Origin: Candidatus Methanomethylophilaceae archaeon
Lineage (GTDB): Archaea; Thermoplasmatota; Thermoplasmata; Methanomassiliicoccales; Methanomethylophilaceae
DNA: 49,672 nucleotides
Assembly (NCBI GenBank): GCA_017540825.1
Contig: JAFYAH010000020.1
Coordinates: 1 to 49,672 of the forward strand
Direction of reading: 5' to 3'
In this document: positions 1 to 49,672 of the stretch, in pieces
Layout: the number at the start of each line of letters is the position of its first letter
How positions within the stretch are numbered: the first letter of the stretch is position 1
Position numbers and translations under genes: made by a program
The notes under the pieces: model-generated
What the model saw: the letters and a program-made list of their open reading frames with translations, nothing else
The model's database searches: none
Told to the model about the DNA's origin: nothing

Positions 1-349
1 ATTTTCCGATACGCAACCATAAGAAAAATCAGTCAAATTGAAATAAAACAGCTCGATAAGAGGGGGTTTATTGAAGCTCATCGCGCTATAATGGGCAACT
101 TGATGTCAAATAGAGAATCAGATTAGCACTCGGTCAGTCTATTGCTAATTTTTGGTTCATCTTAGGCTCAAGCATCTCGACAACGGTCTTCTTCAGAACA
201 GGCATAACTCCATTTTCCTCCGAAATATATCTGGATTATGTTTCAATGACCTATTATCCTATTGTAACTTGAGCACGCAATTAATTAATCTAATAACGTT
301 TATACAAACTCGGATTATTAATCCAGATGATCAAATGACCGAATAGACA
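1..349. other. AT-rich stretch without a recognisable gene
   Basis: The first roughly 350 bases are clearly more AT-rich than the rest of the window, and the composition changes abruptly near 350. One open frame (152-346, plus) gives a 64-residue peptide with no recognisable motif. It ends in TAG and is in the same frame as the next ORF, with only TAG-ACA between its last codon and the ATG at 350. I see no tRNA, no terminal inverted repeat of an insertion sequence and no clear promoter. It may be a remnant of acquired DNA or a decayed intergenic region; this is inference. Confidence 0.5.
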
Positions 350-619
350 ATGGTGCCCGCAGCCATCGCCGATTTTGTCCAGAACAGCGGTGGCGGAGAC
401 AATGATGAGGGAAATACCTCGTCGTATCCGTTCGTCAGCTCAAGAAATCCGGTGCATGGAATCTCCGACTATAACAGATATCCGATTGCCGGCGGAATCA
501 GACCCGACCCCAACTGGAACAACGATGGCTACAAGATGAGCTGCTCTCTCGCCGATGACAAATACCGCATCGTCCAGCTCGACCCTCCCCTACCCTTCGT
601 CAAAAGGCTGATACCATGA
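350..619 (+). CDS. hypothetical protein, 89 aa, coupled to the permease gene
   Basis: A GC-rich frame of 89 codons whose TGA overlaps the ATG of the following permease gene (ATGA, 616-619), suggesting translational coupling. The peptide is polar, rich in Asn, Gly, Asp and Pro, with no membrane segment and no motif I recognise. Operons of this importer type usually carry a substrate-binding protein beside the permease and none is present here, so this could be the remaining C-terminal end of such a gene whose front was lost at the AT-rich boundary near 350. That is speculation. It could also be a chance frame. Confidence 0.4.
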   Translation: MVPAAIADFVQNSGGGDNDEGNTSSYPFVSSRNPVHGISDYNRYPIAGGIRPDPNWNNDGYKMSCSLADDKYRIVQLDPPLPFVKRLIP

Positions 620-1767
620 CCTTCTACAACGAACTTGAAAAGGACCCCATGCTCAGCAAGGCGGTCGTCGACACCATAGACGAATGGGACACCGGAATCC
701 AGAGCGACGACATGAGCTTCACGGAGACCGTGAAGGAGTACAAGCGCCTGCAGAGGATGAAGTACGTATTCATCGCGGTCTGCGCGGCGGTCATCGGGAT
801 CGTGGCCGGATACTCGATCACCATAGGTTCTTACGACATCGGATTCGTCCAGGCTTACGAGATCATCTGGGACCACATCCGCGGCATAATCCCCGAGGAC
901 ATGACTACCGAGCACTACGTGGTCTGGAACCTCAGGCTGCCTCGCGTGATCATAGGGGTGTTCGGAGGAGCCGGGCTCGCAGTTGCCGGAGTGGTGATGC
1001 AGAGCATCCTGAAGAACCCCCTGGCAGACTCGTACACCACAGGAGTGTCTTCCGGAGCCGGATTCGGGGCCACCCTTGCGATGACCACCGGCCTGGCCGT
1101 CGGCTCCTCGTACGGGGTCATCACCCTCGCCTTCCTCTTCTCCCTCATCCCCACCGGGATCATAATAGCCATATCCAAGATGTCCAACGCCTCCCCGACG
1201 ACGATGATCATGGCCGGGATAGGAACGATGTACATCTTCAACGCAATGACCACGGTGATGATGCTTTGGGCGGACCCGCAGGCCCTGGCGCAGATATACG
1301 CCTGGCAGGTGGGATCCCTGGGCAACGGCGGAGTGTCAATAGAGAACGCCCCCATCGTCATCGTTGCCGTCCTGGCGTGCGTCATCGTGATACAGCTGAT
1401 GGCTGGCAAGATCAACGTTCTGGCAACCGGGGACGAGAGCGCCAAGGCTCTGGGGATAGACGCGGACAAGATGAGGATCCTGCTCCTGCTCATAACCGGG
1501 ATGCTCGCGGCGGCCGTCGTGAGCTTCGTAGGGCTGGTAGGGTTCGTAGGGCTCGTCACGCCGCACATATGCCGCATGTTCATCGGAGCGGACAACAGAT
1601 ACCTAATCCCCGCCTCCGCCCTCTTCGGAGGGATGCTGATGATCGTCGCCGACCAGATCGGGAGGGTCGCGCTCTCCACGCCTCTGCCCGTCGGAGTCGT
1701 CATGTCCTTCATCGGAGGGCCGGTGTTCATCTGGCTCATCCTGAGGAAGAGCAAGAACGTATGGTGA
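616..1767 (+). CDS. FecCD-family ABC importer permease
   Basis: A 383-residue membrane protein of the iron-siderophore/cobalamin/heme importer permease family (BtuC/FecCD/FhuB). It forms the membrane channel through which a chelated metal or corrinoid is moved by the ATPase encoded next. About 48 hydrophilic residues precede the first membrane segment. Family landmarks visible are RLPRVIIG and the GAGLAVAGVVMQ-LKNPLA stretch after the first third, ALGIDADKMR in the cytoplasmic coupling region, GLVGFVGLVTPHICR, and the C-terminal PLPVGVVMSFIGGPVFIWLI. The ATG overlaps the preceding TGA, and the stop lies 4 bases before the ATPase start. Substrate cannot be read from the sequence, and no binding-protein gene is present in this cluster. 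Confidence 0.93.
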   Translation: MTFYNELEKDPMLSKAVVDTIDEWDTGIQSDDMSFTETVKEYKRLQRMKYVFIAVCAAVIGIVAGYSITIGSYDIGFVQAYEIIWDHIRGIIPEDMTTEHYVVWNLRLPRVIIGVFGGAGLAVAGVVMQSILKNPLADSYTTGVSSGAGFGATLAMTTGLAVGSSYGVITLAFLFSLIPTGIIIAISKMSNASPTTMIMAGIGTMYIFNAMTTVMMLWADPQALAQIYAWQVGSLGNGGVSIENAPIVIVAVLACVIVIQLMAGKINVLATGDESAKALGIDADKMRILLLLITGMLAAAVVSFVGLVGFVGLVTPHICRMFIGADNRYLIPASALFGGMLMIVADQIGRVALSTPLPVGVVMSFIGGPVFIWLILRKSKNVW

Positions 1768-1771
1768 TCCC

Positions 1772-2596
1772 ATGACCAAGATAGAATTCCAGAACGTGGA
1801 CTTCGGATACGACGCCGACAGCCTGGTGCTGCACGACATCAACCTGACCATTGACAAGCCCGGGTTCTACTGCATCATCGGGCCGAACGGCGTGGGGAAG
1901 TCCACCATAGTGAAATGCCTGAACAAGATCAACATCCCCCTCAAGGGGAAGATCCTGATCGACGACGTGGACATATCCACCCTGAAGTACCACGACATAT
2001 CGAAGACGGTGGGGTTCGTGCCCGTGTTCTCGCAGGACGCCTTCTCCATGAACGTCATCGACACCATCATGGTCGGAAGGTTCAACCACACGAAGACCTG
2101 CACCAAGGAGGAGAACCTCCGCAAGGTGTACGAGGCCATGCGCCTGATGCGCATCGAGGACCTGGGATACAAGAAGTTCAACGCCCTGTCCGCAGGACAG
2201 CACCAGAAGGTGGCCATCGCCAGAGGCATCGTGCAGGAGACCCCCGTGCTGATACTGGACGAGCCCACCGCAAACCTGGACGTGAAGTACCAGGTGTACG
2301 TGATGGAGATGCTCAGGGCGGTCTGCGAGAAGCGCAACCTCATCGTCCTGACCATCAGCCACGACCTCAACATCACGGCCAAGTACGCGCACAAGGTCAT
2401 CATGCTGGCCAGGCCGGGGAAGGTGTACGCCTTCGGGTCTCCCAGCGAGGTCCTGACGCAGGAGAACATAACCGAGGTGTACGGGGTCAACTGCCGCATC
2501 ATCGAGGACGTGCACGTCTCGGAGGAGGATCCGGACTTCAAGGTCGTCATCCCTCACATCATCCTAGACGAAGCGCTGATGGACAGGGCCGACTGA
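1772..2596 (+). CDS. FecE/BtuD-type ABC importer ATPase
   Basis: A 274-residue nucleotide-binding subunit that powers the permease encoded just upstream. Walker A GPNGVGKST is at residues 37-45, the signature LSAGQ near 139, Walker B LILDEPTANLD near 160, and the switch histidine (ISHD) near 194. The tail after the core (from about residue 235) is longer than the minimal family and acidic. Length and motif order match the iron-chelate/cobalamin branch. The gene is followed by a hairpin at 2605-2622, so the permease-ATPase unit probably ends here, with the methyltransferase read from its own TATA box. Confidence 0.93.
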   Translation: MTKIEFQNVDFGYDADSLVLHDINLTIDKPGFYCIIGPNGVGKSTIVKCLNKINIPLKGKILIDDVDISTLKYHDISKTVGFVPVFSQDAFSMNVIDTIMVGRFNHTKTCTKEENLRKVYEAMRLMRIEDLGYKKFNALSAGQHQKVAIARGIVQETPVLILDEPTANLDVKYQVYVMEMLRAVCEKRNLIVLTISHDLNITAKYAHKVIMLARPGKVYAFGSPSEVLTQENITEVYGVNCRIIEDVHVSEEDPDFKVVIPHIILDEALMDRAD

Positions 2597-2604
2597 TCCT
2601 GAAA

Positions 2605-2622
2605 AGAGGGGATCTCCCCTCT
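2605..2622 (+). terminator. hairpin after the importer ATPase gene
   Basis: An 8-base inverted repeat, AGAGGGGA and TCCCCTCT, separated by 2 bases lies 8 bases after the ATPase stop codon and is followed by an AT-rich stretch. It resembles a transcript-end hairpin between two same-strand units. Archaeal termination depends mainly on U-runs, so the assignment is tentative. Confidence 0.4.
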
Positions 2623-2635
2623 AAACCATTTACAT

Positions 2636-2647
2636 GCCTTTTTATTG
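2636..2647 (+). promoter_or_regulatory. TATA-like box for the tandem methyltransferase
   Basis: CCTTTTTATTGC is centred about 26 bases before a likely transcription start near 2668. A Shine-Dalgarno GGAGG (2672-2676) follows, seven bases before the ATG at 2684. A similar box (TTCTTATTGC) stands before the ferredoxin-like gene at 5619. Confidence 0.45.
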
Positions 2648-2683
2648 CAATTGGACCATGCATCCGTATACGGAGGCAACCCC

Positions 2684-4126
2684 ATGGACGCAGAGGAGAT
2701 AACCATCGACTACTGGACCCGGTCGGCGAAAGGATACAAGAAGCATGTCGAGGAGTCCTTCAACGGCGAGGAAGAGGAGAGATGGCTCGGTTTCATCCTG
2801 TCCCGCGCGCCCGAGAAGAGAAGACTGCGGATTCTCGACGTCGGCACCGGCCCAGGGTTCTTCACGATCATACTGAACCGGGCCGGGCACGAATGCGTCG
2901 GGATCGACGCCACCGAGGCGATGATAGAGGCGGCCAGGGACAACGCCAAGAATCAGGGAGTGGAAGCGACTTTCCGCCTGATGAACGCCGACGACCTCGA
3001 CTTCCCGGACGGCTCGTTCGACCTAGTGGTCAGCCGCAACGTCACCTGGACCCTCCCCGACATGGAGCAATGCTACAGGGAATGGCGCAGGGTCCTGGCG
3101 CCGGGAGGGGTGGTGCTGGTGGTCGACGCGAACTACTACTGCAACCAGTTCGACGACGCGGAGAGGAAGGAGTACCTCCGCCTCATGCGCCAGGACATCC
3201 TAGAAGGGACGATGCACGACGACGACCGCGACGACTTCCACATCAGGGCGGAGTACTGGGAGACCCGCCCCATGGCCGGCACGGACCGCCCCAGGTGGGA
3301 CGCCAACGTCCTGCACAGGCTGCGCTACGTGGACATCATGGCCGAGGAAAGGCCCGAAAGGCTCCAGAAGCCAGGCCCGAAGAGGACGTACAGCCTCATG
3401 GGGTACTTCACGGTGTCCGCGAGGAAGCCGCATCCTGACGAGTACGACTCCGTGTTCCTCAAGGAATACTGGGAAGGGATCTCCGGATGCATGAGCGCCC
3501 ATTCCCGCATGGCCCTGGACAACGGCTCCGCGGACGCGTTCGTGCGCTCTCTCGGCATACCTGATGGATGCAGGGCGCTGGACGTCGGGTGCGGAGGAGG
3601 CGCCGTGACCATAGCCATGCGCAGGTCCGGGATCGAAGCGACCGGCGCCGACTACGACGGGACCGTCCTGGAGATGGCCAGGATGAACGACGATGGCGCG
3701 GAGCTGGTCGAAGCCGACGCATGCGATCTGCCTTTCGCGGACGGCTCGTTCGACGCCGTGGTCATGCGGAACGTCGCATGGGCCCTCTTCGAGCCGGAGA
3801 AGGCCTACAGGGAAGCCTGGAGGGTCCTGAAGGATGGCGGGACCCTTCTCGTCGCCGACGGCCCGTGGAAGAAGGCTCTCGCAGAGGTGCCGGTCGAGGA
3901 GATGCCTATGTTCGTCCGTCGCGACCTTGGGTTCGGAGGGACCTCCGTGACGGAGGACATAATGTCCCGCCTGCCTCTGTCGCAGGCCGAAAGGCCGGGA
4001 TGGGACGCTTCCTGCCTCGAAGGGATCGGTTTCGAAGTCGAAGCCAGCGATTTCAAGGATCCTATGCTCCCGCCGTCCGCAGATTCGATCTCCGGACGCG
4101 GATTCCTGATAAAGGCCGTCAAGCGT
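2684..4126 (+). CDS. tandem-domain SAM-dependent methyltransferase
   Basis: Two class I methyltransferase domains in one chain. The first (about residues 1-245) carries the SAM loop DVGTGPGF and the later FDLVVSRNVTW; the second (about 255-480) carries DVGCGGGA and FDAVVMRNVAW. Each also has the VLAPGG/VLKDGG strand. The ATG at 2684 is chosen for its GGAGG at 2672-2676. The recognisable protein ends with FLIKAVKR at about 4126, but there is no stop: the frame stays open to 5533, antisense to the MATE gene. The end given here is the end of homology, not a stop codon. Its place beside an iron/cobalamin-type importer parallels the second importer cluster at 38.8 kb, where a methyltransferase is also present. 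Substrate unknown. Confidence 0.8.
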
Positions 4127-5494
4127 CCTCGATCCTCGGCTCGACGGATGCACCGCCCTCTCGGACATGGCCAAGGCGCGCCGGTACAGCCAGTAGTTCA
4201 GGATTATCCCGAAGTAGTTCATGAACACCAGGGCGTAGATGATGGCCTCGAACCCGTACTGGCAGACCGCGCCGAAAAGGGCCAGCTTGATTATGGACCA
4301 GACCAGGTTGATGTTCATGGCGTCCTTGGAATGCTTCATGGACTGCAGCGTCGACGTGAGGAACCCGCGCACGGAGTTAGCAGGGATGAAGACGGCGAAC
4401 CACCTGATGGTCCAAACAAGCTGAGGACGGACCTCCATCATGGACTCCTCGTAAGTGAATATCATCGCGAAGTAGTCAGCCAGAACGAAGAGGACGACAG
4501 ACAGGGCGACCGTTACGAGAAGAGACCACTTGAACGTGAACCGGAAGCCCTCCTTCATCTTCGGGATGCTTCCGGAGCCGAAGGCGGCTGCGCACACGGG
4601 GATCATCGCGGCGGCGAGAGCCATCGAAGGGAGGTTCACGAGGGAGACGTACCTCCATGGCAGATTGTACAGCATTATGGCCAGGGTTCCTCCTGCGATG
4701 ACCAGGAACAGCCTCTGAACTATGTCCGTTACCGCCGTTATGAGCTGCTCGCCGGTCTTCGGCCCGGCCACCTCGAACAGCTCCTTGCTGTAGCTCTTGT
4801 CGTCCTTGGCCGCCCTCATGGAGAGCTTCACTACGGTCGAGCCACTTCTGTACCAGCGGAATCCTATGAGCATGGAGGCCGCATAGGCTATGCAGGTGGC
4901 CATGGCTGCTCCGGAAAGCCCCCATCCGAGCCCGTAGATCAGTATGGGATCGAGGGCCATGTTGAACACGGCCGCAGAGATCTGGATCGCGGTGGACCGC
5001 TTCGCTGCCCCCTCTCCCCTGAGCATGCCTCCCAGAGCCTCGTAGGTGATTATAGTGGGGGAAAGAGCGATGAAAGGCAGGATGTAGTCCCAGCAGTACG
5101 GCCTGACGTCGCCCGCGCCCATCAGATCGATTATGAGGTCGGTGGAGAGGAGGACGAAGACGGACGAGACCAGGGAGAGGACCAGCGACCATTTGACCGT
5201 CAAGGAGGCTATCCTGTCCGCGGCAGCCCTGTCCCCCTTTCCCAGACGGAAGGCGATCGTGGTCGTGGCTCCGACGCTCAGCCCTATCCCGATATAGATA
5301 AAGATGTCGTAGATCGGTATAGCGGTGGAGAGTCCCGAGCTTGCAGCGACTCCAAGGCCGCTGGTGAAGAAGGTGTCCACGAAGGAGTTCACCTGTCCCA
5401 CAGCCATCGCGGCCAGAAGGGGGATGAACATTGCGGCTATGGCCTTCCGCGGATTCCCCAGCATCCTCTCGAGATCTTCTTCAGACTGCGCCAA
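4119..5494 (-). CDS. MATE-family multidrug/cation antiporter
   Basis: A polytopic protein of about 455 residues with about 12 hydrophobic segments, of the MATE/DinF-type exporters that expel organic cations or drugs using H+ or Na+. N-terminal GNPRKAI followed by MFIPLLAAMAVGQVNSFVDTFFTSGLG is typical. The start is probably TTG at 5494, preceded by GAGGAG; an ATG at 5464 is the alternative. The recognisable protein ends near 4135, but its frame stays open to 3200, antisense to the methyltransferase. A TGA occurs at 4119-4121 one frame away. If a single base were missing between about 4122 and 4221, this gene would close at 4119 and the methyltransferase at TGA 4222-4224. Divergent from the ferredoxin-like gene. 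Confidence 0.85.
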
Positions 5495-5522
5495 GCTTCT
5501 CCTCGGCTACAAACATGCATGG

Positions 5523-5535
5523 CAGATATATAATC
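5523..5535. promoter_or_regulatory. TATA box region between divergent MATE and ferredoxin-like genes
   Basis: AGATATATAATCC is a strong TATA-like sequence readable on both strands. On the minus strand it sits about 35 bases before the MATE start (TTG 5494). On the plus strand a second box, TTCTTATTGC near 5577-5586, is better placed for the ATG at 5619. Confidence 0.5.
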
Positions 5536-5618
5536 CATACAATCTCTATGCCCCTCGACTCTGGACGGACAGATAGTTTCTTATTGCAGACAATCATGGA
5601 TATCTGGATAGAAGAGAG

Positions 5619-6299
5619 ATGATGCGCGATATTGTTAGAATCGACGCCGATAGATGCAACGGATGCGGCGCCTGCGCCGAGGCCTGCTCCGAAGGCGCGA
5701 TAAAGATGGTGGACGGAAAGGCCGTCCTGGTATCCGAGGATCACTGCGACGGGCTCGGAGCCTGCCTGCCTTCTTGCCCTGCAGAAGCCATAACCATCGA
5801 GAGGAGGGACGTCAGACCCTTCAAGGATCCCGGAAATGTTGACGGCATAGGGATAAAGATCGTCCAGCCGACATGCTCCGGCACCGTCCCCAGACCCATA
5901 TCGAGGGAGGATGAGCCTGCCTCGGCCGCCTCTGCCCCCAGCAGGCTTGCCCAGTGGCCCGTGCAGATCCGTCTGGCCCCTGTGACAGCCTCTTTCTTCG
6001 ACGGATGCGACCTGCTAGTAGCGGCAGACTGCTCAGCGTTCGCCTACGGCGCTTTCCACGAGGATTTCATCAAAGGGCGGAAGGTCCTGATCGGATGTCC
6101 GAAGCTGGACCCCCCGGAATGCTGGAGCAGGCTCGACGACATTGTCGCCAGCAACGACATCCGCAGCATCACCGTCGTTCGCATGGAAGTCCCGTGCTGC
6201 ACTCAGACCGCGAAGCGCGCCGAGGAGGCTGTGAGGAGATCGGGGAAGGACATACCCGTACGCACAGCGGTCCTGGGCGTCGACGGGGCCATCAGATGA
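5619..6299 (+). CDS. ferredoxin-like iron-sulfur protein with C-terminal domain
   Basis: A 226-residue soluble protein. The N-terminal 60 residues form a two-cluster ferredoxin fold: the first motif CNGCGACAEAC is complete, while the second, CDGLGACLPSCP, has Leu where the second Cys is expected. The [4Fe-4S] ligation of the second site is therefore not the standard one, although the DGLGAC form recurs in related proteins as far as I recall. The remaining 150 residues hold further cysteines (CSG, DGCD, ADCSAF, GCPKLDPPECW, VPCCTQT) and could bind another cofactor. A neighbouring ATG (5622) could also be the start. The stop overlaps no gene; the ABC exporter begins 61 bases later. Electron-transfer partner unknown. 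Confidence 0.8.
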   Translation: MMRDIVRIDADRCNGCGACAEACSEGAIKMVDGKAVLVSEDHCDGLGACLPSCPAEAITIERRDVRPFKDPGNVDGIGIKIVQPTCSGTVPRPISREDEPASAASAPSRLAQWPVQIRLAPVTASFFDGCDLLVAADCSAFAYGAFHEDFIKGRKVLIGCPKLDPPECWSRLDDIVASNDIRSITVVRMEVPCCTQTAKRAEEAVRRSGKDIPVRTAVLGVDGAIR

Positions 6300-6360
6300 C
6301 CTCTGCCGCAGAATCACGTCCTGCCGCAGCAGGAGATGCGATGGATCGGGGTGCCTCTCC

Positions 6361-8100
6361 ATGATACTGAAGCATTTGGGAAGGAGGGAATGGGCCCTCT
6401 TCGCCGCGAGCGTGGCCTTCATAGTGCTCCAGGTGTACCTGGACCTCAGGATCCCCGAGTACATGAGCCAGATAACATTCGCTCTGGAGAACGGGACCTC
6501 CACCGGGGTCGTCCTGGACTGCGGTGTCGGCATGCTCGCCTGCGCCTTCCTGAGCGTGGTGGCGTCCCTCGCCGCCGGCTACCTTATAGCGGACGTGGCG
6601 TCGTCGCTGAGCCGCAAGCTCCGCCTCAAGATGCTGGACCAGGTCCAGAGCTTCTCTCCCGAGGACGTCGACCGCTTCTCCGTGGCCTCGCTGATCACCC
6701 GCAGCACCAACGACATAAGCCAGGTCCAGCAGTTCGTAGGGCGCGCGCTTCAGGTCACCGTCAAGTCCCCGATAATGGCCGTCTGGGCCATACTCAAGAT
6801 ATCAGGGAGCGCGTGGGAATGGACCGTCGCCACTGCAGTGGCAGTCGTCATCCTGACGTCTGTGATACTGCTAGTCATCTGGCGGTCGATGAAGTACTTC
6901 AAGAGGATACAGGTCCTGAAGGACGCCGTCAACCGCGAGACCCGCGAGAGCATCACCGGGGTGAGGGTCGTCAGGGCGTACAACGCCGAGGGCTTCCAGA
7001 CCGAGAAGTTCGACGACGCCTCGGACGCGCTGCTCCAGAACAACATGTCCGTCCTCCGCATCATGTTCCCGATGTTCACGATGACGTCGGTGGTCACCAA
7101 CTTCCTCACGCTCTCCATCTACTGGATAGGCGCAGGGCTGATCATGGCCTCCGGCAACGAGGAGGAGCAGATGATGCTGTTCGCGAACATGATAGTGTTC
7201 TCGTCGTACGCCATCCAGGTCCTGAGGGCCTTCGTCATGATGACCGAGATTATCCGCGGATATCCGCAGGCGTCCGTGAGCGCCAAGAGGATCGAGGAGG
7301 TCATAGAGAGCGAGCCCCGCATCAAGGACGGAACTAAGGACGGGGGCGGCTCCCCGGGCGAGATCGAGTTCAGGAACGTTTCCTTCAGCTACCCCGGCTC
7401 CAGCGCCAAGGTCCTCGACGACGTCAGCTTCAAGGTCGCCAAAGGCCAGACGCTGGCCATAATCGGCCCTACCGGATGCGGGAAGAGCACGGTCGTCAAG
7501 CTGATGCAGAGGGTGTACGACGTCTCGTCCGGACAGATACTCGTCGGCGGCATGGACGTCAGGGAATACCGCAGGGACTCGCTGGAATCCAGGTTCTCGT
7601 ACGTGCCCCAGAAGAGCATCATATTCACCGGGACCGTCAGGGACAACGTCAACTACGGCGACACCGCGCCGGAGAGGGACGACAGAGACGTCTGGCGCGC
7701 CCTCGAGATATCCCAGGCGTCGGAGTTCGTCAAGGAGCTCCCTGGCGGCCTGGACGCTACTGTGTCCCAGCAGGGGAAGAACCTGTCCGGGGGGCAGAAG
7801 CAGAGGCTGTCGATAGCAAGAGGGATCTGCCGGGGCGCCGAGATCTGCGTCCTCGACGACTCGTTCTCCGCGCTAGACTTCAAGACGGACAAGGCCCTGC
7901 GCACCGCGCTGAAGAAGGAGCTGCACGGCTCCACGATCGTCATGGTCGCCCAGCGCATAGGCACGATAATGGACGCCGACGTCATAGTCGTGCTGGACGG
8001 CGGGAGGGTGGCCGGCATCGGCACCCACAGGGAGCTGATGGAAGGCTGCGAGCTGTACCGCGACATCGCCGTCTCCCAGATGACGGAGGGTACCGTATGA
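6361..8100 (+). CDS. ABC exporter half-transporter with degenerate ATP site
   Basis: A 579-residue exporter subunit: six membrane segments in residues 1-310, then an ATPase domain. Walker A GPTGCGKST lies near 369 and the signature LSGGQKQRL near 476. Walker B is VLDDSFSALD (Asp instead of the catalytic Glu) and the switch position reads VAQRI (Gln instead of His, near 529). These substitutions mark the non-hydrolysing partner of a heterodimeric exporter of the TM287/TM288 type. The stop overlaps the ATG of the second subunit (ATGA at 8097-8100). Substrates of such pairs are usually lipids, peptides or drugs; it cannot be specified here. Confidence 0.9.
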   Translation: MILKHLGRREWALFAASVAFIVLQVYLDLRIPEYMSQITFALENGTSTGVVLDCGVGMLACAFLSVVASLAAGYLIADVASSLSRKLRLKMLDQVQSFSPEDVDRFSVASLITRSTNDISQVQQFVGRALQVTVKSPIMAVWAILKISGSAWEWTVATAVAVVILTSVILLVIWRSMKYFKRIQVLKDAVNRETRESITGVRVVRAYNAEGFQTEKFDDASDALLQNNMSVLRIMFPMFTMTSVVTNFLTLSIYWIGAGLIMASGNEEEQMMLFANMIVFSSYAIQVLRAFVMMTEIIRGYPQASVSAKRIEEVIESEPRIKDGTKDGGGSPGEIEFRNVSFSYPGSSAKVLDDVSFKVAKGQTLAIIGPTGCGKSTVVKLMQRVYDVSSGQILVGGMDVREYRRDSLESRFSYVPQKSIIFTGTVRDNVNYGDTAPERDDRDVWRALEISQASEFVKELPGGLDATVSQQGKNLSGGQKQRLSIARGICRGAEICVLDDSFSALDFKTDKALRTALKKELHGSTIVMVAQRIGTIMDADVIVVLDGGRVAGIGTHRELMEGCELYRDIAVSQMTEGTV

Positions 8101-9905
8101 GCCCCGGAGAGCCCCACGGCGCGACTCCGGGGTGGGCCAAGTACGAAAAGGCCGACAACCTCTGGGGCACGACGCTCCGCCTGTTCAGATACATCGGGAA
8201 GTACCGCTTCTGGATCTACGCCGGCATAGCGATATCGTTCGCCGCCTCGCTGATCACGCTCGTAGCCCCGCAGTACCTCAAGGAGATGACGGACGCCATC
8301 TCCGCAGGGATCGGGGATTCCGCCAGCATGGACATGGACGCCGTGACCAGGTGCGTCCTGATCCTTGCCGGGCTCTATCTGATCGCGGCGGTTATGCGCT
8401 CCGTGTCGAGCATCATCACCCCGTCGGCCTCCGAGCATAACGGCAACGTCATGCGCAAGGACATGGCGAGGAAGCTCTTCCGCATACCCCTGGGCCATCT
8501 GGACAAGCTCCGCACCGGGGACGTGATGAGCAGGTTCACCAACGACACCAACTCAATTCGCAACCAGTCGGCCAGCAGCATCTCCAACATGATCACCGCC
8601 GTCACGATGATAGTCGGGTCGCTGGCGATGATGCTTTACACGGAATGGCGCCTGGCGATAGTGGCCATAGTCCCGGCCGTCATCGGGTTCTTCCTGACGC
8701 TCACCATCGTCCGCCGCTCCCAGAAGTACTTCGTCAGGCAGTCCACCGACCTCGGGAAGATCAACACCCTGATAGAGGAGACGTACTACGGGATCGACAT
8801 CGTCAACGCGTACAACGGCAGGAAGGAGGTGAGAGACGAGTTCGTGGAGGTCAACGACGACCTCTACTCCAGCGCACTGAAGTCCAGGTTCCTCACCAGC
8901 CTGATGCCCCAGATCATGGGGTTCCTCTCGAACATAAGCTATGTAATAGTCTGCGTCGCGGGATCCATCCTCATAATCGACGGGTACATGGGATACGGCT
9001 CCATAGTGGCGTTCATAATATACGTCAAGGAGTTCAGCGAGCCGCTCGAGAGGCTGTCCAACTCCATCTCCAACATGCAGAGCGTTGCGGCTTCCGCGGA
9101 GAGGGTGTTCGAGTTCCTGGACGCCCCGGAGATGCCCGACGAGAGCGACAAGGCCGACATGCCGCCCAAGCTCGAGGGCAGGGTCGAGTTCAGGAACGTC
9201 CGCTTCTCGTACGAGCCTGGAAAGGAGATCATCCATGGCATGGACCTGACCGTCGAGCCGGGGCAGAAGATCGCCATAGTTGGGCCGACCGGCTCGGGCA
9301 AGACCACCATAGCCAACCTCCTGATGAGGTTCTACGAGGCGGACTCCGGAGACATACTGGTAGACGGAATCAGCCTCAGGGACATCAAGCGCTCCCAGGT
9401 CCACGAGATGTTCTGCATGGTCCTCCAGGACACGTGGCTGTTCAACGGGACCATCAGGGAGAACGTCACCTTCAGCCGCACCGACATAACCGACGAGGAG
9501 CTCAGGGCCGCATGCGAGGCGGTCGGCATCGACGGGTTCATAGATTCGCTCCCGGACGGGTACGACACCGTGCTCACGGACGCCGACTCCCTGTCCGCCG
9601 GACAGCGCCAGCAGCTTACCATCGCCAGGGCGCTCGTCAGGGACGCGCCTTTGCTCATACTCGACGAGGCCACCAGCTCTGTGGACACCCGCACCGAGAA
9701 GCGCATCCAGAACGCGATGGACTCCCTCATGGCGCACAGGACGTCGTTCGTGATCGCCCACAGGCTGTCTACAATCAAGGACGCCGACCTCATCCTGGTG
9801 GTCAGGAAGGGGTCTATAGTCGAGAGCGGCACGCACCAGGAGCTGCTGAACAGGGGCGGGTTCTACAAGGAGCTGTACGACAGCCAGTTCGAGCACTGCG
9901 AATGA
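8097..9905 (+). CDS. ABC exporter half-transporter with intact ATP site
   Basis: A 602-residue partner of the preceding subunit. After a hydrophilic N-terminus of about 35 residues come six membrane segments and an ATPase domain with Walker A GPTGSGKTT near 397, signature LSAGQRQQL near 498, Walker B LLILDEATSSVD near 519 and the switch IAHRLST near 554. Catalytic Glu and His are present here and absent in the partner, so the dimer should have one working and one degenerate site. The start overlaps the upstream TGA by four bases, which enforces coupled translation. The region after the stop carries a nested hairpin (9957-10000) before the convergent EF-Tu-like gene. Confidence 0.92.
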   Translation: MSPGEPHGATPGWAKYEKADNLWGTTLRLFRYIGKYRFWIYAGIAISFAASLITLVAPQYLKEMTDAISAGIGDSASMDMDAVTRCVLILAGLYLIAAVMRSVSSIITPSASEHNGNVMRKDMARKLFRIPLGHLDKLRTGDVMSRFTNDTNSIRNQSASSISNMITAVTMIVGSLAMMLYTEWRLAIVAIVPAVIGFFLTLTIVRRSQKYFVRQSTDLGKINTLIEETYYGIDIVNAYNGRKEVRDEFVEVNDDLYSSALKSRFLTSLMPQIMGFLSNISYVIVCVAGSILIIDGYMGYGSIVAFIIYVKEFSEPLERLSNSISNMQSVAASAERVFEFLDAPEMPDESDKADMPPKLEGRVEFRNVRFSYEPGKEIIHGMDLTVEPGQKIAIVGPTGSGKTTIANLLMRFYEADSGDILVDGISLRDIKRSQVHEMFCMVLQDTWLFNGTIRENVTFSRTDITDEELRAACEAVGIDGFIDSLPDGYDTVLTDADSLSAGQRQQLTIARALVRDAPLLILDEATSSVDTRTEKRIQNAMDSLMAHRTSFVIAHRLSTIKDADLILVVRKGSIVESGTHQELLNRGGFYKELYDSQFEHCE

Positions 9906-9956
9906 TTGGTGCGAGCGGACGTTCCGCAGCTCCAAAAACGGAGTCGGAGCGGGTCG

Positions 9957-10000
9957 CCTGCGCCCCTGCCGGAGAAGGGCTCCGCACATCGGGGCGCAGG
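9957..10000. terminator. nested hairpin between convergent genes
   Basis: CCTGCGCCCC (9957-9966) pairs perfectly with GGGGCGCAGG (9991-10000). Inside lies a second stem, CGGAG (9970-9974) with CTCCG (9980-9984). It occupies the gap between two converging genes and could stop transcription from either side. A small structured RNA is an alternative. Confidence 0.45.
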
Positions 10001-10013
10001 TTCCGAGATGGTT

Positions 10014-10976
10014 TCACGGGAGCGCTATGGAGCCGGCGACCCTCAGCTTCCCGCCTTCCAGGTACATTATGATCGCCCTGTCTCCGGGCTTGTGTATCAT
10101 GTCCGAGTCCAGCTCGAAGCTCACCTCGGCGGACCTGAAGTCGGAGCCGCTGTCGACGGATGCCACGCGGCAGGGGACCATCTGCATCCAGTGGCCGATG
10201 TGCAGCACCATGCCTTCCTTCAGCGGCGACCCCCAGTACTTGACCAGGGAGACCTTTCCGGAGACGGACCTGCTCATCTTCACCGATGGGTCGGTGGTGA
10301 CCACGAACCCCCTGTCCAGCTCGTCCGACTCGATCCCGCGGAGCGCGAGGCCCACGTGGTCCCCCTTGACCCCGTCGTCGGCGTCTATGTCGTGCTTCTG
10401 GATGGACTTCAGGATGACCTCCCTTTTTACAGGGAACACCGTCATCTTGTCGTGCTTCTTGAAGTAGCCGTCTATGACGGAGCCCAGCACGACCGTCCCA
10501 ACCCCCTTGACGTTGAAATGGGAGTCCACGGGGCAGGAGCCGCAGGTCCCGTCCCCGGCCTTCCTGCCCTCCGTCTTTGCCATCGAGATGAGCTCCTCGC
10601 GTATCTTTATGGGGTCGTCCTCGCGGAGCTCGTAGCCCTCCAGGCAGGTCCCTGCCAGCAGGGGCTTCACCTGCTCAGGCTGGATGTAGTTCCTGAGGAT
10701 GAGCCACCCCCTGCCGATGCCGAGGGAGTCCACCATGACTATGGTCTCGCCCAGGAACGAGTCTATCTTGTCCACGACGAGTATGGCGAACTCCGACATC
10801 GCCGCCGAATAGAACAGGGAGGACAGCTTCTCCGGATACTTGGAAGGCTCTATCAGGGTGAACGAGTCGTGCCCCTCCTTGTAGTCGTAGAAGGTCATGT
10901 CGGTGACGGTCCCCTTCTTCCCGACCTTGCCTGCGAAGTCCTTCGCCCCGAGGACGGCTATGTTCAGGTTGCCCAT
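10014..10976 (-). CDS. EF-Tu/SelB-like protein with degenerate GTPase domain
   Basis: A 320-residue protein with the layout of a translational GTPase shortened to a G-like domain (about 1-190) plus the beta-barrel domains 2 and 3 (about 200-320, including VSGKVSLVKYWGSPLKEGMV and KPGDRAIIMYLEGG). The P-loop is degenerate: GAKDFAGKVG, where Ser/Thr should follow GK. I see no DxxG or NKxD base-specificity motif, so GTP hydrolysis is unlikely. CGSC in the middle may be a linker or metal site. Truncated EF-Tu/SelB-like proteins of this sort occur in methanogens with unknown role. It follows the ACT gene by one base and so is the last gene of the paaK operon. Start ATG at 10976. Confidence 0.7.
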   Translation of the reverse strand: MGNLNIAVLGAKDFAGKVGKKGTVTDMTFYDYKEGHDSFTLIEPSKYPEKLSSLFYSAAMSEFAILVVDKIDSFLGETIVMVDSLGIGRGWLILRNYIQPEQVKPLLAGTCLEGYELREDDPIKIREELISMAKTEGRKAGDGTCGSCPVDSHFNVKGVGTVVLGSVIDGYFKKHDKMTVFPVKREVILKSIQKHDIDADDGVKGDHVGLALRGIESDELDRGFVVTTDPSVKMSRSVSGKVSLVKYWGSPLKEGMVLHIGHWMQMVPCRVASVDSGSDFRSAEVSFELDSDMIHKPGDRAIIMYLEGGKLRVAGSIALP

Positions 10977-10977
10977 G

Positions 10978-11406
10978 TCAGACTTCCCCGCTGGTTACGA
11001 GCCTTATCCCGGAATCCTCCAGGACCTGGACCGCCTTGACCGGGTCGTTGACCCTCATGTAGAACACGGACTCCTTCCTGCCGGAGTAAGCGTACCCGTA
11101 CTCGATGTTTATCCCGGCCTTCCCGAAGGCGTCGGCCGCCTTGAACAGCGCCCCGGGAGTGTCCTCGATTGACACGCAGATGACGTCCGTCTTCCTGACT
11201 ATGACGCCCTTGGCCTTCAGCTTCTCGTACGCCCCTTCCGGATCGTCCACGATCGCCCTCAGTATCCCGAAGTCCGCGGACTCCGCCAGGTTGAACGCGT
11301 GCATGTTGATGTCGCATTCCTTGAGGACGGACGCTATATAGGCGAGGCGCCCGGGCTCGTTGTTCACGAAGATCGATAGCTGTGTGATAATGCTGCCGTC
11401 TGTCAT
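10978..11406 (-). CDS. tandem ACT-domain protein
   Basis: A 142-residue protein with two ACT domains: ITQLSIFVNNEPGRLAYIASVLKE at the front and CVSIEDTPGALFKAADAFGKAGINI in the second half. ACT pairs bind amino acids and control enzymes or transcription. The ATG overlaps the paaK stop (TGATG at 11404-11408). A paaK-ACT pair is a common arrangement in archaea and clostridia that handle aromatic or branched keto acids, which suggests it senses an amino acid related to the ligase's substrate. No DNA-binding or catalytic domain is attached. Confidence 0.88.
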   Translation of the reverse strand: MTDGSIITQLSIFVNNEPGRLAYIASVLKECDINMHAFNLAESADFGILRAIVDDPEGAYEKLKAKGVIVRKTDVICVSIEDTPGALFKAADAFGKAGINIEYGYAYSGRKESVFYMRVNDPVKAVQVLEDSGIRLVTSGEV

Positions 11407-12704
11407 CAGAAAACCCTCTTGTCGATAACCCTCTTTGCCTTGCTCTCGAACCTGGGGAGCTCTCCCGGGGCCTTGAGCTCGACCTCTGCTGCGATGTTCA
11501 GATACTTCTTGAGCTCGGCCTCCACATAGGCCCTGAGCTTGTTCATGTCCTCGATCTTGTCGCTGAACGCCTCCTCCTTGATCTCGACCTGTATGACCAT
11601 CCTGTCCAAGGCGCCTTCCCTCGTGACGATTATCATATAATGGCCTGCGAGCTGAGGTATGCGGAGCAGCGTGTACTCTATCTGGGACGGGAACACATTG
11701 ATTCCGCGGATGATAAGCATGTCGTCCGAGCGTCCCGAGATCCTGGATATCCTCGGGGACGTGCGGCCGCAGGGACACTCCTCGTTGTCGATGGAGGTGA
11801 TGTCCTTGATCCTGTAGCGGATCATCGGCATGGCCTCCTTCTTGAGCATGGTGACGACGAGCTCTCCCTTCTGGCCCTCTTCCAGGACCTCTCCGGAATC
11901 GGGGTCGATGATCTCGCAGTAGACTATGTCTCCCGCCATATGGATCCCGTTCCTCTCCTCGCACTCGGTGAACATGGGGCCGGCCATCTCGGAGGTCCCG
12001 TAGATGTCGTAGGCCCTCACGCCCATGGTCTCCTCGATGTGCTTCCTCATGTTGTCCGACCAGGGCTCCGCCCCCAGGACGGCCTTCCTGAGCTTGGTGT
12101 CCCTGCGGATGTCTATCCCCATCTTCTTGGCGACGTCGCCGATGTGGACCAGATAGGAGGGGGTGCATGCGATAGCGGTGACCCCGAGGTCCTTGATGAG
12201 CTCTATCTGGCGCTCGGTGCTGCCGGTGCCCGCGGGAAGGACGGTCGCCCCGACCTTCTCGGCCCCGTAGTGGAGCCCGAGCCCTCCGGTGAACAGCCCG
12301 TAGCCGTATGAGACCTGCATGGTGTCGTCCGATCCGATGCCTACCGAAGTGAGCGATCTGGCGAGCGCTTCCGTCCAGTAGCCGAGGTCGTTGCGGGTGT
12401 ATCCGACGAGGGTGGGCTTTCCGGTGGTCCCGGAGGACACGTGGTACCTCACGACCTCGGAGTTGGAGGCCGTGAACATGTTCGTCGGGTAGTTGTCCCT
12501 CAGGTCCTGCTTGTACATGAACGGGAGCTTCGAGATGTCGGCCAGGCATGCGATGTCGTCCGGGTGGACGTTCTCGGCCTTCATCCTGTCGTGATAGAAC
12601 TTGTTGAACGAATACAGGTTGTTGACCAGCGATTTCAGCTCGCGGTACTGCAGCGACCTGAGCTCCTCGCTCGGCATGCATTCGATCTTGGTATTCCAGA
12701 ACAT
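11406..12704 (-). CDS. paaK: phenylacetate-CoA ligase family enzyme
   Basis: A 432-residue AMP-forming acyl-CoA ligase of the PaaK type. It would activate phenylacetate or a related aryl acid with ATP and CoA. Motifs: the phosphate-binding loop YHVSSGTTGKPTLVGYT near 90-105, YGYGLFTGGLG, YDIYGTSEMAGP near 240, and the hinge ISGRSDDMLIIRGINVFPSQIE near 330. In archaea these enzymes usually work with indolepyruvate/2-oxoacid:ferredoxin oxidoreductases in making or degrading aromatic amino acids; no such gene is in the window. The ATG at 12704 is preceded by AAGGAGT. First gene of a three-gene operon with the ACT and EF-Tu-like genes, read from a TATA box at 12745-12754. Confidence 0.92.
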   Translation of the reverse strand: MFWNTKIECMPSEELRSLQYRELKSLVNNLYSFNKFYHDRMKAENVHPDDIACLADISKLPFMYKQDLRDNYPTNMFTASNSEVVRYHVSSGTTGKPTLVGYTRNDLGYWTEALARSLTSVGIGSDDTMQVSYGYGLFTGGLGLHYGAEKVGATVLPAGTGSTERQIELIKDLGVTAIACTPSYLVHIGDVAKKMGIDIRRDTKLRKAVLGAEPWSDNMRKHIEETMGVRAYDIYGTSEMAGPMFTECEERNGIHMAGDIVYCEIIDPDSGEVLEEGQKGELVVTMLKKEAMPMIRYRIKDITSIDNEECPCGRTSPRISRISGRSDDMLIIRGINVFPSQIEYTLLRIPQLAGHYMIIVTREGALDRMVIQVEIKEEAFSDKIEDMNKLRAYVEAELKKYLNIAAEVELKAPGELPRFESKAKRVIDKRVF

Positions 12705-12744
12705 TGCTCTGACTCCTTGTTATGCGATGGCGACAGCCTTTCGT

Positions 12745-12788
12745 CTATATTTAACCTGCTTGGACCGTTCAACGGTCAACTTTTATCC
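12745..12788. promoter_or_regulatory. divergent promoters flanking a 15-bp inverted repeat
   Basis: The minus-strand TATA box TTAAATATAG (12745-12754) serves paaK. The plus-strand box ACTTTTATCC (12779-12788) is centred 27 bases before the ATG at 12810, implying a leaderless transcript there. Between them lies a perfect 7-1-7 inverted repeat, GACCGTT-C-AACGGTC (12763-12777), placed like an operator for both genes. The regulator is not identified; the ACT protein has no DNA-binding domain of its own. Confidence 0.6.
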
Positions 12789-12809
12789 GAGGAACGGCGT
12801 CATGCGGTC

Positions 12810-13586
12810 ATGATAAGCGTCACCGAACGCATCGACGCGCTGGTGTCCGAGACCCGGGACCTGGCGAAGGCCGTCGAGGGCCGCATGGCGGACAGGGAGA
12901 ACGACCCGCGCTCGATGTGCTTCTGGAACATCCACAACCAGACCGTGATGGCCCGCGAGATCGTCGGCCTGTACGAGGGGGCCTGGAAGGGCGAGGAGGG
13001 CACCGAGGACGAGCTGGTCGACAGGATTATGTCCTCCACCAGGAACCTCTTCGTCAACTCGATGTCTTCGATAGAGAAGGGCGCCAGGGACTGCATGAGG
13101 ATATACGGCTCCTCGCCGGTACGCGCCAGGGCGAGCGAGAAGGGCGGCAGGATGTACCTCAGGGACATCCTGGAGGCTTCAGGGGAGGTCGGGCTGCTGG
13201 ACGGCGACGACATGGACAGGTGGAGGAAGATTCTCATGCTCAGGAACCTGGTCGTCCACAACAACGCGGTGTCCGACAGGTCCGAGGTCCTCGTCCTGGG
13301 GGAGCTGAGGATATCCATGCGCCCGGAGAGGATGATGAAAGGGCCTCCAGCCACCTATGTCGTCCTGTCCTCCATGGCAGCATCGATGTTCTACAGGTGG
13401 ATGGCCGCGATAGACGGGAGGCCCCGATGGAGCAGAAGGAGCTGTGGGACGAGGTGTACCGCAGGAACCCGAGGGCCTGGAGAGGCACCTCTTCGATACC
13501 TGTACCCTGCAGAGGGAGGGCGCTTGACGTCGGATGCGGGAACGGCAAGACGGTCTCCGCTCTGGTCGAGGCGGGGATGGAGGTGA
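12810..13586 (+). CDS. HEPN-like protein of unknown role
   Basis: About 205 recognisable residues, mostly helical and charged, containing RNLVVHNNAVSD near 145. This matches the R-X4-H signature of HEPN domains, which include RNases and abortive-infection toxins as well as inactive scaffolds. No partner nucleotidyltransferase or antitoxin is adjacent, so a toxin role is not supported. The start is fixed by the TATA box 27 bases upstream (leaderless). The protein-like part ends around 13420 with FYRWMAAIDGR. No stop follows, and the frame runs 160 bases into the next gene, ending at 13586 with an Arg-rich tail that is only the shadow of the methyltransferase. Confidence 0.55.
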   Translation: MISVTERIDALVSETRDLAKAVEGRMADRENDPRSMCFWNIHNQTVMAREIVGLYEGAWKGEEGTEDELVDRIMSSTRNLFVNSMSSIEKGARDCMRIYGSSPVRARASEKGGRMYLRDILEASGEVGLLDGDDMDRWRKILMLRNLVVHNNAVSDRSEVLVLGELRISMRPERMMKGPPATYVVLSSMAASMFYRWMAAIDGRPRWSRRSCGTRCTAGTRGPGEAPLRYLYPAEGGRLTSDAGTARRSPLWSRRGWR

Positions 13587-14152
13587 CCGGCGTCGACTTC
13601 TCCACCGAGGCTATCGGGAGATGCCGGGTCGCCTATCCGAAAGCGGAGTTCGTCGAATGCGACGCTTCGAGCCTCCCGTTTCCGGACGGGAGCTTCGACC
13701 TGGTGACGGCGGTCCACGTCCTGGAGAATCTGGAGGATGGCAGGTTAGAGGAGGCTGCGTCGGAGATCGGGAGGGTGCTCGCTCCTGGCGGCTACCTCTT
13801 CGTCCGCTGCTTCACCCCTGACGACATGAGGTCCGGGGACAGCCGCAACGGCATCTTCTATCGCTACTATCGCCCGGAGGACGTCCTGGAGCTGTTCGCA
13901 GGGATGGACGTTGTCTCCTCGGAAAGGAAGGACGAGCCCACCCGGTTCGGAACCGTCCGGTCGCGCGCGGAGTGCCTGTTCCGCAAGAGGTCGCGAACGG
14001 ACGGCCGACAGGAACGGAGAGGGTCAGAACAGCAGGCCTCTCCTGATGGCCGTCCCCATGGCGTCGGGCGCCACATGAGGCCTTACCTTCAGGATGAGGT
14101 CCCTAAGCTCGTGGGCGGCCGCCCTGACGTCGTCCTGCGCCACTACGGCTGA
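13427..14152 (+). CDS. SAM-dependent class I methyltransferase
   Basis: A Methyltransf_11-type protein of about 190 recognisable residues: SAM loop ALDVGCGNGKT near 30, acidic residue VTGVDFSTEA, then FVECDASSLPFPDGSFDLVTAVHVLENL and the VLAPGGYLFVRC strand. Substrate unknown. The start at 13427 lies inside the open frame of the HEPN-like gene. Homology ends near 13990 (SRAECLFRKRS), but no stop follows until 14152, so the frame overlaps the end of convergent thiE by 128 bases. The last 50 residues are probably not part of the original protein. Confidence 0.75.
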   Translation: MEQKELWDEVYRRNPRAWRGTSSIPVPCRGRALDVGCGNGKTVSALVEAGMEVTGVDFSTEAIGRCRVAYPKAEFVECDASSLPFPDGSFDLVTAVHVLENLEDGRLEEAASEIGRVLAPGGYLFVRCFTPDDMRSGDSRNGIFYRYYRPEDVLELFAGMDVVSSERKDEPTRFGTVRSRAECLFRKRSRTDGRQERRGSEQQASPDGRPHGVGRHMRPYLQDEVPKLVGGRPDVVLRHYG

Positions 14153-14698
14153 GACGACTGCCGCCGAGTCGGCTCCTGCCCTTATCACGTCCTGGATGTT
14201 CCCGCGATTGATGCCTCCGATAGCGACGACCGGGATCTTCACCTCGTGGGATATCTCGAAGACCGCGTCCAGCCCTATCCCCTGCGTCGCGTCCGGCTTA
14301 GTGGAGGTCCTGAACACCGAGCCGACGCCTATGTAGTCGGCCCCGTCCTCCTCCGCCTTCCTCGCGAGCTCGAGGGTGTTGGCCGACGCACCTATTATCG
14401 CGGACTCGCCCATCAGCTCCCTCGCTCTGGCTACAGGGATGTCGGATTGGCCGAGATGGACCCCGTCCGCCCCGGACAGCATGGCTACGTCGACCCTGTC
14501 GTTGACGATGAAGAACCTGGAATGCTCGTCGGCGCACGCCCTGATGGCCTCAGCCTGCTCGAGCATCGCCTTTCCGTCGACGCCTTTCATCCTCAGCTGG
14601 ACCACGTCGGCGCCGCCCTCGTAAGCGAGCCTGGCCGTCTCTGCCTCGGACAGCCCGTGAGATAGCCTGGAATCGGTTATCACGTAGAGATCGAACAT
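14024..14698 (-). CDS. thiE: thiamine-phosphate synthase ThiE
   Basis: A 224-residue TIM-barrel enzyme that joins HMP-diphosphate and thiazole phosphate to thiamine phosphate. Landmarks: LYVITDSRL at the N-terminus, VVQLRMKG, FIVNDRVDVA, ADGVHLGQSDIP, IGASANTLELA, ADYIGVGSVFRTSTKPDA and PVVAIGGINRGNI, covering the usual substrate and diphosphate contacts. Length is normal. The same window encodes a ThiD-ThiN fusion 1.4 kb away whose ThiN half lacks its key residues, so ThiE probably supplies this step. I found no TPP riboswitch upstream. Stop TGA is intact, although the converging methyltransferase frame reads through it on the other strand. Confidence 0.93.
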   Translation of the reverse strand: MFDLYVITDSRLSHGLSEAETARLAYEGGADVVQLRMKGVDGKAMLEQAEAIRACADEHSRFFIVNDRVDVAMLSGADGVHLGQSDIPVARARELMGESAIIGASANTLELARKAEEDGADYIGVGSVFRTSTKPDATQGIGLDAVFEISHEVKIPVVAIGGINRGNIQDVIRAGADSAAVVSAVVAQDDVRAAAHELRDLILKVRPHVAPDAMGTAIRRGLLF

Positions 14699-15006
14699 GG
14701 GGCACCATAGGATGGGAAGTAGATAGCGGTTGCTGAACGCGGCTCCGTCGGGGAGACATGCGTTCCCAGCATCACGCCTTGCTCCCTGTTCGGGCCCTTA
14801 GTGTACCGGAACAAGAGTAAGTTTCGAGGTGCCAGCGGCCTTTTCCAGATAACTGGGCAGAAGACGGCTTCGGAAACCGCCACGCTGGATGCACGTCGGA
14901 CGAAGCAACCTCCATCTTACTGCTGCCGGTCTGCCCGCAGCCTAGGATCGACACTAGTCTGATAATAAGTGTTTTATAAGGTCATCATAATGCGAGCGCG
15001 GTTATA
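14699..15006. other. intergenic region between thiE and the FKBP gene
   Basis: About 308 bases with no credible ORF. Several short inverted repeats are visible, such as CCAG-ATAA-CTGG and TGTTCGG pairing imperfectly with CCGGAACA, so a structured leader or small RNA is possible, but no known RNA family is recognised. At its right end GTTTTATAAG (14971-14980) is a TATA box about 30 bases before the FKBP start. A search with Rfam covariance models would settle whether an RNA is present. Confidence 0.4.
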
Positions 15007-15912
15007 ATGGCCAGCGAAGAGACTAAAAAAAAGGAGCACGACCCGATCTTCATGGTCTGCCTCGTGCTTTTTGTTATCGCGGCGGCCGCGGTTCTCTGCG
15101 TCTACGCTGCCGATCACCTGTCGTCCCATGACGATAGGGTCGCGGCATACGGAGACTCGGTCACCGTGAACTACACGGGATCATACTATAACTATGTCAA
15201 AGAGGACGGCGCCCTCGTCTTCGACACGAGCTACGAGAGCGTCGCCAAGGACAACAGCATCGCGAAGTCGAGCGACTTCACAGTGAGGCCCTCATACAGC
15301 CCCCTCTCCGTGACGATCGGGTCCGGAAGCGCCCTCGAGCCGTTCGAGAACTCGATAGTGGGACACAAGGTCGGCGACGTCTTCAAGGTATGGATTCCTG
15401 CTGACGAAGGATACGTCGGGCCCAACACTACCGATATCGCCAACCTGAACGGATATACGGTGCCCACCACCCAGTACATGCCTAACAGCGCTTTCAGCTC
15501 CCTCTACGGGGAGTCCCTGACCGCTGGGGTCCCCACCTCGATCAAGACCGTCTACGGATGGGACGCCATCGCGACGCTGTCTTCTTCCAACAGCACAGTC
15601 ACCATAATGAACAACCCTGTCGCTGGAAGCACCTACACCTTCTCGCCGAAAGGGGTCGAGCCTGCCGCCGGAGAGGAGAAGCTGACCTTCGCCGTCACCT
15701 CCGTGGACTCCAGCAACATCACCTGCAACCTTTCGTTCAAGAACACCACCGTCGTGTCCGGAAACACCATCCAGATGGAGGCGTTCGACTTCGGGACCGC
15801 CAAGTGGTACGTCAAGGAAGTGTCCCCCTCCACGTTCACCTACAAGGTGTCCACGACCGGGACCGTCAACGAAGACCTCTACTTCGAGATCAAGCTCGTC
15901 TCCATATCCTGA
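15007..15912 (+). CDS. membrane-anchored FKBP-type peptidyl-prolyl isomerase
   Basis: A 301-residue protein: a lysine-rich cytoplasmic start, one membrane segment at about residues 15-35 (MVCLVLFVIAAAAVLCVYAA), then an extracellular FKBP domain. FKBP landmarks are DSVTVNYTGSY, LVFDTSY, LSVTIGSGSALEPFENSIVGHKVGDVFKVWIPADEGYG-like text with an insertion domain (about 140-250) typical of archaeal long FKBPs, and the closing FEIKLVSIS. It should assist folding of secreted proteins by proline isomerisation and chaperone action, plausibly including the large LRR proteins of this organism. Leaderless promoter: TATA at 14971-14980. Confidence 0.88.
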   Translation: MASEETKKKEHDPIFMVCLVLFVIAAAAVLCVYAADHLSSHDDRVAAYGDSVTVNYTGSYYNYVKEDGALVFDTSYESVAKDNSIAKSSDFTVRPSYSPLSVTIGSGSALEPFENSIVGHKVGDVFKVWIPADEGYVGPNTTDIANLNGYTVPTTQYMPNSAFSSLYGESLTAGVPTSIKTVYGWDAIATLSSSNSTVTIMNNPVAGSTYTFSPKGVEPAAGEEKLTFAVTSVDSSNITCNLSFKNTTVVSGNTIQMEAFDFGTAKWYVKEVSPSTFTYKVSTTGTVNEDLYFEIKLVSIS

Positions 15913-16051
15913 TCGATTCGGGCGCGAGCCGTCAAACCTCTTACCTTCTCCTATCGTTCCGTCCTGTTCTAAGAAGCCGTAGTTTCGCCTTCGACAGGCC
16001 CTATGCATAGATGAAAAGCAGAAATGGGAGGATGCCCTCCCGTAAGCGGTT

Positions 16052-17338
16052 TCAGAGAAGCTGCTCGAGCTTGCTCAGCATGTCCTTGGTGTCTTTGGCG
16101 AGGAGCCTTATGATCCTCTCCTTCCTTCCCGCCTTGTCCACGATCGCGTCGGGGGTGCGCTTGGTCTTGGATATGGCCTTCTCGGTGAATTCGGAGAGGC
16201 GCTCGCGGTTCATCTCCGCCACGACCACGTTGAGGCCGATGTCCTGCATGACGAACATCGTGTCCGGGCTGTAGGCGATGCTCATTATGCACCTGGCCGA
16301 CGGGTCGTGCTTCATGACCGTCAGCAGAACGTACGAGAGGTTCTCGGCGGCGCCGAACTTGATCTGACCGTTCTTCCTGAGTATGCCGTTATGTACGGCC
16401 ATGCCCCTGTCGACGGCGGCGATCTCCTCCGGCCCTGCGGCGTCCTTCATGGCCATGGCGATGTTCATGCCGCTCTTGGGCACGAGCTCGTCGGGGACGA
16501 TGTCGAGGATCCTGGAGGTGGCGCTGTCCAGGGCCTCCAGCACTGCGGAGCGGTCGCTCTCCCCCTTCATCTTGACCATGGGGTTGACCACGAGGTCCCC
16601 CTTCCCTATCTGGTACTGAGTGGCTATGGACTCCTGGATGAGCTCCCTGGACTTCACCACCGAGTTCATTATGTCGATCCCCTTGGCCATGCTGGCGGTG
16701 ATGAACGACGATAGCACGCATCCGCTCCCGTGCCCGGACTTCTTGAGGCGAGGGTACTCGAACTTGGTGAACTCCGACGAGAGGTAGAGGTAATCCACGA
16801 CGGTGGGCGTGTTGAAGTGCCCTCCTTTGATATAGACCGAGGAGCCGGTCTTGCCGATCACCTCGCACGCGAACATCAGGTCGTCCTTGTTCTGTATCCT
16901 CATCCCCGAGAGGACCTCCGCCTCGTGCTTGTTGGGAGTCACGAGCTCGCAGATCGGTATGAGGTCCTTCTTGAGGACCTTCACCAGGTCGGCCTGGGCG
17001 AGGTCGTACCCCGTCCCGGAGACCATGACCGGGTCCACGACTAGAGGCATGTCGTGGTCTTCCAATATGTCCACCACCGTCTCGGCGATGTCTGCGCTGT
17101 ACAGCATCCCCGTCTTGACGGCCCTCACGTCGCAGTCGCGGAGTACCGCCTCCAGCTGCGACTTAACGAATTCCTCCGAGACCGGGAGGATGCCAGAGAC
17201 TCCGCGCGTGTTCTGGGCTGTGATTGCTGTGATGACTGAGGCGGCATGGACCCCGAGCACCGCCATGGCCTTTACATCGGCCTGGATGCCGGCTCCTCCG
17301 ACGGAATCCGATCCCGCCACCGTTAGAGCTGTTCTCAT
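16052..17338 (-). CDS. thiD: ThiD-ThiN fusion with degenerate ThiN domain
   Basis: A 428-residue fusion. Residues 1-255 are an HMP/HMP-phosphate kinase (ThiD): GSDSVGGAGIQADVK, VKTGMLYS, VVDPVMVSGTG and the GHGSGCVLSSF anion hole with Cys207. Residues about 265-428 are a ThiN domain, which in archaea condenses HMP-PP and thiazole phosphate. The two ThiN residues I recall as essential, an Arg in VxGR and a His 21 residues later in FGASSH, read Gly312 (VDRG) and Asn333 (FGAAEN) here. This half is probably inactive as a synthase and may bind thiamine phosphate as a sensor; ThiE is encoded nearby. Leaderless promoter, TATA at 17358-17370. Confidence 0.9.
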   Translation of the reverse strand: MRTALTVAGSDSVGGAGIQADVKAMAVLGVHAASVITAITAQNTRGVSGILPVSEEFVKSQLEAVLRDCDVRAVKTGMLYSADIAETVVDILEDHDMPLVVDPVMVSGTGYDLAQADLVKVLKKDLIPICELVTPNKHEAEVLSGMRIQNKDDLMFACEVIGKTGSSVYIKGGHFNTPTVVDYLYLSSEFTKFEYPRLKKSGHGSGCVLSSFITASMAKGIDIMNSVVKSRELIQESIATQYQIGKGDLVVNPMVKMKGESDRSAVLEALDSATSRILDIVPDELVPKSGMNIAMAMKDAAGPEEIAAVDRGMAVHNGILRKNGQIKFGAAENLSYVLLTVMKHDPSARCIMSIAYSPDTMFVMQDIGLNVVVAEMNRERLSEFTEKAISKTKRTPDAIVDKAGRKERIIRLLAKDTKDMLSKLEQLL

Positions 17339-17357
17339 CGCTTGTCTTTATGGTGAA

Positions 17358-17416
17358 CTTATATATTATCTCATCAAGCGCCAGTCGCCGCCCGACGTTA
17401 GAAAACCGTTTAATAC
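17358..17416. promoter_or_regulatory. divergent TATA boxes of thiD-thiN and the gene at 17439
   Basis: On the minus strand GATAATATATAAG (17358-17370) lies about 26 bases before the ATG at 17338. On the plus strand GTTTAATAC (17408-17416) lies about 27 bases before the ATG at 17439. Both spacings imply leaderless transcripts. No shared operator is evident between them. Confidence 0.6.
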
Positions 17417-17438
17417 AGCTCTGCGTTGACCCGGGACG

Positions 17439-17807
17439 ATGAAGATCGTCAGCACCCATTTCGTTCTCAAGGACGGCTCTGACTACAAGGACCTGGCGCC
17501 GGTCTTCCCCGATCTGCTCAAAGCCCTGCTGGAAGAGATCGGGCAGATGCCGGAAGAGGACGATATACTGCAGATGTACATTGCCCTCAACCTGGCCGAC
17601 CTGGAGCTCAACAGGAAGCCGGAGGGGTACAACAGGAAGGGGAAGGTCAGGCTCGTGTTCCCGATGGAGAGGAAGGAATTCTACCTGAAGACCTACGAGA
17701 AGTTCAACAACCTCGAGAAGATCGTCACCAGGTTCAAGGAGATCCTCGACGACGCCGGGGTCAGGTACGAGATCCCTTCCGACGACAACTACATGGTCCT
17801 CCGCTGA
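17439..17807 (+). CDS. hypothetical protein, 122 aa
   Basis: A 122-residue soluble, charged, probably alpha/beta protein with no membrane segment or metal motif. It opens with MKIVSTHFVLKDGSDYKDLAPVFPDLLKALLEE and has a basic central part (NRKPEGYNRKGKVRLVFPMERKEFY). I do not recognise the family. Codon use matches its neighbours, the TATA box sits 27 bases upstream, and the TGA is 11 bases from the EamA transporter start, so it is very likely a real gene co-transcribed with that transporter. Confidence 0.75.
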   Translation: MKIVSTHFVLKDGSDYKDLAPVFPDLLKALLEEIGQMPEEDDILQMYIALNLADLELNRKPEGYNRKGKVRLVFPMERKEFYLKTYEKFNNLEKIVTRFKEILDDAGVRYEIPSDDNYMVLR

Positions 17808-17818
17808 CGGTCTTTCGC

Positions 17819-18715
17819 ATGAAGAACAGCGGCATTGCCGCCCTTTGCGTGGTGGCGGCGGCCTCGCTCTGGGGCCTCATTGGGTTGTTCACACGCTCCT
17901 TGGCTGGCGCGGGCCTGAGCCCGATCGAGATCGCGGAGGTGAGATGCTCGGTGACGGCCGCCTGCGTTCTGGTTATCCTGGCCGCCTTCGACAGGAAGCT
18001 GCTCAGGATATCCGTCAGGGACGTGTGGATGTTCGTCGGGACCGGCGCATTGAGCATCGCGCTTTTCAACGTTCTGTACTTCACAGCGACGACCATGTTG
18101 ACGCTGTCCATGGCCGCGGTGCTGCTCTACACCGCCCCCTGCTTCGTGATGCTGATGTCGGCGGCGGTGTTCAAGGAGAAGGTCACCCGGAAGAAGGCCT
18201 TGGCCCTCGGCGCCGCCTTCCTAGGATGCGCCCTGACCGCGGGCGTGGTCGGAGGAGTGGGGAGCATCGACGCCGTCGGGATCGCGGTGGGCGTCGGATC
18301 GGGGCTCGGATACGCCATGTACAGCATATTCGGGAAGATAGCCCTGAGAAAGTACCATCCCTTCACCATCACGTTCTACACGTTCCTGGTCGCGGCGCTG
18401 TGCCTGCTGCCTTTCTCCGACGTCTCGAACATAGCGTCTGCGGCAGTCTCCGGATCGGCACCGATGATGCTGTCCCTGGGGGTCGTGGTGACCCTGGTGC
18501 CATACTTCCTTTACACCTACGGCCTGAGCCGCATGGACGCCGGGAAGGCCGCCGTCCTCGCGTTCGTGGAGCCGATGGTGGCGACCTTGGTCGGGTTCGC
18601 GCTATTCGGGGAGAGCCCCGGGATGCCCGAGCTGGCCGGGATCGCGCTGATACTGGCGTCCGTTGTGCTCCTGAACGCCGGCTCCGAAATGACCTCGGAG
18701 CAGCATGAAGACTGA
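17819..18715 (+). CDS. EamA/DMT-family transporter
   Basis: A 298-residue protein with ten hydrophobic segments in two related halves, each of EamA type (SLWGLIGLFTRSL at the first; SGLGYAMYSIFGKIAL at the start of the second, with FVEPMVATLVGFALFGESPGMPELAGIALILASVVLLN at the end). Family members export amino acids or other metabolites through the membrane; the substrate is not predictable. Starts 11 bases after the small unknown gene and ends 11 bases before the convergent pirin gene. Confidence 0.9.
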   Translation: MKNSGIAALCVVAAASLWGLIGLFTRSLAGAGLSPIEIAEVRCSVTAACVLVILAAFDRKLLRISVRDVWMFVGTGALSIALFNVLYFTATTMLTLSMAAVLLYTAPCFVMLMSAAVFKEKVTRKKALALGAAFLGCALTAGVVGGVGSIDAVGIAVGVGSGLGYAMYSIFGKIALRKYHPFTITFYTFLVAALCLLPFSDVSNIASAAVSGSAPMMLSLGVVVTLVPYFLYTYGLSRMDAGKAAVLAFVEPMVATLVGFALFGESPGMPELAGIALILASVVLLNAGSEMTSEQHED

Positions 18716-18726
18716 AGGTGGACGCA

Positions 18727-19782
18727 TCAGAGAAGGGACGGTCGCTCGCCGGCGGATCCGGGCGGGGTCTCGCGGGTCCCGTCGGAGCGTTGGAGGAACC
18801 TTCCCGAGTCTATGGGGTTGACCCTGTCAATGACGTCCCACGGCCAGCGCTCGAACTCGTGCATCCTTATGTCCTGTAGGGCCCCCCTCACCTCCTTGTC
18901 GGAGCCCAGGAGCACGGGGCCGAACATGGACATCTTCTGGCCGATAGGGATCCCCTCCAGGAGCCAGAACACGGACCTCTCCGCCCCGTTCTCGACGGTC
19001 ACCTCGGCTCCCGGGTCTATCTTCATCTGCAGGTTCCAAATCACCTCTGTCCCCATCACGACGGCCTTGTCGCCGGAGACGAAATAGAGGTTCCTGTTCG
19101 CCTTCGGGTCCGCGGGCCCGGCCTCGAACCTCCCCCCTGGCTCCAGCTCTATCCTGAGGATCCTGACGGCGTGGGACCTGTCCGCCCATGTGTGGGCGCT
19201 GGGGGACCAGATGCTCCTGCCGCCGTACTCCCCGCAGAGGACCTGGACACGGCATCCTTCGGACTCGACCACCGGGATGTCCTCCCTCCACACGGTGCTG
19301 ACCGACGGCTCGGGGATGTTCTTCTCCTCCAGAGGGAGGGCGATCATGACCTGAGTTATGTCGTTGGGGTTCCGGCCCTCCTGGTCCACCAGAGGGTACA
19401 TCTCGCAGTGCTCGTAGAACCCTGGCGCGGAGACCCACTGGACGTCCCCGAAGCCGAAGCGCCCGGTGTTGCCCTCGCAGTCCGAGTGGTCCACGTACCC
19501 GATCTGGGGCAGGGTGAGGGTCTCGTAGCCCCAGTGGGCGTGCATCGGGAATCCCGGGACCACCTTGCCGTTGTACATCCTGAAACCCAGCATCTTCTTG
19601 TAGTCGCGACCCAGGTTCCTTCCCGAAATCTCCATCAGAGGGGGCGCCATCTGCGCGTTGCCGTGGGGATAGTCGTCCTCGTGATGGGAGACGAATATGA
19701 ACGGGTCCTCCACGTCCCAGTGCATGGTCAGCTCGGACGTCCTGATGAACGGACCCTTGGATTTCCTGGAGAAGAAGGCCAT
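18727..19782 (-). CDS. pirin-family cupin protein
   Basis: A 351-residue double-cupin. The N-terminal cupin has the metal site GFPMHAHWGYETLT near 80-90 (two His and a Glu), followed by GDVQWVSAPGFYEHCEM, typical of pirins. The C-terminal cupin-like half includes RIELEPGGRFEA and FVSGDKAVV. Pirins are Fe-binding proteins; some have quercetinase activity and others are cofactors, so the role is open. The sequence is somewhat longer at both ends than bacterial pirins of about 290 residues. Monocistronic as far as can be seen. Confidence 0.85.
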   Translation of the reverse strand: MAFFSRKSKGPFIRTSELTMHWDVEDPFIFVSHHEDDYPHGNAQMAPPLMEISGRNLGRDYKKMLGFRMYNGKVVPGFPMHAHWGYETLTLPQIGYVDHSDCEGNTGRFGFGDVQWVSAPGFYEHCEMYPLVDQEGRNPNDITQVMIALPLEEKNIPEPSVSTVWREDIPVVESEGCRVQVLCGEYGGRSIWSPSAHTWADRSHAVRILRIELEPGGRFEAGPADPKANRNLYFVSGDKAVVMGTEVIWNLQMKIDPGAEVTVENGAERSVFWLLEGIPIGQKMSMFGPVLLGSDKEVRGALQDIRMHEFERWPWDVIDRVNPIDSGRFLQRSDGTRETPPGSAGERPSLL

Positions 19783-19813
19783 GCGGACGCATGACAGGGA
19801 CGGTTTATGAATG

Positions 19814-21052
19814 TTATCGGAGGCGGTAGGCCTCCAGCATCAGGTCCAGCTTCGCGGAGAGCCATCCGTCAAGGAACTCCAGGTGCCTCTCCCACGACCC
19901 GAACATCATGAACTCGAGCGGGGCGGAGAAGACGTTGGTGCCTATGTAGCGCCATCTGGCGAAGTTCCGGTGGAAGTCCCCGGAGTGGGACAGGACGTGC
20001 TCGCTGCATCCGGCCAGGGCCTCCCTGATGTCGCCGCTCCTCTCCGAGAGGACCTCCGCGACCTTCTCCTGGAACTCCTCGTGCCCCAGGAGCCCGGAGT
20101 ACCAGATGCTCTTCTTGTCGACGAACATCCTGCTGGAGAACATGCGGTCGGACGTCCCGATGTCCCCGGCGGAATGGTCGAAGTCCCATATGGGGCCGCT
20201 GCTGATCCTCCCTCCGGCGTCGCGGAAGAAGTAGAAGCTGGAAAAGTTGACGTCCGACTCGCTGAACAGCTCCTCCACTATGTACGTGCGAGCGAAGCTG
20301 TCGACGTCTATGCGCTCCTCGACGGCTGCCCAATCCCCGGACTCTATCGCCGAGGGCGCGCCCACCATGGCCTCCTTGACGAGAGCCAGCTGCTCGGGGA
20401 TGCATTTCGGGTCCTTCACGGAGTAGCTCTTCCTGCCTATCTTGAAGTAGTCCACGTCCTCGTCACCCTCGTATATCGCCCAGCCGTCCATCTCCACGAT
20501 GAACCCGAAGTCCACGTTGCCGACGCTGTCATCGATCTCCACCCGTCCCGGCCCCATCTCTATCTTCTCCGAGAGGAGGTATACGCCGCGGTAGTCCCCG
20601 TTCACGTACAGGTTCACGAACGCACAGGAAGGCGTAAAGGGGCAACCGACCGCCTCCGCCGCGCTGAAAGCGTAATAGGTCCTGGAGAGCGTCTGGTCGC
20701 TGTGGTTGGCCGTCAGCACCCAGGTCTTGTCCGCTGGCATACCCAGGAAGCTAGCGGCCTTGTCGAGCTTGAGGGTGTAGGGCTTCTTCACCTCGTTCCA
20801 GGAGGAGTTACCGCGGCCCTTGACACCTGCATCCAGCCCTTCGAACCCCGGCTCCTGATTGTCTAGAGATACCCTGCACCGAAGATAGCCCTCCTTCGAT
20901 AGTATCTCCTCGCCTCCGTCGACGTCGATGTGGACGCTGGGAAAGGACAGGCCGCCTCCCTCGAGCTCGGTGGAGGCCGCCAAGAGGACCAGAAGCATCG
21001 CCAGAGCAGCGAGGATGGCGACCTTGCAGACCGACGCCGGGATCGATGCCAT
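19814..21052 (-). CDS. secreted CotH-family protein kinase
   Basis: A 412-residue protein with an N-terminal signal or anchor segment (VAILAALAMLLVLLAAS), then a CotH domain. The conserved motifs GVKGRGNSSWNEVKKPYTLKLDK, LTANHSDQTLSRTYYAF, VNLYVNGDYRGVYLLSEKIE, GFIVEMDG, and the metal-binding GPIWDFDHSAG are present, so kinase activity is plausible. CotH proteins phosphorylate secreted or surface proteins on Ser/His in spore-formers; in archaea the targets are unknown, and the neighbouring LRR surface proteins are possible clients. The ATG at 21052 lies inside the open frame of the membrane-protein gene upstream. Stop is TAA. Confidence 0.87.
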   Translation of the reverse strand: MASIPASVCKVAILAALAMLLVLLAASTELEGGGLSFPSVHIDVDGGEEILSKEGYLRCRVSLDNQEPGFEGLDAGVKGRGNSSWNEVKKPYTLKLDKAASFLGMPADKTWVLTANHSDQTLSRTYYAFSAAEAVGCPFTPSCAFVNLYVNGDYRGVYLLSEKIEMGPGRVEIDDSVGNVDFGFIVEMDGWAIYEGDEDVDYFKIGRKSYSVKDPKCIPEQLALVKEAMVGAPSAIESGDWAAVEERIDVDSFARTYIVEELFSESDVNFSSFYFFRDAGGRISSGPIWDFDHSAGDIGTSDRMFSSRMFVDKKSIWYSGLLGHEEFQEKVAEVLSERSGDIREALAGCSEHVLSHSGDFHRNFARWRYIGTNVFSAPLEFMMFGSWERHLEFLDGWLSAKLDLMLEAYRLR

Positions 21053-21762
21053 GCTGCCACACCCAGAAGAAATCCAGCGGCCATGTCCAGCGCCATCATG
21101 TCCAATGCCAGGCCGACCGCCTGGGAGGGGGACCTGCGGTGGACGCGGAACACCAGCCATATCTCTATAGCCGAGAACGCGAAGGCCGAGAACTGGACCT
21201 GCGCGTACTGGTACGTGGAGACATCGGAGCCCAGGATCACGGCGCCCGCCCACAGGGACGCCATGGAGGCCGCGAGCGCGAGGAAAGCGATGGCCGCCGA
21301 GCGCCAGGAGATGGCAGGAGCCTCGTAAGCCGGAACCTTTCCGGAGCCGAAGAGGACGGCCGCCGCGGAGACGAAGATCGCGACTGCGTTTCCATGATAG
21401 AACGATACCGCCCCTGCGTAAGCCAGGATCAGGGTCGATAAAGATACGGCTCCGGCGACGGCTGCCGCGAAGCATCCGCCATTGCCCAAGCAGGCAGAGG
21501 ACACCAGAAGGGCCACCGACATCCACAGGGACGCCATATGCAGGCCGAAGACGCCCAGGGGAAAGGTCGGCTCGTCCTGAGAGGAGATCAGCAGGACGAC
21601 GGCGACGGAGGCCGCCACGGCTGCGGATATGGCACGGTTGTCGAGCGGGACCCCGGGAGCGCTCCTGGATGCGACCCTGGCCACCGCATACGCTGAAAGG
21701 GCCGAGAAGGCGAGCAGGGGAATCCAAAGCGCCACGGCGTTCAATCGCCTTGCCTGTATCAT
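20863..21762 (-). CDS. multispanning membrane protein of unknown function
   Basis: About 235 recognisable residues with seven or eight hydrophobic segments separated by short loops, ending with LDMMALDMAAGFLLGVAAWHRSRRR. I do not recognise a family; no catalytic or transport motif stands out. The frame has no stop at the start of the cotH-type gene (21052) and runs on 190 bases inside it, adding a Ser/Arg-rich tail that is a shadow of that gene. It precedes the secreted kinase on the same strand, so the two are likely one unit, possibly a membrane partner or exporter for it. Confidence 0.65.
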   Translation of the reverse strand: MIQARRLNAVALWIPLLAFSALSAYAVARVASRSAPGVPLDNRAISAAVAASVAVVLLISSQDEPTFPLGVFGLHMASLWMSVALLVSSACLGNGGCFAAAVAGAVSLSTLILAYAGAVSFYHGNAVAIFVSAAAVLFGSGKVPAYEAPAISWRSAAIAFLALAASMASLWAGAVILGSDVSTYQYAQVQFSAFAFSAIEIWLVFRVHRRSPSQAVGLALDMMALDMAAGFLLGVAAWHRSRRRSARSPSSLLWRCFWSSWRPPPSSREAACPFPASTSTSTEARRYYRRRAIFGAGYL

Positions 21763-21872
21763 TCACTGTTGGCGGTCACGCCGTCCCCTCGGGCGTGAGG
21801 GACGCGGGCAGGAGCATCCAGAGGGCATGGCTTTCAGGGCATCCGTTATATCCGCGATGCCTATGCACTCGC

Positions 21873-22586
21873 ATGCCCGAGGACGGAGTTCGTCTAAACA
21901 AGTTCATCAGCGAATCAGGCGTCGCTTCACGCAGAGCGGCGGACCGCATGGTAGAGGACGGCAGGGTCGCCATAAACGGCAGGACCGCCTCCCTGGGCGA
22001 CAAGATTCACGAAGGGGACCGGGTGGAGGTCGACGGGAAGCCGATACGCAAGGTCCGCAAGGAGGTCATCCTCGCCTTCAACAAGCCGAGGGGCGTCACC
22101 TGCACCGCCGACCCGGGCGACCCGGACAACGTCGTCGACTTCATAGGGTACCCGGAGAGGATCTATTCCGTGGGAAGGCTGGACAAGTACTCGCAAGGCC
22201 TCCTGCTGATGACCAACAACGGGGAGCTCGCATACAGGATCATGCGCTCCAGAGGGGAGCACGAGAAGGAGTACGTCGTAAAGGTCGACAGACCCGTCAC
22301 GGAGCGGTTCCTCCAGGGCATGGCGTCCGGCGTGCCGCTCGACGACGGGGTCGTGACGAAGAAGTGCCAGGTGGAGAAGCTGTCGGAGCACGAGTTCAGG
22401 ATCGTCCTGAGGCAGGGGCTCAACAGGCAGATCCGCCGGATGTGCGACCACTTCGACTACCGGGTCGAGAGGCTAAAGAGGATAAGGGTGGTCAACATCG
22501 AGCTGGGAGACCTGAAGGCGGGCGAATACCGCGACCTCACCGACGCCGAGCGCGAGGAGCTTCTCAGAAGGCTGGGCATGGACTGA
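21873..22586 (+). CDS. RsuA/RluB/RluF-family pseudouridine synthase
   Basis: A 237-residue RNA-modifying enzyme: an S4 RNA-binding domain at residues 1-60 (RLNKFISESGVASRRAADRMVEDGRVAINGR) and a catalytic domain with YSVGRLDKYSQGLLLMTNNGELAYRI containing the catalytic Asp, KEYVVKV, and the C-terminal GLNRQIRRMCDHFDYRVERLKRIRV. These mark the bacterial RsuA/RluF branch that modifies rRNA (or tRNA for RluF). The branch is mainly bacterial, so acquisition by transfer from gut bacteria is a reasonable inference. The frame is open further upstream, but homology begins at the ATG at 21873. Confidence 0.9.
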   Translation: MPEDGVRLNKFISESGVASRRAADRMVEDGRVAINGRTASLGDKIHEGDRVEVDGKPIRKVRKEVILAFNKPRGVTCTADPGDPDNVVDFIGYPERIYSVGRLDKYSQGLLLMTNNGELAYRIMRSRGEHEKEYVVKVDRPVTERFLQGMASGVPLDDGVVTKKCQVEKLSEHEFRIVLRQGLNRQIRRMCDHFDYRVERLKRIRVVNIELGDLKAGEYRDLTDAEREELLRRLGMD

Positions 22587-22602
22587 CCTGGAAAGGACGT
22601 CG

Positions 22603-22671
22603 CGTGCGCGCACGGCCCCTGCTTTTTACCCTTCCACGACCACGGCGGGCAGCACGGACGGGAACTCCCGT
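22603..22671 (+). terminator. hairpins between pseudouridine synthase and LRR gene
   Basis: A perfect 12-bp palindrome CGTGCGCGCACG (22603-22614) is followed by GCTTTTTACC. A second inverted repeat, ACGGG-AACT-CCCGT (22658-22671), lies further on. The first plus the T-run resembles a terminator for the synthase gene; the second could belong to the leader of the LRR gene. Confidence 0.4.
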
Positions 22672-22730
22672 GCCCGGAACGGCCGGACGGGCTCATGGAA
22701 AACCGTGACCTAGGCCGAGGCTGTGATCAG

Positions 22731-25700
22731 ATGAGGATTACATGGTTAGGAGCTGTGCTGCTCATGACTGCCGCCGCGCTGGCGCTCGTTTCACCCTGCG
22801 CGGACGCCGAGGACGGCCTGTGCCAGGTCAAGATCAGCGGGACGGTGTCAGCGGACGCCGAGGCGGTGCTGTCCGGTGCGGCGGGAGAGACGGTCGTCCA
22901 GATAGGCGACCGCATAGTGTCCACGATGGTCGCGCCGGGGGAGTACGTGCTCTCGGTGCGGTCGGCGGACGGGACTGTATACAACGAGAAGGAGGTCGTC
23001 ATCGATGGGATGGCGACGTTCAGGTTCTTCACCACGAAGCTATGCTCGGGGAACAGCGGATGGACGCACGGCAAGGACTACACGTCCGACATCGTCCTGA
23101 ACAACGGGAACACCCGCTTCGCCCCCGTCATGGTGGACGGCGCCGGGGTGACCATCGTCGCCGAGGTCGGAGATGTGGCGGACGTGACGGCCATACCCTC
23201 GGCCGACACCGTTGCCAAAGGGTTCTGCCCGGTGCACAGGACAATAACGCTGTCCTCCGTCAAGAGCGTCTACAAGTACGTGCTTCCTGCGGCGGACGAG
23301 TTCAAGATCACCGTCCCCTCGGGGTCTTCGGTTAGCCTGGGGATGAGGGCTTACGACGTCATGGAGCCCCTGGAGATAGCGCCATTCGAGATCGAAGACG
23401 ACGGGGAGAAGGCGACTTACACCTACTGGCTCATCGTCGGGTACACCTACGGGCTGCGCGTGTCCGCCGACGGGTTCGCGGACCATTGCTGCGTTCTCAG
23501 GATGAAAGCGGGCCTCAAGGCGGAGGTGACCAAGGAGGAGATCGAGTCCCTTTCCGCCGACGACCCCGGGACCGGGGACGCGGAATGCGACATGCTCCTC
23601 AACGTCAACGCCGAAGGCTTCCTGAGGATGGGCGTCGGCGGCCGCTTCGTCCTGAGCCCCCAGAGGGTGACCTACACCGACGACGACGCCAAGTACGGGA
23701 TGTTCCTGTCCCCAGAGTTCCACTACTCGGCGATATCCCCTGACGGCTCCCCGAGCGACGTCGTCTCGTTCGAAGGGAGCGCCATGAGGGCGGAGAAGGA
23801 AGGGACTGCGTTCGTCCTGGTCACCTGCGAGGCCGTTTCGGTCAGATACCTCAACGTCCCCGACATGTCCGACAAGGTGTTCCACGCCGGAAACGGAAAA
23901 GGGACTGGAGTCTTCGTGGTGACCGTCGGCGGAGGCGCCGGACCGGACATGGGAGTGGAGATCAGGTCGCAGAACGTGTCCGGAAGGGAGTCTGGCAGCC
24001 ACTTCGACTCCGACCTGGACGTGATATACTACTCGGAGGAGGTCAGGCACGGGTCGGTCTACATCGACGCCACGTACTCCGGGCGCTCCAGCGTGTTCAA
24101 CCCCGTGTACGTCGATGGAAGGCTCGCGTCATTCTCGCAGGCGGAGACGATATCCTCCGAGAGATGCCGTGCCGAGGTGGTGAACGGGCCGAACATCGTC
24201 CGCGCCGAGACGGATTCAGGAGCCTCCTACCAGGTCGTCAAGGCCTCGCCGGTGAAGGTGTCCGTCATAGACCTCGACCGCGGATCCTACGACCTTTTCG
24301 TCCCGGGAGACGAGATAAGCGTGGAGGTCACAGGCGTCCGCGCGCCGGCGTCCTCCCAGTTCTACGGGGCCGAGGCGTCCCTCGTGCTGACCATGTACGG
24401 CGAGACCTACGTGTCCGACCGCGACGGGAGCTTCGGGGCCATAACCATACCTCGGGACGCTTCTGGAGAGGGCGTTCCGATGTCCCTGAAGGTCTGCTGC
24501 AGCGGATGCTGCCCCGTGTTCGGTTCCCACAGGGCCGGGACCGACGGCCTCGTGTCCGAGGACAGGTCGGCAGACTTCGGCTCCTTCACGCTGAAGAGGT
24601 ACTTCCTCTCCGAATACCGCACCATAAGCCTCGACACCATGGTCGACGAAGACTGGGACACCCACGCCTCGGCCGACGCGGGCGCCCAGGGGAAGACGGT
24701 GGACATAGGGAGCTTCGAGGTAGTCGCGGGGAAGAGGCTGTACCTCTCGCTGAACAGGACGTCCTCGCAGGCTCTTTACGGGGCGAAGTCCATATCCGGT
24801 ACGGAGGAGTGGATGGAGTGCGACACGCTGGCGTCCACTACCGACAAGGTCCTGATCGTGGCCGCGCCCGGGGCGGATGACATCGGTGACCACTCGTTCA
24901 CTATAGTCCTGAAGCTGCTGAACAAGCAAGGCACCATGAAGACCACGGTCACCGGGAAGATAACGGTGCTGGAGACCCGCACGGTCGTAGACCTCGTGTC
25001 CATCGCCGGGAAAAGCGTGTCTCTGCCCGGGATCCCAGAAGGTACGCCTGTCCCCGAGGGGATGGAGTTCAAGTCCTGGAACACGGAACCTGACGGCACG
25101 GGGACCGAGTACATAGCAGGCACCATGATGAACCCGAACACGGACATGCGCCTGTTCGCCCAGTACGGGAGCCTCGACGTGGGCTCCACCTTCCTCGAGG
25201 ACGGCCTGTACTATACGATCACATCTCTGGACAGCGCATCCGGCACCGTCACCGTCACCGGGTGCGTGGACTCGTACGGGCAGGACCTGGTCATACCGGC
25301 GTCCGTCGAGTACGGCGGAGTGGAATACGCTGTGGACGCGATCGGCGAGAAGGCGTTCTACGGCAACTCCACGATAAGGACGGCGGACCTCACCACCGCG
25401 AAGAGCATAGGCTTCAAGGCGTTCTCCTATGGGCTGGAGCTCCAGTCCCTGAGGGTCTCGGGCGATGTGGGAGCATATTCGTTCTACTGCTGCTACAAGC
25501 TCACCAGCCTCGAGATCGTAGGAGGCTCTAAGCTGGGGAAGAGCGCCTTCAGCGAGTGCAAGAACCTCGCCGACGTGACGTTCCCCGAGGACCTGAAAGT
25601 CGGCAAGAACGCATTCTACAAGTGCACGTTCAAGTCCGAGGACGGGACCAGGCTGTCGTACGACGAGCTGGCCGGCCACAGGTTCGTCGGCGAGAAGGGG

Positions 25701-26267
25701 GTCCTGAAGATGTACGTCTCTGAGCTCGACGAGGTTTTCGAGTCTGGAGGGCTGCTGTTCAAGGTCGTGTCCAGAGGCGAGGCCGCCCTGATCGGGAGCT
25801 CGGATGCCCTGATTGTCTCCCTGGTTGTCCCCGATTCCGTCAGGCATCTGGGGTTCGACTACGAGATAACCCAGATAGGGACGAAGGCGTTCTACAAATC
25901 CGCCACCCTGACGTCGGTCGAGCTCGGCAGCGTGAGCAGCATCGGGATGAAGGCGTTCGCGAGATGCTCCGCCCTCGAGTCATTAGACCTCTCCGGATGC
26001 AAGAACATCGGAGCGTACGCGTTCTACGGATGCGGCTCCCTGAGAACGGTCTCGTTCGCAGACGAGGTAGTGCTCGGAACCAGCGCTTTCTACAGATGCA
26101 TGGGACTCGAGAGCATCGAGTTCGGCGCCATTTCATCCATGGGAAGCAACGTCTTCTACGGATGGGTGTTCTGGGACCCCGATACCGGAAAGAGGATGCC
26201 CGTGACCGCAGACAGCCTTTCCGGATGTGCTTTCCTCAAGACGGCGAGCAAGATGGTCCGCGCTTGA
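22731..26267 (+). CDS. large secreted BspA-type LRR protein 1
   Basis: A 1178-residue secreted protein. Residues 1-24 are a signal peptide (MRITWLGAVLLMTAAALALVSPCADA). Residues 25-750 form beta-rich regions of unknown fold with several Cys. About 755-820 is an InlB-type B-repeat (FKSWNTEPDGTGTEYIAGT then RLFAQYG). From about 850 to the end come BspA-like LRR_5 units of the form IGEKAFYGNSTIRTADLT, IGMKAFARCSALESLDLS, IGAYAFYGCGSLRTVSF. The C-terminus (LSGCAFLKTASKMVRA) repeats a motif found inside this protein and in its neighbour. Such proteins mediate attachment to host, bacteria or food particles in gut archaea. No sortase motif or terminal membrane anchor is visible. Confidence 0.85.
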   Translation: MRITWLGAVLLMTAAALALVSPCADAEDGLCQVKISGTVSADAEAVLSGAAGETVVQIGDRIVSTMVAPGEYVLSVRSADGTVYNEKEVVIDGMATFRFFTTKLCSGNSGWTHGKDYTSDIVLNNGNTRFAPVMVDGAGVTIVAEVGDVADVTAIPSADTVAKGFCPVHRTITLSSVKSVYKYVLPAADEFKITVPSGSSVSLGMRAYDVMEPLEIAPFEIEDDGEKATYTYWLIVGYTYGLRVSADGFADHCCVLRMKAGLKAEVTKEEIESLSADDPGTGDAECDMLLNVNAEGFLRMGVGGRFVLSPQRVTYTDDDAKYGMFLSPEFHYSAISPDGSPSDVVSFEGSAMRAEKEGTAFVLVTCEAVSVRYLNVPDMSDKVFHAGNGKGTGVFVVTVGGGAGPDMGVEIRSQNVSGRESGSHFDSDLDVIYYSEEVRHGSVYIDATYSGRSSVFNPVYVDGRLASFSQAETISSERCRAEVVNGPNIVRAETDSGASYQVVKASPVKVSVIDLDRGSYDLFVPGDEISVEVTGVRAPASSQFYGAEASLVLTMYGETYVSDRDGSFGAITIPRDASGEGVPMSLKVCCSGCCPVFGSHRAGTDGLVSEDRSADFGSFTLKRYFLSEYRTISLDTMVDEDWDTHASADAGAQGKTVDIGSFEVVAGKRLYLSLNRTSSQALYGAKSISGTEEWMECDTLASTTDKVLIVAAPGADDIGDHSFTIVLKLLNKQGTMKTTVTGKITVLETRTVVDLVSIAGKSVSLPGIPEGTPVPEGMEFKSWNTEPDGTGTEYIAGTMMNPNTDMRLFAQYGSLDVGSTFLEDGLYYTITSLDSASGTVTVTGCVDSYGQDLVIPASVEYGGVEYAVDAIGEKAFYGNSTIRTADLTTAKSIGFKAFSYGLELQSLRVSGDVGAYSFYCCYKLTSLEIVGGSKLGKSAFSECKNLADVTFPEDLKVGKNAFYKCTFKSEDGTRLSYDELAGHRFVGEKGVLKMYVSELDEVFESGGLLFKVVSRGEAALIGSSDALIVSLVVPDSVRHLGFDYEITQIGTKAFYKSATLTSVELGSVSSIGMKAFARCSALESLDLSGCKNIGAYAFYGCGSLRTVSFADEVVLGTSAFYRCMGLESIEFGAISSMGSNVFYGWVFWDPDTGKRMPVTADSLSGCAFLKTASKMVRA

Positions 26268-26274
26268 GCCATAT

Positions 26275-26300
26275 GCCGGGCGGTGACAGAGCCGTCCGGC
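26275..26300 (+). terminator. hairpin after LRR gene 1
   Basis: GCCGGGCGG (26275-26283) pairs with CCGTCCGGC (26292-26300), nine pairs including one G-U, with an 8-base loop, 7 bases after the LRR gene's stop. There is no strong T-run directly behind it. Confidence 0.4.
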
Positions 26301-26350
26301 GAGACACTCCATTATTACGAATCGAGAAGGACAGAGGGAGCCGTACAAAC

Positions 26351-26390
26351 GATATATAATCCAATGATGATTAATCATCCATAAAACATA
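26351..26390 (+). promoter_or_regulatory. promoter and 14-bp palindrome before LRR gene 2
   Basis: GATATATAAT (26351-26360) and AAACATATATCC (about 26384-26395) are two TATA-like boxes. Between them is a perfect palindrome, GATGATTAATCATC (26366-26379), placed at or just after the start of the upstream promoter, as expected for a repressor site. A Shine-Dalgarno AAGGAG stands about 10 bases before the ATG at 26450, so this gene has a leader. The regulator is unknown. Confidence 0.5.
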
Positions 26391-26449
26391 TATCCGAATC
26401 GGCAGGACGAGATATCCAAACGTTCCCGCTGAGGAGGCAAGGAGCCCTC

Positions 26450-29400
26450 ATGTCAAGCATAAAATCAACGGGGATCGTCGCGCTGGTGGTGCTGGCGACC
26501 GTCCTCGCTTTCGCGGCCGCCCCGTCGGGAGACTGCAGCACGACCGCCGTCACGATAGACGGAGCGAGCTACAACCTCTTGGACGGAGGCACGGCCACTT
26601 ACACAAAAGCACCCTCCTCGACCTCCGAGGTCACAGTCCCCGACTCGGTCGAGTACGACGGAACGACATATCCTGTGACCGCCATCGGCATCAGCGCTTT
26701 CAAGAACAACAAGTCATTGACGAGCGTGTCCCTTCCGACGACGGTGGCGTCCCTCCCCTCCTCATGCTTCTCAGGTTGCACCAATCTGGCGAGCATCGTC
26801 CTGGGAGGGGTCCAGGAGCTGCCGAGCGGCTGCTTCAACGGCTGCGGCTTCGTAACGTTCAGCTCCGACGTCACCAAGATCGGGGACAACTCCTTCAAAG
26901 GATGCCTGTCCCTGCAGTCGGTCGTGATGCCCAGCCTTCTTACAGTTGCCTCCGGGAGCTTCCAGAACTGCAGCTCTCTGTCGACGGCCTCGTTCGCGTC
27001 CGCCAACGGGGTGGCAAAGAACGCGTTCTCCGGATGCTCTAGCCTGACCGAGGTGTCCGTCCCCAAGGCGATCACCATCGAGTCGGGAGCCTTCAGCGAC
27101 TGCAGCTCCCTGAGCACAGTCGATGCCGGCAGCCTCGTCCGCATTGGAGAGAAGGCCTTCTTCAACTGCTCTTCGATCGAGTCGTTCGACCTGACAGGAG
27201 TCATCGACGCCGGGTACTCAGCGTTCTCCGGGACCAGCATCCCGGACATCATGACCATCGGGTCCACGGTCATATACATCCCCGCGTCATTCACCCAGGT
27301 CGTTCTCCCATCCGACGTGATAGCGATCGGAGGCGGCGCGTTCTACGGGATCTCTATGGATTCCTACGTCGTCCCCGACCACGTCAGGTCCATCTACGAC
27401 TACGCGTTCTATAACTCGGACATTGGCGAGATCTACATCCACGACGGCGTGGACCTCGTGGGGAACTACGCCTTCAGCTACTGCGACTCCCTGACCTCTG
27501 TGAGACTCCCGGCAGGGCTCACCTACATCGGGGACTACACCTTCAGCCACTGCGTTTCGCTGGAGACGATAGACATACCATCGACGGTGAACTACGTGGG
27601 ACTGTACTCGTTCTCCGAGTGCGCGTCCTTGGACGATGTCGTCCTTCCCGAAGTCCTCAGATTCGCTGGAACTGGGATGTTCAACAAGTGCTACAGCCTG
27701 AAGAACATCGACACCGGCGGGGTGACCGAGTTCAGCAGCGACATGTTCCGTGACTGCACATCTCTCGAGAGCATCGCGATACCCGCAGGCTCCACGGTGG
27801 GAGCGAACATGTTCAGCGGCTGCACCTCGCTGTCCTCGGTGGAGCTGCCGTACGACCTGGAGTCGATCCCCAACAACATGTTCAACGGATGCAGTGCCCT
27901 GGCCTCGATAGACCTTCCGAATGTGACAAGCATCGGCAGCAACGCGTTCGCGAACTCCGGGCTGGTCGAGTTCACGATCCCCGCCTCCCTGGCGCGCGAC
28001 GGCCTGAGCGCGGCCTTCAGCGGATGCGCGTCGCTCCGCAAGGTCACGTTCCTCCCCTCTTACTTGGACGTGCCCGCGCAGGCGTTCAACAAGTGCTCCA
28101 GCCTGAAGACGCTGGACATACGCGGCACCATTAACGTAGGCGTCAACAGCACTTTCACGAACTGCAGCAGCCTCGACACGTTCGTCATACGCAGCTCCAT
28201 GCCCTTCGGAACCGTGTCGTCCTTCAACTTCGTACCTCTGAAAAGCCTGGTGAAGACCGACTCCGCAAACGGATGCACGTACGTCGACGGGATCTTCGAC
28301 GACGGGACCAGCACGAGGAGCGGAAAGATACTGCTCAACGTGGACAGCGCGTCGCTGCTATCCATGGACTCCAGCTACATCGGGGCGTCGAAGAAGGCCG
28401 TGAGCACCGTGTTCTCCGGCCACGGAACCTTCAGCGTGCCGAGCGACATGTTCGAGCTGGACGGCGGATCGGTATATTCCGGCACCGCGCTGGTCATGAC
28501 GTCCTCCAGCTCCGTCATCAGGGCGGGAACTACGGCGCTGATGCCGACGTCCCTCGACGGCCTGATCGGGAAGACGACCCTGTCGCTGCCCGAATCGGTG
28601 ACCGAGATCAGGAGCTCAGCGCTGTCCGTAACCGAGAACTCCAAGATCGCCACGCTGCTGCTCAGCTCTTCCCCGACGATCGAGCGCCGTGCGTTCGCTC
28701 TGCCTGCCGGCGCCGAGGCCTACTATCTCAACGGCGTATACGACGGAGGCCTCAGTTCCGAGCTGACGCCTGCAGGATACTTCGTCCCTCTTTCCGGAGG
28801 GAACGTGCTGCTGAAGCCGAACGACCCCCTATCCTGCGAGATATCGACCGTGTCCGACGGCTCGTCCGTGGCGTTCAGCATAGCCCTGGACGACATACAC
28901 GACCTTTCCGTGCTATCAGTGAAGTCGAACGGCAGCAACGTACCTGTGGCGGCCTCCGGCACAATACTAGACGGAGAGGACGTCTCAGGGATGTACATCC
29001 TCAGGAACGTCGCTTCCACAAAGAAGGTCGACATCACCGGGATCACGCTGAACACGTACGAGATGTGTTTCGACGCATGCGACGGAGCCGGCATATCCAT
29101 ACTGAGCACAGAGGGCATACCCCACGGCAAGACTGTCTCGTTCTCCGTCAGGGCCCTTCCCGGGTACCATATGGACGAATCTTTCTGCGTCAGCGTCGAC
29201 GGGACGCCCATGATCCCGGTCGCCTCCGAAGAAGGATACCGCGCCTACAGCATGACGATGACCGCCGACTGCAACGTCGCCGTCGTCGGCATGGCGCTGA
29301 ACGACGAGGTCACCGTCACTTTCGACAGCGCTGGAGGGTCCAGCGTCCCGTCCCAGTCGTTCCCTTCGGGAATGAGCGCAAGCGAGCCTGCCGAGCCGGT

Positions 29401-31957
29401 CAAGGCCGGATTCGCCTTCGGGGGGTGGATGCTGGACGGAGAGCCCTACGCCTTCGGCCCGGCCGAGGAGGACGCCGTGCTCACCGCCAGATGGCTGCCT
29501 CGGAACCCGGAGTTCACTGTGACCTTCTCCGCCGACAACGGCGAGATCCTGGCTTACGCAGACGGGAAGCCTATCCAGTCCGGATCCAAAGCCCCTCAGG
29601 GGTCATCGGTGAGGCTAGTCTTCGTGCCCGAGTACGGATACGAGGCGGTCAGCTGGAAGGTGAACAAGGATACGATCCGCAGCTGCGACGACGAGCTCAC
29701 CATCACGCTGACTAAAAACACGGCAGTGAGCGTCTCATCCCAGTACTACGCCTCCGGCTCTCCCATCCACATGGTGAGCTTCGCCACCCCGACCGCCGAC
29801 AACTACGTCGCGGACTGGACCTTCGGCATCGGCGGCGGGATCGCGGGGATGAACTTCAAGAACATGACCTATGCGCCAGCGATCATGGGCGACTTCATCT
29901 ACTGCAAGTGCGACAACTATCTGCTCAAGATCGACTTCGACGGCAACCTGGTGAAAGAGGTCAAGGTGGCCGACTCCTTCTCCGGATACTACGAGTACCT
30001 GGCTGTGGGGAACGGCCTGGTCCTGGACTGCCTGACCGGGAAGGTGTTCAATGCGGACCTCGACCAGGTGTTCGCCATAGGGACCACCGACATCACCGGA
30101 TACTACAGCGACGGGCGCTTCTACGTCACCGACAAGTCCGGCACGGGATGCTTCCTCGCCGAGGACCTGGACCCGTCGTCGCCCACCAACTTACAGCTCC
30201 CCTTGTGGAAGCGCAACATAGGGTCCTCCATCTCCGACTACAGAGGGGGATCGAACATCGTGTTCTCCGGAGACTTCATGATGGTCGTCGGCAACGGGGA
30301 CGGCGGAACGGTGTTCCTGGCCACCGTCGAATGCGGCACCGGGGACGAGATCGACAGGATCTACATCGACGACTTCAAGGGCCTGTACACCAACACCGGA
30401 TACTCCGAGATATGCGAGGGATACGCCACCCTGACCGCCTACGGGGCCGGGATCATGGAGAACCAGGGCAGCCGCCCGATAATCAACATATCCGCGGTGA
30501 GGATAGACGGCGAGGGCTTCTTCGACGACGTCACCCTCAGGACCGCGTCCACAGGCACCGGCAACGGCCACACCTCGGCGCTGGTCGTCGTGGACGGCCT
30601 TGGATACGTGTTCGCCGACGACACATTCCTGGTGTACGACATGGACACTTTCGAGTGCATAGCGACCGCCGAGAACGAGAGGTTCTTCTCCCACGGGGAC
30701 ATGGTCGTCTCCACTGGATACGACGGGAAGGTGTACGCCTACCGCACGTCCTACGTCGCTTCGCCTAACCTCTACATGGGCATCTACGACGTCGCGTCTG
30801 GAACGGCCAGCTCCGCCTCCTTGAATGGCGTCTGCGAGACCGAGTACTGCTCCCAGCAGGTCCACTTCCTGCCCGACGGGAGGATAGTGTTCGTGAACGA
30901 CGGCGGGCTGCTGTACTGCATAGGCTTCGGGGAGACGCAGTTCGTCGAGAACGGGCTGGTGTACGAGTTCACCGACAAGGCGACGGCCGTGACCGTCGTC
31001 GGCTACGAGACCGAGCCTTCGGGAGCCTTGGCCATAGCGTCGACCGTGACCCACGACGGCGCTACGTACAAGGTGGAGGGAATCGGCAGCAAGGCCTTCG
31101 CCTACTGCAACGGCATAACATCCCTCACGGTGGACGTGGACGTGGGGCCGTACGCCTTCTACGCCTGCAAGGGCCTGAAGACGCTCAGGGTGACCGACGG
31201 GGCCTCCGTGCTCGGCAAGAGCGCGTTCAGCTCGTGCACCAAGCTGACATACATCGTGCTGTCCGACAGCGTGTCCTCGATCGGAAAGAACGCATTCTAC
31301 GGATGCACCTTCTACGAGGAAGGAAGCGTCCTGGACCCGACGGCGGGCAACCTCTCCGGGCACAAGTTCACCGGCAGCAGGACTAGCATGTCGGTTTACA
31401 CGCCGGGAGTCGGAGGGACGATTACCCAGGACGGCGTCAGGTACGGGATAACCTCCAACGGAAGCGCGAAGACGCTCACCGTGAAGGGATACACCGGCGA
31501 CCTCGGAGACGTCCTCGACCTGCCAGACAGCGTCCGCTACCTCGGGTTCGACTGGAAGGTCGTCAGCATCGAGGAGAAGGTGTTCTACGGCTGCACGCAG
31601 CTGGTCAGCATAGACCTGGGCTCCGTGGAGACCGTGGGGTACAAAGCGTTCGCCAACTGCAAGAACATCGTCCATGCGGACCTGTCGTCGGTTGTCACGT
31701 TCGGCGACTACTCCTTCGCAGCGTGCACCTCCCTCTCCGCCCTGGACCTGACCTCCGCGGCCACCATAGGGAGGAGCGCGTTCAGCGGATGCACCGGCCT
31801 CGTGTACGTCGCGTTCTCCGGCGACCTGGCCGATGTGGGGAGCAACGCGTTCTACAAGGTAACGTTCTACGTGAACAACAAGTCCGTGTCCAAGACTCCG
31901 GAAAAGCTGGGAGGAAGGACCTTCGCCGGCGCAAGCTCCAAGCTTTACCTTGTCTGA
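26450..31957 (+). CDS. giant secreted BspA-type LRR protein 2
   Basis: An 1835-residue secreted protein. Signal peptide at residues 1-28. Residues about 35-790 are some 25 BspA-like LRR_5 repeats (pattern: aromatic-x-x-Cys-xx-Leu-xx-hydrophobic-x-hydrophobic, with frequent GCTNL, NCSSL, GCSAL). About 950-1020 is an InlB B-type repeat (VTVTFDSAGGSSVPSQ to GGWMLDGEPYAF). About 1100-1500 looks like a PQQ/YVTN-type beta-propeller (blades such as DFIYCKCDNYLLKIDFDGNLV, DGLGYVFADDTFLVYDM). About 1515-1835 is a second LRR block ending LGGRTFAGASSKLYLV. It shares its C-terminal layout with the preceding protein. Probable adhesin; no anchor is visible. Confidence 0.85.
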   Translation: MSSIKSTGIVALVVLATVLAFAAAPSGDCSTTAVTIDGASYNLLDGGTATYTKAPSSTSEVTVPDSVEYDGTTYPVTAIGISAFKNNKSLTSVSLPTTVASLPSSCFSGCTNLASIVLGGVQELPSGCFNGCGFVTFSSDVTKIGDNSFKGCLSLQSVVMPSLLTVASGSFQNCSSLSTASFASANGVAKNAFSGCSSLTEVSVPKAITIESGAFSDCSSLSTVDAGSLVRIGEKAFFNCSSIESFDLTGVIDAGYSAFSGTSIPDIMTIGSTVIYIPASFTQVVLPSDVIAIGGGAFYGISMDSYVVPDHVRSIYDYAFYNSDIGEIYIHDGVDLVGNYAFSYCDSLTSVRLPAGLTYIGDYTFSHCVSLETIDIPSTVNYVGLYSFSECASLDDVVLPEVLRFAGTGMFNKCYSLKNIDTGGVTEFSSDMFRDCTSLESIAIPAGSTVGANMFSGCTSLSSVELPYDLESIPNNMFNGCSALASIDLPNVTSIGSNAFANSGLVEFTIPASLARDGLSAAFSGCASLRKVTFLPSYLDVPAQAFNKCSSLKTLDIRGTINVGVNSTFTNCSSLDTFVIRSSMPFGTVSSFNFVPLKSLVKTDSANGCTYVDGIFDDGTSTRSGKILLNVDSASLLSMDSSYIGASKKAVSTVFSGHGTFSVPSDMFELDGGSVYSGTALVMTSSSSVIRAGTTALMPTSLDGLIGKTTLSLPESVTEIRSSALSVTENSKIATLLLSSSPTIERRAFALPAGAEAYYLNGVYDGGLSSELTPAGYFVPLSGGNVLLKPNDPLSCEISTVSDGSSVAFSIALDDIHDLSVLSVKSNGSNVPVAASGTILDGEDVSGMYILRNVASTKKVDITGITLNTYEMCFDACDGAGISILSTEGIPHGKTVSFSVRALPGYHMDESFCVSVDGTPMIPVASEEGYRAYSMTMTADCNVAVVGMALNDEVTVTFDSAGGSSVPSQSFPSGMSASEPAEPVKAGFAFGGWMLDGEPYAFGPAEEDAVLTARWLPRNPEFTVTFSADNGEILAYADGKPIQSGSKAPQGSSVRLVFVPEYGYEAVSWKVNKDTIRSCDDELTITLTKNTAVSVSSQYYASGSPIHMVSFATPTADNYVADWTFGIGGGIAGMNFKNMTYAPAIMGDFIYCKCDNYLLKIDFDGNLVKEVKVADSFSGYYEYLAVGNGLVLDCLTGKVFNADLDQVFAIGTTDITGYYSDGRFYVTDKSGTGCFLAEDLDPSSPTNLQLPLWKRNIGSSISDYRGGSNIVFSGDFMMVVGNGDGGTVFLATVECGTGDEIDRIYIDDFKGLYTNTGYSEICEGYATLTAYGAGIMENQGSRPIINISAVRIDGEGFFDDVTLRTASTGTGNGHTSALVVVDGLGYVFADDTFLVYDMDTFECIATAENERFFSHGDMVVSTGYDGKVYAYRTSYVASPNLYMGIYDVASGTASSASLNGVCETEYCSQQVHFLPDGRIVFVNDGGLLYCIGFGETQFVENGLVYEFTDKATAVTVVGYETEPSGALAIASTVTHDGATYKVEGIGSKAFAYCNGITSLTVDVDVGPYAFYACKGLKTLRVTDGASVLGKSAFSSCTKLTYIVLSDSVSSIGKNAFYGCTFYEEGSVLDPTAGNLSGHKFTGSRTSMSVYTPGVGGTITQDGVRYGITSNGSAKTLTVKGYTGDLGDVLDLPDSVRYLGFDWKVVSIEEKVFYGCTQLVSIDLGSVETVGYKAFANCKNIVHADLSSVVTFGDYSFAACTSLSALDLTSAATIGRSAFSGCTGLVYVAFSGDLADVGSNAFYKVTFYVNNKSVSKTPEKLGGRTFAGASSKLYLV

Positions 31958-31968
31958 ATGCCTTTAAC

Positions 31969-31986
31969 CGGGGGCAGAGTCCCCCG
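31969..31986 (+). terminator. hairpin after LRR gene 2
   Basis: CGGGGG (31969-31974) pairs with CCCCCG (31981-31986) around a 6-base loop, 11 bases after the stop of the giant LRR gene. It probably marks the end of that transcript. Confidence 0.45.
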
Positions 31987-32064
31987 AAACCCTTTCCTGC
32001 CTATCATATCCGGCCGAGCCTGGGCGACCGAACTGCAGATATCGCCCTTCTTCCATCACGGAAC

Positions 32065-33468
32065 ATGCGCTCCTCCATAGATTTCTACGACGACGACCCA
32101 GAAGGCTACTCGGACAAGACCTTCGGAGCGGACGTGTCCCCGATTAGAGACAGGTTCCTGAGGTACGTCCCCGAAGGAGGGCGCATACTGGACCTGGGAT
32201 GTGGATCGGGCAGGGACACGCTATACTTCTCCGGAATAGGGCTCGTCCCTGTTCCAGTGGACGGCTCGGAAGGGATGTGCAGGATCGCGGAGAGGAACAC
32301 CGGGATCAAGGTGCGCAGGCTTCTCTTCGCGGATCTGGACTACCAGGAGGAGTTCGACGCCGTATGGGCGTGCTCCACCCTCCTCCACGTTCCTTCGGCC
32401 GAGTTCCCGGACGTCCTCATGAAGGTGAAGCGGGCCATGAAGGACGGGGCGGTGCTCTTCATGTCCTTCAAGGAAGGAGACTTCGAAGGGGAGAGGGAAG
32501 GCCGCATGTACACGGACATGACCGAAGGCCGCGTCAGAAGGCTGTGCGAGAGCTGCAGGCTCGTGGTGCTGGAGTCCTGGAGCTCCCTGGAGCCGGGCCG
32601 CGACGTCCTATGGCGCAATACGATAGTAAGGAAACGACGTGCCCGCACCGCCAAGGTTGTTATCGGAGAACGCATTCTCCGTCGCATGGCGTACGACGGA
32701 AGGATGGGCATCGAAGACATAGTCGACGAGGAGAAGACTGTCTACTTCGACACCTACAAGCTCAAGAAGATGACAGGGACCAGGATAGGGCCGATACTTG
32801 GGGAGAGCGAGTTCTCGTCCCCGTTCAAGGTGGCCTGCGAGATAGCCGGCCTCTACCCCGGGGACAAGGCAAACAAGTACATCGAGGCGGGCAACATTCT
32901 GGAGCCGGTCCTCAGGGACTACCTGGCGTCCCGTGCCAACGCGATGCTGAAGGGCCCGCTGGGGATCCCCGACGGGTCCGTGGCGGCGATAGAGGACCCC
33001 GTACCGATGGAGATGTGCGGCTACGACCATTTCCACAACGAGAAGCTCTTCGGAGGGCTCGTGGACGGGTACATCAGGGTGGACAACGTCAGGGACACGA
33101 TACTGGAGATCAAGACCTCCGGGGTGAAGGAGAAATGGGAGGACGGGAACGGCGGGTACACCAACGTGCCGATGTCCTACATGTACCAGGCGTCGCTGTA
33201 CGCTGAGCTCTCCAACCTGGACCGCATCGTGTTCCTCGTCGGGTTCCTGGAGGAGGACGACTACGACCGCCCGAAGCAGTGGGTCCCCACCGAGGAGAAC
33301 ACTTACGTCATCGTGAAGGATAAGCTGGACATGAAGCCGGTCATGGAGAAGTGCACCGCATGGTACAACGAGTACATGAAGAACGGCTACACGCCGGAAT
33401 GGACCGACTCGGAATGCGACCAGGAGGTCCTGAAATACCTCAAAGCCTTCAAGAGGAAGAAGAGATGA
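32065..33468 (+). CDS. methyltransferase joined in frame to YqaJ-like nuclease
   Basis: A single 467-codon frame with two unrelated parts. Residues 1-190 are a class I methyltransferase (GGRILDLGCGSGRDTLYFSG, PVPVDGSEGM, FDAVWACSTLLHVPS). From about residue 208 (ATG at 32686) is a YqaJ/lambda-exonuclease-type PD-(D/E)XK nuclease: TGTRIGPILGESEFSSPF, GNILEPVLRDYL, GGLVDGYI (Asp), ILEIKTSG (Glu-x-Lys) and MYQASLYAEL (Gln). The linker is encoded by sequence with a 7-bp hairpin (32664-32681) and looks like former intergenic DNA, so these may be two genes whose separating stop was lost. The final TGA overlaps the nitroreductase ATG (ATGA, 33465-33468). Confidence 0.72.
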   Translation: MRSSIDFYDDDPEGYSDKTFGADVSPIRDRFLRYVPEGGRILDLGCGSGRDTLYFSGIGLVPVPVDGSEGMCRIAERNTGIKVRRLLFADLDYQEEFDAVWACSTLLHVPSAEFPDVLMKVKRAMKDGAVLFMSFKEGDFEGEREGRMYTDMTEGRVRRLCESCRLVVLESWSSLEPGRDVLWRNTIVRKRRARTAKVVIGERILRRMAYDGRMGIEDIVDEEKTVYFDTYKLKKMTGTRIGPILGESEFSSPFKVACEIAGLYPGDKANKYIEAGNILEPVLRDYLASRANAMLKGPLGIPDGSVAAIEDPVPMEMCGYDHFHNEKLFGGLVDGYIRVDNVRDTILEIKTSGVKEKWEDGNGGYTNVPMSYMYQASLYAELSNLDRIVFLVGFLEEDDYDRPKQWVPTEENTYVIVKDKLDMKPVMEKCTAWYNEYMKNGYTPEWTDSECDQEVLKYLKAFKRKKR

Positions 33469-34085
33469 GCATTGACGAGATATTCACGAGGACCAGCGTC
33501 AGGAGCTTCTCCGACAAGGTCCCGACCGACGAGGACATGGAGCTCCTGATGAAGGCGGCCATGGCTGCGCCCTCCGCGATGAACCAGCAGTGCTGGGAGT
33601 TCTGCATCGTGGACGACGAGGAGGTCATCGACAAGCTGTCTAAGGCGGCTCCCTACGCGTCGCCTGTGGGAAGAGCCCCCAGGGCCATAGTCGTCCTGGG
33701 GAACGTCGGTTTCATGAAGGCGGCCATGATGTGGCAGCAGGACCTCGCGGCGGCTACCCAGAACATCCTCCTGGCGGCGAAGTCCAAGGGCATCGGGACC
33801 GTCTGGATTGGCATAGCGCCGCACCCGGACAGGATGGAGGCCGTATCCGAGGCTATATGCCTGCCGGAGGACGTCAAGCCCTTCTGCCTCATCGCCGTGG
33901 GATATCCAGACAAGGAACCCGTTCCCAACGAAGGCAGATACAAGCCGGAGAGAGTGCACCGCAACAGGTACCGACCTCGCCGAAGCAAGAACGAGACCGA
34001 TACCAGGAGGGCGAGCATGGCGGCGTTGCAGAGAAGGAACACCGCCATGAACCTTCCGCTGTTATGCACCTCCCCCTTGGCGTAA
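33465..34085 (+). CDS. nitroreductase-family flavoprotein
   Basis: About 170 recognisable residues of an FMN-dependent nitroreductase: RTSVRSFSDKVPTDEDMELLMKAAMAAPSAMNQQCWEF holds the N-terminal FMN contacts, and GIGTVWIGIAPHPDRMEAVSEAICLPEDVKPFCLIAVGYPDKEP is the typical C-terminal half. Members reduce quinones, nitro compounds or act in cofactor metabolism. Coupled by ATGA to the methyltransferase-nuclease frame. The normal family end (RVHRNRY) comes at about 33971, yet no stop follows. The frame runs to 34085 opposite the end of the converging transporter, whose frame likewise fails to stop. Confidence 0.82.
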   Translation: MSIDEIFTRTSVRSFSDKVPTDEDMELLMKAAMAAPSAMNQQCWEFCIVDDEEVIDKLSKAAPYASPVGRAPRAIVVLGNVGFMKAAMMWQQDLAAATQNILLAAKSKGIGTVWIGIAPHPDRMEAVSEAICLPEDVKPFCLIAVGYPDKEPVPNEGRYKPERVHRNRYRPRRSKNETDTRRASMAALQRRNTAMNLPLLCTSPLA

Positions 34086-35095
34086 AGGCGGAACGTTATC
34101 AGGCTCGCCATCGAAGCTATAGGGGTCCCGAACCCGCCTATGTTCACCCCGGCCAGCAGGCTCTGCCAGTCCCCAGTGAATCCGGAAAGCATCACCGCCG
34201 CAGGGACGTTGCTGATGAACTGGCTTGCGAATACCGGGGTGAGCAGCGGCTGGCTGTCCATGAGGCCGCCGAGAACCGATGCGACCTCCTCCATCCTTGC
34301 TACGTTTCCTGTGAACACGAACAGGAACACGAACGTCAGCAGCAGGCTGTAGTCAACCTTCCCGAAGAGCGAAGGCTTCAGGAGGGCCATGGCGGCGGCT
34401 GTGCAGGCCAGCGCCAGCCAGAACGGCACCAGGCCGGCTACCGAGGCCACGCTGAGGACGAAAAGCAAGGCCATGGTGCCTAGCAGACGGCGATCCTCCA
34501 AAGTCGGCACCTCGGTCGATACGGCCTTGGAAGGCCCCTTGCATACGAATGCGCAGGCGATGAAGAGCACGGCGCCGCCTACGAGGGCGTAAGGCAGCAT
34601 CTCGAGGACGAAGTCGCCTATCCCGGGGCCGTACCTGGAGAAGATGAACAGGTTCTGCGGGTTCCCTATCGGGGTCAGGATGCTGCCTAGATTGGCCGCG
34701 GCCGTCTGCATTACGAGCGTAGGGATCACCAGGTCCTTCCTTCCCGCCCCTACCAGAGCGGCGACTGCCAGAGGGACGAACGTTATCAGCGCAACGTCGT
34801 TCGTGATCGCCATGGATGCGATGAACGGCAGGGCGACCAGCACGGAGCACAGGATGCGCGCCGAGGAGGCCTTGGAGACCATCCTCGCAGAGACATGCCT
34901 GAACAGGCCGCATTCCGACATCCCCGCTACCGTAGCCATGAGGCAGAAGAGGATGCACAACATGGGGACGTCGACGTACCCCAGATAGTCCTCCGACGGC
35001 GGCACGATGAAGGCCGAGATCAGGGCAAGGATGCCAGAGACGATCAGAGCGATCTCTGCTCTGATCCATGTCCCTAATCTTCCATGAGCCTCCAT
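33653..35095 (-). CDS. ArsB/NhaD/SLC13-type ion transporter
   Basis: About 370 recognisable residues with ten or eleven membrane segments, of the ion-transporter superfamily that includes ArsB, NhaD and citrate permeases. Signatures are MAITNDVALITFVPLAVAAL and NLGSILTPIGNPQNLFIFSRYG in the first half, and FVSQFISNVPAAVMLSG with GFGTPIASMASLITFRLY in the second. The ATG at 35095 has GGGGAG just before it and lies 23 bases after the nitrogenase-like component gene, so it is third in that operon. It may move oxyanions, carboxylates or Na+/H+. Membrane-protein sequence ends near 33985; the frame then stays open to 33653, antisense to the nitroreductase. Confidence 0.82.
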   Translation of the reverse strand: MEAHGRLGTWIRAEIALIVSGILALISAFIVPPSEDYLGYVDVPMLCILFCLMATVAGMSECGLFRHVSARMVSKASSARILCSVLVALPFIASMAITNDVALITFVPLAVAALVGAGRKDLVIPTLVMQTAAANLGSILTPIGNPQNLFIFSRYGPGIGDFVLEMLPYALVGGAVLFIACAFVCKGPSKAVSTEVPTLEDRRLLGTMALLFVLSVASVAGLVPFWLALACTAAAMALLKPSLFGKVDYSLLLTFVFLFVFTGNVARMEEVASVLGGLMDSQPLLTPVFASQFISNVPAAVMLSGFTGDWQSLLAGVNIGGFGTPIASMASLITFRLYAKGEVHNSGRFMAVFLLCNAAMLALLVSVSFLLRRGRYLLRCTLSGLYLPSLGTGSLSGYPTAMRQKGLTSSGRHIASDTASILSGCGAMPIQTVPMPLDFAARRMFWVAAARSCCHIMAAFMKPTFPRTTMALGALPTGDA

Positions 35096-35118
35096 GGGCT
35101 CCCCGAAGCGGGAGTAAG

Positions 35119-36444
35119 TTATACGCTTTGGGTATCGCCTTCTCGTTTGCGGCAGCATCCCGGCCTGTACTCCACCTCGGTGGGCTGGCCGCATCTGAAC
35201 CTCGTCAGGCCGTTCATCATCTCGTCCAGGACGTACCTGCATCCGCGGAGCCCGACGAGCGTCCTCCCCATGAGGTCCATGAGCCTTCCATGGGGGATCC
35301 TCGTCTCCACGTACCCCGTGTCGTCGCAGGCTAGCCTCCCCTCGAGAGCCGTCAGGCCGTCGGAGAACACCAGCATGACCTCGCCCTCGGCGCCCTCCAA
35401 GGCGTCGGAGAAGCCCAGGGGGCCTAGATAGCGCCCAATCTCGGGAGAGTATTCGCCATCCGTAGGACGGACGTGCCTGGGGCGCATGCCGAACGTGTCG
35501 CACAGCCACTTCGTCAGAGGATAGACCACCGAGGAGTCCCCGTCGATCGTAAACCCTTTGCAGTGCAGCGACGCCGAAGCCCTGTCGCAGTTCATCAGCA
35601 CCTTGTGAACGGCCCTGGCGTCCTCGTCGATGATGGCCAGGGAAGGCGACGGGTCCAGGCCCAGCTCGGCCGCTACCTCCTTGACGAATGACCTCGTGGC
35701 CGGATATCCCACGGGCGCGCCCTCGGACGGCCTGAGGCTGGGGATGCCGAACCTCTCTTCCAGAGAGCGCACGGTGCGGCGGCAGTACTCCGGATGGACC
35801 ATCACGTTCAGAGCGGCCTTGCCGCAGCTCCGAAGAGACTCCTTCGAGGGCATGCAGCCGGCTACGCAGCCGACCTTGGCCCCCATAGGCTCCAGGATCC
35901 TGCGGAGCTCCTCGGCGCCGGCCTCCCATCCGAGGTCCATCAGCCCGTAACCGAACAGGTTCACGGCGCCGTCCTCGCCGGACTCCAGGTCGAGGGAGGA
36001 TAGTATCGCATCGGTCGCCGCGTCGAACCCTTCCGGGAGCGACATCGAGGACAGGTCGTCTTCCAGGGTTATCGGGCTCGTGTCGGAGCTCCCGGTTAGC
36101 CCCGTGTAGTCGGTGCAAAGCAGAGATGCCCCCAGCGTGTCGAGGAGGATGGCCCTCCTCCCGGTTATGGACGACACGGACTCCACCCCGCTGGAGACCT
36201 TCGCGGACGTGCCGAACACGATGTCGTCGTTGCCGAGGTAGGTGCAGGGGAGGCGGGACTGCCTGCTGAAGAACTTCGAACCGGTGCATCCCTGGTTCTC
36301 AGGCTCGTAGGCCGGGATCAGGTCATGCATCATGATCTGCGCCCTGGAGCGGCACCCTCCCGCGCCGTTGATCATCGTGTCCGTAAGCCCCAGGGACTCG
36401 GAGGCGATGATCGCCCCCAGCATGCCGTCGGGCTCGTTGTTCAA
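35119..36444 (-). CDS. nitrogenase component 1-like protein (NifK/E-type partner)
   Basis: A 441-residue member of the NifD/K/E/N superfamily, the probable partner of the NifH-NifD fusion encoded upstream. Cys31 (GAGGC) and Cys110 (TLGASLLC) match two of the usual cluster ligands of the K subunit. The first expected Cys, before LGA, is Asp or Gly here. Two extra cysteines (53, 67) lie in a region normally without ligands. Later parts show Rossmann-like units (GAKVGCVAGCMPSKESL; RVHK-type helices). I prefer the TTG at 36444: it follows GGAGGGAGG and overlaps the previous TGA (TTGA), whereas the ATG at 36459 precedes that ribosome site. Not a true nitrogenase subunit; no NifB, E or N genes are present. 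Confidence 0.82.
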   Translation of the reverse strand: MNNEPDGMLGAIIASESLGLTDTMINGAGGCRSRAQIMMHDLIPAYEPENQGCTGSKFFSRQSRLPCTYLGNDDIVFGTSAKVSSGVESVSSITGRRAILLDTLGASLLCTDYTGLTGSSDTSPITLEDDLSSMSLPEGFDAATDAILSSLDLESGEDGAVNLFGYGLMDLGWEAGAEELRRILEPMGAKVGCVAGCMPSKESLRSCGKAALNVMVHPEYCRRTVRSLEERFGIPSLRPSEGAPVGYPATRSFVKEVAAELGLDPSPSLAIIDEDARAVHKVLMNCDRASASLHCKGFTIDGDSSVVYPLTKWLCDTFGMRPRHVRPTDGEYSPEIGRYLGPLGFSDALEGAEGEVMLVFSDGLTALEGRLACDDTGYVETRIPHGRLMDLMGRTLVGLRGCRYVLDEMMNGLTRFRCGQPTEVEYRPGCCRKREGDTQSV

Positions 36445-38534
36445 AGGCCTCCCTCCCATGTGGGGATGGGAACGGAGAGGCTGTCAGCCAGGGTCCTCGC
36501 CCATTCCTCCACCCCTTCCATGCCGTAGTAGCGGGAACCCAGCGGGGCGTAGCGGAACCCTTCGCGCCTGACGCGGTCGGAGTCGTTGGTGAGGACGATC
36601 TCCGCCCCCTCCTCGGACATCAGCCTCCTGAGGTCGCACATCCTCATGCCGCTGAGGACCTTGACGTCCCCGTAGTCCGGGATGCGGACGTTGTGGTCTA
36701 TCACCGGCCCGTCCACGAACATCACCGCCCTTATGTCGGCGCCGAGGGCCTTGAGGGTCTCCACCTGCCATTTCAGGTCCCTGACCATGACGCAGTAGAC
36801 CACCACCCTCCTTCCTTCCAGGCGCGGCCTGTAGGCGTCGGCTATCCTTACGAAGCGCTCCCTGAGGGCCTTCTCCGCCGAAGGGGCCATGGCTGCGAAG
36901 GCTGGGTCGTACCCCGCCATGGACTCCACCCACTCCAGGCACCCGCTCAGCCCCACAGGGACGTCCATCTCCAGCGGCGCCCTCCTGCCCGTGGCCTCAG
37001 ATATCCTCTCGCCGATGCGGCGGTTCAGCTTCCCGCGGCCGATTATGAAGTCGTATTCCGCCGCGCAGAAGTCCTCGATCTCGGCCATCGTGCAGAAGTC
37101 CAGCAGGCAGAGCCTTATCCTGAGCCCGAACAGGGAGAGGAGGCCGCGCACCGAGGAGATGCTCCTGTCCCTGCCGAGGCCGTAGAACCATCTGGCGACC
37201 AGGTTGACGGTGCCTTTCTCGACCGGCCTCGGCCCCATCCTCGAGAAGAGGGCGTCGAACAGGCCGAACGCTCCTCCGAACTTGCTTGAAAGGAAAGCGG
37301 AGTCTGGAGCTACCGGGATCACCTCGACCCCGTGCCTGGATCCCAGGGCCTTCGCGTGCTCCGGCAGGTCCGCGCCCATTATCTCCGAAGAGCAGGTCGG
37401 CACCAGGAACATGTACCTGTAGCCGTCCATCTTCGCGCGGGAGACCGCGTCGTCAAGCAGCCTCCCGGAGTCCTTGAAGGCCTCGTCGGCGTCCAGGCAC
37501 GTGCTGTATATCCCGGCCTCCGGCGGATCGTCCGACCTCTCCGAGGATCCGTACAGCACCCTGCGCCTGAAGGCGAACTCCATGAGGTAGGCGCAGTTCC
37601 TCGGGCCGTGGAGTATCACAGCCGCGTCCCTGATCCTCATCGCGCCATCGGCCGCCCCATGGGAGGTGCATGCCGGCATGACGAACTCCCCCACATAGGT
37701 GAGGTTGCGCTCGGCATCGTATCCCTCGAAGCTGCATCCTGCGCTCTTCCTGCTGCTAGGGCCGTGCGTTATCGGCCTCCCTGCGGCGAGATCGCCCATC
37801 GCCTCGTCAGAAAGCGGCTTCGGGACGTGGCACTCCGGCCGCTCCCGCACGAGCGATGCCAGCTTCCGTAAAGCTTCGGCTTCCGCCGAGTCGGGGAACA
37901 ACTCGCAGAGCACCTCCCCTTCTGATTCGGCCTCCTTGAACAGGGCTGAGCGCGGAAGGTCGCATACTATCGGCAGACCGGTCGCCTCGGCGAACCTGCG
38001 GACGGGCTCGTCCTCCCCCTCCTCCCCTCTCCGGTTGAGGACCAGCCCCATAACCGTCTTCCCCGGGTTTATGTTCCTGAGCCCCTTGAGTATGTTGTTT
38101 GCAGCGAAGAGCGACATGAACTCCCCCGAAGTGACGATCAGGACCGAGTCGCAGTTTGCCCTCCTCGCAGGTATCGAGAACCCTCCGCACACCACGTCGC
38201 CCAGGACGTCGCTGACCCTGTAGTCCGCATCCACATCGGATATCCTGGAGAAGAGGAGCTCCATCCCCTTGCCGGCGCATCCTCTTCCCGGCTCCGCCCC
38301 TCCGCACTCGACGCACATCACCCCGTTCAGCCCCTCGTGCACCGGGTCCGACGACGTGTCGGAAGAGAACGTCCTGACGCTCCGGCCGTGGGAGAGGAGC
38401 CTGGTGGAATCGTGCTTCGGATCGCAGCCCACATGAAGGACGGCGCTACCGTCCAGAGACAACAGATATGACACGTTGGCGGAGACGGTGGACTTCCCGA
38501 CCCCTCCTTTTCCGTACACTGCGAGCCGATACAT
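36441..38534 (-). CDS. NifH-NifD-like fusion, nitrogenase-superfamily reductase
   Basis: A 697-residue fusion. Residues 1-235 are an iron protein: P-loop GKGGVGKST (8-16), the two [4Fe-4S] cysteines Cys86 (GRGCAGKG) and Cys116 (LGDVVCGGF), and the switch regions. Residues about 260-697 are a NifD/component 1-like domain with Cys289 (MPACTSHGA), Cys314 (GPRNC) and Cys381 (PTCSSEIMGADL) at the P-cluster-type positions. Such pairs reduce difficult substrates using ATP (N2, protochlorophyllide, Ni-sirohydrochlorin diamide, methylthio-alkanes). Fusion of H to D in one chain is unusual because the H protein normally docks and leaves each cycle. TATA at 38554-38563 implies a leaderless transcript. 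Followed by the K-like gene and a transporter; divergent from an iron/corrinoid importer. Confidence 0.88.
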   Translation of the reverse strand: MYRLAVYGKGGVGKSTVSANVSYLLSLDGSAVLHVGCDPKHDSTRLLSHGRSVRTFSSDTSSDPVHEGLNGVMCVECGGAEPGRGCAGKGMELLFSRISDVDADYRVSDVLGDVVCGGFSIPARRANCDSVLIVTSGEFMSLFAANNILKGLRNINPGKTVMGLVLNRRGEEGEDEPVRRFAEATGLPIVCDLPRSALFKEAESEGEVLCELFPDSAEAEALRKLASLVRERPECHVPKPLSDEAMGDLAAGRPITHGPSSRKSAGCSFEGYDAERNLTYVGEFVMPACTSHGAADGAMRIRDAAVILHGPRNCAYLMEFAFRRRVLYGSSERSDDPPEAGIYSTCLDADEAFKDSGRLLDDAVSRAKMDGYRYMFLVPTCSSEIMGADLPEHAKALGSRHGVEVIPVAPDSAFLSSKFGGAFGLFDALFSRMGPRPVEKGTVNLVARWFYGLGRDRSISSVRGLLSLFGLRIRLCLLDFCTMAEIEDFCAAEYDFIIGRGKLNRRIGERISEATGRRAPLEMDVPVGLSGCLEWVESMAGYDPAFAAMAPSAEKALRERFVRIADAYRPRLEGRRVVVYCVMVRDLKWQVETLKALGADIRAVMFVDGPVIDHNVRIPDYGDVKVLSGMRMCDLRRLMSEEGAEIVLTNDSDRVRREGFRYAPLGSRYYGMEGVEEWARTLADSLSVPIPTWEGGL

Positions 38535-38833
38535 GTCCCGGAATCGCGTTGGCTGTATAATCCTATTTCTCTTGCAGAACTATGGTGTGGAACGCTGAAC
38601 AAGTTCGGAGCGCTTCCTGGCAGGCGGCCTACCACGTGGCATCACAGTATTATTGCATGATCGTTCCTGGAGGAGAGGGCTCTTCCGCTGATCACGATTG
38701 GTCATCACGAACGTTCGATGCATTAAAAGACAACATGTTCAGTTTAACACTGCTTGATTAATATCTGCAGTCGACCAATATCTTTATAAGGAGTTGTTTT
38801 CGAAACATTGGATTCATCATCCTAGGTGAACAA
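38535..38833. promoter_or_regulatory. divergent control region, nitrogenase-like operon and importer
   Basis: A 299-base region between the NifH-NifD fusion and the importer genes. On the minus strand GGATTATACA (38554-38563) is centred about 24 bases from the fusion's ATG. On the plus strand TCTTTATAAG (38781-38790) precedes the binding-protein gene, which also has AGGTGA before its ATG. In between are a 10-bp palindrome CGAACGTTCG (38708-38717) and the motif AACATGTT a little further on, both possible operators. The AT content is higher than in the flanking genes. One regulator could control both directions. Confidence 0.55.
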
Positions 38834-40207
38834 ATGAACAATAAGACCATGATCGCGATAGTTGCCGTAGTGGCTGTGATAGCCATCGCAGCGGCGGCTT
38901 TCGTGCTGCTGAACAACAACGGCTCCGACAACGGCTCCGAAGTCAAGGACAAGACGGTGACGGTGACCGACGCCGCCGGAAGGACGGTTACCATCTCCGG
39001 CGACGTGGAGCGCGTGGCGTGCTACGGCGTAGGGTGCCTCAGGCTCTTCTGCTACGGCAGCGACGTGAAGAAGATCGTCGGCGTAGAGAAAGCGGAGATC
39101 AACGGATTCAACGGGGACGAGTCCCGCGGATACTGGCTGGCCAACAAGGACTACTTCATGTCCCTCAAGACGGACATAGGGCAGGGCGGCCCCCAGGGGA
39201 TGCCCGACAAGGAGAAGCTCCTCCTGGCAGACCTCGACCTCCTGTTCATCACCAACAGCATGGAGCCCTCGGAGATAGACGAGCTCTCCAAGGGGATCGG
39301 ATGCCCTGTCGTCCTCCTGTCGGGCGTGGACTATGCACCTTTCGGAGAGGCTTTCTACGACAGCATCAAGCTTGTAGGGAAGGCTGCAGGAACCGAGAAA
39401 AAGGCCGACGACACTGTTTCGTACCTCAAGTCCGTATACGACGACCTCAAGAAGCGCTCCAGCGACGGCGGCGTCACCGCTTACATCTGCGGCCTTTCCT
39501 ACAGAGGCAACAACGGCATCGACACTACCATCAAGTCCTATCCGATCTTCGATGCCCTGAACATCACCAACGCCTATGCCAAGTACGTGGAGGAGACCGG
39601 GGCCAAAGCCACCGGGCATGCCGACAAGATCAGCACCGAGGCCCTCACCATAATGGACCCGGAGAACATAGTCGTCGACTACAACGGATACAAGGCGGTC
39701 GTCCTCCCTGATGTGGCCAAGGGGAACAAGTTCTACGACGGCCTCTCGGCGTTCAAGAACGGCAACGTTCTCATCACCATCCCGAGCATCGCATATGCGG
39801 CCAACGCCGAGCACCTCATCGCGACGGCCTACTACCTCGGGAGCGCCTATTATCCCGAGAAGTTCGCCGACGTCTCCGTCGAGGCTAAATTCACAGAGGT
39901 ATGCCAGAAGATCCTCGGCAACGGATCGATAGCGAAGAAGATACTGGACGCCTATTCCGACGGGCTCTGCGTTTGGAACACCCAGACCGACAAGGTGTCC
40001 GTGGCGAGCGGCTCCTCTGTGACCTTCACCGATCCCGCCATCGCCGACGGCTCTGAAGTGCTCAGAGGCACCGTCGTGTCCTTCAAGACCAGCAGCGCCG
40101 GACAGACGGTGAAGGCGACGATGAACGGCGCGGACACGGTGCTGACCGCAAAGAACGGCGTATACTCCTTCAAGATAGTCGGAGACGCCGTCATCAGCAC
40201 CAGCTGA
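38834..40207 (+). CDS. ABC importer substrate-binding protein (iron/cobalamin type)
   Basis: A 457-residue extracellular binding protein. A single N-terminal membrane segment (IAIVAVVAVIAIAAAAFVLL) anchors it; there is no lipoprotein Cys. Then come the type III binding-protein fold (VTVTDAAGRTVTISGDVERVACYGVGCLRLFCYG at the front; DLLFITNSMEPSEIDEL; VVDYNGYKAVVLPDVAKGNKFYDGLSAFKNGNVLIT) and an extra beta-rich C-terminal domain of about 70 residues. It captures the ligand for the permease and ATPase encoded after the methyltransferase. The chemistry of this class covers ferric siderophores, heme and corrinoids; which one cannot be told. First gene of a four-gene operon divergent from the nitrogenase-like genes. 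Confidence 0.9.
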   Translation: MNNKTMIAIVAVVAVIAIAAAAFVLLNNNGSDNGSEVKDKTVTVTDAAGRTVTISGDVERVACYGVGCLRLFCYGSDVKKIVGVEKAEINGFNGDESRGYWLANKDYFMSLKTDIGQGGPQGMPDKEKLLLADLDLLFITNSMEPSEIDELSKGIGCPVVLLSGVDYAPFGEAFYDSIKLVGKAAGTEKKADDTVSYLKSVYDDLKKRSSDGGVTAYICGLSYRGNNGIDTTIKSYPIFDALNITNAYAKYVEETGAKATGHADKISTEALTIMDPENIVVDYNGYKAVVLPDVAKGNKFYDGLSAFKNGNVLITIPSIAYAANAEHLIATAYYLGSAYYPEKFADVSVEAKFTEVCQKILGNGSIAKKILDAYSDGLCVWNTQTDKVSVASGSSVTFTDPAIADGSEVLRGTVVSFKTSSAGQTVKATMNGADTVLTAKNGVYSFKIVGDAVISTS

Positions 40208-40215
40208 GTGATGCC

Positions 40216-41040
40216 ATGTCCCGGCTGTCCGACGCTGTAGAAACCAAGTGGTCCCCGATGAGAGGGCCTGGCTGCGATCCCAGGATGTGGGACAAAGGCT
40301 CCGCGAGATTCGCCGAACATCCGATCCCGGAAACCGGCACGGACGATTTCCTGAGGCTCGTCTCGAAGACCGTCCGTTTCAAAGGGGACGAGTCCGTGCT
40401 GGACGTGGGCTGCGGCGCCGGACAGTACAGCATCGCGCTCTCGCATCTGGCGGGCAAGGTCCTGGGCACCGATTTCTCGGAATCGATGGTGGCCCACGCC
40501 AGGATGCTGGCCGAGCGCGAGGGCGCAGTCAACGCGTCTTTCGCTAAATCCGACTGGAGGACGCAAGACGTCTCCATGTCGGATTACGCCAACGGATTCG
40601 ACGTGACGATAGCGCATTGCACCCCGGCTATAGATTCCGCCGATTCGTTCAGGAAGCTCGTGTCGATTACCCGCGGCTGGGGGTTCGCCACGTTCTGCAC
40701 CCGCAGGGTGGACGTCATCGACAGGCATCTCGGGGATTTCATCGGAAAGGAGTTCAGGAACGCGCACGGGGCCGACCTTCCGGCCTATGCGTTCCAAGTG
40801 CTCTGGGACATGGGGATGTACCCCCTGATGCATTACGAGCGCGATGTCGTAACGACAGGCAGAATGCCCTCCGCCGAAGCCTTGGACCGCGTCAGAGGCA
40901 TGCTAGCCAGATCGGGAGAGGACGATCCTGACGCGCTGGCTAGGAGGTTCGTCGACTCCGTATCCGAGAACGGCGAGGTCGATTCCGGCTTCAGGTCGGA
41001 TTTCACCACCGTCTACTGGGACTCGAGGTCCAAGGCATGA
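40216..41040 (+). CDS. SAM-dependent methyltransferase inside the importer operon
   Basis: A 274-residue class I methyltransferase: VLDVGCGAGQYSIALSHLAGKVLGTDFSESMVAHAR near 60-95, then FDVTIAHCTPAIDSADSFRKLVSITRGWGFATFCTRR. The AHCTPA and TRR elements are like those of methyltransferases found beside iron/cobalamin-type importers in methanogens. It lies between the binding-protein gene (8 bases before) and the permease gene (ATGA overlap at 41037-41040), so its product must be made together with the importer. It may methylate the imported ligand or a chelator; substrate unknown. Confidence 0.85.
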   Translation: MSRLSDAVETKWSPMRGPGCDPRMWDKGSARFAEHPIPETGTDDFLRLVSKTVRFKGDESVLDVGCGAGQYSIALSHLAGKVLGTDFSESMVAHARMLAEREGAVNASFAKSDWRTQDVSMSDYANGFDVTIAHCTPAIDSADSFRKLVSITRGWGFATFCTRRVDVIDRHLGDFIGKEFRNAHGADLPAYAFQVLWDMGMYPLMHYERDVVTTGRMPSAEALDRVRGMLARSGEDDPDALARRFVDSVSENGEVDSGFRSDFTTVYWDSRSKA

Positions 41041-42113
41041 AGCGCGACGACGAGGGCATAGCGCAGTACGAGGCCCATGTCGGGCGCAAGCGCCTGGCAA
41101 TAGTCTTGCTGCTGGTCCTCGTCGCCCTTCTGAGCATCGCGGAGATATTCGTAGGGTCGGTGAGCCTCACAGCGGACCAGGTCATCTCCGCGATCATGCA
41201 CCGCGGGGACGACCCGTTCTCCCGCATAATATGGGAGCAGCGCATGCCCAGGGTGGCCACCGCCATGGTCGCGGGCGCCGGGCTTTCGATGGCGGGATGC
41301 GTGATGCAGAACAATCTCAAGAACCCGTTGGCATCGCCTTCCACGCTCGGAGTCACCAATGCCGCCGTGTTCGGAGCCAACTTCGGCATCATAATCCTGG
41401 GGGCCGGCGCGGCGACCGGGGCCTACGCCTCCACGGTGACCAACCCGTACATCGTCACCCTGCTGGCGTTCGCGTTCTCCATGCTGACGGTGTTCCTGAT
41501 AGTCCTGCTCTCGAAAAGGACCAACTTCTCGCCGCCGTCCATAGTCCTCGCCGGGGTCGCCGTAGGCTCGATATTCACCGCTGGCACGACCATCCTGCAG
41601 TACTTCGCCAACGACACGGCGCTGGGGACCGCGGTATTCTGGTCCTTCGGCGACCTGTCCAGAGTATCCGTCAACGAGCTGACGATCATCACGGTCGTCA
41701 CCGCCGCCTGCGCCGTCTACTTCTACCTGATGAGATGGAACTACAACGCCCTGGCGAACGGGGACGAGCTTGCTAGGAGCCTCGGGGTGGACACCAGCAA
41801 GCTGATAGCCCTCGGGATGGTCTTGGCGTCACTGATAACAGCTGTGGACGTCTCGTTCATGGGAATGATAGGGTTCGTCGGACTGATTGGCCCCCAGATG
41901 ATGCGGCTGGTGGTCGGCGAAGACCATCGCTACCTCATACCGGCCTCCATGCTGGCAGGCTCCGCGGTCATGATGGCTTCGGATCTTGCCGCAAACATAG
42001 CTCTTTCGCCGATAGTGATCCCCGTAGGCGCGGTCACCTCCCTTCTGGGAGGCCCGCTGTTCCTGTGGCTGCTGCTCAGAAGAAGGGGAGGTGCCAGGGA
42101 ATGTCGATACTGA
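41037..42113 (+). CDS. FecCD-family ABC importer permease
   Basis: A 358-residue permease of the BtuC/FecCD family with about ten membrane segments. Landmarks: RMPRVATAMVAGAGLSMAGCVMQNNLKNPLASPSTLGVTNAA, LANGDELARSLGVDTSK (coupling helix), GMIGFVGLIGPQMMRLVVGEDHRYLIPASML and IVIPVGAVTSLLGGPLFLWLLL. The start overlaps the methyltransferase stop, and the end overlaps the ATPase start by 13 bases, giving one tightly coupled operon. It is a paralogue of the permease at 616-1767. Confidence 0.93.
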   Translation: MKRDDEGIAQYEAHVGRKRLAIVLLLVLVALLSIAEIFVGSVSLTADQVISAIMHRGDDPFSRIIWEQRMPRVATAMVAGAGLSMAGCVMQNNLKNPLASPSTLGVTNAAVFGANFGIIILGAGAATGAYASTVTNPYIVTLLAFAFSMLTVFLIVLLSKRTNFSPPSIVLAGVAVGSIFTAGTTILQYFANDTALGTAVFWSFGDLSRVSVNELTIITVVTAACAVYFYLMRWNYNALANGDELARSLGVDTSKLIALGMVLASLITAVDVSFMGMIGFVGLIGPQMMRLVVGEDHRYLIPASMLAGSAVMMASDLAANIALSPIVIPVGAVTSLLGGPLFLWLLLRRRGGARECRY

Positions 42114-42856
42114 CCGTCAACGGGCTGAGCTTCAGCTATCCCTCCCTTGACGTGATAAAGGACGTGTCCTTCGAGGTCATGCCGGGGGAGGTCGTCTCCA
42201 TTCTGGGGATGAACGGCGCAGGGAAGTCCACGCTCCTCAAGTGCATCAACAGGATCCTCAAGATGTCCTCCGGCAGCGTCGCTGTCTCGGGCTGCGACAT
42301 CTCGAGCCTCTCCTCCAGGGAGCTGGCGCAGAAGATGAGCTTCGTCATCCAGGGAAGCAGGTTCTCCTCCACTTCCGTCTTCGACGCCATCCTGCTCGGC
42401 AGGAAGCCGTACATCGAATGGGACGCGACGAAGAAGGACTTCGAGATCGTCAAGGACTCCATCTGCAGGCTGGGCCTGGAAGACTACGCCCTGAGGAACG
42501 TAACGGAGATGTCCGGCGGGGAATCCCAGAAGGTCGCTCTAGCCAGGACAATAGTGCAGCAGACGGACGTGATGCTTCTGGACGAGCCGACTTCCGCGCT
42601 TGACTTGAAGAACCAGCTGGAAGTCATGAACATCGTCCGCGAAGAGGTCAGGAGGCGCAACGTCGCAGCGGTGGTGACGATGCACGACCTCAATCTTGCC
42701 CTTCGCTTCTCGGACAAGTTCCTGATGGTCAAGGACCGCAGGATCTACTCTATGGGCGGGATCGAGACGATCACTGCCGGCGCCATCAAAGACGTCTACG
42801 GGGTGGACGCGGAGATCGCCGAGGTGGGCGGCCATAAAGTGGTCGTCCCCCTGTAA
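42101..42856 (+). CDS. FecE/BtuD-type ABC importer ATPase
   Basis: A 251-residue ATPase of the importer: Walker A GMNGAGKST at 36-44, signature MSGGESQKV near 137, Walker B VMLLDEPTSALD near 158, switch histidine in TMHDLN near 192. The ATG at 42101 is chosen because GGGGAGG lies a short distance upstream and homology begins there; the frame itself is open earlier. Last gene of the importer operon. The TAA stop is one of only three in the window. Confidence 0.94.
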   Translation: MSILTVNGLSFSYPSLDVIKDVSFEVMPGEVVSILGMNGAGKSTLLKCINRILKMSSGSVAVSGCDISSLSSRELAQKMSFVIQGSRFSSTSVFDAILLGRKPYIEWDATKKDFEIVKDSICRLGLEDYALRNVTEMSGGESQKVALARTIVQQTDVMLLDEPTSALDLKNQLEVMNIVREEVRRRNVAAVVTMHDLNLALRFSDKFLMVKDRRIYSMGGIETITAGAIKDVYGVDAEIAEVGGHKVVVPL

Positions 42857-42953
42857 CGGCTTCTGCGCTGGTGCGGAGAATCCCGTAATCCGCCGAAATT
42901 GCCCTTCCGCCGGACATGGAATAGGGCCCTGGATCGGGACTGGACCATAGAAT

Positions 42954-42990
42954 ACTATAGTGATAACATACTTCATGTCACTATAGTGAT
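42954..42990. repeat. direct repeat of ACTATAGTGAT
   Basis: The 11-mer ACTATAGTGAT occurs at 42954-42964 and again at 42980-42990, 26 bases apart. Each contains a palindromic core (ACTATAGT, and CACTATAGTG in the second). The second copy overlaps the last codons of the PemK-like gene. The arrangement suggests a tandem binding site for a dimeric regulator, but no promoter is clearly attached to it. Confidence 0.5.
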
Positions 42991-43365
42991 GATATGGCGT
43001 CGGTAGGCCTTCCTCTTGTACGCCTTGGTGAGCTTGTGCTCCTCGAATATCCCGGAGACCATCCCTGCGTCGTCCTCGACTAGGTCCCCGAGCTTGTAGT
43101 TGAACTTGTCCTCCGGTATCCTGAACAGCCTGTCGGTGCGCACTGAGGACGACATGTCCAGCATCACCTCGTACGGGTCGTGGAGCTTGACATGGTTCTC
43201 CGGCTCCCGCGTGCTGGTAGTCACCATCAGGACCGTGAACTCGTCGTCCCTCTTCTCCAGGACGATCACAGGGCGGTTCTTGGCCCCGGACATGTTGTCG
43301 AAGTACAGCCTGGCGTTCCACACCTCGAACGGCCTCGGATGCGGCTGCTCGGCGCGATACCTCAT
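42973..43365 (-). CDS. PemK/MazF-like protein
   Basis: A 130-residue protein with the beta-barrel pattern of PemK/MazF toxins: RPFEVWNARLYFDNMSGAKNRPVIVLEKRDDEFTVLMVTTSTRE, then MSSSVRTDRLFRIPEDKFNYKLGDLVEDDAGMVSGIF. The GAKNRPVIVL strand and VRTDRLFRI match positions that bind RNA in the family. No antitoxin gene of the usual kind lies next to it, and it is coupled to the chelatase-like gene by an ATGA overlap (43362-43365). A stand-alone or re-purposed member is therefore likely; endoribonuclease activity is unproven. Confidence 0.72.
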   Translation of the reverse strand: MRYRAEQPHPRPFEVWNARLYFDNMSGAKNRPVIVLEKRDDEFTVLMVTTSTREPENHVKLHDPYEVMLDMSSSVRTDRLFRIPEDKFNYKLGDLVEDDAGMVSGIFEEHKLTKAYKRKAYRRHIITIVT

Positions 43366-44135
43366 CGCTCCCTCTTCAGGACGGCCGCGGCGTCGGCATG
43401 GTCCGCATAGAGCCTCTGGAAGGTCGGGCGCGCCCCGAGCCCTTTCGTGAAGCATACGACCTTGAAGCCTTCCGACTTCAGGGTCATCCTCAGGGACACC
43501 TCCTCGTCCCCGACGATCTCCTCGGAGTCCTCCTCGCTGATGTCCACGATGAACGGCACCACCGAAGCCGAGGTCGCCCCCATGCGGCGGAGCTTCTTGC
43601 AGGTGTCCGCGAACGAAGGGAAGCCCTCGACGGTCGTGACGGCGAACATGGCGTCGTCGGACAGGTTCAGCATCTCCTGCAGCTGGCAGTAAGAGGCGTT
43701 GGCGTAATGGTCGGTCCCGCGCCCGACGAGGACTATGGCGGTGCCTTCCCCCACATGCTCCAGAACGTCGGGCACTATGTCCTTGGCCACGGCGGAGCAG
43801 GCAGAGCGGTAGTCCCTCTCAGATGTCAGCAGCGGGGTCCCGAGGCGGACCTCCGCGAAAAGATCCAGGTTCCTCCTTACCTCGTCCGCGACTATCTCGT
43901 ACTCCGGGCCGTTTATTACGTCCAGCGTCTGGACGGTGAGGTGCGTGACGCCTTCTTCCGCCATCTTGGAGAATACGGTCGATATGTGCTCGACCTTGGC
44001 TTTCTTGGCCTCGATGCGGCTGGTGAACGCTCTGAAAACGCGGCTGCCCTCGTGCCTCTCCGCGATAGCCCCTTCCACAGCCTCGGATGCCGTCCCGTAG
44101 CTCACCAACAAGTACGCCCTGCTGACCTCGTCCAT
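43362..44135 (-). CDS. CbiK-type chelatase homologue lacking catalytic histidines
   Basis: A 257-residue protein aligning along its length with anaerobic sirohydrochlorin cobaltochelatase CbiK: LLVSYGTAS at the start, FRAFTSRI near 35, VQTLDVINGPEYE near 70, TPLLTSERDY near 100, and KGLGARP at the end. The residue equal to CbiK His145 (GHG) is Arg139 (VGRGTDH), and that equal to His207 (AGDH) is Glu202 (ISEED). The glutamate equal to Glu175 is kept (Glu170 in TVEGFP). Metal insertion by the known mechanism is thus doubtful; it may bind a tetrapyrrole or metal as a carrier or sensor. Leaderless promoter at 44156-44165. Confidence 0.82.
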   Translation of the reverse strand: MDEVSRAYLLVSYGTASEAVEGAIAERHEGSRVFRAFTSRIEAKKAKVEHISTVFSKMAEEGVTHLTVQTLDVINGPEYEIVADEVRRNLDLFAEVRLGTPLLTSERDYRSACSAVAKDIVPDVLEHVGEGTAIVLVGRGTDHYANASYCQLQEMLNLSDDAMFAVTTVEGFPSFADTCKKLRRMGATSASVVPFIVDISEEDSEEIVGDEEVSLRMTLKSEGFKVVCFTKGLGARPTFQRLYADHADAAAVLKRER

Positions 44136-44155
44136 GGGACGTGAAACGACGACCG

Positions 44156-44165
44156 CCTAATATGG
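44156..44165 (-). promoter_or_regulatory. TATA box of the CbiK-like/PemK-like operon
   Basis: Read on the minus strand, CCATATTAGG is centred about 25 bases before the ATG at 44135, with no ribosome-binding site in between. This indicates a leaderless transcript. Confidence 0.5.
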
Positions 44166-44182
44166 CTTTTCGTCTAAAGGGA

Positions 44183-44290
44183 TCAGCGGCGCTTCCTTCC
44201 GGTCCTTCTGCCTATGTATATCCCATACAGGCCAACGCACATCACGACCGCCACGATCGCGACGCCGAGGTAGTACCACGTCGTGTCCAT
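44183..44290 (-). CDS. small single-span membrane protein, 35 aa
   Basis: A 35-codon gene: a short polar start (MDTTWYY), one hydrophobic span (LGVAIVAVVMCVGLYGIYI) and a strongly basic tail (GRRTGRKRR), so the C-terminus should face the cytoplasm. The ATG is preceded at good distance by GGAGGG, located within the end of the marker-8 gene, and the frame ends in TGA. It overlaps that gene's open frame by 49 bases. The combination of ribosome site, span and charge pattern argues for a real small protein co-transcribed with marker 8. Function unknown; a membrane anchor or small subunit is possible. Confidence 0.65.
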   Translation of the reverse strand: MDTTWYYLGVAIVAVVMCVGLYGIYIGRRTGRKRR

Positions 44291-45171
44291 GGTCCCTCCG
44301 TATCTTCGTCGAGGATATATATCCCGGCGCCTCGCCTGCGGATCAGCGGCCTGGGCTCGTCCTTGGACTCGCCTGCGTAAGGCTTCCTCCCGATCGACTC
44401 CAGCTTGTCCAGGACCAGCCTCTTCCCGACGTCGGTGACGCCGTAGATCTGGACCTTGTTCCCGGCAACGAGGACGTCCCTGCCCTCTGCCTCCCTTCTG
44501 ATGTTCTCCGAGGCGCAGGCGGTTATGATGTCGCAGCTGTCGAACATCTTCTTGGCCCCCGAGCAGGTAACATGGCTGGTGTGGACCCCCACCACAACGA
44601 CGCGGTCCCCGTACCTCCTCCTGATCTCGACCGCGTCGTCGGGGATCGCGACGGTGACGGAGAACCTGGCATATCCTTTCGAGGCTGCGAGCTCGGCTCC
44701 CCTCACCATGTCCAGAGGCACGGTATCCGGATCCAGGACGTTGTCCCTCCCGACGGCGTCGAGGACCACCTGCAGAGGCGAGGTCTCCACCAGGCCGGAT
44801 ATCCTACCGCACATCCCCTGAAGCAGCGCAGGCTCGGTTATCACGGCGGTGCCGCACCCGTCTGCGGCGATGACGGCTGCGTCCAGCTCGCCGTTTTCGA
44901 TAGCGGTGCTCAGTATCTCGGAGACTCCGAACGTGATGTAGTCGTCGGCGCGGACCACCCTGTCCTCGGTGCAGAAGCCGAAGTCCTTGATCCTGAACTC
45001 TATGTTCTCGCGTATCATCTCCGGGGTTATGGACTCCTTGCCGCGGAACTTCTTGTAGAGAGGGCAGTAGTCCAGCTCGGGATCCCCGACCTCCACGACC
45101 TTCCCGTCGACTATCACGATGCGCGCCATGCCTACGGCGTCGAACACATGCCTGCCGCCTTTTCCTACCAT
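44242..45171 (-). CDS. methanogenesis marker protein 8 (DUF2099)
   Basis: A protein of about 295 recognisable residues matching the DUF2099/marker 8 family, which is restricted to methanogens and relatives and has no proven function. Recognisable parts are ARIVIVDGKVVEVGDPELDYCPLYKKF, FGVSEILSTAIENGELDAAVIAADGCGTAVITEPALLQGMCGRISGLVETSPL, GVHTSHVTCSGAKKMFDSCDIITACASENIR and VQIYGVTDVGKRLVLDKL. Conserved cysteines (DGCG, MCGR, TCSG, TACAS) could bind metal or Fe-S. Family proteins usually end near ILDED; here no stop follows and the frame overlaps the small membrane-protein gene, ending at 44242. Leaderless, TATA at 45194-45201. Confidence 0.85.
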   Translation of the reverse strand: MVGKGGRHVFDAVGMARIVIVDGKVVEVGDPELDYCPLYKKFRGKESITPEMIRENIEFRIKDFGFCTEDRVVRADDYITFGVSEILSTAIENGELDAAVIAADGCGTAVITEPALLQGMCGRISGLVETSPLQVVLDAVGRDNVLDPDTVPLDMVRGAELAASKGYARFSVTVAIPDDAVEIRRRYGDRVVVVGVHTSHVTCSGAKKMFDSCDIITACASENIRREAEGRDVLVAGNKVQIYGVTDVGKRLVLDKLESIGRKPYAGESKDEPRPLIRRRGAGIYILDEDTEGPWTRRGTTSASRSWRS

Positions 45172-45193
45172 GAGGGTAGGATGATGCTCCCGC

Positions 45194-45231
45194 CATATAA
45201 TGATGCATGCCGACCTCTCCGTTATTATACG
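45194..45231. promoter_or_regulatory. divergent TATA boxes of marker 8 and the MATE gene
   Basis: On the minus strand ATTATATG (45194-45201) is centred 26 bases before the marker-8 ATG. On the plus strand TTATTATACG (about 45222-45231) is centred about 26 bases before an in-frame GTG at 45252 of the MATE gene. That GTG, giving a leaderless transcript, is therefore a serious alternative to the ATG at 45240. Confidence 0.5.
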
Positions 45232-45239
45232 GCCTCCGC

Positions 45240-46634
45240 ATGGGGCCTCAGGTGGTCGACACGGAGGAGGACCTCGGAAGGATACGGGACGGGAGCCGGA
45301 TACTGCGGTTCACCCTGCCGTCCATCGCCATGATGATGTTCATCTCCACCTACGGGCTCGTGGACGGCGCCTTCATATCCAACTTCGTCAGCACCGACGC
45401 CCTCGCGTCCATCAACATCCTGATGCCGGTCATGTCCCTGCTCACAGGGATGGGGTTCATGTTCTCCACCGGAGGCAGCGCCTACGTAGCCAACCTGATG
45501 GGCCAAGGAAGCATGGACAAGGCCAGGGGCTCCATGAGCCTGATACTGCTCGTGGCGACCGCGATCTCGGCGGCCTTCGTGCTCGCAGGGTTCCTCTTCG
45601 CCGAGCAGCTGGTGTCCCTCCTCGGCGCTGACGAGTCGATAGCAGATAGCTCCCTGGAGTACGCCTACTGGTTCCTGCCGTTCGTCCCGTTCCTGATCCT
45701 GCAGTTCATCGTCTCCCAGTTCCTGATCGTAGCCGGGAGTCCCGGCATGTCCCTGGCCCTCTCGGTGGCCGGGGGCCTGGCCAACATCATCCTGGACTAC
45801 CTGATGATCGTGGTGCTGGACCTGGGCCTTCCAGGAGCGGCTGTCGCCAGCGGGGTAGGGTCCCTGATACCATCTGTTGGCGGGATGGCGTTCTTCCTTG
45901 ACAGGAGGAGGAGCCTGCGCCTGGTGAAGCCGTCCCGGGACATGGAAGCGATAGCGTCGACCTGCAGCAACGGAGTCTCCGAGATGGCTAGCGAGCTCTC
46001 CGGTGGAATAACCACGCTCTGCTACAACCTGGTGATGATGAGCCACCTCGGGCCGGACGGGGTGTCCGCGATAACCGTCCTCTCGTACATGCAGTTCCTG
46101 GCCCTGTCCGCCGTCATAGGATACTCCAGCGGCATCGCCCCGGTGATGTCCTACGACCACGGGGGCCGCGACAGGGAGGGGATGGGCAAGGTGTTCAGGT
46201 TCTCCATGCTGTTCGTGGTCTCCCTGTCGGTGGCCGTCTTCGCGGCGATGGAGCTGTTCTCGTCCGACATCGCCAGGTTCTTCGCGGGAAGCTCCGAGGA
46301 GGTGGTCGGGATCATCGTGGGCGGGGCCACGGTCTTCTCGTTCGGGTTCCTGTTCATGGGGTTCAACGTCTACGCGTCGTCCCTGTTCACGTCGCTCTCC
46401 AACGGCCTCCTGTCCGCCCTGATATCGCTGATAAGGTCGCTGGTCCTCCTAGCCCCCCTGATCGTCCTGCTGCCGTCAGCCTTCGGCATAGACGCCGTCT
46501 GGTACGCCATACCTCTGACGGAGTCTGTGACCGCGACCCTGGCGGCCTTCCTGGTGCTGAGATGCGGAGGCCGCTACGGATACATGGGCGGAAGGGCATC
46601 TGAGAAATACGAGGACCCTGATGAGCGGCCATGA
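45240..46634 (+). CDS. MATE-family multidrug/cation antiporter
   Basis: A 464-residue MATE exporter with about 12 membrane segments: RILRFTLPSIAMMMFISTYGLVDGAFISNFV at the front, GMGFMFSTGGSAYVANLMGQG, and in the second half GGITTLCYNLVMMSHLGPDGVSAITVLSYMQFLALSAVIGYSSGIAPVMSYDHG. It is distinct from the MATE gene at 4119-5494. The start could be this ATG or the GTG at 45252 favoured by the promoter. The stop overlaps the ATG of the amidohydrolase (ATGA, 46631-46634), so both are translated together. Confidence 0.9.
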   Translation: MGPQVVDTEEDLGRIRDGSRILRFTLPSIAMMMFISTYGLVDGAFISNFVSTDALASINILMPVMSLLTGMGFMFSTGGSAYVANLMGQGSMDKARGSMSLILLVATAISAAFVLAGFLFAEQLVSLLGADESIADSSLEYAYWFLPFVPFLILQFIVSQFLIVAGSPGMSLALSVAGGLANIILDYLMIVVLDLGLPGAAVASGVGSLIPSVGGMAFFLDRRRSLRLVKPSRDMEAIASTCSNGVSEMASELSGGITTLCYNLVMMSHLGPDGVSAITVLSYMQFLALSAVIGYSSGIAPVMSYDHGGRDREGMGKVFRFSMLFVVSLSVAVFAAMELFSSDIARFFAGSSEEVVGIIVGGATVFSFGFLFMGFNVYASSLFTSLSNGLLSALISLIRSLVLLAPLIVLLPSAFGIDAVWYAIPLTESVTATLAAFLVLRCGGRYGYMGGRASEKYEDPDERP

Positions 46635-47854
46635 GAGACGGGTTCGTGATAGTGGACGGGCATGCCCACACGTACATGCGCGACCTCGCACCTAAGATAA
46701 TATCCTCCTTCACGGAGCTTCACAGGATGGAGCCTACCGGGTCCCTCGGCAAGGGCACCGTGGAAGACCTTCTGGAGAGGATGGGGTCCGGGGGGATCGA
46801 CAAGGCCGTCCTCGCTAACTTCGGGCCCGTCAAGGCGGTGGACAGGATAAACGCCTGGAACCTCGCCGGCTGCGGTACGGACGACCGCCTCGTCCCGCTG
46901 GTGTCGGTGTATCCGGGCATGAGGGTCAAGGACCTGGAGGAGCTGGTCGACCAGGGCGCCAAGGGGGTGAAGATGCACAACGGGATACAGGAGTTCGACG
47001 CCTGCGACCCCGGGCTCGACGAGGTCTACGACGTCTGCGCGTCCAGAGGCCTCCCGGTGACTCTGCATTGCGGGGAGACCTCGAGGGTGCATCTGAACGA
47101 GTACACTGACGAGGCCCATGTCGAGAGCGCCGTGAGGTCCCACGGGAACGTCACCTTCGTCCTCACCCATCTGGCAGCAGGGAACCCTCGGACCCTGTTC
47201 CGCCTCGCCGAAAGCTACAGGAACATGGTCATAGACACCTCCATCGCCTTCAGCGGGGAGCACTGCATCCGCCGCATCCACGACGACTTCTGGGAGGACG
47301 ACAGGAACGTCGTCGAGGCGTTCAGGAAGATAGGGTGCGACAGGATCTCCTTCGGCTCGGACTACCCCTACGGCAGCCCTGCCAGCGACGTCCGTCGCAT
47401 CCTCTCCCTGGACCTGACAGAGGAGGAGAAGTCCCGTATACTCGGGCTGAACACGCTCGAGCTGTACGGGATCGACGTCCCCCTGCGCCGAGGTCAGAGC
47501 CAGGCGGAGGCCCATGCGGAGAGGTCCTTCTCCGAGGCTCCGGACGGGAAGCGCCTTCCGGCCTCTACCTTAGCCCCGGGCGCCAGGGACGCCATGTTCT
47601 TCCCGGAGTCGCCGATGTCGCTCCCTCCCGAGGTGGCGAATGGGACGACGGTCTTCCCCGCGAAGTCGCAGGACTCCATGAACGTGTCTATGATCGACGG
47701 CTCCCTGTACCACCACACCGGGAACCCCACGAAGACCACGTCGTACGCGGAGACATCCGCCTTCGAAGATATGGCGGGCCTGGAAGACCTGTCGCTCATC
47801 TCTATGGTGCTCCTGCTCTTCTTGTCCCTCCAGTCGAGGTCCGCATCCGTGTAG
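46631..47854 (+). CDS. amidohydrolase-family metal-dependent hydrolase
   Basis: About 282 recognisable residues of a TIM-barrel amidohydrolase (Amidohydro_2 type). Metal site residues are visible: VDGHAHTY near 10, LHCGE near 142, VLTHLAAG near 178 and SFGSDYPYG near 242, with a carbamylatable or contact Lys region GVKMHNG near 115. It would hydrolyse or decarboxylate a small molecule; substrate unknown. The family ending [12 protein letters not shown] is reached at about 47473, yet no stop appears until 47854. The frame thus crosses the converging flavodoxin gene by 361 bases, and the extra 120 residues are presumably not functional. Confidence 0.8.
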
Positions 47855-47967
47855 GGCTTCTCTGGAACTATCTCGAAAAGGTCCGCGCCGATGGAGGACG
47901 CGAGCCTCTGGGCGAGCCTGGCGGTCGCTCCGCTGGCGGAGAAATATGCGACAAGCGCTTTGGTCAT
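47494..47967 (-). CDS. flavodoxin-family protein
   Basis: A 157-residue flavodoxin-like protein: the FMN phosphate loop [17 protein letters not shown] is at residues 9-25, then [29 protein letters not shown] (the flavodoxin_4 subgroup) and [21 protein letters not shown] with the flavin-contacting aromatic residues, and [10 protein letters not shown]. It probably transfers electrons or reduces quinones. Complete with TGA. TATA box on the minus strand at 47991-48000 gives a leaderless transcript. Confidence 0.9.
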
Positions 47968-47990
47968 GTGCGTAAGGAGAGACCAGTGGC

Positions 47991-48067
47991 CTTATATCTG
48001 TTTCTAGCGGAGGAAATCGCGACGCCGGCATAGTGAGGCTCGGATGCGCTCTGCTCAAGTTTAATAC
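47991..48067. promoter_or_regulatory. divergent promoters of flavodoxin and the 48.1-kb gene
   Basis: On the minus strand CAGATATAAG (47991-48000) lies about 28 bases before the flavodoxin ATG. On the plus strand GTTTAATAC (about 48059-48067) precedes the unknown gene; it is the same box as before the gene at 17439. An in-frame GTG at 48084 would give a nearly leaderless transcript. Confidence 0.5.
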
Positions 48068-48149
48068 TCCCCCATCGGTACATGTGTCAGGCCTGCAGGA
48101 CGCATCGGCTCCCTGGCGGGCCGTATCGACCGGGCTAGTAGGTGCGCAT

Positions 48150-49082
48150 ATGTTCGGAAACATGGGAAGAAAGGGCTCGCCCGAAGGAATCCAGATCGTC
48201 AAGGAGACTCCCCCCTGGGTGTGCGGCGGAACCGACGCCTACCTGGACACGAAGGCGCCGAAGAAGATAGAGTCGGAGGAGATGGTCCTATTCAACGCGA
48301 CCTCGTCCTTCGCCGGACAGGTCTGTTTGAATCCAGAGAGGCAAGGTTGCTTCTCGTACGTGTCCGCCTATGCCGTGCCGTCGAATAAAGGGTCGTTCAT
48401 GTACCTCCAGACCAAGACGGAGCACAGAGGAGCGATAAGCAGGTCCTGGGCGCTGGTCAAGGACGACGTCTTCCCGATGCTCGTGGAGCTAGTCAAGGAG
48501 CTCGACCTCGCCAGGAACAACGGGAGGCACTCGACGACGCACGGGCTGCCGGAGAACTTCGGCGGAGATGTGGACATCAGGTACGCCAGCGGAGAGAGGA
48601 TAAGCTACTCGGACAACCAGTGCCCGATCATGTCCTCGTACGACGGGCAGAGGATAGCGGATGCGTTCATGGCCGCCATGGAGGGCGAGAGGGTGGATCT
48701 CCCGGACACGTCCGACCTTAGGGAGGTCCTGTTCCGCGAGGACCGCGAAGATGGCGGGTTCACCGAGGCCAGGCTGGTACTGAACGGGGACGGAACCGGG
48801 ACGAACTACAAGAGGTCCCAATACAAGGGCACCAGGGTTTTCGAGAGCGAGAAGCCCGTCGACGCCGACACCATAGCAGCCATTAAAGGCAACATCGCTT
48901 CCAGCGGGATGCTGGCATGGGAGGGGCTGCCGGAGAACGACTACAAGCCCATGCACAAGGCCGAGATCACGTTCTCGTTCGATGGAGGCCGTTCTGTGTC
49001 CGTAAAGCGCGACACGGCGGTCCCCTATGGGATAGGGAACGCGTTCTTCAGCATCGAGCTTGAGGTGACGACCAAGCACTGA
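48150..49082 (+). CDS. hypothetical protein, 310 aa
   Basis: A soluble protein of 310 residues from the ATG at 48150; the frame is open from 48033, and an in-frame GTG at 48084 suits the TATA box better. It contains TPPWVCGGTDAYLDTKAPKKIESEEMVLFNATSSFAG near the front and two parts that look alike in style: QCPIMSSYDGQRIADAFMAAMEGE, and later EARLVLNGDGTGTNYKRSQYKGTRVFESEKPVDADTIAAIKGNIASSGMLAWEGLPENDY. No signal peptide, membrane span or catalytic motif is evident. I do not recognise the family. Codon use matches the rest of the window and the TGA stop is normal, so it is a genuine gene. Confidence 0.75.
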   Translation: MFGNMGRKGSPEGIQIVKETPPWVCGGTDAYLDTKAPKKIESEEMVLFNATSSFAGQVCLNPERQGCFSYVSAYAVPSNKGSFMYLQTKTEHRGAISRSWALVKDDVFPMLVELVKELDLARNNGRHSTTHGLPENFGGDVDIRYASGERISYSDNQCPIMSSYDGQRIADAFMAAMEGERVDLPDTSDLREVLFREDREDGGFTEARLVLNGDGTGTNYKRSQYKGTRVFESEKPVDADTIAAIKGNIASSGMLAWEGLPENDYKPMHKAEITFSFDGGRSVSVKRDTAVPYGIGNAFFSIELEVTTKH

Positions 49083-49499
49083 AGGCCCGGGCAGTCCGCT
49101 CTCGTCAGAATCCATGTCATGAACATAAACAGGGCCCGTGCATGCATGCGACATGCTCAGAGGGCATGGTGGAGCAGCGCGCGACTGTTCTAGCCGAATG
49201 CCGCGTGTAGAGGTCTGAAACGACATCGCACTCGACGGGCCGACGGCCCCGTGCATGGACGGGTGCACCTGATTCTCCAGCCTCGCCTTCGAAAAAAGCA
49301 TGGGAGACGTCGGCTCACTCCGTACTTCGGCCCACGAATGACGGGAAAGGTTTTCCGCCGGCCCTTTATATGGACGAGCCACCGTCGCAGGACAGGCCCC
49401 TGGAGAACGCGTTCCTGTCTGGGGGCAAGATCCTCGGAAAACACTGCGGGCGCCAGGCCCCCGTCCTCGCTGGTCCTCGGGAGCGGGCGCCTCCGGATG
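49083..49499. other. region without a supported gene
   Basis: No convincing protein is seen on either strand. The minus frame of the nuclease fragment remains open through it but loses family-like character. CTTTATATGG (49364-49373) is a TATA-like element readable on both strands. Overall composition stays GC-rich. Confidence 0.4.
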
Positions 49500-49672
49500 G
49501 GCGTCCTCCCCGTGCTCGGCGCCAGAGGAGTGCCTCCTCCCCATGGCCGACCTGATCTCCTCCGCGTCGGCGTCCGGGAGCATCGCCAGAGCGGACTCCA
49601 GGTCGCAACCGGTCTTTGCCATGATGCCCCGGACCAGCTCGACGGCCCTGTCCTCCCTTCCCTCGGCCCTGC
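49500..49672 (-). CDS. Rpn/PD-(D/E)XK transposase-like nuclease, C-terminal fragment
   Basis: The window edge cuts this minus-strand gene, leaving only its C-terminal part. Residues read RAEGREDRAVELVRGI, then CDLESALAMLPDADAEEIRSAM. A short charged AEGRE-type segment followed by a helix pair of this form is the usual end of Rpn/PD-(D/E)XK nuclease family transposase proteins. No catalytic residues are in view. The low coordinate is approximate: after EEIRSAMGRRHSS the frame has no nearby stop and stays open to 48489, opposite the preceding gene. Assignment rests on a short stretch. Confidence 0.45.

Follow-up and report, generated by a model that had tools for sequence, protein, structure and literature searches.

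A CbiK-family protein lacking both catalytic histidines is conserved beside a nitrogenase-like gene pair in three archaeal genomes

What is a chelatase fold kept for once its metal ligands have been replaced? This question is raised by a 49,672-nucleotide stretch of DNA from a Methanomethylophilaceae archaeon, hereafter the window, in which the initial annotation described a CbiK-type chelatase that had lost both catalytic histidines. The gene, here called CbiK', encodes 257 aa from its ATG, and its strand (minus) is now added to that description (Table 1). A Pfam search placed it above the gathering cut-off of PF06180 (CbiK; 26.2 bits) along its full length, with 140.5 bits (E 7.9e-41) over residues 9-250, which bears out the reported alignment throughout; by homology, CbiK' is thus a CbiK-family protein. 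Its nearest relatives of solved structure are Salmonella CbiK (1qgo/2xwp, phmmer E 2e-21), P. gingivalis FetB (9b86, E 3e-19) and the periplasmic CbiK-P of D. vulgaris (2xvx, E 5e-14). An AF2 model built from three sequences reached a pLDDT of 67, which rose to 85.8 (pTM 0.82) when two viral-contig CbiKs were added to give five input sequences. Foldseek aligned this model to both CbiK 1qgo and FetB 9b86 with a TM of 0.84, indicating a two-lobed class II chelatase fold; loop 201-208, which contains Glu202, was modelled with a pLDDT below 50. Compared with canonical enzymes of the family, the N-lobe has about 8 residues fewer after SYGT and about 6 fewer after TSRI. The protein is probably cytoplasmic.

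Residue equivalences were established with a MAFFT alignment numbered on 1qgo, and every residue named in the initial annotation proved correct. His145 is replaced by Arg139 and His207 by Glu202, each in 3/3 orthologues, and the Glu175 equivalent is kept as Glu170. Both histidines are kept in all the canonical CbiKs aligned from the family. Judged by its sequence, CbiK' therefore lacks the two histidines that define a sirohydrochlorin cobaltochelatase. Its score on the NCBIfam equivalog NF047852 (117.4 bits, cut-off 400) does not discriminate, because the canonical CbiK of the same genome also falls below the cut-off (250.8). By alignment, no other conserved histidine appears to take over in the active site: His143 (CbiK position 149) is kept but is no replacement ligand, since almost all canonical enzymes carry it beside both catalytic histidines, and alignment inspection alone indicates that the N-lobe histidine of the CbiX-L/SirB type is absent. 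The SYGT and QTLDVING stretches of CbiK' hold Tyr13 and Asp72, position 72 being His in one orthologue (G061). Set against Salmonella CbiK (1QGO/2XWP), CbiK' thus shares the family, the fold, the full-length alignment and the Glu175 equivalent, and differs in its Arg/Glu pair, the two shortened N-lobe segments and its nitrogenase-like linkage.

The two substitutions do not weigh equally. In ferrochelatase HemH the first position is still a His (His183, with Glu264 at the second), so that its His and Glu pair in the C-terminal lobe is matched in CbiK' by Glu202 but not by Arg139. HemH/CpfC has the class II chelatase fold and is only distantly similar to CbiK' in sequence (about 13% identical over the structural match), and Glu replaces one of its two histidines, at the second position (PMC7689651, PMC4063343). 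In Paracoccus CbiX, either H127A or H187A, at the matching His positions, abolishes in vivo activity (PMC4063343). Glu at the His207 position is therefore not inactivating in principle. Arg139 is the strongest sign against ordinary chelation, because the first His is the one that HemH retains and its change to Ala kills CbiX. The loop around Glu202 is expected to be mobile, since the beta carbon of His207 in CbiK shifts by 5.5 Å upon ligand binding (PMC4063343).

These comparisons bear on whether CbiK' could still be an enzyme, namely a carboxylate-based chelatase or de-chelatase that would use Glu170, Glu202 and the acidic loop EEDSEE (residues 201-206) to strip the metal from an imported tetrapyrrole or to insert another. 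Such an activity would fit the retained Glu170, the richness of the loop in invariant acids and the Glu of HemH. It would also fit the CbiK homologue IhtB/FetB, for which removal of heme iron has been proposed and Mn insertion into PPIX reported (PMC10913741, PMC13402209). FetB is, like CbiK', a CbiK relative outside B12 synthesis, and it handles heme with a FecBCD-type importer (PMC10913741), but it is a surface lipoprotein with both histidines present. Given also the Arg at the first position, we consider a remodelled chelatase unlikely, though worth weighing, and the earlier suggestion of a chelatase for another metal is accordingly disfavoured.

The altered active site is not peculiar to one assembly. 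Within 102 genomes of the family, which include the source genome (G000), CbiK' occurs in three, the orthologues being found in G057 (SIG7, SUSZ01; 78% identity) and in G061 (Tb.RUG.172, JAEEJP01; 69%), the latter labelled Methanomassiliicoccaceae. No further orthologue was found among 400 sampled genomes of the class, and searches of GTDB contigs returned relatives only in the same two MAGs. We read the CbiK'-bearing genomes as rumen-type methanogens from the MAG names and because the window carries a gene for methanogenesis marker 8. The search for the same substitutions in relatives, proposed at the outset, was successful: R139, E170 and E201-E206 are identical across the three separate MAGs, and are therefore due neither to chance nor to assembly error. 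CbiK' is under strong purifying selection, with pairwise dN/dS values of 0.13-0.23 among the three genomes; the corresponding ranges in the same genomes are 0.12-0.14 (canonical CbiK) and 0.11-0.18 (the nitrogenase-like NflHD), all of them rough because dS is high. In the CbiK tree, the CbiK' clade has a long stem (1.57) and short tips, which suggests one burst of fast change followed by constraint; its sister is the intact CbiK of G064, with both histidines (UFBoot 95, SH-aLRT 85). Assembly error or random decay is rejected on the strength of the three genomes together with the dN/dS values. A functionless, decaying duplicate might be suspected from the loss of both catalytic residues and the narrow spread, but the reading frames are intact, synteny is conserved and the remodelled loop does not vary among the three genomes; with the low dN/dS besides, we regard such a duplicate as highly improbable.

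The initial annotation had set CbiK' beside an importer and a nitrogenase-like operon, and only the second of these neighbours withstood comparison. CbiK' and the NflHD-NflK pair share one locus in 3/3 genomes, in the order CbiK'-PemK-NflHD-NflK-CitMHS on one strand in G057 and CbiK'-NflHD-NflK-CitMHS in G061, NflHD being 80% and 71% identical, respectively, to that of the window. In the source genome, an opposite-strand SBP-methyltransferase-FecCD-ABC cassette lies between PemK and NflHD and separates CbiK' from NflHD. This importer was not found at the CbiK' locus in G057 or G061, and the conserved neighbour of CbiK' is therefore the nitrogenase-like pair. The CitMHS-type ORF downstream of NflK is kept in G057 and G061, and also adjoins NflK in G062. 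The PemK/MazF-like ORF, which shares 4 bases (ATGA) with the stop of CbiK', is 91% identical in G057, above the identity of its neighbours, and is missing from G061.

Table 1 Features of the CbiK' locus (positions in the window)
Feature	Position	Strand	Basis
CitMHS-type transporter ORF, C-terminal end provisional	33653..35095	-	PF03600 53.6 bits on part 33653-34807; start by comparison
NflK, NifK/BchB-like subunit	35119..36459	-	PF00148 91 bits, synteny
NflHD, fused NifH-like reductase and NifD-like subunit, 697 aa	36441..38534	-	PF00142 211 bits, PF00148 129 bits
Importer substrate-binding protein (SBP)	38834..40207	+	PF01497 49 bits
Class I SAM methyltransferase inside importer cassette	40216..41040	+	PF13847 53 bits
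Importer FecCD/BtuC-type permease	41037..42113	+	PF01032 284 bits
Importer ABC ATPase, start set at ATG 42101	42101..42856	+	PF00005 106 bits
PemK/MazF-like ORF	42973..43365	-	PF02452 24.5 bits, cut-off 23.1
CbiK' (CbiK family, both catalytic His replaced)	43362..44135	-	PF06180, CbiK/FetB/CbiK-P alignment, AF2 model
Glu202 codon GAG (CbiK His207 position; invariant EEDSEE loop 201-206)	43530-43532	-	Alignment
Glu170 codon GAG (CbiK Glu175 equivalent)	43626-43628	-	Alignment
Arg139 codon CGC (CbiK His145 position)	43719-43721	-	Alignment; invariant in three orthologues

A small single-domain protein adjoining an operon, with its fold kept and its catalytic residues lost, might act as a ligand or metal sensor or as a regulatory subunit for the Nfl operon or the importer, and a sensor was indeed among the roles first put forward. 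However, CbiK is the sole Pfam domain in this plain 257-aa chelatase fold, with no DNA-binding or signalling domain, and an Rfam search of the window returned no regulatory RNA. Nothing specific speaks for a sensor, which we judge very unlikely.

Linkage between CbiK and Nfl genes extends beyond the three orthologues. In G064, NflHD and the intact sister CbiK are arranged divergently, the two matches lying 385 bp apart. The NflHD of G064 is not the closest relative of that in the window, so that the association may either be ancient and have been lost in places or have arisen more than once. The nearest NflHD relatives (61-65%) occur in four genomes, where the surroundings examined contained no CbiK, indicating that the reductase does not always need CbiK.

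The source genome contains three CbiK genes, whose three active-site states match three genomic contexts: a canonical copy (contig C9, 283 bits), CbiK' and a third, CbiK3 (contig C11), which keeps both catalytic histidines and has Thr or Ser for Glu175. With a canonical copy in the same genome, CbiK' is unlikely to replace the ordinary CbiK function. CbiK3 closes a run of genes, ABC-FecCD-FecCD-SBP-CbiK3 (L040:9214-14283, G000:C11), and FecCD-SBP-CbiK3 occurs again in G061 and G068 (L134, L138). Standing at the end of an importer operon, CbiK3 is a better parallel to FetB/IhtB than CbiK' is, and the gene run resembles the Iht system of P. gingivalis. Elsewhere in this genome, two tandem CbiX domains lie in one 370-aa open frame (G000:C10:10983-11711; L071, L072), possibly a fused CfbA/CbiX chelatase.

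The partner proteins retain the features of a nitrogenase-like reductase. NflHD keeps the P-loop GKGGVGKS and the NifH/D cysteines C86, C116, C289, C314 and C381, all invariant in 35 paralogues save C289 (34/35), and NflK keeps C36 and C72. The fusion as such is already known, a fused nifH/nifE gene of the same order having been mentioned earlier (PMC4153887). The pair was rejected as the CfbCD of F430 synthesis, the NifH part scoring 229.6 bits on the CfbC equivalog model against a cut-off of 402. NflHD relatives are expanded in the family, with up to 11 matches per genome, and often lie near FecCD, SBP, ABC and SAM-methyltransferase genes. FecCD permeases are themselves expanded in the family's host-associated methanogens, with at least 19 per genome. 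SAM methyltransferases that end in an ArsR-type HTH domain recur beside Nfl pairs (L089:5134-6264, L091:9945-11129, L088:14026-15120 and L093:6494-7549; the HTH was detected by Pfam in three and by similarity in L089) and may be regulators in which the methyltransferase part serves as the sensor. An in-frame TAG, probably pyrrolysine, was observed in the methanogenesis marker 8 gene of G057 (L034:6548-7387) and in several NflHD genes; in the rumen isolate ISO4-H5, amber codons are reported in mmp8 and in a predicted nitrogenase gene (PMC5011839).

Another tetrapyrrole chelatase family also accompanies these genes. A CobN-type class I chelatase directly precedes NflHD-NflK in G011:C1 (124 bp) and G068:C11 (95 bp), with a similar arrangement in G068:C84 (703 bp), and CobN, NflK, NflHD, ChlD-like and ChlI-like genes lie together in G000:C36. 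Loci with CobN beside NflHD-NflK are L148, L149, L150 and L083. Among the matches listed, 16/138 NflHD have CobN within 10 kb, where a crude uniform model predicts about 5.8 (an excess of about 2.8-fold), a proximity that is suggestive, not strong. In G071, CbiJ/TP-methylase and CbiA-type genes are found some 3 kb away from an Nfl pair. Searches of the open-access literature yielded no account that connects CobN or CbiK with Nfl genes in these archaea. CobN/HmuS are, like the CbiK family, tetrapyrrole chelatases, HmuS removing heme iron in Bacteroidota (PMC12583661), but are class I proteins of unrelated fold and much larger.

These neighbourhoods leave room for a system in which the nitrogenase-like proteins and CbiK' act on a non-tetrapyrrole, perhaps a sulfur compound or metallophore, with CbiK' binding that ligand. 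The related group IV nitrogenase-like enzymes Mar and Isr cleave C-S bonds of sulfur compounds (PMC11423573), and the FecCD-type importers and SAM methyltransferases carried by many Nfl loci of the family are compatible with metallophores. On the other hand, all the fold-matched chelatases have tetrapyrroles as substrates, and the CobN, ChlI/ChlD-like and CbiJ/CbiA-type genes near Nfl genes point the same way; we find a non-tetrapyrrole ligand improbable.

Taken together, these data lead us to favour, tentatively and at a little under an even chance, the view that CbiK' is a class II chelatase fold that does not metallate and has been retained to bind a tetrapyrrole in partnership with the nitrogenase-like reductase. 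The histidine loss, the fixed Arg/Glu and EEDSEE, purifying selection and the shared NflHD-NflK locus all argue for it, as do the canonical CbiK elsewhere in the genome, the nfl-adjacent sister CbiK of G064, the fold match, the CobN genes adjoining NflHD-NflK elsewhere, the kept Fe-S cysteines and the inactivation of CbiX by His-to-Ala changes. It also draws on the reduction of tetrapyrroles by nitrogenase-like enzymes in F430 and (bacterio)chlorophyll synthesis (PMC7242693). In F430 synthesis, a class II chelatase (CfbA) and a nitrogenase-like reductase (CfbCD) serve one tetrapyrrole route (PMC7242693), although CfbA is a small His-rich homodimer and CfbCD has no NifK partner. The C-S cleaving relatives, the closest NflHD without CbiK, the modest CobN excess, the low-confidence loop and the intervening importer count against a tetrapyrrole partner. 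Of the carrier idea first proposed, the part that stands is a plausible tetrapyrrole-handling role other than chelation, suggested by a fold without metal-handling histidines next to a nitrogenase-like pair.

In such a partner, Arg139 would pair with Glu170 and/or Glu202 and fill the former metal site, so that a tetrapyrrole, whether metal-free or already carrying a metal, may sit in the cleft without being metallated there. CbiK' would then pass or present the ring to NflDK for reduction, the electrons coming from the NifH domain; CfbCD, DPOR and COR reduce their substrates in this manner.

A conserved class II chelatase without metal ligands would offer a clean natural test of what this fold can do beyond metal insertion, and CbiK' gives a clue to what a large, uncharacterised nitrogenase-like family in rumen methanogens acts on. 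The CobN/Nfl adjacency is likewise a lead on the function of archaeal CobN/HmuS homologues, posed as a question in PMC12583661. More broadly, and as a possibility that we hold to be rather doubtful, histidine-less CbiK and CobN-type proteins may be ring-binding partners of expanded nitrogenase-like reductases that, with heme/B12-type importers, would carry out an undescribed anaerobic uptake and reductive remodelling of foreign tetrapyrroles in gut methanogens, CbiK' being the non-metallating class II version.
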